Source: Beroe forskalii
Taxonomy: Eukaryota > Ctenophora > Nuda > Beroida > Beroidae
Length of the DNA stretch: 64,000 bases
Assembly: GCA_011033025.1 (NCBI GenBank)
Contig: WFMF01000383.1
Location: forward strand, 1-64,000
Direction of reading: 5' to 3'
Shown here: positions 1-64,000 of the stretch, one piece after another
How the letters are laid out: each line of letters starts with the position of its first letter
Position numbering within the stretch: the first letter of the stretch is position 1
Notes under the pieces: generated by a model
Seen by the model: the letters and a program-made list of their open reading frames with translations, nothing else
The model's database searches: none
Told to the model about the DNA's origin: nothing
Program-made: the position numbers and the translations under genes

Positions 1-552
1 AAGGCACCCAACAGGCTGGGTATAAACGATTTTTACGGATAAACTCACAAACAATGAATGTAAACGCTTTGAATTCCTATTGAATGTAAAATTTTATTGT
101 GTAAAATCGTATTTATGAATTCATTTTCCCTTCCTTGGAATCAGATTTACAAATTCTTACCTTTTGTCTGAAATGTTTCAACCATTGTAAAATTACCTCA
201 GATTTAAAGATAAATCATTGAATTTTGATGTATTGTGCTACCTAAGTATTACTTTTTAAACATTTTTCTATAGTTCATTTTGAGAGCATACGATATAATA
301 TAAGGGGCAAGAGCAGTTAAATTATGTATATTATCAATATAGATATTACATTTTTTTGTAGGGGAGAGTGATGTCAGGGGATTCTTTGATATATATTAGA
401 TCCCTCTTATATACTCTATATTTATGTTGGCTTCTATTAGTTGCTCACCACTCTCCCAATAGGAAGTATTGTTATTACGAGACTGTTCTGGACTACGTTA
501 CCAAGATAGTTATCCCTTTTGTACTCCCTACTTGTTGTGTCTCATTGCTTCA
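1..552. other. AT-rich sequence left of the LINE, no gene seen
   Basis: AT-rich non-coding sequence. A 62-codon open frame on the plus strand (368-556) has no recognisable domain. The inverted LINE segment begins near position 552. I found no convincing copy here of the sequence that follows the LINE 3' end at 4114, so a target-site duplication is not shown. Confidence 0.4.
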
Positions 553-1203
553 CTAGTGGCTTACAGTTATAAATAGAGTTTCTAAGTTAGTGGTTACAGA
601 TGAAAGTGTGTGGTTGACAGTAGCATTGAGGGAGTTGCTCACATAAAGGCATACACCAGTCCCCTTGGATTTGTCATCTATGATTTCCTGATAAAAAGCA
701 GTATAGCCTGGTAATTCATATACAGCTTTAACATCTGCATTCACATTAGTTTCAGCCAGTCCTATAATAGAAAATTTTAACTTCATTCGGTGTATCTGAG
801 CAGCAAATGCATCAAAGTTACTCTTATTGCCATCAATGTTAAGAAAAAGAATGCTGCCAAGAGTATCCCAATCATTAGAGTGGATTTCATTGAATTCATC
901 TATGTCATAAGATTTACATGTTTCGAGAGTATTTGACAGCTTTAGTGAGAAGTCATCGTTATTATTATGCTCATAGTCATTATCATTTTCGCAAAGATTT
1001 TGAAATGGATTGTATCTAACTTCAATATTAAGTTTACATTGGGAGCAATAAGAGTTCTTATTCAAGATATCACCGCCTGATCTCTTAAAGCAGCTCTGAT
1101 GAAGTATTTTACTGCAGTGATAACATTCATAAGCTTTTTGACCAATGTTAATGGATTTAATGCAATGACTGCATTTTTCTCTGATATTTTGATTGAATTT
1201 GAT
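553..1203 (-). CDS. LINE ORF2 fragment: PHD finger and AP-type endonuclease (5' part only)
   Basis: Start of the second reading frame of a non-LTR retrotransposon. Directly after the TAG that ends ORF1, the same frame stays open. It first encodes a zinc-binding segment with the PHD-like order C-x2-C, C-x2-C, H-x2-C, C-x2-C (about 1010-1185). The first half of an exonuclease-endonuclease-phosphatase fold follows: SILFLNIDGN, then IIGLAETNVN with the expected catalytic Glu, then GTGVCLYVSN. The frame ends after LETLFITVSH, well before the catalytic His of a full endonuclease, and no reverse transcriptase follows. The fragment is therefore truncated. In a full element the endonuclease nicks the target so that reverse transcription can begin. 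ORF1 and ORF2 share one frame and are separated by a single stop, so reinitiation or read-through is possible. I could not tell which is used. Confidence 0.75.
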   Translation of the reverse strand: MKFNQNIREKCSHCIKSINIGQKAYECYHCSKILHQSCFKRSGGDILNKNSYCSQCKLNIEVRYNPFQNLCENDNDYEHNNNDDFSLKLSNTLETCKSYDIDEFNEIHSNDWDTLGSILFLNIDGNKSNFDAFAAQIHRMKLKFSIIGLAETNVNADVKAVYELPGYTAFYQEIIDDKSKGTGVCLYVSNSLNATVNHTLSSVTTNLETLFITVSH

Positions 1204-2739
1204 CTAGGTTCCGGAACTCATTGGTCCACCAGTAGGCCTGGGGGATGCAGCAACACTTGAGTAAGATCGACCATTAACCCAATTTGTTGGCAAGTGGCGT
1301 CGGTTACTGTCTCTGCCAAGAACTGTGCCCTTTATAAATCCTGCTAATTTCCTGGTTCCAGAGAGGTTGAGGTGCAACAAGTCAGGTCGACTATGTCGAT
1401 CAAGATGCCTTGACAACTTCTTGGAGAGTAAACCACTACCATCCTCATCCAAGAAGTCATCAAAGCCTCTGATGTGCTGCACCCCCAAGTCTCCACGAAT
1501 CAGTTTACTGAATATTAGTTTATTAAAGTGTAGAGCACCTTGGTTAATTCGATGGCACTTGGTGGGTAAAATTGGACAGACATATATTTTACATTTAGGG
1601 TTGAGTCTGCGTATTTCAGCCAGTTTATTGTAATACATATCATACAGTGACTCAATGTCATAAGGGCCATTAACATTAGGATTTCTTACATCATTAGTAC
1701 CACACATGACAATTACATTTTTGTAGGCGCAGCACACAGAGGGCGTTAAGGACTCAATTTTTGGGGCCCAGAATCGCTGTCCTGGCAACATTTCCCCAAA
1801 AGTTCTCCTTTTGTCAGTGCCAAAGTGGAGAGAACCAGTGTTTGAGTCCCCCAGCAAGCAGGTTGAGTTTGTATTCCACTTGCTTACCGACCTGAATGTG
1901 ATACTGTAGCGAGTTCCAGCATCAGTCTGCTCAGGGCTTATTCCATGATTGAAAAAGTCTTGAGACTTCCTTGTCATCCTGTAGAGGGTCCTGTTGGAGC
2001 ACGAGATCGAGGAGGGACAATCAGCACTTTGAGCTGATTTTGGGGTGAAATCAATGGTAGATCGAGCCCCTAGGGATAGAGTGAAAATACTGGACTCAGG
2101 GTGGATGGAATCTTCATTATCAGAGTGGGTGGGAAGATAAGAGCTACTTCCAGTGTATTTATTCACCAGAATGGAGTTTATTGGAGGATGAGGTCTATTG
2201 TACCTAACACTATCTGGATATTGATTACAATACACCTCTTTCTGATGATGGTTTATTTCATCAAGGAGTGACTTGAGCTCGTCTGGGATTTCCTGAGCTT
2301 CATCAGTGGTTCCTGAGCCAGTATATTTATATGGAACCCCAAAGGCTTTCACTGAATGACCATTTTCAGAAGCAAAGTTCAGTGAGTCAAAGAATGCTAT
2401 GAGGGTACTGGAGCTAGCCTCATCAACATAGTCCTCTTTAATCTCAGCAACAGCAACCTGTCCATGATTGGGAACTTCAGTAGTGTGAGGGGAAGAGCTT
2501 GTTGATGTGATAAGAGAAGTCGGAGTTGATGGTTGTGGCGCATTGTGGAGAGCACTCTCCGAAAGGTTGGAAACATCATTTTGAATCACAGCAAGGGTAG
2601 TTTGGAGACTCTTGATCTTTTCATCAAGTGCAGCTTGGCTAATTAGTTGGTGCTGCAAATGGATTTCAATGTCAGTGATTTTAATGGCTCTTTCTGAGAT
2701 TGCATTTTGAGTTCCTTGGAGGGCATCAATATAAAGCAA
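1204..2739 (-). CDS. LINE ORF1: coiled coil + AlkB-like 2OG-Fe(II) dioxygenase + SGNH esterase
   Basis: About 511 codons. The N-terminal 60-70 residues look like a coiled coil (KITDIEIHLQHQL onward). An AlkB-like domain follows (about residues 130-300): NKYTGSSSYLPTHSDNE carries the HxD iron ligands, DFFNHG the distal His, and RYSITFR the 2-oxoglutarate-binding Arg. The C-terminal half is an SGNH/GDSL hydrolase: LLGDSNTG with the nucleophile Ser, MCGTNDVR with the Gly/Asn block, and DLLHLNLSGTRKL with the Asp-x-x-His pair. SGNH esterases are known in ORF1 of CR1/L2-group LINEs. AlkB folds remove alkyl groups from nucleic acid, so the domain could repair element RNA or DNA, which is inference. 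All named catalytic residues are present and the frame is open, so this copy of ORF1 looks intact. The first codon is uncertain because the 5' end abuts an inversion junction near 2740. Confidence 0.82.
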   Translation of the reverse strand: MLYIDALQGTQNAISERAIKITDIEIHLQHQLISQAALDEKIKSLQTTLAVIQNDVSNLSESALHNAPQPSTPTSLITSTSSSPHTTEVPNHGQVAVAEIKEDYVDEASSSTLIAFFDSLNFASENGHSVKAFGVPYKYTGSGTTDEAQEIPDELKSLLDEINHHQKEVYCNQYPDSVRYNRPHPPINSILVNKYTGSSSYLPTHSDNEDSIHPESSIFTLSLGARSTIDFTPKSAQSADCPSSISCSNRTLYRMTRKSQDFFNHGISPEQTDAGTRYSITFRSVSKWNTNSTCLLGDSNTGSLHFGTDKRRTFGEMLPGQRFWAPKIESLTPSVCCAYKNVIVMCGTNDVRNPNVNGPYDIESLYDMYYNKLAEIRRLNPKCKIYVCPILPTKCHRINQGALHFNKLIFSKLIRGDLGVQHIRGFDDFLDEDGSGLLSKKLSRHLDRHSRPDLLHLNLSGTRKLAGFIKGTVLGRDSNRRHLPTNWVNGRSYSSVAASPRPTGGPMSSGT

Positions 2740-2748
2740 GAGGAGCCT

Positions 2749-3045
2749 GTGTCTCTATACCAAACTCTTAACAGATCAAAACGTAATACAAACCGATTTA
2801 TAACCCCTGTTCCTTCTAAGAATTTCACATACAGAGCCCCTTGGCTGTGGAATTGCTTCACCCAAATTCTTGACTTAGGGAAATTTGGCTTAGATAGCGA
2901 TGAGAACTTGATAAAAAGCCTACTGAAAAGGTCTCTCTTAGAGGGACAAAACAACAACTTGGAATCTTGGAGTAACGAAAACTTTCTGGCCTTTGCTCCG
3001 ATTGAGCTCACTAGGACAAACTGTAGCTCATCTGACCAATGCTAA
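2749..3045 (+). CDS. LINE ORF2 C-terminal end
   Basis: The last 98 or so codons of a LINE reverse-transcriptase frame, running opposite to ORF1 next door. It has the tail common in CR1/RTE-like ORF2 proteins (TPVPSKNFTYRAPWLWNCF, like RTxxxxSFxYRGxxLWNSLP), then a hydrophilic end and a stop at 3043-3045. The same segment recurs inverted at 63703-64000 with one clear amino-acid difference (LIKSLL against LIRSLL), so both copies are young. The reverse-transcriptase core is missing between this segment and the endonuclease part at 553-1203. Confidence 0.72.
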   Translation: MSLYQTLNRSKRNTNRFITPVPSKNFTYRAPWLWNCFTQILDLGKFGLDSDENLIKSLLKRSLLEGQNNNLESWSNENFLAFAPIELTRTNCSSSDQC

Positions 3046-4113
3046 TGTTATACTTCAATACTTTAATTCAAACTCATTGCAGTAATAAACAGGTTCAAAA
3101 GGTCGACCATGGCGCAAGGTGGAAGGCAAAATTTTTATTTATTTGATATCTCAAACGAATGTGTGTTGTAAAGTGTTGTAAGGTATAAGAAACTAACAGC
3201 ACTTGAAAGTCAAGTGCAACAACTTTCATGTTGTAATGAGAGTTGTGAAAATTTATGAGAGCTATACATGAAAGTCGTACTAGATGAGTTGTACGTGATA
3301 AGGCTTTATTTCAGTGCTATAGACAAAGATGTCTATTGAATTAGTATATTCCTATGAAGATAAATATAACTGTGAATAAAGATAATAAAATGGGCCCTGA
3401 TTGGTGTGGCAGGTGGTCCCCAGGGGCACTCTTAAGCATATAGCAACTGTGTCCTTTCTCCAGCCACATATACTGCTACACTAATCACTTGGTCCCCTGA
3501 TACGGAATTGGTCAACAAAATCGTGACTTATAGGGAATTCATTGGACCAGTTTCAAATAGCCTTATATATTACTTCATGTAAATGATATAAAATAGATTT
3601 CTCTATACGCTTGGTGTTCCTCAATGTGCATACTTTACTGCTATATCATGAAGTATGTGCTTTGCAAAGGAGTCTGGTATCATTCTCCTTTGTGTAGCAG
3701 ACCAAGCTCAAGAGCCATCTATACCATGGCAGACATCAACATGTCAAGCCATGCTTCATTAAATAGGCCTCCACTGGTCTGATGAATTATAACGGTACAT
3801 ATCGTCACAATACAGATGATACAATAGACCTCCAGATGTATTATTTTTAGTAAATACCATACTCTTTTATTGTAGTGTTGTATAACTATAAGCTTCTAAG
3901 ATCTGTAGTATAAATAATAGGTTATTAAACTGTCTGTATCTATCTGAAGAATTCAAAACTTAGATGCCTATTGCCTAATAAAAAAAGATAATTTCCATCC
4001 CTTAAATATCATTGTGAATAGTAAAACTGGGTAACGTTATGCCTTCATCGTTCTTTTGTGTGTGTTTTTGATTGTAATTTGTGGAGATCAATAAAAAAAA
4101 CTTTGTTTACTTA
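2749..4113 (+). mobile_element. LINE 3' end: ORF2 tail plus about 1.05-kb 3' UTR
   Basis: This segment reappears as the reverse complement at 62639-64000, nearly identical throughout. After the ORF2 stop comes a long untranslated region ending in a short A-rich stretch and CTTTGTTTACTTA. The second copy carries two of these terminal units in tandem, as CR1-like LINEs do with their short 3' microsatellite tails. Together with 553-2739 it forms one insertion with its 5' part inverted. Confidence 0.75.
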
Positions 4114-5285
4114 GATCAAGGATTATGTCCCAAGTCAGTCAAGTACTCTTCTAGGATCAAGAATTCAATGAGAGGAGCAAGGACTCAGTCCAAGGGTCAA
4201 GGAGTGTATGACAGGGTCAAAGAGTGTCTCCCAGCATCAAGTGTGTTTGTTACTTTGTTAAACTGATAGAGGAGATCGTGCTGATTCCGACAAGCTAAGT
4301 CTTTTCGCTTGTAGTTCATTCCTAGCATGAGATATTTGGATTTGAAAATGAACCCACGTGACACCTCTCCTCCCATGAATTGGTCACGAGACACTACCTC
4401 ACCTGACACCCACGTGACGACACTCATTCAATTAATTTGTTACTCCGCGCGCGCCCCCTAATTAGATACTCGCGTCTGATCCCATTCGTATTCACTTCCC
4501 ACTGAGCTGTTATGCGGATATTCAATCTAATTAAGTGCCTGTCCCACATCCACTTCGGAGAGTGAGTGTTGTTTGTTTAATATCAGTGTGTTGGGGTATA
4601 GTAATGCAATGAAAGGGTCTAATTGCATCATGTCACTAATCTTCCCCTATATATCTGTGTGTGCGAATATGTACATGTAGGTAAATAAGCGAATGAGATG
4701 TTGCGTCATTATCATAGCGTAAAGTGTCACGTCGATGAGATTAAACCGTGTTAGTTTCATGTGTGACTATTAAGCTGTGATGTTATACACTTTGCATACA
4801 ATCAATGTACCATCCATAAGCTTCTTGTCCAAAATAGCTCTATTTTAGTTCGGTTGGAAAAACGAGATACGAAATTTCTAAAATAATTCTTCAAATACGG
4901 TCAATTCAATAATAACATAATATTAATATCAATCTCTTAATCATGTTCATAATGATACTCTAAATACCGTCACGTTAAAATAGAATTGTAAAAGCGAACT
5001 ATCAGCTGTCAGCAGTCATAAAAATTAGGTACATTTAAAATGATAAATTACAATATAATGATGCGTATCACTATAAGTATCACTGTATCTGTATCACTAT
5101 AAGTGTGCAATTTTGTCAATTAAATGGATAATTAGCACTTATTTAATTTTAATCACAAATAAAAACTCATGACAGAGGCCAAACGGAAGTGTGCCAGCGA
5201 CACCGGAAAGTCTGGACACATATGGTCATCGTTTCAATTCTTCGATTAGTTAAATTAAATTTAAAACAATTTTTGTACCTCTATG
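4114..5285. other. Non-coding stretch with one dispersed CRE-like repeat
   Basis: No supported gene. Positions 4692-4750 hold a degenerate member of a dispersed motif that pairs a TGACGTCATTATCATAGC-type box with ATGACGTTRAACCRC about 30 bases on. Other members lie near 44150, 55683, 57273 (reverse) and 59979. Near 5040-5110 there is a short run built on TATCACTATAAG. Confidence 0.45.
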
Positions 5286-5287
5286 GA

Positions 5288-5800
5288 ATTCCCAGCCGGC
5301 ATTTTCAAACCAAACCAATAATAAACCAATAATAAACGTTTATATTTGGTTTGAATTTGGCTCGTCAAAACATTATGGATAATCGTTTTTGATGTTTAAT
5401 AAACGTTTCTGCAGAAACGTTTATTGAAATCCCAAAAATAAACGTTTCTGATACGTTTAATTTAGGTTCATCAAAACGCTTTATATGAAACAATTATAAA
5501 CGTTTGAAAAACGTTTATTTTGGTTACATAATAACAATTTCGGATTGGAATTGCGTATTTATGGAAACCTCAAATAAACGTTTAAAATACGTTTATTTTT
5601 GGTTTGCAGTAAGCGTTCTCGCCAGCAAAATAAACTTTTTCGAAACGTTTATTGTTCAGTATTCACGAAACGTTTCGCACAGAACCAAAATAAACGTTCA
5701 AAACTTTAATTTTTGGTCCACAAAAACGTTTCCTAAAACCGAAAATAAACGTTACAGAAACGTTTATTTTGGTTCTGTGAAACGTTTCTTGAAGACCCTC
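5288..5800. mobile_element. AAACGTTT-rich MITE-like element, copy 1
   Basis: It opens with CCCAGCCGGCATTTTCAAAC and continues as about 500 bp in which AACGTTTATTTTGG and its complement recur about every 30-60 bp, so the palindrome AAACGTTT dominates. A second copy at 42424-42890 has both ends, CCCAGCCGGCAC and GTGCCGGCTGGG, which are terminal inverted repeats. Copy 1 has only the left end; the right side runs into the repeat at 5825. It codes for no protein I recognise. Confidence 0.6.
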
Positions 5801-5824
5801 ACTACTGCTCATTGTGTAGTGCTA

Positions 5825-5950
5825 TTTCCAATATCAACAGTGATCGACGGACGTTGCCCGTCTATTTCTTCTGACTGGATGGCGAGAGCGCAGAGTGACG
5901 TCCAAATGTGGAACGTTGCGCCGCGCGCGAGGGTAGGGTAACATCCTACG
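5825..5950 (+). repeat. About 120-bp dispersed GC-rich repeat, copy 1
   Basis: The segment from GATCGACGGACGTTGCCCGT to GGGTAACATCCTACGAC is found inverted at 15568-15690 with high identity, including the block AACGTTCCACATTTGGACGT. A related scrap lies at 15375-15425. It overlaps chance open frames on both strands. I do not recognise the family. Confidence 0.6.
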
Positions 5951-6119
5951 ACAACGGTGACAGTTCGAACTGCAGTTTGCGCGGCTTTTGTGTGTGCGAC
6001 TTCAGTTTTTGCAGCGTACAGACGTGTTATAATAATACACACGCAAATCCTTCGGACGCTACGCAAAATTCAGGTGGCGTCATTCGGGACCCCGTATTTC
6101 GAGAGGAGTATCCTCAGTG

Positions 6120-8400
6120 TTAGGGCTAAAATGGAAGAAATTCGAATGCTTTTCATTTCTCACAAAAATCGTGAAAGTTGCTTAAAAATACATGTTATTT
6201 CCAATTTTTCCTCCAATTAATCTCGATTCTGGTAATTTTGGCACTTTTTACAGTTTTTTGTTGTATTTCAAAAATTTTTCCTGGGCCAAAATCAAAGGAT
6301 TTCGACCTAATACTTGTAACCTACTATTTTTTGAGCCAAAAATTACGATTTTTTAGGATTCGGAGTCCCCATCTCAATGCATTTGCCTGAAATTTCGGTA
6401 TCTCTCCCATATAAACGGCTCTGAGTGACGTCACAGATCTAAACGTCAATTTTTCTGTATCCTAAACCTAACCATAGCCCTAACCAAAACCCTAACCTTA
6501 ATCCTAACCCTAACCCTAACAAATCCTGACCCTAATTCTGACCCTAACCTTAGTCCATAAAGCGCTAGGTGCGCTTAATTATATTTTTCTGAGTGACGTC
6601 ATTGTCATAGATAATGAAGGCTCCCGTTTATATGGGAGACCTACCGCAATTTCCAATCAAATTTTGATTATTCAAAATAAGTAAATTTGCAGAAGTGTAC
6701 CTCATTCAAACTCCATTTGCGTGCACATGTAAAGAGATAATGAGCTATTGTTGTATACCATTCGAAAGCTGAGAAATTTTTCTTTTAGGGCCTTGTCACC
6801 ATTTTTGGTTATAATGCTTTTTTCTATGCGTAATTTTGGCCTGAAAAGTGTCTATTTCATAAATTGAAAAATACAAAAATGTCCAACTTTGTGACGTCAT
6901 AGTGACCCTTTTAAGGGACCGACCGAAAAAAATTTCACATAGCCCAGTCCACATAAACATCAAGAAGTCTCAGATTCAGCCGGACAGATCCGTAACTACT
7001 CCCAGAGCTGAGTCTTCGCACTTGTAAAATAGGTCACTTTTCAAAAGTTAAAATTTTTCTGAAAGTTCGAAAAATTTGCAATCGCAATGGGTGGCCTCAG
7101 ATTTTGCTATCTCGCTTCCTTCTGGCCGAAAAATGCGTCTAAAGATAGCCAATTTTCGGGAAAATCGGAAAAAAAGTTCGCCAACTTTGTGACGTCATAA
7201 TGACGTCATGGGGACCTTGTAAAATATTTTCGGGTACTTTCCGGGGTAGTTCCACCTTACCTGAGTAAAACGTGGGGTCGATCACCTCTGTACTATTTTT
7301 GGTTCTCGAGATATGGGCCTCTAAATAAGGGTCCCAAAGCGTCTCCCTATGTGGTATTATATATTATTATATATTATTATATATTACCACAGACAAAACC
7401 GCAAGCGGTCGTCATAGCAACCCCCTCACAGAGTCACAGGGGCGCCGCTTTTTAATTGTTTGAGGTTATTACGATCTAAACATACGTTATTAGGTGTTCA
7501 AAATAGAAATCATTTGTTAAAATCGTTGAAATATTAATTTCACTAATTTCTACAAAACTTCTACGTGAACTCACGTGCAAAATTCATTATATGGACCTGG
7601 AATCATGTTTCTCTATTGCATTGTGACTTGTTTCAATCAAATCAAGTCGAAAATTCTGTCTTAAGACTCAAATTTTAAATTTGCCTAATTTCTACAAAAG
7701 GTCCACGTGAACTCACGTGCACTTCACTTCCATGGGCTCTTTCTTGTTCTATTCAAGTACCAAGTAAATCAAAATGTTGATTCAGTTACTATCGTATAGC
7801 ATAACAGCCCTGCACTTATGGAATTCGGCCTGAAATTGGACTTAGCCAAATTTTCGACTTTTTCGCGCGGCTCAAATTTACGTTTTTGAGGGGCTACCAC
7901 ACCTTCCCCTTAAATCGGGAAGACTTGAAACTTTTTACTCTTGATATTTGACTGAGAAAGAACATTGATTCGCCTGGAAAAGATGGAGCAATGTTGGTGA
8001 ACTGAGATATAGATGCTCAAAGTCACCATATTTTGGACTAGTAAAGATCCTCGATTTTGGAGGCCCCCACACGACCTCATTTTTCACCAATCACCATGAA
8101 ACTTCTTTTGTGGCTAAATCTCGAGGTCTAGATGCTACATAAGTCGGGAAAACATGACGCGGTAGAAAACTTTTCAGATACAGTGCTTCAAAGTGGTCCA
8201 AAATTACGTTTTCGCTAAAAAATCGTGATTTCATCGATTTTGATGACGTCATAACAGCAAAAAAATCGATCCGCGAAACTTCCTACATAGCCTAAGCCAT
8301 TCTCCCATCTTAGCTGAAAAAAACCCGCCCTCGATCAAGGCTCTACCATTTGTGGTTCTTGTTTTTTTTTCCCTGATTCAAATTTGGTCCTAAATTATCA
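6120..8400. repeat. Degenerate repeat block with recurring TGACGTCA phrases
   Basis: No gene. The block repeats phrases such as TTTGTGACGTCATAATGACG, pairs of the type CATAGCC...CCACCTTA, and 'TCTACAAAA...CACGTGAACTCACGTGC' (about 7550-7590 and 7690-7725). The same phrases continue to about 10000, so 6120-10020 is probably one or more old copies of a long low-complexity repeat family. It holds the telomere-like tract at 6465-6560 and a (TATATTAT)n run near 7360. Confidence 0.5.
6465..6560. repeat. Degenerate interstitial CCCTAA tract
   Basis: Imperfect repeats of CCCTAA/CCTAAC over about 90 bp. The same tract, with matching flanking words (TGTATCCTAA before, TCTTGACCCTAATCCTGA after), occurs at 41088-41190. 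It therefore travels inside a dispersed repeat and is not a lone telomere-healing scar. Short related tracts lie at 37130-37165 and 50425-50480. Confidence 0.6.
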
Positions 8401-8430
8401 GCTATAAGTAAGTAAGTAAGTAAGTATCAC

Positions 8431-8575
8431 CACCAAAACCGTTGGACGGTTGGTCTAGTAACCCCCCGCTGGTTTGGATGTGATCAGCCCATTTTGTCTC
8501 TTTTCAGGTTCCGTTGTCACATCCAAACCCGCGGGGGGTTACTAGACCAACCGTCCAACGGTTTTTTGGTGAGAT
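8431..8575. repeat. 145-bp hairpin (MITE-like palindrome)
   Basis: Two arms of about 53-58 bp, beginning CACCAAAACCGTTGGACGG and ending GGTTTGGATGTGA, pair almost perfectly around a loop of about 33 bases. A (TAAG)n run lies just left. Single-arm relatives occur at 48881 (CACCAAAACCGTTGGACG) and, more distantly, at 7390. Confidence 0.75.
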
Positions 8576-8595
8576 CTTGTGATATGTAGTTTAAA

Positions 8596-8846
8596 CCCAT
8601 GTTACTCGGACTTTATTCGGACCCCCGTTATTCGGACCCCCTTTTCAGACCCCCCCGTTATTCGGATCCCCGTTATTCGGACCTCGTTATTCGGACCCCC
8701 GTTATTCGGACTCCCCGTCATTCGTTATTCGGCCCCCGTTATGCGGATGCGGTTATTCGGACCCCCGTTATTCGGACCCCCGTCATTCGGACCCCCGTCA
8801 TTCGGACCCCCGTTATTCAGACCCCCGTTATTCAGACCCCCGTTAG
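8596..8846. repeat. Minisatellite of the unit GTTATTCGGACCCCC
   Basis: About fifteen imperfect copies of a unit near 15 bp. It translates without stops on both strands because the unit length is a multiple of three. The predicted low-complexity peptides are not taken as genes. Confidence 0.85.
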
Positions 8847-8849
8847 TCG

Positions 8850-10020
8850 TATTTAAACTCATTTCAACATAATCAAGTCGAAAATCCCGTGTAAACATAA
8901 ATTTCTTCAAATCCCTAATTTCTACAAAACGTCCGTGTGTACTCACGTGCTGAAATATGGCAACTAGATCTAATTTCACGTGCATTAGTCGTATTTAAAC
9001 TCATTTCAACGTAATCAAGTCGAAAATCCCGTGTAAATATCAATTTCTTTAAATCCCTAATTTCTACAAAACGTCCGCGTCAACTCACGTGCTCCACTAG
9101 TTCATCGTATATTTCCCATCCCTATTCACTGCAAGACATGGAGAAACCATTATCAGTAGACCATCGTATCACAGAATAGGATTACAGTACAATTTTTCGT
9201 CATAAACGTAATTTCAATCAATTTGCAGTTCAATTTTTAGAAGCCTCCCACGACAACAATCTTCGACCGATCGCCCTGAAACTCGTTTTTATAGCTAAAT
9301 CTTAAGGTCTTAAAAGCAGCATATCAAAGTAAAACATAATCCGATGAAAACTATTTGAGTTAGAGATGTCCAAAAGTAGCGCAAAATAGCGTTCTATCGC
9401 AAAATACGCTATTTTAGTGGTTTTACGCGATTTTGATGACGTCATCACAGCACCCAAATAGACTCAAACCAACTTCCCATATAGCCTATAAGACAATTCC
9501 ACCTTAGTACAACATACTTTGACCGGTCTCATCTCAAGATAAGTTGCAGTTCTTGACACCTCACTCATTTAACTTTTGTCCTATAATTTGGAAATCGATT
9601 TTCACCGTACCTTAGAAAATCGCGTATATCTCGATGAAAAATCGAGATAGCCCAATAATCCGTATGATTTTCTGAAAGCTCTTTAAATTTGCTAAAAATT
9701 GTTCCGAAAAATCAGACCGCTATCTCCTTTCCTTCTTGGTGAAAAATGCGCTCGAAATTAGCCTATTTTCGCTAAAAAAGAAACAAAATTTCGCTAAGTT
9801 GATGACGTCATAGTGACGTGAAAATGACGTCACCAGAACTTCTCTTATAGCCTATAACATTTTCCCATCTTAGATCAACAAAAACCTGACCTCGATCATG
9901 GCTCTACCATTTCCCGTTCTTGACATCTCATCGCCTGTGACACTCAAATCTCTAACTTATACCCCTGGCCAGTTTTCTTTTTACCGCGGGGGGTTACCGC
10001 CCTGGCCAGGGCGGGAACAT
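8850..10020. repeat. Continuation of the degenerate repeat block, with a 145-bp tandem duplication
   Basis: Positions 8845-8985 and 8986-9095 are near copies of each other (TCGTATTTAAACTCATTTCA through CACGTGCT). The rest repeats the phrases of 6120-8400, including two more 'CCATCTTA...ACCTCGATCA' blocks. It ends in a GC-rich palindrome, CCCTGGCCAGGG, near 9992-10015. No gene. Confidence 0.5.
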
Positions 10021-11060
10021 ACAGGTAGTGAGTACCTATTCACTCACTCCTAATCAGTGACTTACATTACATATGGGCTAATAAATTAGGTACAAAACTA
10101 ACGTAGGTAAATGAATGGTTGTTAAATTCCTGCAACGTATTAAAATTCTTTACACTTTTCTATTTATGTACAATAATATATTTTTCAAGTACATACTCTT
10201 ACCGGTTGAACGAGGTATCTCAACGCTTCTTGTCTTCTTTTCAGTTTCGGTGGAGCACCTTTCAGATTTTCATGTCATATTGAAGTATTGTCTTTGTTGA
10301 TTTATCATGTGCACTCATTCAAGTCCACATTGCAGATCCAAACTGCCATGATTCCTGTTCACATTGTAGTTGGTAAAATTTTTAGTCACAAAGAGTAAAT
10401 TAAAGTATCATTACATTCAAAATCAATCATATTTTCAAAAAATTCTTAAGCACGATCAGTGAATGGGATTCAATCAATCAAAAACAGTAATAGGATTCCT
10501 TGAAATGAGATTATAGAAACAATTGCACAAAGCTGAGTGCAATAATTCAGTTCATAATAAAAATAAAAGTAAAAATCTCTTCAGCACTAAAAATAGGGTA
10601 GTCAACAATTGAAATATAAATTGAGAAACATTATATCCAATCAAGTAAATTATACTGAAAAATGTGAAGTGTCACTGGCGTCAAAACGAAAATACAATAT
10701 AGCAATATGAGTAATTTTTGTCGAAGGATATTTTATGGACCTATAACATAGACCTAGGGATTGTATAATTGTTATTTGTCACTCCTTTTAATGCCCGCAG
10801 GTGAACTGGATTAACCATCCAGTACTAGGTGCCAATACAAGAGATTAACTTGTACCTTGTGTGATAATGAAACTGGAAAATGTAATGTTAAGTGTTACCA
10901 AAGCAAAAGGTGCAAGAGCTTGTCTGCTAAATTCAATTCAATTAAATTCAATTATAATTTTTTACAGCACAAAACTTGACATATATTTTTCTCTGGGTTA
11001 TAATGAAGAATCTGGCAGGCACCTAGTCAAATTTAAAATCTGTTAACGGGGCCTCCCATC
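10021..11060. other. Non-coding, ends in a dispersed repeat
   Basis: AT-rich with no supported coding exon. The last 130 bp (about 10930-11060), running from AATTCAATTATAATTTT to GTTAACGGGGCCTCCCAT, resembles 14420-14575. It is probably the end of a dispersed SINE-like or MITE-like repeat. Confidence 0.4.
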
Positions 11061-11064
11061 AAGG

Positions 11065-11252
11065 ACTATAAAATACATAGACACGGTGCGCGAAGGGATC
11101 TATTTCAGATAGAACCCGCGTAGCGGGTTCTATCTGATAGAATGATACGAGTGCGCGCAGCGCACGAGTTTTCATTCTTTGTGTAATCCCGAGACGAAGT
11201 CGAGGGGTTACACTTAAATAGACTCTGAGAGCACCGTGTCTATGTATTATAG
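11065..11252. mobile_element. Structured MITE-like element with cloverleaf-type inverted repeats
   Basis: An outer inverted repeat (ATACATAGACACGGTGC and GCACCGTGTCTATGTAT) encloses three consecutive hairpins: GAACCCGCGTAGCGGGTTC, then one around GTGCGCGCAGCGCAC, then one pairing TGTAATCCCGAGAC with TCGAGGGGTTACA. The fold is a closed stem with three arms. No protein is encoded. It sits at the left edge of the inverted-repeat unit 11249-12005. Confidence 0.65.
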
Positions 11253-12005
11253 ATGAGTCCGGGTTATTGCATGAGAGTCTAAAAACACATCTAATGGAAA
11301 TAACTGATAACACAATTGGCAGAACAAGCAATTCAGTTTTTCAAGAGATTCAGAGCTTTGATTGGTTGATTTTAAACTCTACAGAATTGACTTGAGGATG
11401 GCAGGAGAAGGATGGTTCATGAACAGAAATAAGTCTATGAATTAAACAGGAGTATGTTTCAAAGAGGACTGTTGTACGATAACAAATGCAACAACAAAAA
11501 CAATATCAATCAAAGAATCAAAACAACAAACACAATATCGACGAATATTAGGGCATTACGATAATCTGCAAGAGCATGCAAAGAGGTAAATTGACCTCTT
11601 CTCGCCGTGTTAACAAGTAAAGCAGAGCCAGAACGGCGAAACGAAACAGAAATTAGTGCAAAAACTGTGTGAGAGAATGAGAAACCGTTTGCTGAAGGAT
11701 ATTGCTCCGAAACCAGTGGCACGTGCGCGCGCGCAACACGTGACCTTGATTTGGTACAGTAACAGTGGCACGAGTGCGAGTCGTGGGACGGTAATTACAT
11801 GTTTAGAGATTCTCGTGGAAGGAAACATTTGGTATACATGTTGCGAGTAAGAGTGCGTGTTGTTTGAAAGGAGTACAATACACTGAAACTATGTGATAGA
11901 GACAGTGAATGTATTTGATAGAGGGATTATGCCAGCGTGTCTATCGCTCTATTTTTTATCCCCTCCCGCTGGCTAAATCCTCACGCAATAACCCGGACGA
12001 ATCTA
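11249..12005. mobile_element. About 750-bp non-autonomous DNA transposon with TCCGGGTTATTGC ends
   Basis: The left end TATAGATGAGTCCGGGTTAT and the right end, read on the other strand as TATAGATTCGTCCGGGTTAT, are inverted repeats of about 28 bp that continue into TTGCRTGAG. The interior has no transposase. A further copy of this end (TCCGGGATTATTGCGTGA) lies in a GPCR intron at 48285-48303. The flanking repeat was not resolved because the left end meets another element. Confidence 0.6.
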
Positions 12006-13278
12006 TAAATATAAGGATAAATAATCATATATATGCAAAGACGGTGGCATAGTTACCAAAAACCATCGCTGGGCATTCAGTGAATCAAGAAATCAGGGAA
12101 ATCAAGAAAATAGTAAGTTTCATTTCATTTATATCGAACATCTTGATCAATTCTGGTCTTCCGAATGCATATGCGAATTATACTTTTATTTCTTGGAACT
12201 ACAGTTCAAAAATGCTTTTATCGATATGTGATTTAAATTTCAAATAACTAAAATGAGCATATCATTGCTAAATGTTGCCCATTTGAGACAAATGTCACCA
12301 TTTTGACATAATGATCATACACAACCCACAGTGGTCATCGATTCTTGAAATTCAAAATGGACAATTCCAGCTTTATGCAACAAAAAACAGCATTTTGTGG
12401 TTTCAATGGGAGAAAACGATTTCAAATCAATGAAATTATGCTTTTCATTGCGAAACTACCTATGACTGAAGACCCAAGAGATAGGCGACCTTAGAATAAA
12501 TTAGCCAAATGTCACTACTGTTTCAGCTGTTTCAAGTTAGTTCGACAATTGGTAAATGGGCTCAAATCATAAAGGAAACTTGATGAAATTAATGGAGTTA
12601 TTCCGGATGTGAATGCAAAAGGTAGGTCAAAACGGGTCGAAATCTTATTTTTGTGCAACAAAATGAGTTTTTCATTCATTTACAGGCTCCCAAACATCAA
12701 GATTGGACTGATTTTGATAACCAGCCTGATCTAACATGCTTTATGAATATTTGAATACTTTTTTGAGAAATAATTAGAACCTATAGCTTGCTCAAGAGTG
12801 AATATTAAGTACCAACCTATAAAACTATAAAAATCCAAAATGACATCAGCAAATCGCTTGAAAGAACGGTAGGTAGGTACAAATCCTAACAACTTTTGTC
12901 ATGTATGATGTAGGTACTTAGGTAATCTTTATGCTTTTATGCTCTAATCTGCTAATCTGACAAATAAATCTGTTGACCACAACACTAGGGTGAATTAGAT
13001 CCATAATGGATAAGGGGATTTATCTTCAGGGGGAATGTAGGTACCAGGAAACGCAGCAGTCTGTATGGTAATCAAAGCATCGAAGTATGAGTAACAATTA
13101 ATTGAATTGATGGTGAAAGTTAGAATACTCCCAGACCTTATTAAGTGATGATATCATCATTACATTACCCCAATTTTTTTACAAAATCTACAATGCATTA
13201 GAATTGGTTTACACGTATGTGTGCTCATCAGTCGAAAGCACCTTGGCAAATGTGCAATAAAAAAGGTAGCATAAGGGT
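12006..13278. other. Non-coding stretch
   Basis: AT-rich sequence with no supported exon, RNA gene or repeat array on either strand. Confidence 0.45.
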
Positions 13279-13286
13279 GAAATCGA

Positions 13287-14137
13287 GGTAAAAGTGTCAC
13301 AAGAGTTGTGATTTTAGTCCAATGGATCCATTGGATCCATCATGTCCAATGGACATGTCCAATGGACGTCCATTGGACGTCCAATGGACATCCATTGAAC
13401 ATGATGTCCATCGGTAAAAATGTCCAATGGTGTTCAATGGATCCATTGAATCCATTTTTGATGTTCAATGGATGTTCAATGGATCCAATGGATGTTCAAT
13501 GGATCCATCTAGTGGATGGATTGACACAATCACCAAACATGGTTTGGTAGATGGACATCAGACTGGTATTTTTTTGTTCATTGGATCCATTGTGTCCATT
13601 GGATCCAATGGATCCACAGTCCATTGAACACCATTGGACATGTCCATTGATCCATTGGATCCATTACACAATGTGTCCATTGGATCCAATGGATCCATTT
13701 TGTCCATTGGACACAATGGATCCATTGGACACAATGGATCCAATGGACACAATGTAATGATCCAATGGCATGTTCAATGGTGTTCAATGGACACAATGGA
13801 TCCATTGGATCCAATGGACAATAATGGATCCATTGAACAAAAATACCAGACTGATGTCCATCTACCAAAACCATGTTTGGTGATTGTGTCCATTGATCCA
13901 CTCAGATGGATCCATTGAACATCCATTGATCCATTGAACATGTCCATTGAACATCAAAATGGGATCCAATGGATCCATCGGATCCATTGAACACCATTGG
14001 ACATTTTTACCGATGGACATCATGTTCAATGGATGTCCATTGGATGTCCAATGGACGTCCATTGGACATGTCCATTGGACATGATGGATCCAATGGATCC
14101 ATTGGACAAAAATCACAACTCTTGTGACACTTTTACC
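13287..14137. mobile_element. 851-bp foldback element made of TCCATTGGA/TCCAATGGA units
   Basis: The ends GGTAAAAGTGTCACAAGAGT and its complement are terminal inverted repeats. From them each half, about 400 bp, mirrors the other almost completely. The interior is built from short palindromic words (TCCATTGGA, TCCAATGGA, GGATCC). The element is flanked by an 8-bp direct repeat, GAAATCGA, at 13279-13286 and 14138-14145. That target-site length is typical of hAT or P-type transposases. No transposase is encoded. The Asp-Pro-Met-rich open frames here are translations of the repeat. Confidence 0.88.
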
Positions 14138-14145
14138 GAAATCGA

Positions 14146-15130
14146 ATAGCTGAATAGGTAGGTACAAGTTTCTACGCCTATTCAACTTAACCTTAAAGCC
14201 TTAAAAGGTTAAAACTTGCTTCATGAGTCTGAAATAAAATTGCAGCTTATAGCAGCCTGAAATCATAGCTTGCCAGGTCATAATATTACTTGATTAGATC
14301 CTGATCCTGAAAGATAAATGAAATCAAAATCACGTCATAACTTCATTTGCAGCTCAGAATTGAAGAGACTTCTAAACAATGACAAAGGTTCAAACTCCTT
14401 CCGTATCATAAAAATGAAATATGAATTTGAATTTGAATTTGAATATAATTTTACAGCACAATTACAATATACATTTTTTTCAATAATTTATATAAAGGAA
14501 CGTCTCGGTTGTGCTGAGGGACAGCACTTAGTCAATCATCAAGACTGTTAACAAGGCCACCCATTAGGGAAATAAATATAATATATCAAATAATATGCTG
14601 AAATAAATTGGTTAGTTATAGGGTTAAGTAGCATATATCATGTCCAGACGAATTTCACAACACCCAGACAAACAAAAAATGAGTATAAGTGACAGTTTAA
14701 TTTGACTTCTCCATTTACTTTAAAGCAAGTAAAGAAACAGAATACAAATCAATATTCAATCTACATCTATATTGATTGAAAACGCAATTCTGTAGGTACT
14801 TGTCAATTTCCAATAATTTGAATTGAATCATACCCACTCTCATTGGAACCAGCACATAAATTTCCAAAATGAATGATTTATGGGACCGATGACTGATGAC
14901 AATCCATCCAATATAAATAACATGAGTAAATTAAGATAGTTTAAGTTATAAAAGCATGAACTAACAGATATCTGCATGAAATGAATGATCTAAATTGATT
15001 ATTGAAAACAACCTCAAGAAAAGGCACATAAAATACTTGAACGATATTGATAGCACATCACAGCTCGGTGTTCAGTGAGGAGTGAATACTGGATAATGAT
15101 TGGTCAAACTCAATCTTTGATCCAACCCGA
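14146..15130. other. Non-coding, with a dispersed repeat at 14420-14580
   Basis: Positions 14420-14580, from a GAATTTGAATTTG run to GACTGTTAACAAGGCCACCC, resemble 10930-11060. The rest is AT-rich without supported features. Confidence 0.4.
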
Positions 15131-15139
15131 ATCCTGAAA

Positions 15140-15425
15140 ATGAAGAAATCAGTCAAATGTAAAAACGAACAAATCAACGGAGCGCGCGGCGTATAAACGC
15201 TTCAAAATAGGGGGTAAATTTGACCCCGTAAATACCGGGGTCAAATTTGCTCCGATGCCCCTGAATTTATAGCCCTGTTCTGGGGAAGCGCGCCGCGCAA
15301 CGCAGACAGGGATATACGTGTTTAGCAATGAGGAAGCGCGCCGCGCAACGCAGACAGGGATATACGTGTTTAGCAATACAACAAGTCAGAAACAAGGGAC
15401 GGACACCCCCCGTCTGACCGTCGAA
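15140..15425. repeat. GC-rich repeat cluster with duplicated ATACGTGTTTAGCAA units
   Basis: Two adjacent copies of a 53-bp block ending in CAGGGATATACGTGTTTAGC (15290-15325 and 15345-15375) follow a short palindrome around TTTGACCCCGTAAATACCGG. The blocks belong to the family clustered at 41470-42060. Confidence 0.6.
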
Positions 15426-15567
15426 CCACACGAAGATTCCGAACTCCGAAGACGGAATAAAAAATTTCCGAAATTGTCAGTAGATTAATGTGGTTGTGTG
15501 AAATGGTTCGATTCATATTCATCCATTCATTTTATTGCAAAGTTTTACTGATTCATTGTTTTGCCTG

Positions 15568-15690
15568 GTCGTAGGATGTTACCCTACCCTCGCGCGCGCG
15601 GCGCAACGTTCCACATTTGGACGTCACTTTGCGCCTTCCAACAACAAGTCAGAAGAAAGGGACGGACATCGCCCGTCGATAAAGATGGAG
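15568..15690 (-). repeat. About 120-bp dispersed GC-rich repeat, copy 2 (inverted)
   Basis: Reverse-complement copy of 5825-5950, sharing the GTAGGATGTTACCCTACCCT block and the GGACGGACATCGCCCGTCG end. Confidence 0.6.
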
Positions 15691-15842
15691 GAACTTATAA
15701 TTGATATTATAACATACAAGGGTTAATTTTTTTCAAGTCAGAACTTGCCATTTTTTCTAATCTCATTCATTCCTGCAATTAGAGGACATGTGTTGCTAGT
15801 TTTTAGCAATTGTTTTGTGAAATGAGTGTTGATGTCAAATTT

Positions 15843-15896
15843 CCTAAGCCCGCATAGGTGTGCGTACGCAGACAGGGATATACGTGTTTAGCAAAT
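15843..15896 (+). repeat. Minimal copy of the CCTAAGCCCGCATAGG...TTTAGCAA repeat
   Basis: A 50-bp unit in which the left motif CCTAAGCCCGCATAGGTGTG joins, through TACGC, to the right motif CAGACAGGGATATACGTGTT. In the cluster at 41470-42060 the same two motifs are separated by variable GC-rich cores. A left-end fragment lies at 47162-47190. Confidence 0.65.
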
Positions 15897-15899
15897 GTC

Positions 15900-16500
15900 A
15901 AATCAAAATTTTTTATCTTTATCTTTATCTTTATCTTTGTTTTTAAACTTTTTAAACTTAATTACATTTTATTAATTTATGTTATGATTTTAATGGACAA
16001 GTAAGTGTAGCAGTTTTTAAATTTTGTTCTTTGGGCTCACAATAAGGAGCAGGTTATACTGTGTGTATAACTAAGTAGAATTATTAATTAATTAATTATT
16101 AGTTTCTAGGTTTTATGTATTTCATTTTACTTGTCTATTCAAAGTGACATTTAAGCAGGACACAAAAGCAGTGTCCCTAATTTTCAATTGATTATTATTA
16201 TTAGTATGTATCTTCTTTGTAGAACAAATACTGTCATCTTTGTAGTTTATATATAAGGAAGCAATTAATTAATTTTCAATAGTAGTTGCAGGCACAATTC
16301 TTTTTACTGATGAGTTCATGGAGGTTACAATCTAAATGATGGTGGTCTTTAAAAGAGCACCATCATTGTACCAGTACAAAAGATAGTTCTGATTCAAACA
16401 TTCGTCTCATTAATAAACTATAATTCAATGACCCTTGATCTATGAAGTCATTTCTATACTTCTACAGTTAAATTGATTATTAACCAGCCAAATCAAATTT
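15900..16500. other. PRDX4 upstream region
   Basis: AT-rich sequence upstream of the PRDX4 start codon. It begins with a (TTTATC)n microsatellite at 15911-15938. No clear TATA box or other core promoter element stands out. Confidence 0.4.
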
Positions 16501-16504
16501 GAGC

Positions 16505-19500
16505 ATGCTTCATCTACTTCTTCTTGCTGTCATTGGAATATCCGATGCTTCAGAAGAAGCATGTCCTATGAATGGCATTTTTGGATATGGACCCAAGGTA
16601 TATTATTAATTCTATCAATTTCCATATTCCAGAGCTTATGCTTTCAATGTTTTTGTAGAATTGAATTAGCATTTATTAACTATAACAGGGGTATGTCAAA
16701 CTCTTGCATGCACAGCTTTTTCATATGCCACTTAATCCTGTGCTGCTCACTGCCTCTAATTATCAGCCAGTGAGCCTAGCATGATTATGCCGCGCATGAA
16801 GAAGCTGCACACATAGGAGTTTGATAGGACACCTTAAGTTGAGACCTTTTATGTAATATTCTAACCCATAGCCATGGTGTCTCAACCTTTTGAGGCATGG
16901 CATATTACCCTACACTTGGGTGCTTTTTTAATGTGCGTTGCATTGAAAGTACTTAGGGATTGTTCACATATTAGGTGAGGAAAAACAAGAACAACAACTA
17001 AAAAGGGGGAGGGGGGTTCAATATGATTACTTAACATGTTTTTTTAACAAATACAACTACTGTCAACTTGATTGCGAGGGAGGAGGGGGGTAAAATCAGC
17101 CAAAAATTGATAACATAATATGTGAATGGTCCCTAAGCACACTATCACACACAGCAAAAAGCATGCCATGCCTCAAAATGTCGAGTCACCTGGGTTACAC
17201 TGACCCTCAACCTAACTAAGAAGGGCAGAAAATATATATGCAGAAAAAAAATGTTTGGCACATATTTAAGGGGGAAAACAACAACAACCAAAAAACTACT
17301 TTTCTGATTGTTAGATTAGTTTTTTTTGCCTCCATCCCCCGCCCTGACTACAGCTTCGTAGTTGACCCTAATGTTCCCTGAATAAAAGTACTTTTCATCA
17401 ACTAAATCCAATTCTGGATATCCCTGCATAAAGTCAGTGATAGCATCCCTTGCCCCATTGTAGTCATTGTAAATCCCTAGTCTTTACAAAATATGTTACA
17501 TCTTTGTTAAGATTTAATTTTGATAATATTCAAAGTGTAATCCTTCAGGTATATGAGCATGCTCTTGGTGTTGTCAAAGCTAGGATAAGCAAACCTGCTC
17601 CTGATTTTACAGCTGCTGCTGTTGTGAAAGGGAAATTTGAAGATGTCACCCTCTCATCATTCAAAGGTTTGGTTTTATCATAAGCATCATAATATTTTGT
17701 GAACTAATATGGATATACTTTGTTATAATGAGTTGAAGTTTGAATTATCATTATGAGTATAACCTATTTGAATGAATTGGGGGCTCAAAATGCTTATGTC
17801 TTTGTACATTGTTAGGAATATTGTAAGAACTTATTCTGGTGACTATTTGAATTGTTACATGATTACTTCAAAGGCAAGTATGTTGTCCTATTCTTCTACC
17901 CTCTCGACTTTACTTTTGTCTGTCCCACCGAGATCATTGCTTTCAATGATAGGGTGTCGGAGTTTAAAGCTATCAATACAGAGGTTTGATAATAATAACT
18001 TCTTTCTTGCTAATTTGAAATATTATCTCGATTTGTAGAATGAATGGATTTAATGTTATTTTTCAGAACAACTATTCTAAAGCAACGTACAGATCTGATA
18101 TTACAGGTTATTGCTGCTTCCGTTGACTCGAAGTTCACTCATCTAGCCTGGATCAAGACACCTAGAGAAAAAGGTAAATTTCATAGTTCTTATCAAATCA
18201 CTAATTCTCAGTTGGCAGCTCCCATTAGTGATTGACCTATGTACTTTGCTGTTCACCTTGTTGATGGTTGTGTAACATAGACTTCCTCATCCTAAACTGC
18301 TATCCACAAAAGTGAATTGAAGAGTTGTTCCTTGTCTGGGTGGAATCTTCTCAGATGCATATTTTCAAGTTTCTCCACAAATGAAATGGCACTTTGTTTC
18401 CAGGAGGTCTTGGTGACATGAAAATACCTATCATCTCTGATCTGACTCGCCAGATCTCACGTGATTACGGGGTTCTGTTGGAAGATGAGGGACACACTTT
18501 AAGAGGCCTCTTCATTATTGATGATAGGGGTAAGCAGTTACTAATTTAGTTAATTAATGAGTTAAGAGGCCTCTTCATTATTGATGATAGGGGTAAGCAG
18601 TTACTTATTTAGTTACTTATTTAGTAGCGCGAAAGCTTGTGAGAAATCATAATCCTCTCTTCATTCTATAGTGAAACCAGTAGAAATTTGATATAATTTA
18701 AATTCTATTCAAAGTACCTTGTCAGCTTATAAGATTTTTCCCAAATTCTTCCAGGTATTCTGAGACAGATAACTATGAATGATCTGCCAGTGGGACGTAG
18801 TGTCGATGAAACGTTGAGATTGGTGCCACTTCCTAAAATCTAATCTTTTTCAAACATTTGGGGACAGAGGGAGGGAAATTTTCGCGACTGATATTATGAA
18901 GAGCAATTCGGCCACTATACAGAAATTACAGTAGTTCTATTGCAACTAGGGACCTGCTATTCACATATCCTATTCCTCACCTTCCCTACCACGATCTCTG
19001 CTAACCCTCCTCAATGCCTTTTTGTAAAAGGCTTGTTTGTTTGAAAACCCGCATGGGGCACCACTAAGGGCTTTGAAAAGAAAAATAATTTATAAAACAT
19101 GCGTAACATAAAATCCCTTTACTGGGCACAGCACACCAAAAATGATTCTTAAAGAGATTTTAACTCTACGTGATCAATGTTAATTTCTTAATGATCGTGA
19201 AGACTACCAAGTCTTGTGTACTCACACCAAGAAACTAAAAAGAAATACAGACTCAGTCAATCAAATTCAAAATCAAAATATGACACCGAGCGAGTCTCCT
19301 GCTGATTATCACATAGTACAGGTGTCACTATGTTGTACTCCTTTGAACACTACATACTCGCCCGTTTCTTATGTAGTGTCTCTTTTCCTTGTCCTCTTCT
19401 GACAAGCGTTTTACCTCCTTCACCAGCTCCCTCCGCTGTTCTCTTTCCTCTGGAGATCTGTCCGAGTTGATGAACACTTTCTTGTACTTATCTAAGAAAG

Positions 19501-20546
19501 CAAGTTTCCTTGACTTGACAAGTATCAGGTCCGCAACTGTGGACGAAGCTGTAGTAACCTTCACAGGCCTTGCAGTTCCGCCGCTGGGTTTCCTCTGTCC
19601 AACACGACAAGCTTCAACACGGGGTTTCTCTCCCAATGACTGAAGAATCTCGTTCACCTTGTTACCCAAATCTTCTTCAGTTTCTTCTTCGAGGCCGAAG
19701 ATCATCACATTCTTGGCACGATCTTCTCCCTGAACGACATCTTGAACAACCTTCTTCAGTACTGTCTGGCTGACAGGCTTCTCCTTCACACTGCCTTGAA
19801 CTGCTGCGCTGTAGGATTTGATCTCTTCCTTCACTGTGCTCGACACTGACGTCTCGACAGTAGTTCTGATACTGTCCATCTGCTGGTCTTTCACTGACAA
19901 TAGTTCTGACTGAAGCTTGATGATAGTCTTCTGAGCCTCGATCAGCTCTGCTCCAACACTGTGAGACGTGTTCTTGTAGTCCGTCATGTGCCGCACAAGA
20001 CTGCTGATCAGGCACACGGATTCACGCAACAGTATTGCGGTTTCGTCCTGCCTCGCATTCAATACAATAGCCGTGGTCAGCTGTCCCGTGCTGGTGATCC
20101 CTAGTCCGTTGAAGGCTTTATCGAGGAATGAAACACAATTATTCTTTACCAATGCTTGCATTTCTTTGTGCTGGGCATCTTTTGTACTTGTACACATAGC
20201 CACACAGTAAACAGTGTTAATCTTGCTATATCAAACGTGCTGATAAGCGTACTGATAAGAGAGCATTAATAAGCAACGAATGTAAAAGTGATATACTGCA
20301 ACTTGAAAGTGATATACTGCATTGGGGAGGGAAAACATTTCAATTGTTGAGCATTTGATTTATTTTGAGTATTTTGATTTAAAACATTTCCTTGTGTTGA
20401 GATTGGTGCAGGCGTTCCAGTACACAGACCAGCATGGGGAAGTGTGCCCGGCTAACTGGACCCCAGGTCAGGACACCATGAAACCTGACCCTGACGGTAA
20501 ACTGGAGTACTTCACCAAGCACTGCAGTGACAAGAAGGAGCTGTAA
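16505..20546 (+). CDS. PRDX4: Peroxiredoxin-4 (secreted/ER 2-Cys peroxiredoxin), seven exons
   Basis: Thiol peroxidase that reduces H2O2 and, in the ER, feeds oxidising power to protein disulfide formation. Exons: 16505-16597, 17549-17666, 17874-17983, 18107-18173, 18404-18529, 18755-about 18822, 20412-20546; phases agree throughout. Exon 1 encodes a signal peptide ([15 protein letters not shown]) and an extra Cys (EEACPMN), the mark of PRDX4 against cytosolic PRDX1/2. The peroxidatic Cys is in FTFVCPTE (exon 3) and the resolving Cys in HGEVCPANW (exon 7). GGLG (exons 4-5) and the C-terminal EYF motif mark a form sensitive to over-oxidation. The last intron is odd: the coding words GTTGAGATTGGTGC occur at both ends, and neither GT-AG choice I tried keeps the full DETLRLVQAF; each loses two residues. 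The mature product is about 238-240 residues. Confidence 0.93.
16952..17137. mobile_element. About 186-bp MITE in PRDX4 intron 1
   Basis: Ends CTTAGGGATTGTTCACATAT and, on the other strand, CTTAGGGACCATTCACATAT form inverted repeats of about 21 bp. The interior holds two G-rich tracts. A related end, CTTAGGGATTGTTCACATAA, occurs at 40550. No coding capacity. Confidence 0.7.
18500..18625 (+). repeat. 63-bp tandem duplication spanning the PRDX4 exon 5 donor
   Basis: The end of exon 5 (encoding [10 protein letters not shown]) together with its GGTAAGCAGTTACT donor is repeated once, 63 bp downstream, in intron 5. The second copy keeps an intact donor sequence but has no acceptor of its own. Confidence 0.85.
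19328..20203 (-). CDS. LINE ORF1 (coiled coil + RRM-like nucleic-acid binding) inside PRDX4 intron 6
   Basis: 291 codons, intact, antisense to PRDX4. The N-terminal half is helical with heptad-like stretches ([20 protein letters not shown]). Then come [45 protein letters not shown] and [20 protein letters not shown], the usual order of the RRM-like and C-terminal domains of LINE ORF1 proteins in marine invertebrates. Such proteins coat element RNA. No endonuclease or reverse transcriptase follows in this orientation (19327 leftward), so the insertion is incomplete. It is a different LINE family from the one at 553-4113. Confidence 0.8.
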   Translation of the reverse strand: MAMCTSTKDAQHKEMQALVKNNCVSFLDKAFNGLGITSTGQLTTAIVLNARQDETAILLRESVCLISSLVRHMTDYKNTSHSVGAELIEAQKTIIKLQSELLSVKDQQMDSIRTTVETSVSSTVKEEIKSYSAAVQGSVKEKPVSQTVLKKVVQDVVQGEDRAKNVMIFGLEEETEEDLGNKVNEILQSLGEKPRVEACRVGQRKPSGGTARPVKVTTASSTVADLILVKSRKLAFLDKYKKVFINSDRSPEEREQRRELVKEVKRLSEEDKEKRHYIRNGRVCSVQRSTT

Positions 20547-20548
20547 TG

Positions 20549-20690
20549 TACTGCAGTGACAAGAAGGAGCTGTAATGCAGTGGAAATGTAGTGAAATGAT
20601 GTCCTCATGATGTCCTCATAATGTCCTCAATCCTCATGATGTCCTCATGATGTCCTCATGATGTCCTCATGATGTCCTCATTAGTCTCAT
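20549..20690 (+). repeat. PRDX4 stop-codon duplication and an 11-bp repeat in the 3' UTR
   Basis: The last coding words and stop (ACTGCAGTGACAAGAAGGAG then CTGTAATG) are repeated immediately after the real stop, offset by about 30 bp. From about 20598, TGATGTCCTCA is repeated some seven times. Neither changes the protein. Confidence 0.8.
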
Positions 20691-20869
20691 ACTCAATATC
20701 CTTCACCTCCAACCTTATAAACTTCTCAACAACTCGGTTAATCAATCATTTCCCAATTTTCAAGTCATGATGAAATTCCAAATTGCTGCTTATTGCCAAT
20801 CACCTTTATAAGGCATACTATTATTTTAATCTTCGAAACACATTACAGAGTAGTGGCACTCTTATATCT

Positions 20870-22500
20870 AATTGTAATAGCTATAGTGCAAATTATATTT
20901 GATTTTGTAGAATTTCCAGAAATGCATGGAATGATTTAATAGTGTATTTATTAGATTGGTAGATTATGCTTTCATATTGCTAGCAGCTAGATGTCGCTTC
21001 GTTATGTTTCTGTTACAAAGAAAGCCTCATAATATCTATGTAACTTGGAAGTTGACTCTGCTTATCATGCCACTACTTAGAGGTTCTTAGAGTTTTTACC
21101 TCTAAATTCAAAACTCATTCATTCAATGGGGGTTGAATGCTATGCTGTTATGAAGCAATATTTCCTGTTTATACGGCACGTAACAGCAGCATTTTCGCTT
21201 TTTTAAAGTTACAGAGTCACAGTGCATTTTCACTTTTTAATGGGTTTAATGCGGATCAGATCTTTAAAAACAGCATAGAGAAATTAATATCTTCTCACTA
21301 TCAGCCACGATAGCTTGCTGGAGTTGTGGCACAGTAAGGAGGTATTAATTGTATACTGCAATGCCTGAAAGTGCAGCATTCCTTGATGTCATGTACGTGA
21401 CAACTCACATTTCAATCGGCAGTGGCTCGTGCATTATCACCAATGATCACTGCTATGAGGTAAATTATCAGAGAAGCTGGCACGTTCTTTTTCCCAGGCG
21501 AAAATGTTACTATGATCGGAGGTTATCGAGGTTGTCAAGTTACCAGATGTAGTATGCTTGAAGGCATTATTATTCGCCGTTTCTCGACAAATTTTGCCTC
21601 TTTTTGAGGAAAATCTGGGAGAACGTTTGTTATGCATGTTAGATCTCAGCCGCGTCTTGGGTTTTTAGCCTTGCTTAATTTATTCATTTATTGTATATGT
21701 GTCGAAAAACGTATCCTTATTGTGACAATTGTTTCACTTAGCCATTAATAGACTCCATTCATTGTGTTACAGTAATTTGAAAGTGGATTATCGTGATGTT
21801 ATCAGTTTAGCATTAATATCGTCACCTGTTACAACTTATTGTGATAATCGGCAACTCTAAGTGGTCAGAGAGTAAGAAAGTTGTTGATACATATTTTTCA
21901 GACAGATCAATAGATTTTTCACGACACGATTAATAAAGCTTGACTAGTTTGACCCACCATTTCTAAATTGGGGGGTCCCTGCCCCGGTAGATGACACATT
22001 TCTTCTGTTCCCTAATAAGCTGATAGCCTCATATTAATCCCCCAATTCTTATCTAGCTGTATAATGGTGTTATCAGTAGTGTTCTACTGATTCCACTGTT
22101 CCCACTGTTCCCTAATCCCCCAATTCTTATTTAGCTGTATAATGGTGTTATCAGTAGTGTTCTACTGATTCCCACTGTTCCCTAATCCCCAATTCTTATC
22201 TAGCTGTATAATGGTGTTATCAGTAGTGTTCTACTGATTCCCACTGTTCCCTAATCCCCAATTCTTATATAGCTGTATAATGGTGTTATCAGTAGTGTTC
22301 TACTGATTCCCACTGTTCCCTAATTCCCCAATTCTTATCTAGCTGTATAATGGTGTTATCAGTAGTGTTCTACTGATTCCCACTGTTCCCTAATCCCCAT
22401 TTCTTATCTAGCTGTATAATGGTGTTATCAGTTGTGTTCTACTGATTCCCACTGTTCCCTAATCCCCCAATTCTTATCTAGCTGTATAATGGTGTTATCA
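20870..22500 (+). repeat. Dispersed segment, copy A: 1.1-kb unique part plus 70-bp tandem array
   Basis: Homologous in inverse orientation to 61030-62625. The unique part starts near ATAGTGCAAATTATATTTG. It includes the block around 21560-21750 that matches 62015-62215 almost base for base, and then runs into a tandem array (about 22030-22500) of a 70-bp unit containing CTAGCTGTATAATGGTGTTA. Copy A has about 260 bp (21228-21490) absent from copy B. It is interrupted by a Penelope-like element at about 22505-24340, after which three more array units follow to 24575. Confidence 0.75.
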
Positions 22501-22504
22501 GAAT

Positions 22505-24340
22505 GGAGCATGGAGCATGGAGCATGATGGAGCATGATATTTTGGTAGACACTGATACCAAAATAGCTGTTAGGAAATTCAGTGATTTTATCCTGAACGA
22601 ATCATTTGTTGTATTCGAAAATAAGGTTTATAAAGGAAAAGTAGGCATTCCCACTGGTAACTGTATTTCGCGTCAAGTTGCTGATATAAGTATGCACTGG
22701 TTGCTGTTTATAGTCCTCCAAATACACAAAGGTAATTGGTGGCAGTTCATTACGGTTTGGAGGAGGTATATTGATGATATCTTTGGCCGATGGAGGGGTA
22801 CCACTCGGCAGTTTCACCTCTTTGTCAATGAATTGAACAACAAAGCAAAAGACTATGGAATCCAGTTTGCAGATGCTCAAATAGGGGAATCAGTCCATTA
22901 CCTTGATGTTACCATATATTTGGATGACAATGGTGAAATTCAGTATTGCCTTTACAAAAAGGATACTGATGCTCGCCAATTTTTGAATACTCAAAGCTTT
23001 CACCCAAAAGATGTCTTCAGGTCTGTAGCGTTCTCACAGATGCTTAGAGTCATAAGTAGAAACTCTACTGATGAAACTACAGTAAGGGATTTGGCAGAAC
23101 TGAAAGACGATCTTGAGAAATGTGGGCACAAAGAAGACGATTTGGAGGAAATTGAACCTCTAGCTGTTCATAGAGCTATGGTTAATTATAATAAAAAGAT
23201 TTCACCCATCACAGCCTCTGAAAGTGATAAACCAGAAAGCCTTGTTTTCACCACTAAATTCTTTAAGGAGGTCAAAGTTTTGAAATCATTTATCCGCAAG
23301 CTAGAACCTGACATTAAGCTTAGAATTGCTGGTGAAATGAGAATCATATTTGCTCTGAAAAGAATCATTGCATACAGCAAAGAGTGGTTAAAAACAGGCG
23401 GTTAAGCATAGGTATGGTTGATCCTGATGCAGGACAAGCTTTAGAGAAGAATTCTCAGGCTTGTGGAGCCAAGGGATGTAGAACATGCCCTCTACTGTTT
23501 GGAGCTAATGAGGAGGTATTTGTTAATGGGTTTAAGGTTCGTCTGGATAAGAAGTTGAACTGCAAATCCAAGAATATCATTTATCTAGCACAATGTTCAG
23601 TTTGTCAGGCTTTAAAACTGGATATGGCTGATGTTCTAGGCGCAACAAAAGACAGTGTGCTGTTTGAAGACACTTATGTTGGCCAAACTCTAAGTGAGGG
23701 TCACGTGAGAATTAATGGACATAGAAAATGTTTCAAGGCTGATAAAAATGGTGAATTTTTAGATTATAAGAAGTCGGCTTTATCATGGCATTGCCATGTA
23801 GAGCACCCTGATGATTTCGATCTTAAATCTTTCAAATTTGGTTTTATTAGAGATTGCAAAAGTTTAGATTTAGACAGAGAGGAAAATAGGCTGATCACAA
23901 AATTTAGAACTGATGTTATTGGCCTGAATAGAATTAAAGTAGTAAGATAATTCCTCTCGTTCCCAGTTTTTTATGAGTTATGATTATGTCATCTGCATTC
24001 CTTTTATTTTGATTCATACTGGCTCATCCTAGCTGAGGGTGAAGGAGCATTCTATAATCGGTTGTTAATTCAGAGTCTCAGGTGTTTACTTTAGAATGAT
24101 TCTATTCTACCGTACTCATTTGAATGTTTTACCGCGCTGATTGTGCTCTTTACCCCTCAACTCCTTTTCCTTGTTGATTTAGCTTTTTGATAATTTTCAC
24201 AGGATTTATTTTTTCTGATTTATGTTCACTTGATATCACTAATTGATTGATTTACACAGGATGGAATTCTAAGGATGTTTTATACGAAGATATCAAGTTC
24301 CAATCAATAACTGTTTGTCTTATTTGCTGTCCAACCAAAA
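22505..24340 (+). mobile_element. Penelope-like element, 5'-truncated and broken (RT + GIY-YIG)
   Basis: A reverse-transcriptase part (about 22535-23400) shows GIPTGNCISRQVADI, the active-site RRYIDDIF and HYLDVTIYLDD. A GIY-YIG endonuclease part (about 23430-23950) shows CKSKNIIYLAQCSVC with a Cys pair, then DTYVGQT and RINGHRKC. This order is that of Penelope-like elements. The copy starts inside the RT domain, is broken at least once between the two parts, and ends in an A-rich (AAAAT)n tail. It sits in one unit of the 70-bp array, with array sequence on both sides. Confidence 0.85.
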
Positions 24341-24349
24341 TAAAAATAA

Positions 24350-24575
24350 AAATATCTACTGATTCCAACTGTTCCCTAATCCCCAATTCTTATCTAGCTG
24401 TATAATGGTGTTATCAGTAGTGTTCTACTGATTCCCACTGTTCCCTAATTCCCCTATTCTTATCTAGCTGTATAATGGTGTTATCAGTTGTGTTCTACTG
24501 ATTCCCACTGTTCCCTAATCCCCCAATTCTTATCTAGCTGTATAATGGTGTTATCAGAAGTGTTCTACTTGCAAA
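24350..24575 (+). repeat. Rest of the 70-bp array, right of the Penelope insertion
   Basis: Three more units of the same 70-bp repeat as 22030-22500. The last diverges after AGAAGTGTTCTACT. Confidence 0.8.
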
Positions 24576-25228
24576 AGCTTAAAATAAAATTTGATTTTAT
24601 AAAGAGCACTCAAAATCTACTTAAGCGTTGAATCCGGACGAGGGTCGTCAGACCCGAGTGGAAGAAATACGTTGTTTGGCCGTAGAATAGTCGGTCCCAG
24701 CTATTTTTGTCGGTATAATGTGGTTCCATGATCTCACCTGTGACCGTATACTGATAATGAACTCGGCACGCCTCGTTCTATCCAATTCATACAGTCTCGG
24801 CTGTCGCCTCGACCATGTAAGTTGCGTTATACGGTCACCACTTCGACATGTAACCGCTTAGTAAAGTGCGCGGCTCAACTAACTGCTCAAAACGCGCGAA
24901 GAACCCTATTTTGAGCTAGTTTAAAAGCGAGTTACCATAGCAATAAGAAGACCTTCCAAAAACCTACAACCCATTTGCTTACCTCAATAGTATCGTCAAA
25001 GAAAACAATCACATACCGAATTCCAAAATGAATAATTGCTGACATTATTTATTATATACATAATTACAACAGATCACTATGACAAAAACAAATTTATTGC
25101 AAGACCCTTCGTAATTTGTAAATTTCAAGCGGCGCAAACCAAATTCCCAAATATTGTGTTGAATAAATATAAAATGCTGTTATTAAATTCAAAATAAATT
25201 CTATTCATCAAAACAAACAATCTATAAT
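24576..25228. other. Intergenic, LRRC56 3' side
   Basis: No exon recognised. It probably contains the LRRC56 3' UTR and poly(A) signal on the minus strand; an AATAAATA run lies near 25161, about 70 bp past the LRRC56 stop. Confidence 0.35.
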
Positions 25229-28200
25229 CTATCCACAATCTCCCTGCTTCGGTACAGCCATGGTATGGCGGCTGAGTCCTGGTTTTGGCATTCGATCGCT
25301 GAACAAAACCTCCACTGCTGATTGCTGAGCAACTTGGTCCTCGATCGATACTTTGAGTCGTCTAAATCGTGTGCTCATAGATTTTCCACCGGCTGGGGGC
25401 GTTGGAAGGGCCCTCTTCTCAGTATTTGGGGAAATAACACTTCTTATGGGGCTGGTTGGAGTAAGCCTGGTAGGTGATTCAAGACTTATACTGGTCGGAG
25501 ATTTGATTTCGGGGGTTCGACGTTGTTTAGGGAATTCGGAACTTGAAGATGTCGAGTACGCTTTAACGAGTTTTTCTTTGCCCTTTGAAGAAGATCTGCC
25601 TCGGGAGCCACTGCGATGCTTTCGCTCGGGATCGCGTGAGGAATCACGTGACTGCCGTCCAATATCTCCCGAACTCTCACGAGGCTTAGGATCGCCTGAA
25701 CTATCACGTGACCTGCGTCTCGCGTCACGTGAACTATCTCGCGGTCTCCGCGGAACTTTGGCGACATCCTTCCCGCTCTTCTGATCCGTTATCTTCCGGG
25801 GACTTTCAACGAACGAACCGTCGTTAACTTCAAAACTCTCATCATAAGTCGGAGTTTTATTGATCCGAGGGGATTGAGGGGCAGGGTCAGAAGAGCCGGT
25901 AGCCCTGCGTGACCCCACTTCGACTGGGCTCACAGCTTGGCTGAGGGGGGAGTGGCGGGAGCTGGTTGGCCGGCTTAGTTTCCGGCCAGCAGTGCTCGGC
26001 CGGGAGATTTCATGCAGTGCTGCTTCGTAGTTTGCCTGCAATGGTTATAAAGGTTTATCTTTAGGCCTAGTTTCCGAGATGACACAGTAGGTGCCGACTA
26101 GTTAGACAAGTACCGCGGTACGTGCCGACTGGCTAGGGTCTTAGTGGGGTCATCTTAATTAAGGGTACACCGAATTTATTTCTAATTCTTGTCATATTGC
26201 CGTCTATGCACTCGTGCTAAGTATATTATAACAAGAATTGCGCCTGCCGGCGCATTTCATGTTGTCCGTTGCAGGCGCTTAATTTTCCTCTCCTACGAGT
26301 TTGAATAATGGCGCGCAGATGATATTATATCCATGTCAGTATGTTATAAATCATGGGAAAGACATAGTGAGATATTATATTTCATGATGTGATTCATAAA
26401 ATACTTAAAGAAGCAGGCCCTATTAATTTTATGCAGTAAGTAAATTTACTCGTCAAATGTTTTGAATACTTCCTCTACAGCTCATAATAATAACTATAAT
26501 AATTCAGTAGCAACGCTTGTTTGACAAAATACACGTAGTACCACCTGATACCGCACAATAAAATAGACGAATTTAGACTGGTGAATTATTGACATTTGAC
26601 CGCCTATTATTCCTGATGCGACCCAGTCATGTACTTGCCACAAAAGCCACTACTCCTAGCATGTAATTGCTATGTAAAATAGCACGACAAGCATGATAGT
26701 CACATCACCTCGCTAAATAGCATGATAAATGTGTTTCGTGATCATTGACTTCTATTAGATCGTTATGGATCAGTGGATTTTAGGGCATGTTAGGAAAAAA
26801 TGCAATTAATCTTGGGACTCAAAGTATTCTTTCCGGCGAACATAAAATAATTTTGGTGCGTCCATGTCTCAAAATGAACTGATGAAAGAATCAATAGTTT
26901 CAATTGTACACGACTTTCTCACTCATACACATAGTGTAACAGAAGTAGCATAAAATCTTGTAATAGAATATTAAAGCTCTTTGCATGCAGTGTATTAGAT
27001 AGATATGTACTTCATATTATATACTTTCTAATTTTGGAAGGATGAGGCAAATCAGCAATGGGATTATCGACATATACAGTAAATAGGTCGAGATTATGGT
27101 TAATCGTGTACTGATAAATTAGAAAATTATTAAGGGAGGGAATGGATCGTATAATTACGGCAAACCATGCCCTGGTAAATCAGGGGGTTACTGTAAATGA
27201 GGAGGTTACAGTAAATCAATCAGGGGATTACGGTAAATCAGGGGATTACGGTAAATCAGAGGATTACGGTAAATCAGGGGATTATGGTAAATCAGGGGAT
27301 TACAGTAAATCAGGGGATTACGGTAAATCAGGGGATTACGGTAACTCAGAGGATTACAGTAAATCAGGGGATTACAGTAAATCAGGGGATTACGGTAAAT
27401 CAGGGGATTACGGTAAATCAGGGAATTAGAGTAAATCACGGGATTACGGTAAATCAGGGGATTACCGTAAATCAGGGGATTACCGTAAATCAGGGGATTA
27501 CGGTAAATCAGGGGATTACCGTAAATCAGAGGATTACGGTAAATCAGGGGATTACGGTAAATCAGGAGATTACGGTAAATCAGGGGATTACGGTAAATCA
27601 GGGGATTACGGTAAATCAGGGGATTACGGTAAATCAGGGAATTAGAGTAAATCAGGGGATTACGGTAAATCAGGGAATTAGAGTAAATCAGGGAATTAGA
27701 GTAAATCAGGGGATTACGGTAAATCAGGGGATTACAGTAAATCAGGGGATTACGGTAAATCAGGGGATTACGGTAAATCAGGGGATTACGGTAAATCAGG
27801 GGATTAGGGTAAATCAGGGGATTACAGTAAATCAGGGGATTACGGTAAATCAGGGGATTAGGGTAAATCAGGGGATTAGGGTAAATCAGGGGATTAGGGT
27901 AAAACAGCCGGTATAACGGTAAATCAGGCCTAATTGCCTGCTTCTCGTCCTTGTTTTTCTCCTCATTGATGTTATCGACAGTAAGTTCCCTGGTGAGCCA
28001 GTCCCGGCTAGCTTGCCACTCCTTAACCATGTCATCCGCATCTTCACTCCAAGCACCAACTAACTTAGGCGGCTCACTCTGAAAATAATGTTATATCACT
28101 CCAAGCACCAACTAACTTAGGCGGCTCACTCTGTAAAGAATGTTTATATCACTCCAAGCTCCAACTAACTTAGGCGGCTCACTCTGAAAAGAATGTTTAT

Positions 28201-31200
28201 ATCACTCCAGGCACCTACTAACTTAGGCGGCTCACTCTGAAAAGAATGTTAATAAAACTCCAAGCTCCAACTAACTTAGGCGGCTCACTCTGAAAAGAAT
28301 GTTTATATCACTCCAAGCACCAACTAACTTAGGCGGCTCACTCTGAAAAGAATGTTTATATCACTCCAAGCTCCAACTAACTTAGGCGGCTCACTCTGAA
28401 AAGAATGTTTATATCACTCCAAGCTCCAACTAACTTAGGCGGCTCACTCTGAAAAGAATGTTTATATCACTCCAAGCTCCCACTAACTTAGGCGGCTCAC
28501 TCTGAAAAGAATGTTTATATCACTCCAGGCTCCAACTAACTTAGGCGGCTCACTCTGAAAAGAATGTTTATATCACTCCAAGCACCAATTAACTTAGGCG
28601 GCTCACTCTGTAAAGAATGCTTATATCACTCCAAGCTCCCACTAACTTAGGCGGCTCACTCTGAAAAGAATGTTTATATCACTCCAAGCACCAACTAACT
28701 TAGGCGGCTCACTCTGAAAAGAATGTTTATATCACTCCAAGCACCAACTAACTTAGGCGGCTCACTCTGAAAAGAATGTTTATATCACTCCAAGCATCAA
28801 CTAACTTAGGCGGCACACTCTGCAAAGAATGTTTCCTTGCAAATTGCTGGTGATTAGGTATAATTATTTGGTATAAATCTCAAAGATTCAGCAAATAACG
28901 CCCCATGTTTTATAGGCGACCCTCTGTAAAAATAAGAAACTATCATAGACGTGTTTCATGTATTTGCAAACTTAGTGGATCTGACTTATTCTCTTATTGA
29001 AGCATTTAGTCAAGTCATGTTTCGTCTAAGTCCTTCTAGCTTTCTAGGCTTACTTGTTCGAATATACATGTATGTATGCTGTACAAATATACATGTATAT
29101 TATATGTACAGTGTACACATAAAGTTCAGAAAAGTACCACATGTATATTGTATAGTGCATACCACAGAAAAGTGCCACAGAAGGTACCTTATGTAAAGTG
29201 TATACCACAGAGAAACACCACAGAAGGTACCTTATGTATAGTGTATACCACAGAGAAACACCACAGAAGGTACCTTATGTATAGTGTATACCACAGAGAA
29301 GTACCACAGAAAGTACCCTATGTATAGTGTATACCACCGAGAAGTACTACAGAAGGTACCTTATGTATAGTGTATACCACAGAAAAGTACCACAGAAGGT
29401 ACCTTATGTATTTAATTTATACCACAGAGAAGTCCCACAGAAGGTACCTTATGTATCGTGTATACCACAGAGAAGTCCCACAGAAGGTACCTTATGTATA
29501 GTGTATACCACAGAGAAGTACCACAGAAGGTACCTTATGTATAGTGTATACCACAGAGAAGTAACACAGAAGGTACCTTATGTATAGTGTATACCACAGA
29601 AGGTACCTTATGTATAGTGTATACCACAGAGAAGTACCACAGAAGGTACCTTATGTATAGTGTATACCACAGAGAAGTACCACAGAAAGTACCTTATGTA
29701 AAGTGTATAGAGAAGTACCACAGAAGGTACCTCATGTATCTGCCATGAAATAAACAGACACAGGACACATACAGAGACACACCGATGCTCATGAAATGAA
29801 TGTCGGTAACAAACATATAAGACAGAAACGTCATCAAGTCCCACTTGAAGGAGAGAAGATGACATCATTATCAAGCGTCTACTATTTGTAGAGAGTCTGT
29901 GATGAACAAAGATTTCTCTGTAGGGGGGATGGAGGAGGAGGATTGCATGGAGGAGGGGTAGCTGAATTGTACGTGAGAACGCACTGATCGATGACAGATT
30001 TTAATCGTAGAAAACTTTTTAAAACCCAGAGGAGTCTGGCGATGTTCCACACAGTAAGAGACCACTTAGAAGAGACCACTTAGAAAATATAACAAGAATG
30101 GATATATTTTGGTCGAATGCGTGAGAACTGATCAAACCAATCACCAAGATAGGTCAAAAATATATTGAGATATTTCAGAAATTTTCATTCATATTATACA
30201 GTGTGGCCTTAATATGACTAGATCCAATCGTAAATACTTTGCGAGTAACCTAGAAAATAGAAAGGCTTGAAGGCTATCTTGAATGCTTACATTTCAGCTA
30301 CTCGAATGAATCAAAATATTATGCTTCACAGATTTTACAAGGGCACTTTAATCCACAAACCACAGTTCAGAAGTGCTGTTATTTCATCCTGTCATTTTTT
30401 AGTAAATAATATGAAAAAAACACTAACGATTATTAGATTTTGATACCTAATCTTCAAAGAGTATGTGATTGGCTAGTTAGCTAGTTGTTGTAACAAGTCG
30501 CGCTCAAACAATAAGCGATTAGATTTGCTCTCATTGCCATGGAATCAGTGCGCCTACAGCTGGAGTGCGACCTACAGAGCTGCAAGTGTGCAATTAAAAG
30601 TTGTTTAATGTTTGTATATTCCTACGACAACACGCTGCATGACACACACACACAACACGGAGCCTGTATAAACATTTAAACAGTCATATAAACTTATAAA
30701 CAGAAATATGCAAACAAACCGTGCTTACTACGATATACACGGGGGAGGGATGACAAGACCCTCACGGCGGTTTAGGATTTGCACTTTTCACTCGTTACTT
30801 TTAAACCCTTCAGAGATAAATCACGAGATACTTCATACAGTTCACATACAATAGAGACATTTATTATACATTGAACAAAGAAGAATTCACATGGAGGATT
30901 TTAATTTGCCTTCAATTACAGATGAAACTGAGATAGAACATTGAACGTACTACGCTTTGGGCTCACCTGCTCTACAATTTCATTGTAAATGTTCTGCAAG
31001 TGTTCATTTCGATCATTATTTAGAATATGAACTTAATCAAAACAATTCATTAGTCAATAGAAAATAGAATCACATCGTAAATATGAAAATAGGCCCAAAA
31101 TAGCAACAAACTCGTCTAGAATCACATCTTAATAAAAAAAATAGCAACAAACTCGTCAAAAGTTAGCCGCAGCTGTAGCAGCTCAACATCTATAAACTGA

Positions 31201-34200
31201 AGCCTACCTCTTTCACGTTCCTTGACACTTTACTCCTCAGCTTGCTGGCTTGTCCACACGCTACACTTCCTTGAGTCAGCTCCGAACTGTGATCCATCGG
31301 AACTGAAATGAGGACTTAAATGCGAACTGAAAACTAAAAGGATTCATTCAAAAATTACAACTGTATAATATTTTTGAAAAATATGGACTCTTATTCAACG
31401 ATCCGATCCGTAAGACTTTTGAATGGTTTCCTTCAGCGATAAAAAGTGATCAATATCATGAAAAGGATCTTTTACAACAGATTTTGAAAAATATGCACCT
31501 GTCTGATCATGAAAACTTTGATTGTTTCCTTCGACTAAAAAGCCCAAGACGTAGAAGTTTTAACGTTTTACATGGGTGCCTTGTGTCTGGCTGTCTTCCG
31601 CCTCTTATGTCAATTCTTGAATTAGAAAATCGATATTCAGTATTTTGTTATGTTTGTAGTATACCCATACACCTCTATAGACAAGACTTTGGGTTATTAC
31701 CGGCAGCAGGGGCAGGTGAAGGGGTGTCTCTACAACTGTCAGATTCACTCCTAGCAGTCCTGGGTCTGCTCAACACATCCGCCATGCTGTCCTTTAGAGA
31801 CGTGTTCACTACCTGAGAGATATAGGGGTAGTTGACACCACTAACACCACCTACTGACACCACATTGAACTGACACCACTGACACCACTCTACACTGACA
31901 GTCCTGGGTCTGTTCAACACATCCGCCATGCTGTCCTTTAGAGACGTGTTCACTACCTGAGGGATAGGTGGTACTGTAGTTGACACCACTAATGAACACC
32001 ACTTCGCACGGACACCACTCTACACTGACACCACTCTTCACTGACACCACTCTACACTGACACCACTCTGCACTGACAGTCCTCGGTCTGCTCAACACAT
32101 CTGCCATGCTGTCCTTTAGAGACGTGTTCACTACCTGAGAGATAGTGGCCCTGTAGTTGGCACCACTTCTCATTGACACCACTCTACACTGACACCACTC
32201 TTCACTGACACCACTATATACTGACATCTCTGACATCACTCTGCACTGACACCACTATTCATTGACACAAATGACACCACTCTTCACTGACACCACTTCT
32301 CATTGACACCACTCTGAACGGAAACTACTCCACACTAGTGGTCACTATATCAGTGACCACCTACCCGTATTTCTGACTGAAGGATGCAAGCATTCCACTC
32401 TTCACTTAGCCGTATTTCTGACTGAAGATTGCCATCATTTCACACTTCACTTACCCGTATTTCTGACTGAAGATTGCCAGCATTTCACTTACCCGTATTT
32501 CTGACTGAAGATTGCCAGCATTTAACTCTTTGTCAGCATTTCACTCTTCACTAACCCGTACTTCTGACTAAAGGATGCCAGCATTTCACTCTTCACTTAC
32601 CCGTATTTCTGACTGAAGATTGCCATCATTTCACTTACCCGTATTTCTGACTGAAGATTGCCAGTATTTCCCAGCAATTTGTGTGAAGATGTTGCCAAAA
32701 ATCAACAACTTAGGTTGGGTCTGCAGTCTGCACCATCTTCAAAAGAAAAACCTTAAGATAGACATGACATTTTACTCGGCAACCACACTGGTTCGTTGGA
32801 TTAATTTATAGTATGTGTGGACAACCAAAGCGTTTCACTTTCAATTGTCAGTCCTTGAAATGGTTTTAATAGCAGACATGGCAAACCTATTGAGTCAAAT
32901 ACAGAAGAGACGGACATGACATTTTACTCGGCAACCACACTGATTCGTTGGCTCAATTTATAGTATGTCTTTATACAGTGTGGACAATGAAAGCGTTTCA
33001 GTTGTCAGTCCTTCAAATGGTTTTGATAGGAGACATGACAAGGGGGTGCGTAGGCTTTGGTCCATTCTTGTTATTCATTAAACGTCGAACGCATTGAGTA
33101 ATGTTCGAGTCAAAATACTGCTTGAACAGATGAAAGACTTTTTAGTTACGCCTGTTCGAAGATTTTAAATGCTTCCTTAATTTAAAATAGGGCGGTGAAA
33201 GGCTTTCATAACGGATTAATTTTAATAACAATTGATTAAAGAGAAGGAATGGAAAATTTAAATACACCAACGGACTAAAGACACGACTGCTAAGGAATAT
33301 TAGCAAAGTTTCATACATACACATATTAATTTCGTACATGTGGAATCTATCAAATTTCTGTATTCATAGAGATGTGAGTTTGTAATATGGTGCTAAAACG
33401 TTAATACACATTTCCGAAAGGAGAAATTACTGAAACAACTACCATGGTTGCAGTGACAGGGTTTCCCTCGATATTCAGTGTTTTCAGCTTTGGGCACATA
33501 CACAGGAACTCCACCTGAAATGAAATGTCAGAGATTTATTTAAATTAGAAGAGAGCTCCAACAACAATTGAAGGAAATTTATCCAATATCAAATCGTATT
33601 TTTATTCCAAAATTCAAATTTTACGTATTAAGGGGGCAGGGGGGTCTTCAGGGTGTCGATGGCCAAAATCGAGTTTTTGGCTAGAAATGATAGAGGAGCA
33701 TCATAGCTACCAGAAAAACTTTACAGAATGAAAAAATCTTGTTCTTAGCCTGAGTTATGCGATTTTCAAAATCAGAATTTGCCTGTAATTACAGTACACG
33801 CGCGAAATTCAATCGCAATTTGCCGAAAATGATCTTTAAAATCTATCTCCTCCTACATTTTTTGGAGAATCATCCTGAAACTTTCCAGATATGTTCTAGG
33901 GATTAAAATAAAGAAATTTGTTTAGTAGATTTTTGATTTAGGCCTTAGAACCGAAAATATTCGATTTTGAAATTTCGAGGTGCCAAATTTTGATGATTTT
34001 TGGCAGGTTCCAAATTTCAAAATAGAATATTTTCGGTTCTAAGGCCTAAATCAAAAATCTACTGAACAAATTTCTTTATTTTAATCCCTAGAACATATCT
34101 GGAAAGTTTCAGGATGATTCTCCAAAAAATGTAGGAGGAGATAGATTTTTAAGATCATTTTCGGCAAATCGCGATTGAAGTTCGCGCGCATACTGTAATT

Positions 34201-37200
34201 ACAGGCAAATTCCGATTTTGAAAATTGCATAACTCAGGCTAGGAACAAGATTTTTTCATTATGTAAAGTTTTTCTGGTAGCTATGATGCTCCTCTATCAT
34301 TTCTAGCCAAAAACTCGATTTTGGCCATCGACACCCTGAAGACCCCCCCTGCCCCCTTAACCATGTGTCCTATATCATTCAACACTAATTTCAATGTCAG
34401 AGTAAAATTTCCTCAAACAGCACTCCACCTGGTCCAGTGTCTCAACTCCGTTACTCTCGATATCCACGAGTTCCAAACTGTCGACCATACTCAGAGGACT
34501 AACGTCTGATATCACGTTATACGACAGGTACAGTTCCTGAAAGGGAGAATATCTAGACAATTTTTAGTTAATAATTATCATTAAATTATCACCTCGTTCG
34601 AAAATTTTTAAAACCATCAAAAAAGTCCAATCTGATCAAAAGTAACGAAACAACGGTGTACTCAAAACAACATTAAACAGAATGAACGCGCGCAATATGC
34701 AACCAGTTACCAGAGCAACGTGCGGGCCAATATATATCCATACTGCACGCGGGTCCCTCAAAATGTGTCTAAAAGGGACAAAAGACGTTACGATGTTCAA
34801 AAAAGCAATAACAGTAACAGATAATGGCAAATTATATTTGAGATTATCATTAAACTACTGTGGCACTGAATTCTCTAAACCGTAACCCTGGCCAGTTATG
34901 TCCCTGTAGCGTGCGATTTAATAAAAGTATACGCGTATCCCCATCAAGAACAGTTGTACAACACCTAACATTTTACGATGAATCGTTCGACTGTTCTAGA
35001 TAGGTCCCGACTCTCGACAAATCTTTTGCCATTTCTTTTATGCAGGGGTTTATCGCCAGGGCGGGAATCAGCAAGGCTATAGTTACTCAACACCTGTTTC
35101 AAGGATGCTTTCAAATGTTGAGATACTTTTACGCGGTGAGGTGGTGAAGGAAGTTTGAATTTTGAAATGCAGGGGTGATTGTTACAGTGTTAGAGAAGTT
35201 CAAGATAATAAAAAATCGGAGACAATTTTGTTAAAAATGATAAAATGGATAAAAGTAAGTTAAATAATCAAGAATCGCATGAGCAAGATACAAATATGAT
35301 TACAGATGAAACCTGTTCATCAAAAGATCAAAAACTGCTGACACGTGAAGATAAACCCTTTAAAACAACTACAGCAAATAACTAAAATTTCTAAAAACAT
35401 GAATTACATGTAAATTGACATCTCCTATTCACATTCGGACTTCTTCTGCAATACCGTTTATAACGATTGCAATACCTCTCACTTCCAATGTTTTTAAGAT
35501 TTTTACATGTCTCTGATTCAACATCATCTTCGGGAATTACTTCAGGAATAACTTCAGGAATAACTTCAGGAATAACTTCAGGAATAACTTCAGGAATAAC
35601 TTCAGGAATAACTTCAGGAATTACTTCGGGAATTACTTCAGGAATAACTTCAGGAATTACTTCGGGAATTACTTTAGGAATTATTTCAGACTCGTTCATA
35701 GTATCAGCTTTCTCTTTACCCATGCACGTTCCTGGGACCCTGCATTCCACTATGGGTTGAGAAAACCTATCGGCTATCAAGCAGTTGTTTGCTATATCCC
35801 TGTCAAATCTTACATATCCTTGTTCGCCCCATCTTTCACCCCATGAATTTCTTACCTTCCAGAAATTTTTACCATTCACATTCCCATACCCAACAACGAT
35901 CACTGCATGATCAGAAATATCTTGGCAGTTGTGTACGTCTTGAAAAATCCCGCTTCTATACATGAAAAAGGATTGCGTTGTATCAATAGCAGTAAGGACA
36001 GGGCCGCTGATTAGGGCTTCCATGAGCCCAGCATCGTTTCTAGAATCCATAAAACGCTTCCAACCAGTAACAGTTGCTTTTTCCAGAGCATTTCGGAACA
36101 GAATCGTAGTCACAAACACGATCTTTGTAATGGTAACCAGTATCTTTGAGGAAGGCTATTCTGTCATTGTTCCTGACGTATCTATACACTGCATTGATCG
36201 GTCCACCATTACACCCATCAAGAGAATGTGGTTCATAGTAGCAATCTAACGGTTCTTGTTCTGATAGCGTCAGTAGATCCCCAGTTTCGATGTAGTAGGC
36301 CGCTTCGAGAGCTCCCACGCCTGCAAAGGCCCAACAGCTGCCACAACGTCCTTGAAACCTTATAGGATTCTGAGCACCTCGTTTGACCCAGTCCAGTGAT
36401 TCCGGATAAGAGAGACTTTCAACGACCGGAACTCCGGACCCCCATACGGCTCCGTGGTCTGGATAGGCTGGCAGAATATCCTCGTCATCGCCATATACCT
36501 GTGACATGTTAACTCCGGTATACATTTTCTGTTCAGCTCTAGTTAAAATAGCGAACTTATTGACCTCCGCTGAGAATGGTATGTTATCGTGGCTGTTGAT
36601 GAAGTCAACTTCTTTCTTAAATTCTGTGAAAGCTAGAAAATGTTCCTTGTTCACGATACGTGAGCTTAAAATCCCGGAACCGAAGGGATCAGACATGCCA
36701 CCATCATCTCCAACACTTTCATAAATATTTGCTCCACTGTAGATGCCAGCTCCACTGTAGATGCCAGCTCCACTAAAATCATAGGATTCTCTCCCTTCCG
36801 GCTGTAAAATCATTTGATCGACACCAAACTTAGCCACGGCTTCAAGATACTCTTTTACCATAGGGTTACCAGATGTTACGGTAATCAAGTAAAGCAGTAG
36901 TGCCGCGTGCATGGTGGAAATCTGAATCAGTCGTGAAAATAAAACTAAATCGGATAATTTTTGAAGCGAAAGTGAGCATCGAATGAAATTTCTCAGTTTA
37001 CTCCTTTATAAAATTTTCTGACTAATCTTTATTAATAATTTCAAAGTGTCCGTGCGTTTGTGTGCGAATCACCGCCTTTAGGATCTATTTGTGGAATATT
37101 TTCAAACTCTTATCCTGATTAGTAACCAAAACTACCCTAACTTTAACCAAAGCCCTAACCTTCGACCCCGGAGATTTCACTTGACAAGCATTGAAAAGGA

Positions 37201-40165
37201 GGTTTCTGCGTTGGTGCTAGTGTGCTACAGGATTGCACCTGTCCTAAGCCACTATAGACCTTGCGCCATATGTGCAGGACGCACAATGATAAAAGTCCCT
37301 CGGTGCGCTTTTTTAGAGATTTCATTATTACTCTTGATTAAAATGTGGTCATTTCAATAACACTTCATCCCACGCACCTTGAGTTGTCCGATGGAACCGA
37401 TACCGTCCAGGTCTTCCAGCCCACACCTGCTCATCCATAGGACTTGCAGACACCGCAGGGTGGTTCCTAGGTCTCTTACTGACGTAATCCTGCTTCCAGA
37501 TAACCTGAAGTATTCAATTTATTCGCATTTTAACGTGTTTGAAAGACGGTATTTTCTTTTCAATACGTCAATTCATTATTAGAGCTCGGGACAGGTTTTC
37601 AATGATTTATTCGCGATTGGTACACTGAGATGAAGTTTAAGCGTGAAATGAAAGCCGAGAACGAATGAAAGGCGGTCAAGAGCCTCGAGAATAGATGAGG
37701 TGAACCGAGCTTTCGACTTTGTACAAACAACAAACCTCAGGTGGAGTGAACCGAGCTCTTCACTTTAAGTACAAACAACAAACCTCAGTTCACAAAGGTT
37801 CGGCAGGTAGTTTCCCAGGGATCCGAGGCTACTCTCGGTGGTATCTACCAGGAGATCCATTGATATCACTTGTGAAAGGTCCGAGAATCCAGTCAACTGG
37901 CGCTGGGAGAAGGCAAATTTATTGCATCTAATTTAAATATTATTATAATTACAGACCTGAAGATGTCGTAGAACGACGAAATTGATTGTCAATAAAGAAA
38001 CCACATCGTTTACATTTTGTACTTGTACCATTGTCAAAAGAGAATAAACAAAGTACTCATTAATAGTTACGGTTTCAAATACAAGTTGAGCTCGATAGAA
38101 TTTTCACTTATTACTCTGAAAGAATCTTTTATTCTCATAATGAAAAATATCATTTATTGAATGAGCTATGGCGTGACTTCCCTGCATTCTTAAATCCAGC
38201 TGTATCTACTTTACATCGTGTAACTGTGAATCTATATCACATTCATGTGTCTGTGTTCATTTTTACTTCTCTACGTTCCGCGTTTCAATGTGGCAAAAAG
38301 GACGAAGCGGCCATATTCTCGTAACTTTGCAGAGGAGCAAAATGCCTACGACTGTCACTAGCGATGTAGTACTATGGTACAAGAGGTAGTACAAGCAAGG
38401 AAGAGCAAGCAAGAAGAACAGCATGTCTTCCGCCATTCCAGTATTCCCAGTGTTACAAGAGATACAGTGATACAGGCCATAGGTATCCCTACTAGAGTGG
38501 CCATGGTACCTTCTATACACAGTGATACAAGAAATAAGTACCCCTACTAGAGTGAAGATGGTAACTAAGTATGACTACTAGTATGAACATGTAGTACCTA
38601 CAGTCTAAGCGTCTGGATAGAGTGGTGCAAAGAATAATGGTGTCTAAAAGTATGAACATGGTATGTCTAGAGTGGTGCAAGGAATAAGGATGCCTACCAG
38701 TAAGACTAGTGGTTTCTCTTCACAAAGGTATGCATCCAGCTCATCTTCAATATCCTTGCCAGATGGAATGATAAACTCACCTTCCCCCTGCAAGAGAACC
38801 CCCACATATTATCACGTAATCTACAAGGTTTGGTGAAGTGGGGTCAAAGTAGGGGTTGTGTAATCTACAAGGTTTGGTGAAGTGCAGTCAAAGTAGGGGT
38901 TGCTTAATCTCTAAGGTTTGGTGAAGTCGGGTCAAAGTAGGGGTTGCATATTAAAGGAAGAAGGCTCTCAGTAAATGATGATTGGGGTGGGTTTAATTGG
39001 CATTTCATGCAAACAGCAGCAACAAGGTTGATTTCACACTATCAGCAGCAAAAATAATCAGAATAATATGTTTTAATTCCAAGTTAGCGGGGCTCTAGGG
39101 AGGGTCAAAAATTTGTAGATTTCAGATTACGTAATATGTGAGGATTCTCTTGTGCTCATAAACTCAAAAACTAAGTTCAAAGCTGGTATACCTAGATCAA
39201 TACAACTGGCACTACTAAATCACTAACCTTTAAACTCATTTTTGAAGCCTTTATGAAAATGAAAATCATTTCTTAGAGAAATTAAACTAACTTCAAAAGA
39301 CTGTTTCATTAAGATCTTGTATAGTTTTGACTTTATTGCAAAATTTATCATGTAAGCGTGTAGAGGGTGGGTCATGTCAGTCTCACTTAAAGTACCAAAA
39401 TTATCTGATGACTCTCTATGAGTTCAATATCCAATGTATTCTATCTTGTGAGACTATGAACAAGGGTGCCAACATATTACGTAACTGAAGAGGAAATTTT
39501 TGACCCACAACCTCTGTCCAATTGAAAATCATTATTATCTAAATGTCTAAACTTTTCAAAACATCATGCAGCGTCAAAACTTCTCTTCACTACCTTGTGC
39601 AATACTTTACAAAAATAACTATAAACAAATAAAAGCATATTACTTGGCTCCTAAAAGGAGATTGAAAACCATAATTTAGGAAGCTCGAATTTAATCCTCC
39701 TGGCTTAAGTGATTACTGCAAACTATCCAGTCACCTCAACCTATTCCAATGGTAACAATTTGGCCAAAAATTGGCAATGTGATATGTGAATTATTGCACT
39801 GTAACCTACTTTCCTTCAGAAATTTACCCTTCATTTGTTATCAGCCACAACATATCAAATACAGCTTTCTATATTCCTCATAAATTTAATTTGAACATTT
39901 TTTACATTCATTGCACTATTGAAAGTTTCAAAGTAAGTTGAATTACCAGCTTTTTAGGAGACAGTACATCTTCAAACAACACCTCTTCCTCTTCAAATTC
40001 TTCTGTGAATGTTGGGGAAGGATTCACTGCAGGGGTTGACACAATTCTGAATGAAGGAGTGCTAGGCCTTGCCACCACATCTGGCCGTACCACATCACTG
40101 AAGCACACAGATTTTTTAGTTGCTGAATTTGAGTGACATTGTTCTTGAAACACACTATTGATCAT
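25229..40165 (-). CDS. LRRC56: Leucine-rich repeat protein 56 (ciliary), about ten exons
   Basis: LRRC56 is a cilium-assembly protein linked to intraflagellar transport of dynein arms. Exons on the minus strand, 5' to 3': about 39947-40165 (acidic, start uncertain), 38698-38787, 37378-37504 (RITSVRDLGTTL, VLWMSRCGLEDLDGIGSI), 34429-34536 (ELYLSYNVISDVSPLS), 33443-33514 (CPKLKTLNIEGNPV), an exon ending in QSEIR near 32650, 31701-31812 (VVNTSLKDSMADVLSR), 31208-31302 (SSELTQGSVACGQASK), about 27910-28078, and 25229-26035. The leucine-rich exons match LRRC56 closely by memory of the family. The last exon is a disordered Ser/Arg-rich tail (RDSSRDARRRSRDSSGDP). Exons for the segments before LSGSR and after SEIR were not found, and the donor of the 28078 exon is unclear. 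A protease gene lies inside the intron 34537-37377. Assigning the two 5' and two 3' exons to this gene is inference from strand, phase and order. Confidence 0.78.
27140..27915 (-). repeat. 18-bp minisatellite, about 40 units, next to an LRRC56 exon 3' end
   Basis: On the gene strand the unit reads CCTGATTTACCGTAATCC. The exon upstream (28078 to about 27915) itself ends in CCTGATTTACCGTTATACC, so the array looks like an expansion of that exon's last bases and a donor-like GTAATC. Being 18 bp, it stays open in several frames, giving long NPLIYR, SGDYGK and GITVNQ peptides that I do not count as proteins. It could be partly transcribed as exon. Confidence 0.88.
28047..28830 (-). repeat. 53-bp minisatellite, 15 units, each carrying an LRRC56 splice acceptor
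   Basis: On the gene strand each unit contains a T-rich run, TTTTCAG, then the first bases of the exon that starts at 28078 (AGTGAGCCGCCTAAGTTAGT). The true acceptor is the last unit in transcription order; about 14 near-identical acceptors precede it. Units differ at few positions (for example GCACC/GCTCC), so the array is recent. Confidence 0.9.
28831..29100. other. LRRC56 intron sequence
   Basis: Intron between the exons at 31208 and 28078. No separate feature seen except a short ATACATGTATAT run near 29080. Confidence 0.4.
29140..29735. repeat. 43-bp minisatellite in an LRRC56 intron
   Basis: About thirteen units of GTATACCACAGAGAAGTACC followed by ACAGAAGGTACCTTATGTAT. Each has a palindromic AAGGTACCTT. 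No match to a nearby exon edge was seen. Confidence 0.88.
29736..31207. other. LRRC56 intron, no further feature
   Basis: Intron sequence between the 43-bp array and the exon at 31208-31302. No exon, array or transposon end was recognised. A short CA-rich run lies near 30640. Confidence 0.4.
31701..32330 (-). repeat. Triplicated LRRC56 exon start and a GACACCACTCTACACT repeat
   Basis: The acceptor and first 60 or so bases of the exon encoding VVNTSLKDSMADVLSRPRT occur three times, starting at 31812, 31956 and 32134 on the minus strand. They are separated by a 16-bp repeat of the type GACACCACTCTACACT. Only the copy at 31812 continues into the downstream reading frame with a plausible donor (GCTGCCG|GTAATA) in the right phase for the next exon. 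Confidence 0.82.
32355..32665 (-). repeat. About 45-bp array carrying an exon end and donor site
   Basis: Six to seven units of GAAATGCTGGCAATCTTCAG, TCAGAAATACGG and then, in most copies, a consensus donor GTAAGTG (gene strand). The first unit in transcription order (near 32650) has a different upstream part and is the likely genuine exon, encoding QSEIR. The family has a similar RAEVR segment here. Confidence 0.75.
33632..34356. mobile_element. 725-bp foldback element with TTAA ends, in an LRRC56 intron
   Basis: Two arms of about 350 bp, from GGGGGCAGGGGGGTCTTCAG inward, mirror each other with few mismatches around a short centre near 33995. TTAA lies outside both ends (33628-33631, 34357-34360), as for piggyBac-type insertions, although TTAA is itself a palindrome and could be part of the arm. 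No protein is encoded. It fills most of the intron 33515-34428. Confidence 0.85.
34561..35390. other. LRRC56 intron sequence 3' of the nested protease
   Basis: No supported feature. The short open frames on both strands here (34636-34885) lack any recognised domain. Confidence 0.4.
35391..36912 (-). pseudogene. Papain-family cysteine protease with IPEV repeat and ShKT domain, intronless, one frame break
   Basis: Single-exon C1A protease inside an LRRC56 intron, same strand. A signal peptide (MHAALLLYLITVTSG) leads to a propeptide with I29-like features (FLAFTEFKKEVDFINSHDN, AEVNKFAILT). The catalytic Cys is in RFQGRCGSCWAF, with GCNGG, DHAVIVVGYG (catalytic His) and VRNSWGERWGEQGY (catalytic Asn) following. 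About a dozen IPEV repeats (35530-35690) then link to a C-terminal six-Cys ShKT domain (CKNLKNIGSERYCNRYKRYC onward). All catalytic residues are present. The first frame (36912-36040) and second (36119-35391) differ by one base in an A-run near 36080. That may be a sequencing or assembly error in an active gene, or a real lesion. Lack of introns suggests a retrocopy origin. A secreted digestive or defence protease is a reasonable guess. Confidence 0.8.
37720..37800. repeat. 51-bp tandem duplication
   Basis: TACAAACAACAAACCTCAG occurs twice (37720 and 37771) with similar flanks (GTGAACCGAGCT...). It sits in the first half of a possible retroelement tail that ends near 38000. Confidence 0.6.
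37957..37994 (+). ncRNA. Hammerhead-ribozyme-like core (possible, weak)
   Basis: CTGAAGA fits the core CUGANGA. GTCGT-AGA-ACGAC forms a 5-bp stem II, GAAA follows, and TTGA-TTG-TCAA can form a short stem III followed by TA (A15.1-U16.1 pair and H17). Stem I is not convincing. Hammerheads occur in Penelope-like elements and retrozymes, and the upstream region looks like a retroelement tail. It may be a decayed copy or chance. Confidence 0.3.
38797..39146. mobile_element. About 350-bp MITE with internal triplication, in an LRRC56 intron
   Basis: Ends GAGAACCCCCACATATTA and, on the other strand, GAGAATCCTCACATATTACG are inverted repeats. Inside, GTAATCTACAAGGTTTGGTG with about 25 following bases is present three times (38817-38945). 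Related ends occur near 39460-39490. Confidence 0.65.
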
Positions 40166-40169
40166 CAAT

Positions 40170-41080
40170 TAGAATTGATACAACTTAAAAAATACCTCTG
40201 AGCAATTAGATATTAGTCCATAAAGGATTTATTTGACCATGATTAGATGGGGTCTGATTGAGAGGACATACCTTATTCTTCCTTTTTCAAAAGAGTTGTA
40301 CAATGGCATATGAACTGAAGTCATCTTCTACTTTTAACATTCCTCAAATTTGATTGTATAAAGTATCATCGCAGGTGTTATTGTCATGAGAATTGAATCA
40401 AATGATAGAAATGATAATCAGAAATGATCGTTACTTCAGTGTTGTGATTCTGATCATGTGATCAGTCAAATTTATCAGCTTAATTCAGGCTGGTCCCTGT
40501 GAGATATATAAATTTCCATTACTCATCACAATACCAGTGTTGGTATGCTTAGGGATTGTTCACATAATAATACCTAATCACTTTTTGGTCATTTTCAACC
40601 CCCCCCCCCTTCCCCCACATGTAATCAAACATAATCAAAACCCCACCCACCCCCAGTGGGGAGAATATTAATAATCATGGCTTAAAAACCCCGCCTACTC
40701 GAGCAGACAATGAAGAAAATAGAATAGTTTCACAGAGAACAACTTACAATGTAACCTCTCAAATCCTTTACCACCTGAGTTTTTTGGAATCATCTTTATC
40801 TCTGACAATTAATATTGATATTTATGTTGTTTGCGTAAAGTAAATTTTCTTGTTTTCCTCATTTTCTTGTTTTTCTCAGTGAAAATGCTTTATTATTAAT
40901 ATTTATGATGATTCACCTCTGGGAAAAAATTGTGAAAATATTGAGGTAAGTTTTGAGAAATGTTGCTGCAGAAAAATTGTGCTCTTGGGTTGGTTTTCTG
41001 AAAATTTTGCTAAAAATACAGAGAATGTGGGTTTGCCTCCCGTATATATCTGGCTTAGTAACGTAATGTAGACCAAAACC
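40170..41080. other. Upstream of LRRC56; scattered repeat ends
   Basis: No exon recognised. A CTTAGGGATTGTTCACATAA end at 40550 matches the MITE of PRDX4 intron 1, and C-rich runs follow. The LRRC56 promoter may lie here, since no gene intervenes. Confidence 0.35.
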
Positions 41081-41087
41081 TGTATCT

Positions 41088-41190
41088 TTTTGTATCCTAA
41101 CCCTTATTCCTTAACTGAACTTCATCCGTAACCCTAATCCCTTACCTAAACCTTACAAATCTTGACCCTAATCCTGATCCTAACCTAAAA
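41088..41190. repeat. Degenerate CCCTAA tract, copy 2
   Basis: Counterpart of 6465-6560 with shared flanking words (TGTATCCTAA, CTTGACCCTAATCCTGA). Confidence 0.6.
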
Positions 41191-41339
41191 CTTAAAAGAG
41201 CTATATGGGCTAAGAGGCCTCCCTCCCCCTTGTCAGCAAACGTCAGCAATGCAACTTGAAATACCCCTTTCGACTGCTCCCTCTCCGGACGTCCACATTT
41301 CCATCTTCTGTGTTGTGTGTTATCATTTTTATGCCCGCT

Positions 41340-42100
41340 TTCCCTTAACCAGGGGTGCCGCGCCGCGCCGCGCGCAGTCTGTGCACATACAACATAACGA
41401 GGACAAATGCTAGTAGAATTTTGCCATATCCTCCGCCTCCCCCTTAGGCCCCTTACCAGGGGTGCCGCGCCGCGCACTCCGTCCGCGTAACCAGGGCCTT
41501 GGTTAGGGCAACCCTCCGCCTTCCTAAGCCGCGCCCGCATAGGTGTGCGTACGCGCGTCGCGCTACCCTACGGGAGGAAGCGCGCCGCGCAACGCAAACA
41601 GGGATATACGTGTTTAGCAACCCTCCGCCGCGCGCCATTTTTTTCAAATATTTATATCCCAGTTGCCAGTGTTGTTCGCTTGTCACTTGTCAGCCTTGCT
41701 AAACACGTATATCCCTGTCTGCGTTGCGCGGCGCGCTTCCTCAGGGTAGCGCGGCGCGCGTACGCACACCTATGCGGGCTTAAGAATTGTCAGACGTTGT
41801 CTGACCAAGCGCGGCGGACGCGCGCGCTTCGCTTGCTAAACACGTATATCCCTGTGTGCGTTGCGCGCTTCCCCAGCACGTGTGTCCGATCCCGTAGGGA
41901 AGCGCGGCGCGCGTACGCACACCTATGCGGGCTTAGGAAGCGATTCGCACGCGCGCCCGCCGAATTGGCGGCCTTGCTAAACACGTATATCCCTGTGCGC
42001 TGGCTCGCGCGGCGCGTACACACACCTATGCACTATGCGGGCTTAGGAAAAGGCGGCCAGACAGTACCCGCGCGTCTGACAATTGCGCGTTAGGCCGCTA
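41340..42100. repeat. GC-rich cluster of TTTAGCAA/CCTAAGCCCGCATAGG units in both orientations
   Basis: At least four copies of the motif pair GCTAAACACGTATATCCCTG and GTACGCACACCTATGCGGGC, in alternating orientation, with GC-rich cores such as GCGCGGCGCGC. Also present are AACCAGGG palindromes at 41450-41510. GC content is far above the surroundings. The overlapping open frames (Arg/Ala-rich) are by-products of the GC content. Confidence 0.75.
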
Positions 42101-42423
42101 GGGATGGGTAAAATCCATTTAGGCAAATGCCCACTTGACAGACGTTGCCTGGCCCGGCCCCCTGCGCACGCGCTCCGACTCGCAGAGTTGGGAAAAATAT
42201 GTATATGGGGCAGGCAACGTCTGGCTAAATCCTACGAATGCCCGCTTTCTCAAATATGGTGACAAAATCAACTTAATTTTTAATTGGACGTGTTTAGCAA
42301 CTTTAGTAGTAAATTTAACTGTGAATTGTCGCTTGTCAGACGTTGTCCGACCAATATTTCTTCGGCGGAAGGCTTGGGGTCAGACGTCTGACGTTTTTAG
42401 CAAAAGTAATTCTGATCACACCA

Positions 42424-42890
42424 ACCCAGCCGGCACAGAAACGTTTAAAAACGTTTAATAAACCGTAACGAAACGAAATAACTTTGAGACTCCGGGATTA
42501 TTCTTATAAGAATAAAATGTTTCCTTGTGTTTCCATGAAAATTGAAACGAAAAATTGAAGACCATAAGTAACCGGGCCTCCCGTAAGACTCCCGGGGTAC
42601 TCCCGGAGGACTCTCAGAGTACTCTCAGACGACTCCCGGGAGTCTCCCGCAGTAATTCGCTCATAGTCATACTATGATCCCTCGGTTTTATATAATCGTT
42701 TTGGGTGAAGCTAAATTAAACGTATCAGGAACGTTTATTTTTGGGTTTCAATAAACTTTTCCAAAGAAACGCTTATTAAACGTATTAAAAACGTTTATCC
42801 ACAACTTTTATTAAAAGAAACCAAAATTGAACCAAAGAAAAACGTTCAAATCGGTTTATTTTTGGTCTGGTTTGAATGTGCCGGCTGGGA
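42424..42890. mobile_element. AAACGTTT-rich MITE-like element, copy 2, both ends present
   Basis: 467 bp between CCCAGCCGGCACAGAAACG and TGAATGTGCCGGCTGGG, which are terminal inverted repeats. Repeated AACGTTTATT words lie near both ends. The middle (42590-42660) holds a CTCCCGGG-rich tract. No coding capacity and no clear target duplication. Confidence 0.7.
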
Positions 42891-43265
42891 AAACAATCAG
42901 TATCATGATAATAAATCATCTAACATCTGAAGTGAACTTCTCCCGTGGGAGAGTTGCCTCTTTTATGGGCGTAAAAGAAAATAATATAAATAATGAATAA
43001 TCAAAAATGGCATCATATTATATTCATAATAAGCACTTCAAAAGTTCACGCTCCCCTCAAAAAAAGTGCCCGTTGGGAAATTTTGAAATCAATAAAGATT
43101 TATTATGAGGTAAATATTCCAAGGGATATATTTATAAAAGCATGATATGCAGAAGTCCTTCACAAGAAACAATGCGTTTTATTTCTTTAATTGTTACAAT
43201 TAAAAAAGATTTTCGTCACCACCTTAAACTCGTCCTAAAAAGCACAGTCCTGATAAAGCACTAAC

Positions 43266-43425
43266 CCATATGTGTGCAGACCACTCGATTGAAGGAGGGC
43301 TCGATAGAGACGCGCAAAATTGTGTGCTTTTGACGGAATTTGTATGGAAAGTTGAAGCGCGCAGAAGAAATCCTCGCGTCTTTATATCGAGGCCTCTGTC
43401 AATCGAGCGGTCTGCACACATATGC
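43266..43425. mobile_element. 160-bp MITE with CCATATGTGTGCAGACC ends
   Basis: Ends CCATATGTGTGCAGACCACT and, on the other strand, GCATATGTGTGCAGACCGCT are inverted repeats of about 28 bp continuing into CGATTGA. No coding capacity. Confidence 0.7.
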
Positions 43426-44148
43426 GTAAGTTAACAAAGAAGCCCCTATTCTACACACCAACCCTTCATTGTGTAGGTACCATGATTAGATTAAAGTATG
43501 ATTTAATTCTAACAGAATTAAAAATAATGTCATAATGCGTGATTCTAGAATATTAATAATGATTATGATTAAAATAAGTCACTTTCAAGATTAAGATTCA
43601 AATTGGTAACGAAATCCATAAATAATACAAATTGATGAGTTAAGCCGCATATTTTAGAATCCATTTGAAGTTGTGCCCAAAATTTATTTCTATTTCTTCG
43701 TTTTCCATTTCTTAAAGTTGCTGACTCTAAACTTGCATCAGAAATATAATTATAAAAAGCACCTATTAATTGGTGCTCACTATAAATTGGTGCCTCATTT
43801 ATTAGTTTATTGAGAGGGAATTATTTATTTTGTTTTAAAAATATTTCCATGATGTTTGCATGTTTCTTTTGTGGTTACACTTGTGTAACCACAAAAGAAA
43901 TCACACTTGGTGATTAGAATCTTGATGGTATGATTAAATAAGGATATTTGGGTCTCATTTCATTACGCATTTAACAAACGCATATGAACGCATTTAATTT
44001 TAAATTGTTCGATTTCCAATAAAATCACAATTAAATGTCGCACAAATTCCATGAACTAAGGGATAGCAAATTGCCATGGATATTTCATGTCACTGACACA
44101 CCATACATTGCAACTCCTACTTTATACACGTAGCATGAGAGTGTAACA
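43426..44148. other. Non-coding, with a perfect short hairpin at 43863-43900
   Basis: An 18-bp perfect inverted repeat, TTTCTTTTGTGGTTACAC and its complement, with a 2-base loop. Otherwise AT-rich and without supported features. Confidence 0.5.
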
Positions 44149-44149
44149 G

Positions 44150-44220
44150 GAGAAATAGGCAGGTAAGATGACGTCATTACCACAGCTGAAAGTAGTAACT
44201 TGATGACGTTAAACCGCTTC
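44150..44220 (+). repeat. CRE-pair dispersed repeat, member
   Basis: GAGAAATAGGCAGGTAAGATGACGTCATT, followed about 20 bases on by TTGATGACGTTAAACCGC. The same arrangement occurs at 59979-60050 (plus), 55683-55750 (plus), 57273-57328 (minus) and, decayed, at 4692-4750. Confidence 0.6.
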
Positions 44221-44672
44221 ATGAAATACAAGTGTTTGAGAGTGGATTATAGTCATGTATACAGCTTGAACTGTGAAAGTTATCACTTTGTATATAGGAC
44301 ACTTCTTTTTAAGTTTCCATTTGATGCAATGTGTATAAAAACTTACGAATTTGTAGCTGCTCATGTTATTTTTGTTACATTAGTAGATTTGCTAGTTTGC
44401 AGACACTGTGAATTGTGATTGGGTTAAATAGTTTGATCTACGGTTACATAATCAAAATTTACATAATCAAGAGGCTGTGCAGATGCTTCCGAAACAAAGT
44501 CGAGGTGGTTGCACAGCTCGGAAAGTCAGAATGCATGAGTAACACTAACAATCATCCCTAATTCGTGAAGTCTGTCTGTCACGCCCCATGGCAACGCGCG
44601 CGCAGAAAGCAAATGTGAACGTGCAGATGAATTGCTCGTAAAATGCTGTTTTCATTTTGTTGCTACGTATCT

Positions 44673-44868
44673 CAGGGCCGTAATTCTAAAAGAAAAACTG
44701 GAGGGGACATGGAAATTTTCTAAGCCAAAGAGTTGCAGACATGCCCGCCGCAGGCGAAATTTTTGAAAAGTTTAGATTTTCTATTGAATTTTGAGCACTT
44801 TTCCAGCAATCTACCAAAAAAACTGAGGGGGACTAATCCCCCTGCCCCCCCAGGAATTACGGGCCTGC
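44673..44868. mobile_element. About 195-bp hAT-type MITE
   Basis: Terminal repeats CAGGGCCGTAATTC and GAATTACGGGCCTG (13 of 14 pair), flanked by near-identical 8-bp repeats ACGTATCT and CCGTATCT. The CAGGG ends and 8-bp targets are those of hAT elements. Confidence 0.75.
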
Positions 44869-45119
44869 CGTATCTTTTTTACGGATTGGTAAAAAATAAT
44901 CAATCAATTAGAATTGTAGTGCTTGAAATTTGTGAACGAGGAGCTGCGTAGCAGCGCATAGTTTGCTGTGTATTTGCAGGCCCAGAAGCTTGTGTGAAAC
45001 CTGGTAATTGATAGTGTATTTACATAGTAAAATGGGTGCTATAAAAATACATATCTCCCTGCATAGGAAGCTGATTGCGACACCATACACGTGACCCTTG
45101 AACGTGACAGGTCACGTGT

Positions 45120-46044
45120 CATGGTGACCATGAATCAGAGCTTTGTAATTATACCACGCTCTGCTCATATCAGTAATTAGATTATCTTGAGAGTCGCAAG
45201 GAGAGCGCATTTCCTATATTTTCCTGAATGCACCAAAAATAAAGATACACCAGGGGATATGAAGTGTAAAAGTGATATGATCCTGCTACTTTATTAAAAC
45301 TATAGAGTTGTATGTTTAATCTATGTTTATGATGAAACTAAATTGTTTTTATGGCTGCATCCAATTTAACCGGTATATCCAGTACTAATAAGGAGTTTAA
45401 ACAATTTCAAGCAAAAGGCTTTCCTCTACCAACTGGTGCTAATATATACACCTGCTGTGAATAATAGGCGGCTAGATTCGACAGTTTGGCAGCGTGTTAC
45501 CATGTTAATGACGGCCGGATAAATTAAATATGTAAGGCTAGTAGTTGATACTTGTACCAACCATGGCAAGATTGGATGACACCTGATATTGTTTGTTCTG
45601 TATTTTTGTTATAAGAGCCAATCGATTTTCTCAAAAACCACTTGGAATTGTCCATAATTTCAATTTTATTCCCTGATTGTAACTCTCAGCCGGCCCTCAC
45701 AGTGGAATATCTATACACAATACAAAATGCTATTCTTCTATTCAGTGTATTGATTGAATTGAATGTATTTGCTAGCAATACCCTCCGAATCAATGATAAA
45801 CAATTAAGGAAGAAAATTCAATTTCGTGATGCCAGGGGCTTTAGTTGTGCTACATTAGATTAACTTGTATTGTTTGTTCTTGCTTTTTGTTATGCTACGC
45901 TTTAGGCCAATTTTATTCACCGGTGACCATTCAACCGATCGGCGATGAAATGTGATGCAATTCTTGATCGATATTCGTTGTCTCTTATTAAGCTGTTGTT
46001 ATACAATTCGTCGGTGAAGTTGGTAAAAATTGGTTTATTTCCAG
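45120..46044. other. Upstream of the unidentified membrane-protein exon
   Basis: An open frame at 45642-45863 has a hydrophobic segment (YTIQNAILLFSVLIELNVF), but I see no splice sites that tie it to a gene. It could be a 5' exon of the gene ending at 46710 or a chance frame. Confidence 0.3.
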
Positions 46045-46710
46045 GTAAATGCCATACTCTAGTTGTAAAGTTTAGCTCATATACCCGGAGTTTCGAATCC
46101 TCAGAGGTACCCAAATCATACCCTCCAATAACAAGCCCTGTGTTTGGAAATATCAGACTGGAAATGACGAAAGACTACGTATACAACGTTCACTTCACCA
46201 ACTCAGTGTACCTCAACAAACTCCTCTCCTCCGTGTTTTCGGTCTTCAAAAACGCGGCAGCACCCGGCAGTTTCTCCGATAGGAACGCGGTAACGCGGGT
46301 TACCGCGTACCTGATCTACATTCTCATGAGCTTTGCCTTGGAGTCACTGGTGGCGATTTTTTCGCTGTACTTTTTCTTTGTTCTGACCTTCACAGACAGC
46401 TATTTCCTGCAGCCAGTCAACAAGTAAAGTGATATTTCGTTTAAATTTTATGTAAGAAATCACCCAGTGCATTTGATAGTTTAACTTATTGCATTTTCCT
46501 ATTTGGGTGACAAAAAGTCAGTTAAGTGTGACACTGAAAACGTTTCCATTTCAGAAATAAATTTGTGCAAACATTTAGAGACAGGAACTTTCGCCGAAAA
46601 CTACTTTGTCAATAATTAACTACCTTGCTAGTTTATCTTTATTTACCTATTTCAGTGGAGCAGGGAGCGAAGACTCAAAGAAAAAGGAGGAATCAAGCTC
46701 ATCGAAGTAA
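46045..46710 (+). CDS. 3' end of an unidentified single-pass membrane protein gene (two exons)
   Basis: Not recognised. An exon from 46045 (acceptor TTTATTTCCAG) to 46423 (donor AACAA|GTAAAG) encodes a soluble region (SSEVPKSYPPITSPVFGNIR, VYNVHFTNSVYLNKLLSSVF). One strong membrane segment follows (AYLIYILMSFALESLVAIF and on to FFFVLTF), then SYFLQPVN. The last exon, 46656-46710, joins in phase and adds a hydrophilic tail, GAGSEDSKKKEESSSSK, then a stop. The phase at 46045 shows that at least one upstream exon exists. The gene converges on the GPCR gene (stop to stop about 700 bp). The coding signal is supported by phase-compatible GT-AG sites and the stop, but I cannot name a family. Confidence 0.6.
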
Positions 46711-47405
46711 TGTTTCTTCCGACATGGAAATCCATGCAGAATTGATGTTTTAATGGATTGAATGTTTTTTCAGTTCTGCAGCAAAAGCCTGCTAAGGTTT
46801 TCAAATCATGTCAGAACATTGTCCTGTGAATTGGAAATGGAACACTGGAACTGAATTTAAGTATCGTGCCTATTTCACACTGCTAGGCTAGGATTTGAGC
46901 TGACTGGAAGGACATTGACAATGTAGGGACAACCGTTAGGGTTATAGTTTAGGGTTTACTTTTTCTCTCGTATTGTTTTCAATTGCATGTCGGCGATCTT
47001 TTGGCTGATGAAACAAGTGTTTGACGTGTTGCATTTATTGAAGCATGAGTAATTTTGCCATGGATACAGTGATTGCTTATTTTTACCATCTTGAAGGCAA
47101 CGTGTTTAAGTTTCATTCTTCAATCGTCTCAATCGATAGCGTCAACGGTACCATTCACGAGTTCCTAAGCCCGCATAGGTGTGTGTAAATTCACGAGATA
47201 AACTAACGTGTGATATAATTCTAGGGATCCAAATTTTGGGGATACGTAAATATGGGTATATTTTTCGGAAAAAAAAGTTTTGTACCTTTTAAGTACATCT
47301 CGTAAGGTAAGTGCATAATCTACTATATAACTGTGGATGCAAGCTAAATCAACGCACCCTTCAAATTTCCACCAATTACGTACTCAGTACATGACCACAT
47401 AGATA
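46711..47405. other. Convergent intergenic region
   Basis: 3' flanks of the membrane-protein gene and the GPCR. A left-end fragment of the CCTAAGCCCGCATAGG repeat lies at 47162-47190. Confidence 0.45.
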
Positions 47406-50400
47406 TTAAACATGAAACGTACTACATAATTGAGCAGGGTTGGCATTCACACCACCATGAACCTCCGGTTGAAGGTTAGCCTCATCTCCATCCCCAGATG
47501 AACTCCGAGCTCTAATGAGGGATAATTTCTTAGTCCAAGAGTGCGCTCGCCTCCGGAAAGAACAATTGGACCCATGAGTTGATAACCTTAGACTTCTAGT
47601 CCTGCCAAGAGATTTCCTTGTGTTGAAACTGTTACATCTCGCAAAAGTATTTCGAATACTGTTATTGCTGGTAGTCCTGGCAAAGGAATTGTTGACCCTG
47701 ACTCCATCTCTAACAAAAGTGGGTCTAATATAGGCTTCCCTAACTCCATCTCTAACAAAAGTGGGTCTGATGTAGGTTTCCCGGGTGAAGGAGTCTACTC
47801 TGCGGGGGTGGAGGGTTCTCTTTGCTGGGTATCGGGGTATGTTGGCTGACGGATTATTGGGTTTATTGGTCGATTCATCCCATAGGACAGTAGAGCCACT
47901 GAAGAAACCGAATGCTTGTTGCTCCTGGAATGGTAGAAGAGTGTGAGTAAGCAGCCTAAAATCCTCGGCGATTTTTGCTCCGATGGCCAAAAAATTGATG
48001 TCAATAATAAATAAGCCATCGCCACTTTGACGCGCGCACTTCGCATGGCCATAGGCATAACTTTGTAATTTTTCATCCAATTTTCACGAACAAATACACT
48101 AAAATAATGCAAGCTAAAGATAAGCTATATCAGGCAATGACGGATGAAAAGCAACTTACCTCAATTTGCTCCCTTCTCAATCTTTCGTGAGTACTGCGAC
48201 AACAAAACATGTCCAGGAAGGTTTTCCTGACTTGCTGGTGGAAAAACCCGTAGATAACGGGGTTCAGACAACTGCGGGTGGGGTGTCCGGGATTATTGCG
48301 TGAATTGGTACTTAATAAAATCAGATTTATTCATTAAAATCAGCTTCTTTTATTTGGTCGCAGAGACTATAATCATCATTAATCAGAACTGGTAAACCCT
48401 TAGTGCATACTTTGGGGAGGGGATTTGTTTGAATTCAGGGATTTATAAGGCAGCATCACATCTTATGCAGCCATTATGTTTGCAGGCTGTTAGAAAGGAA
48501 AATAAGGAAACTGAAGTTTCCACCAGTATGTAAAACTTGCAAACTGTTCAGCACATGGATATTATCAAACCTGTTGATGATAGCAATGACAAAGACAGCG
48601 ATAATGAGCCCGTGTGGGAAGTGGGATTCGCAGTAAGCATCGAGGAAGTTCATGGCGATTCCTGTCACTGAAAAAAGGATGGGAATTCATTATCTGTGAA
48701 GTGAAATACGACAAAAAACTTCTAAAAAGTAAAAGCTATATCAAGAAAAATCATGGCGATTCCTGTCCCTGAAGAAAGATGGGAATTCATAATCTGCGAA
48801 GTAAAATGCGACGAAAAAACTTTTGAACGCTGTATTACTTTTCTTCTTTATTTTTAAATTACCTAGTAGGCTCACCAAAACCGTTGGACGTGTGGTGTGG
48901 TAACCCCCTTACTAAATTGGGTGTGTTTTAACCATTTCGTCAATTCAAACCCACGTAACTAAACCTCACACAGCCCAGAGAAACCGTATTCTAACTTGAA
49001 TTAACAAAATTGACGCATTTCTTCATTTTTGCAGCTCATCGACGTGAAATACAACAAGTAACTTCAATTTTACGTGCATTTATCACATTTGAACTTGTTT
49101 GAGTTCTTGCAAAGAAATAACTTAAATTTGACAATGATAAGACGTACCTGAGACCGGTGACCAGCATATCATGTAGGAGATGACGATTATCAGCCAGATG
49201 AAACTCTTCTTATAACAGTGATATTTCTCCGAGGTTTTGGTGATGAAAGCCAGCGATTGCTGGGTTATCAGCCGAAGAGGTTTCACCTTCGCCTTCTTTG
49301 TTGGGGATGCGGCAGGTTCTAGGGAGAAATATTAGTTTATTTTCTTAGTTAATAGGAAGTTTAAGAGGTGACCATCATCATTAGCGTTTCATTTTGTTAG
49401 ATTCACCTTTTTCATCATCTATAGCATGATATAATTTTGATTTTGCTCAAACATTTGCATATCATTTGGCTAATCCACCGCTTTTCTGTCAGTGATTTAT
49501 GAGCCGGTTTTTAGCTCAAGCAAGAAATAACGCAACTTTTACTCGCAGTGTTACCTATTTTATGTTTCGATCTATGATAGCCATTCTCCCCGAATCGTTT
49601 CTTCAGGATACCATCCGTTTGCTTACTTTTGAAGGAAACACCAAGGATCCGGTAGTAGCAGTAGCCTGGAAGTGGAAAGGATAACGTTTTCTCGGCAGAT
49701 TGACTTTGCAATCGGCGCCGGTCAGCACTGATCAGCGCCGATTCACCGCCCTTCGGCGCTGATCAGCACTGATCGGCACCGATCGCAAAGTCAACATCTG
49801 CCGTTTTTTCAAGGATTAAAAGTACCTCGCCCTGGCAAACCTGACCGGGTCTTGATAGTTGCCAATCAGGGCTCAAGAAACACGGTCAGCTTGCAATCTT
49901 ATTGGTCAATGTCTCATCATTCCTCAGAAAAGGGTCATGGCCCAGGGCCAATGTTGTATGTACGGCCTGGTGGATCATAAATCGCCGACCCCCCACCATA
50001 ATTTATTTTCTGGTCAAGATAGAGACTTCCCCTTTCAGTCCACTAACCTATAAGAGGAGTAGGTAGAAGTGTGAGCAGCACCTTCTTAGAGATGCTAAAC
50101 ACGGTAAAACCGACGTGAGAATAGCCCATGTGGTGGTAGGAAGGGGAGAGACATCCGAAAGCGTTGTTGTAGTACACGAAGGGGAACCAGCCTGACACCT
50201 GGAGGTTACGTGTTAGTCACGTGTTAGTCACGGGTTAGTCACGTGTTAGTCATGTGTTAGTCATGTGTAAGTCACGTGTTAGTCACGCGTTAGTCACGCG
50301 TTAGTCATGTGTAAGTCACGTGTTAGTCACTAGTTAGTCACGTGTTAGTTTTTCTGCATCGCGTTGGGGCCTAGCGGAATAGGTGCCGACTAGTTTGGGT

Positions 50401-52155
50401 CTTTGGGTTGGGACTCAACCTTCACCCGATTAGGGTTAGGGTCATGACGAGAGTTATGGTTAAGGTTATGGCTAAGGTTAGAGTTCTGGTGGAACAACCC
50501 GAAACCACCTGAACCCACCCGAAACAGGCAGAACCAGGCGAACCCACCCAAAATATGGGTGGTTTCGGGATAGTTTCGGGTTGTTTCAGATGGGTTCGGT
50601 AGATTTGGGTGGTTGCGTATCAGTCACAGCTACACGAAAGAATCGGAAGTTCAATAATATCATCAAGTCAACCTTTGGAAGCGTGATGATTTCGATGTCA
50701 CTGAACGTACTATAGAAGGGCAATTTTGAAAATCATTTTTCTCATCAAATCAATAGAAGACAATGTTAGAAGGGCATGTTCCCACCTGAGGTAGCTCCAC
50801 TGAGAGGGATATTATCCAAATCAGCAGAATAAGTACCAGCATCCTGCTCCTGGTTACTATCCTGTTATACTTCAGTGGGTGCAACACCTGATATTACTTG
50901 GGTCAACATCGTACATGTGGCATTAGAATCAATGGCATTGACACACTTTTTTTTAAATAACGTGTGTCAGAGATGGTGTGATCAGAGGCACTAGGGGTGC
51001 GGAGTGCCATTTCTAACACCAATGTACAAGGAATATAGTCTACTACTAAACGGGGGATGGATCTACAAGAGATCCAAACAGAGTCCCCAGCACGGGACCT
51101 CCTGCTGGGAGGTCCCTGTTGCCAGGGCTACTGTGGATCAGGATGGGAACAAGTCCCGTACCTCCCCAGGAAGGAATATAGTCACTCACAGCGAGATATC
51201 TCTCCAGAGCCATTCCAGCGAGAGTCCACGTGGAGATCCTGCTGGACACGTAAATCACCACGCCGTTCAGAATGCAGAGAGCAGGGGAGAGGCGAGGGGC
51301 GTGGTCGCGTGGTGCACACTCTGGTGTGTAGTTGTAGGAGTGGGAGTGGTGGGTGTAGTGGTTGCTGGGGTTACTGAAAGTGGTTATTGGTTAAATGTCA
51401 GTTGTTTTAGGACTAATAGTAGTGAAAATTGAGAGGTTTGATCAATAAAAGTAACCGCTCGCATCCACAATAATGATGAACAGAAATTTGAAATGAATTA
51501 TGAAATGACTGATTGAATTTCAGTGAATACTCACAAATTGACAGCGGCGAATCCCGATATCGGCATGGCAATGGCCGATATCAAAACGTCACTGGCAGCT
51601 AGGCTTATCGTCAATAAGTTACTGGTATTTCTTAATCTGCAAATATGATAAACGGCTATTAGCAGTAGAACCAAAATTCCTTACTCCTATTTTTAGCAAG
51701 AAGGATGCGACGGTATCGATTTGAGCACAGGCTTAAAAGATCCTGAGTTCGAATCCCGGCCAGCGCCACTAAGGGGAGAGATTTATCTCAAGCCTATGCA
51801 GCCCGACGGTTCACTCAGCCGAGTGTACAGGAAACTGTGCGGGAGGGTTAAATGAGGAGCTGCCCATTGCAGCGAAGTCTCGGGCAAAGAAAGTATGAAT
51901 TAAACTTCCTTAACCTTCACTGGCTTGATTACTTGGGTCCTTCGATTCCTGTCATTGGCTGTACAGCTGTTGGAATAGAAGTAAAACATTCGAGATAAAA
52001 ATACGATTAGACAGTCAATACCTGACATTGCGACGCAGTGCCATGATCAGGCTGATGTTGCCAATAGTTCCGAAGATAGCCACAAGGTACAGGACACACC
52101 CTATGAGAATCTGACTGCTGATGGTAAAGGGTTCTGAGTATATGACTTCCACCAT
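47406..52155 (-). CDS. Rhodopsin-like (class A) GPCR, nine exons, about 520 residues
   Basis: Plasma-membrane receptor; ligand unknown. Exons on the minus strand: 52022-52155, 51535-51636, 51190-51364, 50786-50887, 50048-50198, 49148-49318, 48571-48667, 48160-48271, 47406-47924; all phases agree. TM1 has GTIGNISL, TM2 LAASD, and the TM3 end reads LAGMALERYLAV, with ERY in place of DRY. TM4 is LVLILLIWIISLSVEL, extracellular loop 2 has the conserved Cys (NAFGCLSPS), TM6 ends CWSP, and TM7 is NSCLNPVIYGFF. A Cys pair (DMFCCRS) after helix 8 is a likely palmitoylation site. The long basic Ser-rich tail contains a tandem 13-residue duplication (YIRPTFVRDGVRE/V). Loop 1 is unusually His/Tyr-rich (NHYTHHSHSYNYTP). 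No TM7 Lys is seen, so it is not an opsin. The acceptor of the third exon was chosen because only it keeps the frame. Confidence 0.85.
48285..48303 (-). repeat. Transposon end beside a GPCR splice acceptor
   Basis: TCCGGGATTATTGCGTGA matches the ends of the element at 11249-12005 in 16-17 of 18 bases. It lies 14 bases upstream of the acceptor of the exon that starts at 48271, so it may supply part of the acceptor region. Only one end is present. Confidence 0.5.
48881..49135. repeat. Fragment related to the 8431-8575 hairpin and its neighbours
   Basis: CACCAAAACCGTTGGACGTG followed by TGGTAACCCCCTTA and, further on, CACGTGCATT-like words resembles 8431-9100. It lies in the GPCR intron between exons 6 and 7. 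Confidence 0.5.
49693..49803. repeat. 111-bp GC-rich hairpin in a GPCR intron
   Basis: Arms of about 49 bp (from CGGCAGATTGACTTTGCAAT to TCAGCGCCGA, and the complement) around an 11-base centre. Inside the arms the word CAGCACTGATC recurs, so the arms are themselves repetitive. Confidence 0.8.
50210..50350. repeat. 12-bp minisatellite CACGTGTTAGT in a GPCR intron
   Basis: About eleven imperfect units, many with a CACGTG palindrome, followed by G-rich degenerate tracts (50425-50620). Confidence 0.85.
51690..51915 (+). mobile_element. tRNA-derived SINE in a GPCR intron
   Basis: GATCCTGAGTTCGAATCCCG followed by GCCAGCGCC is a T-arm with a B-box (GTTCGAATCC). It is preceded about 35 bases upstream by a weaker A-box-like GGTATCGATTTGAGC. 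A body about 150 bp long with its own palindromes (TTCACTCAGCCGAGTG) follows, ending near GTATGAATTAAAC. This is the layout of a tRNA-headed SINE. A free-standing tRNA gene is unlikely because the acceptor arm does not pair. Confidence 0.6.
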
Positions 52156-55100
52156 GGTAGTTTACTGGAGGAATTAAGAGTCAAACTTCTCTTAAGCCAA
52201 CCTTAAAATCTCAGGAACCACCATCAACTGGCGGTTCTTACAGAAGATTTTTGAGGAATCGAACCAGCCGGTAAAAGAGTGGTCAGCGAGGAAACTTATT
52301 TTATTACTTAATTACATAATTATTATCAATGTTCTAATCAAAAACCAGTTTGTACACATTCGACAGCAATCTACTCTGATGCCAATCAGCTTATTGAACG
52401 AAATATTAAATCGTGAATTTCAAAAGTTGAGCAATCCTGAAATCAAATGAAGAAAGTGATAAATGATTCATGAAATTAAGTTTTATTGCAAAATGAAAAA
52501 GATTAAAACGTAAAATGTTGCACATACGAGGAACAACTTATATGAGAATAATTGTAGAAATTCTAGCAGATTAAACACAGGGATTTCTGTACCACGTTTA
52601 TGAAGAAATTAAGACCGGGCATGAAACAGTGTAACCACAGGGTGGCAAGCTTTTTATGAGTCTATGTGAAGCGGAAGAGTGCTTATTGCTTATTAACCCT
52701 GTGTACATGGTTAAATTGTTTGTCTACCTCTAAGAACACATGTTTAGCACCACAATGGCTCGTTAATAAAACATGTTCTCAGAATAAACGTGAATTGTAA
52801 TTTGTCTGGGCCCCATGGGAATTGTTCTTTATATTCACATGGTGAGCATTTAGGGGTAAAGCATGGTAATAACCACTCAACCTAATTATATGGTTTTGTT
52901 CGAGCTCACCAAATTCTTTGTAAATCGGAGAAAAACGACTATCGTTTAAAAGACTAGACATTAACTTCGGGGCCGCTCAGGAGTGAGCGTCACACTACTA
53001 TACTAAAAGTAAAACTCATTGGTATGATGGTACTTCAAAGCTGGCAACACGCCTTGAAATACCAAGTTGTAATCAGTTAGAAACAAGTCAATTTAATGGT
53101 GTAATTCCATCAAGAACAGACCGATATAAGCATTCTGACCTCATGAAACCTCAACAAATGTCTTGACGAGATACCATGATGGAATTAGACTGATTACCAT
53201 TCTACTGAAGCCTACAAGTCTACTGATCTACAAGTCTACGGATATCAAACTTAACTTTGGGTAATTAGAATACGAGCTTTCTGTATTGCAGATATCAATA
53301 AGAAGAACACAAACAAACAAACAAACAAACAACCAAATAGACATTATGATTAATAACACACGAAGAAACAGCAGTAAATAACCAAGCAACTTATAGACTA
53401 GACAAGCCAACCAAGCCAATGGTCAGCCGAGTGACGAGTAGTGAGCATATAATCTGATAATGCCAGGACCATTCGAACGAAAAGACGATGGGATGGAACA
53501 GCCCAATTACTATACATCATTAATACAAATAGATTCGTCCTGGTTACTGCCTAAAGATTTAGACAGAGGGGGAGGGCGGAGGGAGGGCATATTTACATAT
53601 TTGATGGAGCAAATTTGGGAGAAATTAAACAGAACCTCTCGCGAGCGAAAAAAGTATGAAAGATGCAGACAAGTTATAACTGACTGTGGCGACAACATGT
53701 CACCACTAGGAAAGTAGGAACAACCTCAACCAAGCAACCAGTTTGCCATGAATTCTGCTATCGTCGGATATTAATCGTCGAATAAATTAAATGGTACAGT
53801 AGAATGGTGGGAGCGTAATTATGAGATTCAAGTTGAGCGAGTTATACCGTGATGAAAATTGACAATAATAGAAGAGTTTCGCTCACATGAGAAGAAAAAG
53901 ATGTGTCTCACACAATAAGAACTTGAACAATGAGTCTCAGAGAAGGTGACTAGAGTATACGAAGTCAAAATGGTTGACGTTGGTTTTCAATTATACTCAG
54001 AGTGGAAGAGTCTAGGAAACCAAACTCTTTCATTGTGATTATTAATGTTGAACAAGTAATTATAATATCGCGTAGAATATGCAGGACTATTTATATAAGT
54101 ATTATGCAGTGAACTGGGTGTGCGTTTCATAATAAATCATTAATGGGAGTGACAGCCAAGAAACCACATTTTTCATCCGATATTAAAAAAATGAATTGGC
54201 TAATAAAACCATGCCAACCTTGTCAACTCGGAGAAGAACAAATAAATTCATGGTACGTCATTTTACAGGGTACAACCAAATGTTCTCGAAGAATCGAAGA
54301 TGGTTGAATCTTCGAGCAAAAGAATTCCTAGGTGAGCACCGCATCGGGAATTATTTGTGCAATTATGCCAGTAAACTTTTAACATTTGATACTATTATCA
54401 TGTGTTCCTATCGTATGACACTAGAACACTGAACAGTGAACATCGACAATGGATGGACTGCTGTGTGCACTGTGCACATCATTCAAAAGCAAAACGTCGA
54501 AACGGTAGCTCACAAAAAAGTCTATCCGTACAACTCAAAATTGTCATCAGATTAACCAATCGATGTACGAGTTTACTGCCAACTCGCACGCTGATTGGCT
54601 GATGTCGAATGGGCCTGTGGGCAATACTAATACCCCGTCGATTATAATCGGATTGGATTGATACTTCCATCGGTAGAACATGTACACGGATTGATTAATT
54701 GCAGAGGCTTGATAATATGTGAATTGACAAGGAAATGGTTCATCTGATCGATGGACTGCTAAGTGAGGGGAGCATGTGATACCACCGCGTCATGGCATCA
54801 TGGGGCAACCAATCATCCTATCCATAAATTACGATAATACACCACGCTCAAAAAGAGAGATAATTTTAAGAGCTTCAGTTGCCTTATTAAATGATTGAAA
54901 ATAATTAAATTGACTTTTTCAATTTATGATAATGGCTTCAAGTTCAAATTCAATTTCAGCGGTTATCAACATCATGTTTGTGCAACGACACAACTCGAAC
55001 GAACAAAACCCAGTAGATTCAAAGGAAGGTGCAAATAATGAAATTGGTGCCACTGAACCGAATACAAATTACTATAACCCAGCTGGGAATGCTGGAATGA

Positions 55101-55680
55101 AGTATGAATGCATCAAACATTTAAATTTAATTCGTGGTTATAACATGACATTTTATTATCGCAGGGCACGGGAATCGTTCCGTTATCAGATGCTATTGTA
55201 GGGACTAAGAATAACGATCCAAGAATGAACGATGAACTGCACAAGATTACTACAAATTCCTAATCTTCCATTGTAATCAGACTCCTTATTCCTTCCGCCA
55301 ACTGAATCCAACAATAACATAATAAATTACACCTTATCGGACATTATTTACCACGGACGTTAGTTTTACGGACCTAAAACTTCACGGACATTAATATTCA
55401 CGCTTTATCCTGCCACTGAAAATTTACGTCCAAGAATTTCGCTTAGGGTTAATCGCTTGAAATTGCTTCAAATTCAATAGTTATCAAAACAAAGTTCTAC
55501 ACCACCAGACGTGACAATATAGGATTAGGACCACAGCAATAAAAAGTGCCCAAGTGTGGGAAATGGCCCAAATTGAAGTATGGGAAAGTATGTTCCAAGT
55601 ATGGGAAATGGCATTATAACCAGAATTCTTTGGCATCATTTTTTGTTACCCCCGTCATCAGCATATATCAAGATGCCCAC
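52156..55680. other. Upstream of the GPCR, no gene recognised
   Basis: AT-rich with several short open frames (for example 53460-53717 and 54926-55201) that lack domains and splice context. A (CAAA)n run lies near 53310. The GPCR promoter and any 5' untranslated exon would be here. Confidence 0.35.
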
Positions 55681-55682
55681 AG

Positions 55683-55750
55683 GAGAAAGGTTGGTTAAGA
55701 TGACGTCATTACAAGGGCACAATGTTCTACCTCCATGACGTTGTTGCGCC
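55683..55750 (+). repeat. CRE-pair dispersed repeat, member
   Basis: GAGAAAGGTTGGTTAAGATG continuing into ACGTCATTAC, then CATGACGTTGTTGCGCC. It aligns with 44150-44220. Confidence 0.5.
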
Positions 55751-58700
55751 TACTTTTACTCTGGTGATTCGACATATTTAACATCATAAATTTGTTCCTA
55801 AGTAGATACAAACAACTACCACGTCACCAAGTAGCAACGACAATTCTGGATCGAGTTACATAAAACTAGATTGCATATGATTAGTGATATTCTGATAGAG
55901 CAGAGGTGTCGAAATGAACTCTTATGGAATTCATTATACTGAGTTTACTGAAATAGCATAACTCACGATGTTTCACTGATTGCCAGTTGTACCGACTATT
56001 ATCATTCGAGAACTATCCAAAGTACACGTACTACAACGTGAAAGTAGCTTCATCTGAACACCGCAGAAGTACTTCCATCAAACAGAAGTAACTGCCAGTA
56101 AAAATTTGTCCTGAATATACAATAGACGCAGTCTAAGCCACAGTAGAGATAGATACAAGCATCAATCAAACAAATTGATAATAAACTAAACAGTAAACAT
56201 GCATACTTCACTCTCAAAACAATTAATATTGTGTGAATTTGTGCGTATTCGTATCTACGAAACACAGTGCAGAAGTACTGTACTTTGATCAGCCTGAGTC
56301 ATGTTCATCTTTAATAGGCAAAAAGCAAAATCATGCTCATATCATGCTCATAAATTTATGAAAGTGTCATACTTCCCCTCACCAGGGGCGTCGAAACCTT
56401 AACCAGGGTCCTGGTTAGGGCAAGTGTCATACTCGAATGACTGACGGACTAAGAAATATTTGCGTGTCGCCCATGTTTTTATGCGTGTGACAGGTGGCTT
56501 TTGGTAGGCTATTTCCAGTTCACGTTCGTGAGACTGCAGTTTTAAAATATCTATTCTATGATCAATCAATTTAGTAGATTTGAACTACTTCAAGGAACAA
56601 CTTCAAGGATTTCAACTACTTCAAGGAATGGAAACGTTGTATAACTATAAAGATGTATTTTCATCTACAAACCAAAGTATAAAACAAGTCACAGGAATAA
56701 AGATCAAATCAACAACTTCAAATAAGTGAACATAGAAGACGAGAAGGTCGATTCAAAGTGATCACAAAATAACTGGAGATGGTACGGATCTATTTCTAGA
56801 AGATGGAATATTAAAATAGCAATAATTCATCGAATTTTATGGCTCATAGCAAGCATATTTTTATACGTCACTCACCAAATGATCTATGGCTCTGTAATAT
56901 GATTATGCAATGGCTTCACATCAAATACCGACAGGTTCGTACAAAAATCTTGCCGTTACTTGCCCTCCTCTTATTTGAATTTGGCTAAGGTGTCATTTCT
57001 CGAACCAATGAATAAAAACTAAAATGATGATGAACCATCAGTTGGGCAAAGGTGATTGTACAGCACAAATTGCAACACACACGATTTTTTGGCCTAAAAT
57101 GACATTTTAATTGTCAAACAATATATGTAAATGTTCAAACAAAATATGCGTTGCCGTCAATATTCTCAATGTATGCGTACCAACCACAAAAAGTTAGATC
57201 ATTAACCCTAAGAGGTTAGAAGCATCTTATTACCACTATTGAGGTAAATATGAATCTTGGTGCGTGAACATTAGGCATTTCAACGTCATCAGTTGACCAT
57301 AGTAAGCTATGATCGTGACGTCACTCTCAACTACTAAGAATAATGAAAACATTAGATGTATCTCATGCCCAGAACAATAAATTAGATGAGAAACATTTCC
57401 ATGCGAAGGAAATTACAATGCTGTGCATCCCTATGGTAATACAATCATATTAATTTATAGTAAGATGTGTGGGGTGGTAAAAATGATGGCATGCTCTCGT
57501 CAATAGTAGGATATGTGGGGTGGTAATTGGTAAAAATGATGGCATGATTTCGTCAATATAGTGAGTAGCACTACTAACAGGATATTGCTAAATTCTGACG
57601 CATGGTATTGTGCGATTGGACAGAATCGTCATGAATTAGAATACAATTCATGAAGTATTCACGTAACCCAAATTATCATCTTATAAGACTGATTATCTGA
57701 ATAGTTAATATAAGGATTTCACTATCACCCACCTTCTGAAATATAGGGAATATAGGCGGGAGCAGCAGTGTGTCACTGGTTACGTCACTACTGCAGTATT
57801 CACAGAGGTGCCTGGATTTAGTCTTGTTTTGCAGGGCGTGAGTAGTGAGTACGCATTGCAAAACACAATTAGAGGGATGGGATATTGGAGTTCCGATTTT
57901 CACTAAGCGTTATAACTTATAAGTGATTAGAAATTTAGGATAAAACTATTTCACTTCCATGCCTCGAGGAATAGGAGTCAAATTCCCTTTTGAGCATCAA
58001 TATGCTCAAATCACTAAGAATTATTATGAATTACTATTATTATGAATTACTATTATTATGAATTAAGTGTTGTCTTCATGGAGTATTACATGCAACGAAA
58101 AAAGAGCATGTAGTTCATCATAAAAGGAAGAATTATTGAATATATACAAATAAAACGGTTCATCGTAATATTACCATAAATCTAAAAGATTGCTATTAGA
58201 GTAATGGACTGGAATCGACATAAGAAATAAAGAATGCTCTAAATGGGGTAACACTAATTTTCAGTACAAAAAGAGGGATGGGGACTTAGATTTCATCACA
58301 ATGATTTCTTTTGATGGGCTGTGTGATTTCCCACAATGCTCAAGGAGTAACGGGCTAAATTTGAAGAACTGTAAAATACAATTTGTTATTGGCACAATAT
58401 CATTTCAATTTAGATGTCAGGGCGGGTAGACCGGAAAACAGCCAACCATTTCATCGCATGCTTCCTAAAATGTAAACAGTTCAATTGAAAAATACTGGCA
58501 CCCAGCGTTTATCAAGAATCGGCTGGGGTTAAGATTGTTACACACCAACGAGATAGGTATATAATTATCATATAACAGCCACGTAATGAAATTACATAAA
58601 AATTGAGATTGATATCACCAAAGATTATATAAATCTCTTAAATTAAGGTAACTATATATGGCATATAACCTCCCATGTCTGAACACATATTATTACCTAT

Positions 58701-58874
58701 ACTCCAATAAATAGTAAAAATATCCAAACATAATCTACTACATAAACACTTTAGAGGCAGCAGTCAAGTATACTCATAGGTGTGCCAAGCAAAAGACAAA
58801 TGCGAAACCACCCCAAATCAGCGATTTAACACTTTGTCCTTTTATTGATATTTGTGTCTGTATTGTTGTTTGAC
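55751..58874. other. Intergenic between GPCR and TMED10
   Basis: No supported exon. A CRE-pair repeat member lies at 57273-57328 on the minus strand. A palindrome, TTAACCAGGGTCCTGGTTA, lies at 56399-56417, related to AACCAGGG palindromes at 41450-41510. A local duplication containing GTGTGGGGTGGTAA and GATGGCATGAT lies at 57467-57550, and a (TTATTATGAATTACTA) run near 58020-58070. Confidence 0.4.
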
Positions 58875-61053
58875 TTATTCGATCAGCTTCTTAGCTTTAA
58901 AGAACCGTTTCAGATAGAAAACTTGCCATAAGGCAAGTCCGAGAAGTACAGCCATCGAGAAGATGCTGAACCAAAGCACTCTGCTGTTGGTTGATTCTGT
59001 GGGGAGGGTCAAACGATTTTTAAGCGATCAGAAAGATTACTTTCGATAACATTTGGATTAGTTCGAAAGCTTAAATTGCGAAATCAAATTGACTTTGTGT
59101 TACGTGTCTAAATTATAAAAAGTCGCACAGCGCGCGCGATCGAATTGACACAGCCATATGTGCATTAACAATTTGTCTTTGCGATTCACGACTTTCATGG
59201 CGCGTTACGCAAACTAAATTAATTTTTGTGACCGTGCCACAAATCATAAAATTCTTCGATAATCATTACTAATCCTGAAAATCAAGAAGTTGTTGAACTT
59301 ACCGTTTGTGTCCCTCATGAGTTTTTCTCTAGATTTCATATAGGCGAAGTCACTGACGATAGCCTCGGCGAGATCTTCCAGTTTCTTCAACTCCAATTCC
59401 ATGGGCTTCAGCTTCTCAGCTTTAGCCAACTGAAATTGATGTGAACAATAAGTGATACGTTTCTAAGAAACTTCGCATCATAATCGCGTTAGAATTGACT
59501 CATATTAAGGAAAGAGAAACAGTAAGTCAATCCTTGAAAACGTGGGACAAAGGCCTTCTGAACTTACTTCGCTGTATGACTTGGCCTCGACGCCTCTTTT
59601 GATGTTAAGTTTCACATTGACATCCTCTCTGGGCCGACTTGATCCTTTAGACCTGAATAGTTTATGAAGAGTTTTAAAGAGATTTCAGACTTACTTACGT
59701 TATGTTGGATTAGGAACATATGGATCGGTGACCACTAAAATATTTAGATGAAGCCGGCAACCGTGTATAATACTGTACTAAAGGTGTTTTTAAGGTTTTA
59801 ATTCCAACAACTGTAACAGCCATGGAAAGAATCAGACAATTCAAGAATAATCGGGAGTAATCAAGGCAGTGATGGTTAAGGTAATCCATGCTTTATTCAA
59901 CCCCAGACTTCCCTACTCGACACTAAATATCCACCATGGACTCCGCAGCGTTAATCCTGCCATTTAAATGCTGCGTACGAGAAATAGGCGGGTAGGATGA
60001 CGTCATTATCATAGCTTTATGTAGTGAGTTAATGACGTTGAACCACGCCATTTTAGACCTGCCGTTGAAACAGATGTTGAACATATCGTAGTCATCTAGG
60101 GTGAAGGCAAACTTTCCAGCCTTCCCATTTTCTGCATCTTCCTTAGAGAATAGCGTCTGGTCTTTGGTGTCTGTTACCTGAAATTCAATCATTATCTCTC
60201 ATTTTGAATAGCGCATGGGTGCATGGCTATCCGTCACCTATCAAAAAATGTAGGCTATCCATATAAAACGTATCTGATGTAAAAAGTCACGCGATCCGAG
60301 GTAGTGTCCCTCAATAGCTAGTAAGTCACTAGGTAGAGTCACTACCTAGTGTCTCACAATTATTTATAAGTTAAATTAAAAAGTTTATTAATTGCAATAT
60401 TCTCACGTAGACTATTTCAATGGATTTCCAGAAAAAAACGATGACGGAAATTCTAGATTCTAGAATAGTACAAAATTTCTCGTCCCAGTTATATCATTTA
60501 CCTTGACATCCACTGCAAACATATCTGGAATGTCGTTGATTTCAAACTCCCCAACCACCAAGATATCCTTGTGTGCCTCTGCTTTTATACACCGTGATTC
60601 TGAAGATGCAACACATGAGATAATCGGATTCAGTAAATAGAACCCGGAATTATTCAATGTGGTAAAAAGCATGATTCAACGGAAGAATTGACAATTCTTG
60701 AAACATCTACACATCACTGAATCAAGCATGGGACTCAATGTTGGAGCAAAAAGTCAAATTTGGAGCAGATTCTCAAATAGCTTTATTGAAATTCTTCAGC
60801 TCTGTTACAAATAGGCCAAAGTTTGCGAACATGGCAGCGCGTATTGCCGCTGAATAAGCTATGTATTTTCAGGCCCATCGGGCCTGCTAGTTGATCGTAA
60901 TTCAGAATCTGGGAACAAATGAAACTGGTCCAAGTGACCACTTGGCTATTACAAGACATCGAAATAACTCTACTCACTGTCCGGAGGAAAGGTAAAGCTG
61001 ATGGAGGCGACAGTGGCCAATAGAGCACTGTACAACACTACTGATAACACCAT
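58875..61053 (-). CDS. TMED10: p24 cargo receptor TMED10, six exons, 208 residues
   Basis: Type I membrane protein cycling between ER and Golgi. It recruits COPI/COPII coats and sorts GPI-anchored and other cargo. Exons on the minus strand: 60978-61053, 60502-60599, 60059-60177, 59568-59652, 59303-59429, 58875-58996; phases agree and the model is full length. A signal peptide ([18 protein letters not shown]) leads to a GOLD domain with its Cys pair ([18 protein letters not shown]). A coiled coil follows ([36 protein letters not shown]), then a membrane segment ([20 protein letters not shown]). The tail, [12 protein letters not shown], has the FF (COPII) and KKLIE (COPI) signals of TMED10. The start codon and first eight codons fall in the last unit of a 70-bp tandem array. 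The third intron is bounded by the 10-bp direct repeat CAGGTCTAAA. Confidence 0.95.
59979..60050 (+). repeat. CRE-pair dispersed repeat inside TMED10 intron 3
   Basis: GAGAAATAGGCGGGTAGGATG continuing into ACGTCATTATCATAGC, then AATGACGTTGAACCACGCC. This is the best-preserved pair with 44150-44220. It lies just inside the donor end of the intron. Confidence 0.6.
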
Positions 61054-61680
61054 TATACAGCTAGATAAGAATTGGGGATTAGGGAACAGTGGGAATCAGT
61101 AGAACACTACTGATAACACCATTATACAGCTAGATAAGAATTGGGGGATTAGGGAACAGTGGGAATCTGCGAATTAGGGAACAGTGGGAATCAGTAGAAC
61201 AATACTGATAACACCATTATACAGCTAGATAAGAATTAGGGAATTAGGGAACATTGGGAATCAGTAGAACACTACTGATAACACCATTATACAGCTAGAT
61301 AAGAATTGGGGAATTAGGGAACAGTGGGAATCAGTTGAACACTACTGATAACACCATTATACAGCTAGATAAGAATTGGGGAATTAGGGAACAGTGGGAA
61401 TCAGTAGAACACTACTGATAACACCATTATATAGCCAGATAAGAATTCAGGGAATTAGGAACAGTGGGAATCAGTAGAACACTACTGATAACAATTCATT
61501 TTACAGCTAGATAAGAATTGGGGATTAGGGAACAGTGGGAATCAGTAGAACACTACTGATAACACCATTATACAGCTAGATAAGAATTGGGGGATTTGGG
61601 AACAGTGGGAATCAGTAGAACACTACTGATAACACCATTATACAGCTAGATAAAAATTGGGGGATTATGAGGGAAGGTAA
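61030..61680 (-). repeat. 70-bp tandem array over the TMED10 start codon, about ten units
   Basis: On the gene strand each unit contains CTAGCTGTATAATGGTGTTA then TCAGTAGTGTTCTACTGATT: an ATG followed by VLSVVFY and a stop. The last unit reads GTGTTGTACAGTG instead and becomes TMED10 exon 1. If transcription starts upstream, the leader would hold up to nine eight-codon upstream ORFs. A diverged outermost unit (61670-61740) again resembles exon 1 beyond the ATG (CTCTCTTGGCCACTTTACC). Confidence 0.85.
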
Positions 61681-62625
61681 AGTGGCCAAGAGAGCACGGT
61701 ACACATTACTGATAACACTAAATGATACAGCGAGCTAAGAATTGGGGTATTACTATGAGGCTTAGGGAACAGAAGAAATATGTAACTACCGGGGCGAGAA
61801 CCCCAATTAAGAAATGGTGGGTGAAACTAGTCAAACTTTATTAATCGTGTCGTGAGAAATCTATTGATCTGTCTGAAAAATATACATCAATAACTTTCTT
61901 ACTGTCTGAGCACTTAGAGTTGCCGATCAATAATTTGTAACAGGTGACGATATGAATGCTAAACTGATAACATCACGATGATCCACTTTCAAAATTAATT
62001 AACACAATTAATGGAGTCTATTAATGGCTAAGTGAAACAATTGTCACAATAAGGATACGTTTTTCGACACATATACAGTAAATGAATAAATTAAGCAAGG
62101 CTAAAAACCCAAGACGCGGCTGAGATCTAACATGCATAACAAACGTTCTCCGAAATTTTCCTTTAAAAGAGTCAAAATTTGCCGAGAAACGGCAAAAAAT
62201 AATGCCTTCAAGCATACTACATCTGGTAACTTGATAACACCCTTAAACCTTCGATCATATAAAAATTTTCGCCTGGGAAAACGCACTGTTACTCTGTAAC
62301 TTAAAAAAGTAAAAATGCTGCTGTTACGCGCCGTGTAAGCATGAAATATCGCTTTATAATAGCATAAAATTCAAGCCCCATTGAATGAGTTTTGAGGACA
62401 AAACTCTTAAGAACCTCTAAGTAGTGGCATAATGAGCTGATTGAACTTACATAGATATTATGAGGCTTCTATCTAGATTTGTAACAGGAATATAACGAAT
62501 CAACATCTATTAGCTTGCAATATGAAAGCATAATCAACCAATCTAATAAATACTCTAATTATTCATTCCATGCATTTCTGGAAATTCTACAAAATCAAAT
62601 ATAATTTGCACTATAACAATTAGGT
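61680..62625 (-). repeat. Dispersed segment, copy B (unique part), 5' of TMED10
   Basis: Inverted homologue of 20870-22000. It ends at 62625, where the terminal unit of a LINE 3' end begins, so the LINE insertion probably truncated it. The open frame 62021-62215 is shared by both copies but diverges and has no known domain. TMED10's promoter is likely to lie in this segment or the array. Confidence 0.7.
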
Positions 62626-62638
62626 AAACAAAGTTTTA

Positions 62639-64000
62639 AGTAAACAAAGTTTTTTATTGATCTCCACAAATTACAATCGAAAACACACACAAAAGAACGA
62701 TGAAGGCATAACGTTACCCAGTTTTACTATTCATAATGATATTTAAGGGATGGAAATTATCTTTTTTTTATTAGGCAATAGGCATCTAAGTTTTGAATTC
62801 GTCAGATAGATACAGACAGTTTAATAACCTATTATTTATACTACAGATCTTAGAAGCTTATAGTTATACAACACTACAATAAAAGAGTATGGTATTTACT
62901 AAAAATAATACATCTGGAGGTCTATTGTATCATCTGTATTGTGACGATATGTACCGTTATAATTCATCAGACCAGTGGAGGCCTATTTAATGAAGCATGG
63001 CTTGACATGGTGATGTCTGCCATGGTATAGATGGCTTTGAGCTTGGTCTGCTACACAAAGGAGAATGATACCAGACTCCTTTGCAAAGCACATACTTCAT
63101 GATATAGCAGTAAAGTATGCACATTGAGGAACACCAAGCGTATAGAGAAATCTATTTTATATCATTTACATGAAGTAATATATAAGGCTATTTGAAACTG
63201 GTCCAATGAATTCCCTATAAGTCACGATTTTGTTGACCAATTCCCGTATCAGGGGACCAAGTGATTAGTGTAGCAGTATATGTGGCTGGAGAAAGGACAC
63301 AGTTGCTATATGCTTAAGAGTGCCCTGGGGACCACCTGCCACACCAATCAGGGCCCATTTTATTATCTTTATTCACAGTTATATTTATCTTCATAGGAAT
63401 ATACTAATTCAATAGACATCTTTGTCTATAGCACTGAAATAAAGCCTTATCACGTACAACTCATCTAGTACGACTTTCATGTATAGCTCTCATAAATTTT
63501 CACAACTCTCATTATAACATGAAAGTTGTTGCACTTGACTTTCAAGTGCTGTTAGTTTCTTATACCTTACAACACTTTACAACACACATTCGTTTGAGAT
63601 ATCAAATAAATAAAAATTTTGCCTTCCACCTTGCGCCATGGTCGACCTTTTGAACCTGTTTATTACTGCAATGAGTTTGAATTAAATTATTGAAGTATAA
63701 CATTAGCATTGGTCAGATGAGCTACAGTTTGTCCTAGTGAGCTCAATCGGAGCAAAGGCCAGAAAGTTTTCGTTACTCCAAGATTCCAGGTTGTTGTTTT
63801 GTCCCTCTAAGAGAGACCTTTTCAGCAGACTTCTTATCAAGTTCTCATCGCTATCTAAGCCAAATTTCCCTAAGTCAAGAATTTGGGTGAAGCAATTCCA
63901 CAGCCAAGGGGCTCTGTATGTGAAATTCTTAGAAGGAACAGGGGTTATAAATCGGTTTGTATTACGTTTTGATCTGTTAAGAGTTTGGTATAGAGACACA
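62639..64000 (-). mobile_element. LINE 3' end, second copy, runs off the window
   Basis: Reverse complement of 2749-4113. The ORF2 tail occupies 63703-64000 and continues beyond the window. Its 3' terminus carries two tandem AAAACTTTGTTTACTTA-like units (62622-62655). Few differences from the first copy indicate recent activity of the family. Confidence 0.8.

Follow-up and report, generated by a model that had tools for sequence, protein, structure and literature searches.

Upstream of the TMED10 gene of the ctenophore Beroe forskalii stands a tandem array that was built from the beginning of the gene itself and that repeats its start codon together with a plausible splice acceptor. The reading we prefer, to which we give a probability of about one half, is that the array would serve as a row of repeated acceptors for a spliced leader, each with its own start, and that trans-splicing to the last of them would yield a clean TMED10 mRNA. 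The window referred to below is the whole stretch of DNA that was analysed, 64,000 nucleotides of contig WFMF01000383.1 (assembly GCA_011033025.1).

TMED10 and the tandem array at its start

The gene downstream of the array is TMED10, of the p24 delta family, as judged from its predicted protein. It runs on the minus strand from 61053 to 58875 and comprises six exons that encode a 208-residue model. Coding exon 1 (60978–61053; donor GACA|GTGAGT) holds the signal peptide, and exons 2–6 occupy 60599–60502, 60177–60059, 59652–59568, 59429–59303 and 58996–58875; the boundaries were placed by eye from the reading frame and the GT-AG rule. The Pfam family EMP24_GP25L matches residues 18–202 of the model and covers the mature protein (E = 1.6e-50). 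The best PDB match is a TMED10 chain (21gl_D, 4.7e-66), with weaker matches to TMED9 (2.2e-23) and TMED2 (1.5e-14), and the alignment with 21gl_D extends to the KKLIE C-terminus that both proteins possess. The gene looks single-copy in the assembly, where a search with the first 100 residues yielded three matches, all of them its own exons. Exon 1 contains no methionine other than that at 61053, so the signal peptide requires this residue. The claim of the sequence-only reading that the TMED10 start codon lies inside the last, gene-side unit of a ~70-bp array is confirmed for the ATG at 61053 on the minus strand.

The array occupies 61030–61667 on the minus strand and comprises eight ATG-bearing units followed by the proximal unit with the TMED10 start. 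Its main row, 61171–61667, has a period of 70, 7.1 copies and 93% matches. The eight unit ATGs open short upstream frames (uORFs) located within 61096–61638 on the same strand. Five of these, with ATGs at 61638, 61568, 61427, 61287 and 61122, encode exactly MVLSVVFY*; the remaining three read MVLSVVFN* (61357), MVLSVLFY* (61217) and MNCYQ* (61499). ATGs are present besides at 61706 and 61254, neither of which is a unit start. The context ATAATGG is common to the real start and to seven of the eight upstream unit starts. A run of uORFs ahead of the TMED10 start had been described from the letters of the DNA; eight unit ATGs do stand there, but the "about nine identical" frames of that description come down to five exact copies in eight. 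The proximal unit had likewise been taken for a full unit opened into the gene by a few changes. It follows the consensus over positions 1–44 only, a match that runs through codon 6 to the second base of codon 7; the sequence beyond is unique and coding, as at the edge of a repeat.

Tandem arrays are common in the window, where 26 of them make up 9.2% of the sequence when the tandem-repeat rows are merged by hand and some rows are left out, so that the overlap of an array with a start codon is not very improbable in itself. The copy number of the TMED10 array could be an assembly error. Repeats are found within other frames of the window as well. A 294-residue open frame on the minus strand (27206–28090) consists mostly of an 18-bp array encoding NPLIYR repeats, and a papain-family protease (35391–37005, minus strand; PF00112 in two frames) has eleven copies of an IPEV repeat in its second frame, together with a Cys-rich tail.

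Origin of the repeat and its inverted duplicate

At the distal end of the array lies a decayed unit, here termed unit 0 (61663–61743, minus strand), which has lost the unit ATG and has kept TMED10 signal-peptide coding sequence (GTACCGTGCTCTCTTGGCCACT). Past the repeated part, unit 0 resembles codons 7–18 of TMED10 with a local score of 37; the maximum among 5,000 dinucleotide shuffles was 26, none reaching 37, and nothing else in the 73.9-kb stretch comes within 6 points of this score save exon 1. The upstream edge of the array (CTGTTCCCTAA), in both of its copies, resembles the upstream part of the unit by eye. TMED10 coding sequence is therefore present at both ends of the array, which is most simply read as a duplication of the start region followed by multiplication of a short form of it. 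On this evidence the 70-bp units are tandem copies of TMED10's own start region, set down upstream of the gene. The sequence-only reading had left it undecided whether the array amplified the start of a host gene or donated a start codon to it; the evidence supports amplification and not donation, since in unit 0 the TMED10 coding sequence continues past the repeat.

Unit 0 had been overlooked at that stage, and so had two stretches of a second array on the plus strand, a left part at 22035–22501 and a right part at 24355–24569. They are split by an insert (22502–24354) with two RT-like frames, which from their motifs read as Penelope-like; with an E-value limit of 0.01, a Pfam scan assigned the two frames to no family. 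The second array belongs to an inverted duplication that pairs 61030–70077 with 16103–24569 piecewise, with ~36.5 kb between the inner edges. A peroxiredoxin gene and the region downstream of it lie in the duplicate; two of the three exon frames scanned match Pfam families (AhpC-TSA, 2.6e-08; 1-cysPrx_C, 2.1e-16). Its edge falls inside a repeat unit, at 24569, and TMED10 is absent beyond. In the second peroxiredoxin copy, at 18499–18619, an exon end and its presumed donor (GATAGGG|GTAAGC) are doubled by a tandem duplication of 63 bp, another duplicated exon edge nearby.

The presence of a TMED10-less copy of the repeat 36–39 kb away speaks for a mobile satellite that was inserted and gave TMED10 its start codon and first codons. 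This copy, however, sits in the inverted duplicate together with the neighbouring peroxiredoxin gene and the region downstream of that gene, and so was moved as part of a segment. Searches of the 216-Mb assembly gave at least 21 matches to the repeat, and those listed are confined to two places in this window. Together with the coding sequence that unit 0 holds past the repeat, the location of the second array inside the segmental duplicate led us to reject donation by a satellite as very improbable.

The region upstream of TMED10 (61753–62622, minus strand) is shared with 20875–22004 at ~10% substitutions, and in the flanks of the duplicate 93 of 873 aligned sites differ (87 of 848 when the range is drawn a little tighter). 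The unit consensus of the two arrays, in contrast, shows no difference over 69 positions (chance 4e-4 if sites are independent). Single units, with unit 0 and the gene-side unit left out, depart from the consensus at 22 of 1,216 positions, below the expectation for units unchanged since the duplication. The identical consensus and the low divergence of the units therefore suggest that units probably turned over within the arrays or were exchanged between them after the duplication. Selection is an alternative cause of this uniformity, yet the array that lacks TMED10 is equally uniform; it has eight MVLSVVFY* frames and has kept all ten acceptor-like AGs. Because that array is as intact as the one beside TMED10, intactness of the units indicates youth and not use or selection.

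Two further features of the upstream region were noted. A block at 62010–62151 aligns with its partner near 21618–21759 over 142 sites with at most one mismatch, where the usual rate is ~10%, and none of 2,000 permutations reached this agreement. A structured RNA was considered and set aside; an Rfam search of 60950–62700 at E up to 5 gave one match, at 62284–62372, outside the block and at 17.1 bits against a gathering threshold of 88, and folds of both strands of both copies were no better than those of shuffled sequences (z 0.69 to 2.23). The block may reflect gene conversion or an element of another kind. The second feature is an RT-bearing element inserted upstream of TMED10 at 62621–64907 (RVT_1, 9.8e-17), with another copy at 2748–4113. 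Over 62637–64000 it shows 98.8% likeness to a copy elsewhere in the window, and in the duplicate the site is present but empty, so the insertion apparently followed the duplication.

Candidate splice acceptors and the spliced leader

A typical unit reads TTATCTAG|CTGTATA and continues with the first eight codons from the ATG on, so that a putative 3' splice acceptor lies seven bases ahead of the start. Acceptor-like sites precede CTGTATAATG once per unit on the minus strand, at 61646, 61576, 61507, 61435, 61365, 61295, 61225, 61130 and 61061. The site is plausible (TTATCTAG or close to it) in eight of the nine TMED10-side units; the unit at 61435 has GG in place of AG. Scored with splice-site base frequencies typical of animals at large, the unit AGs of this array fall at the 92.7–97.0 percentile of 8,398 AG sites and follow 35–61 AG-free bases. 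The AG at 61061 scores 1.51 (92.7 percentile) with 44 AG-free bases ahead of it, and the other seven score 1.51–2.99. TMED10's own five acceptors range from -2.1 to 5.32 (68.8–99.4 percentile). In the TMED10-less array ten of ten units have an acceptor-like AG, at the 89.6–98.7 percentile, and over both arrays 16 of the 18 unit AGs are preceded by at least 44 AG-free bases. Among 2,694 ATGs outside the arrays, 30 (1.1%) have an AG within 20 bases that scores at least 1.5 after 40 AG-free bases, and 184 (6.8%) do so if the AG-free stretch is disregarded. The site at 61061 has the pyrimidine-rich tract, the AG-free stretch and the AG close to the start that characterise an acceptor for a spliced leader. 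The unit acceptor was noticed post hoc and its scores are good rather than outstanding; these figures amount to moderate evidence for it.

A unit acceptor would serve a conventional 5' UTR intron equally well, with its donor upstream of the array. With the RT-bearing element set aside, the strongest donor-like candidate of the upstream region is TAT|GTAAGT at 62445–62450 on the minus strand; it scores 2.54 at 62450 (97.5 percentile), against 2.66 for the first donor of TMED10, and the TMED10-less duplicate reads GTAACT at this place. Chance donors are as strong, however, three sites in 61040–65240 lying at or above the 95th percentile, two of them inside the RT-bearing element, and the change in the duplicate falls in a gapped, divergent stretch whose neighbouring blocks differ at 11 of 86 and 19 of 90 sites. 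We regard such an intron as unlikely.

A transcription start inside the last unit or immediately ahead of it would place no upstream unit in the mRNA and would make the array an inert minisatellite or a set of weak core-promoter copies. Minisatellites make up ~9% of the window, and of the two arrays the one that lacks TMED10 is no less intact, as expected without selection. Against such a start, the sequence directly before the ATG resembles a splice acceptor. We consider it rather unlikely that transcription begins there.

Trans-splicing to the units, the preferred reading, presupposes a leader. For the ctenophore Hormiphora californensis, the published description reports a leader that 56% of Iso-Seq reads carry and that has 718 genomic places (PMC8527503). 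A 24-base part of the Hormiphora leader was found at 39 places in the Beroe assembly at up to three mismatches, against one for the reversed control, and an adapted 30-base pattern at 1,283 places (658 + 625), against none for its control. A 15-base pattern taken from the same source was not convincing (90 assembly places against 62 in the control), and with a tunicate leader pattern the places numbered 14, scattered, against 4 for the control. At the level of the motif, the ctenophore spliced leader is present in this genome. The Hormiphora form ends in ...CAACACTACTTTAAACAAATTAATTTGAG and the Beroe form in ...CAACACTACTTTATACAATCAAATTTGAG, both of one family by the sequence given in that description, and genomic copies number in the hundreds in both species (PMC8527503). 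The leader section of the Hormiphora paper mentions no repeated acceptor array of the kind proposed here (PMC8527503).

Twenty copies, the first listed of the 1,283, were read individually. An ATG lies within 18 bases of the leader end in 18 of them, where 30% is expected (P = 5e-8); after four look-alikes are dropped the count is 14 of 16 (P = 4e-6), and among copies that do not begin with GT it is 13 of 15 (P = 1e-5). The acceptor-to-ATG spacing of seven in TMED10 lies within the range of leader-to-ATG distances in these copies. In all 20 the leader is followed by varied sequence, and some copies form families or inverted pairs; for these reasons the copies look mostly like retroposed, family-forming RNAs that bore the leader. 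GT, a possible donor, directly follows the leader in five of the 20, and these five could be leader-RNA genes, although none of the 20 was established as a leader-RNA gene with a donor.

Some further observations concern the leader and the source of the DNA. One leader-tagged sequence resembles, by eye, the 3' end of the RT-like insert of the second array (window 24262–24350). The window itself holds a leader-like motif at 40366 on the minus strand; it departs from a 24-base pattern at two bases and is followed by GAATG. In the mitochondrial contig (13,339 bases, 17.5% G+C), by our reading, TGA stands for Trp, and AGA/AGG for Arg where COX1 is conserved, as at DRN; all of its long frames listed lie on one strand, features that appear compatible with ctenophores. 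The two frames after the presumed nad5 have no Pfam match; since five of the seven mitochondrial frames scanned are without one, "unidentified" is a weak description of these two. Two unidentified frames after ND5 are mentioned in a passage on the mitochondrial genome of Beroe forskalii (PMC6991124).

Fate of the upstream starts and comparison with known systems

We infer that the TMED10 pre-mRNA starts upstream of the array and that the spliced leader is trans-spliced to a unit acceptor seven bases before an ATG. Were the gene-nearest acceptor at 61061 used, with the leader joined at 61060, the array would be lost with the outron and a uORF-free mRNA would result in which the leader leads directly to the TMED10 ATG. 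Use of an acceptor further upstream would leave one to eight short uORFs in the mRNA and permit little TMED10 to be made. The short frames of the upstream units are thus probably removed for the most part by splicing, and the gene probably begins at the last repeat.

In the model of the sequence-only reading all units are retained in the mRNA and the number of uORFs sets the translation of TMED10. In its favour are the eight unit ATGs, seven of them in the ATAATGG context of the main start, and the five identical peptides. The same shared context, however, suggests that an mRNA with all units should translate TMED10 poorly, as eight such ATGs would leave the real start little initiation, and eight of the nine units have acceptor-like AGs. 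Selection on the uORF was looked for; changes occur in it 6 times at 27 positions and 16 times at 42 positions elsewhere in the unit, with no significant depletion (P = 0.28). Retention of all units is distinctly improbable, and control of TMED10 by uORFs or copy number, while possible, is probably not its normal reading. A related proposal would let the array, with its self-made acceptors and starts, tune an essential secretory gene through the number of its units, in that the sites compete for the leader and only the last gives a clean mRNA. We hold this to be quite unlikely; if it were true, gain or loss of one 70-bp unit would change TMED10 output.

Should the array indeed act as a row of leader acceptors, tandem duplication of a gene start would be tolerable in animals with leader trans-splicing, because splicing can discard the extra starts, and upstream ATGs read from the DNA of such animals would not necessarily be uORFs. 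The array would also offer a natural experiment on acceptor choice by the spliceosome when the sites are nearly identical, with the outcome directly readable in long-read RNA.

That the choice of a trans-splice site can alter uORF content is a known principle in Trypanosoma congolense; passages of the study concerned describe alternative trans-splicing that adds or removes uORFs, for which repression is proposed (PMC6084854). As in those passages, the choice of one acceptor among several would set the number of uORFs per mRNA, but the sites proposed here would be near-identical tandem copies of the gene's own start, a kind of copy that those passages do not describe, and they occur in an animal (PMC6084854). 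A title-level search of the literature found no row of acceptors and starts built from a gene's own beginning, and we make a weak claim of newness for this arrangement.

The human thymidylate synthase gene (TYMS) has 28-bp enhancer-region repeats near its start, the copy number of which is linked to expression. Like those repeats, the TMED10 array is a short tandem repeat close to a start codon; the TYMS repeats contain, to our knowledge, neither a start codon nor a splice acceptor. The array also resembles an ordinary minisatellite at an exon edge, in that its 70-bp units stand head to tail as products of tandem duplication and many such arrays lie nearby. It differs from an ordinary minisatellite in its unit, which includes a start codon as well as a plausible acceptor and derives from an apparently single-copy gene.
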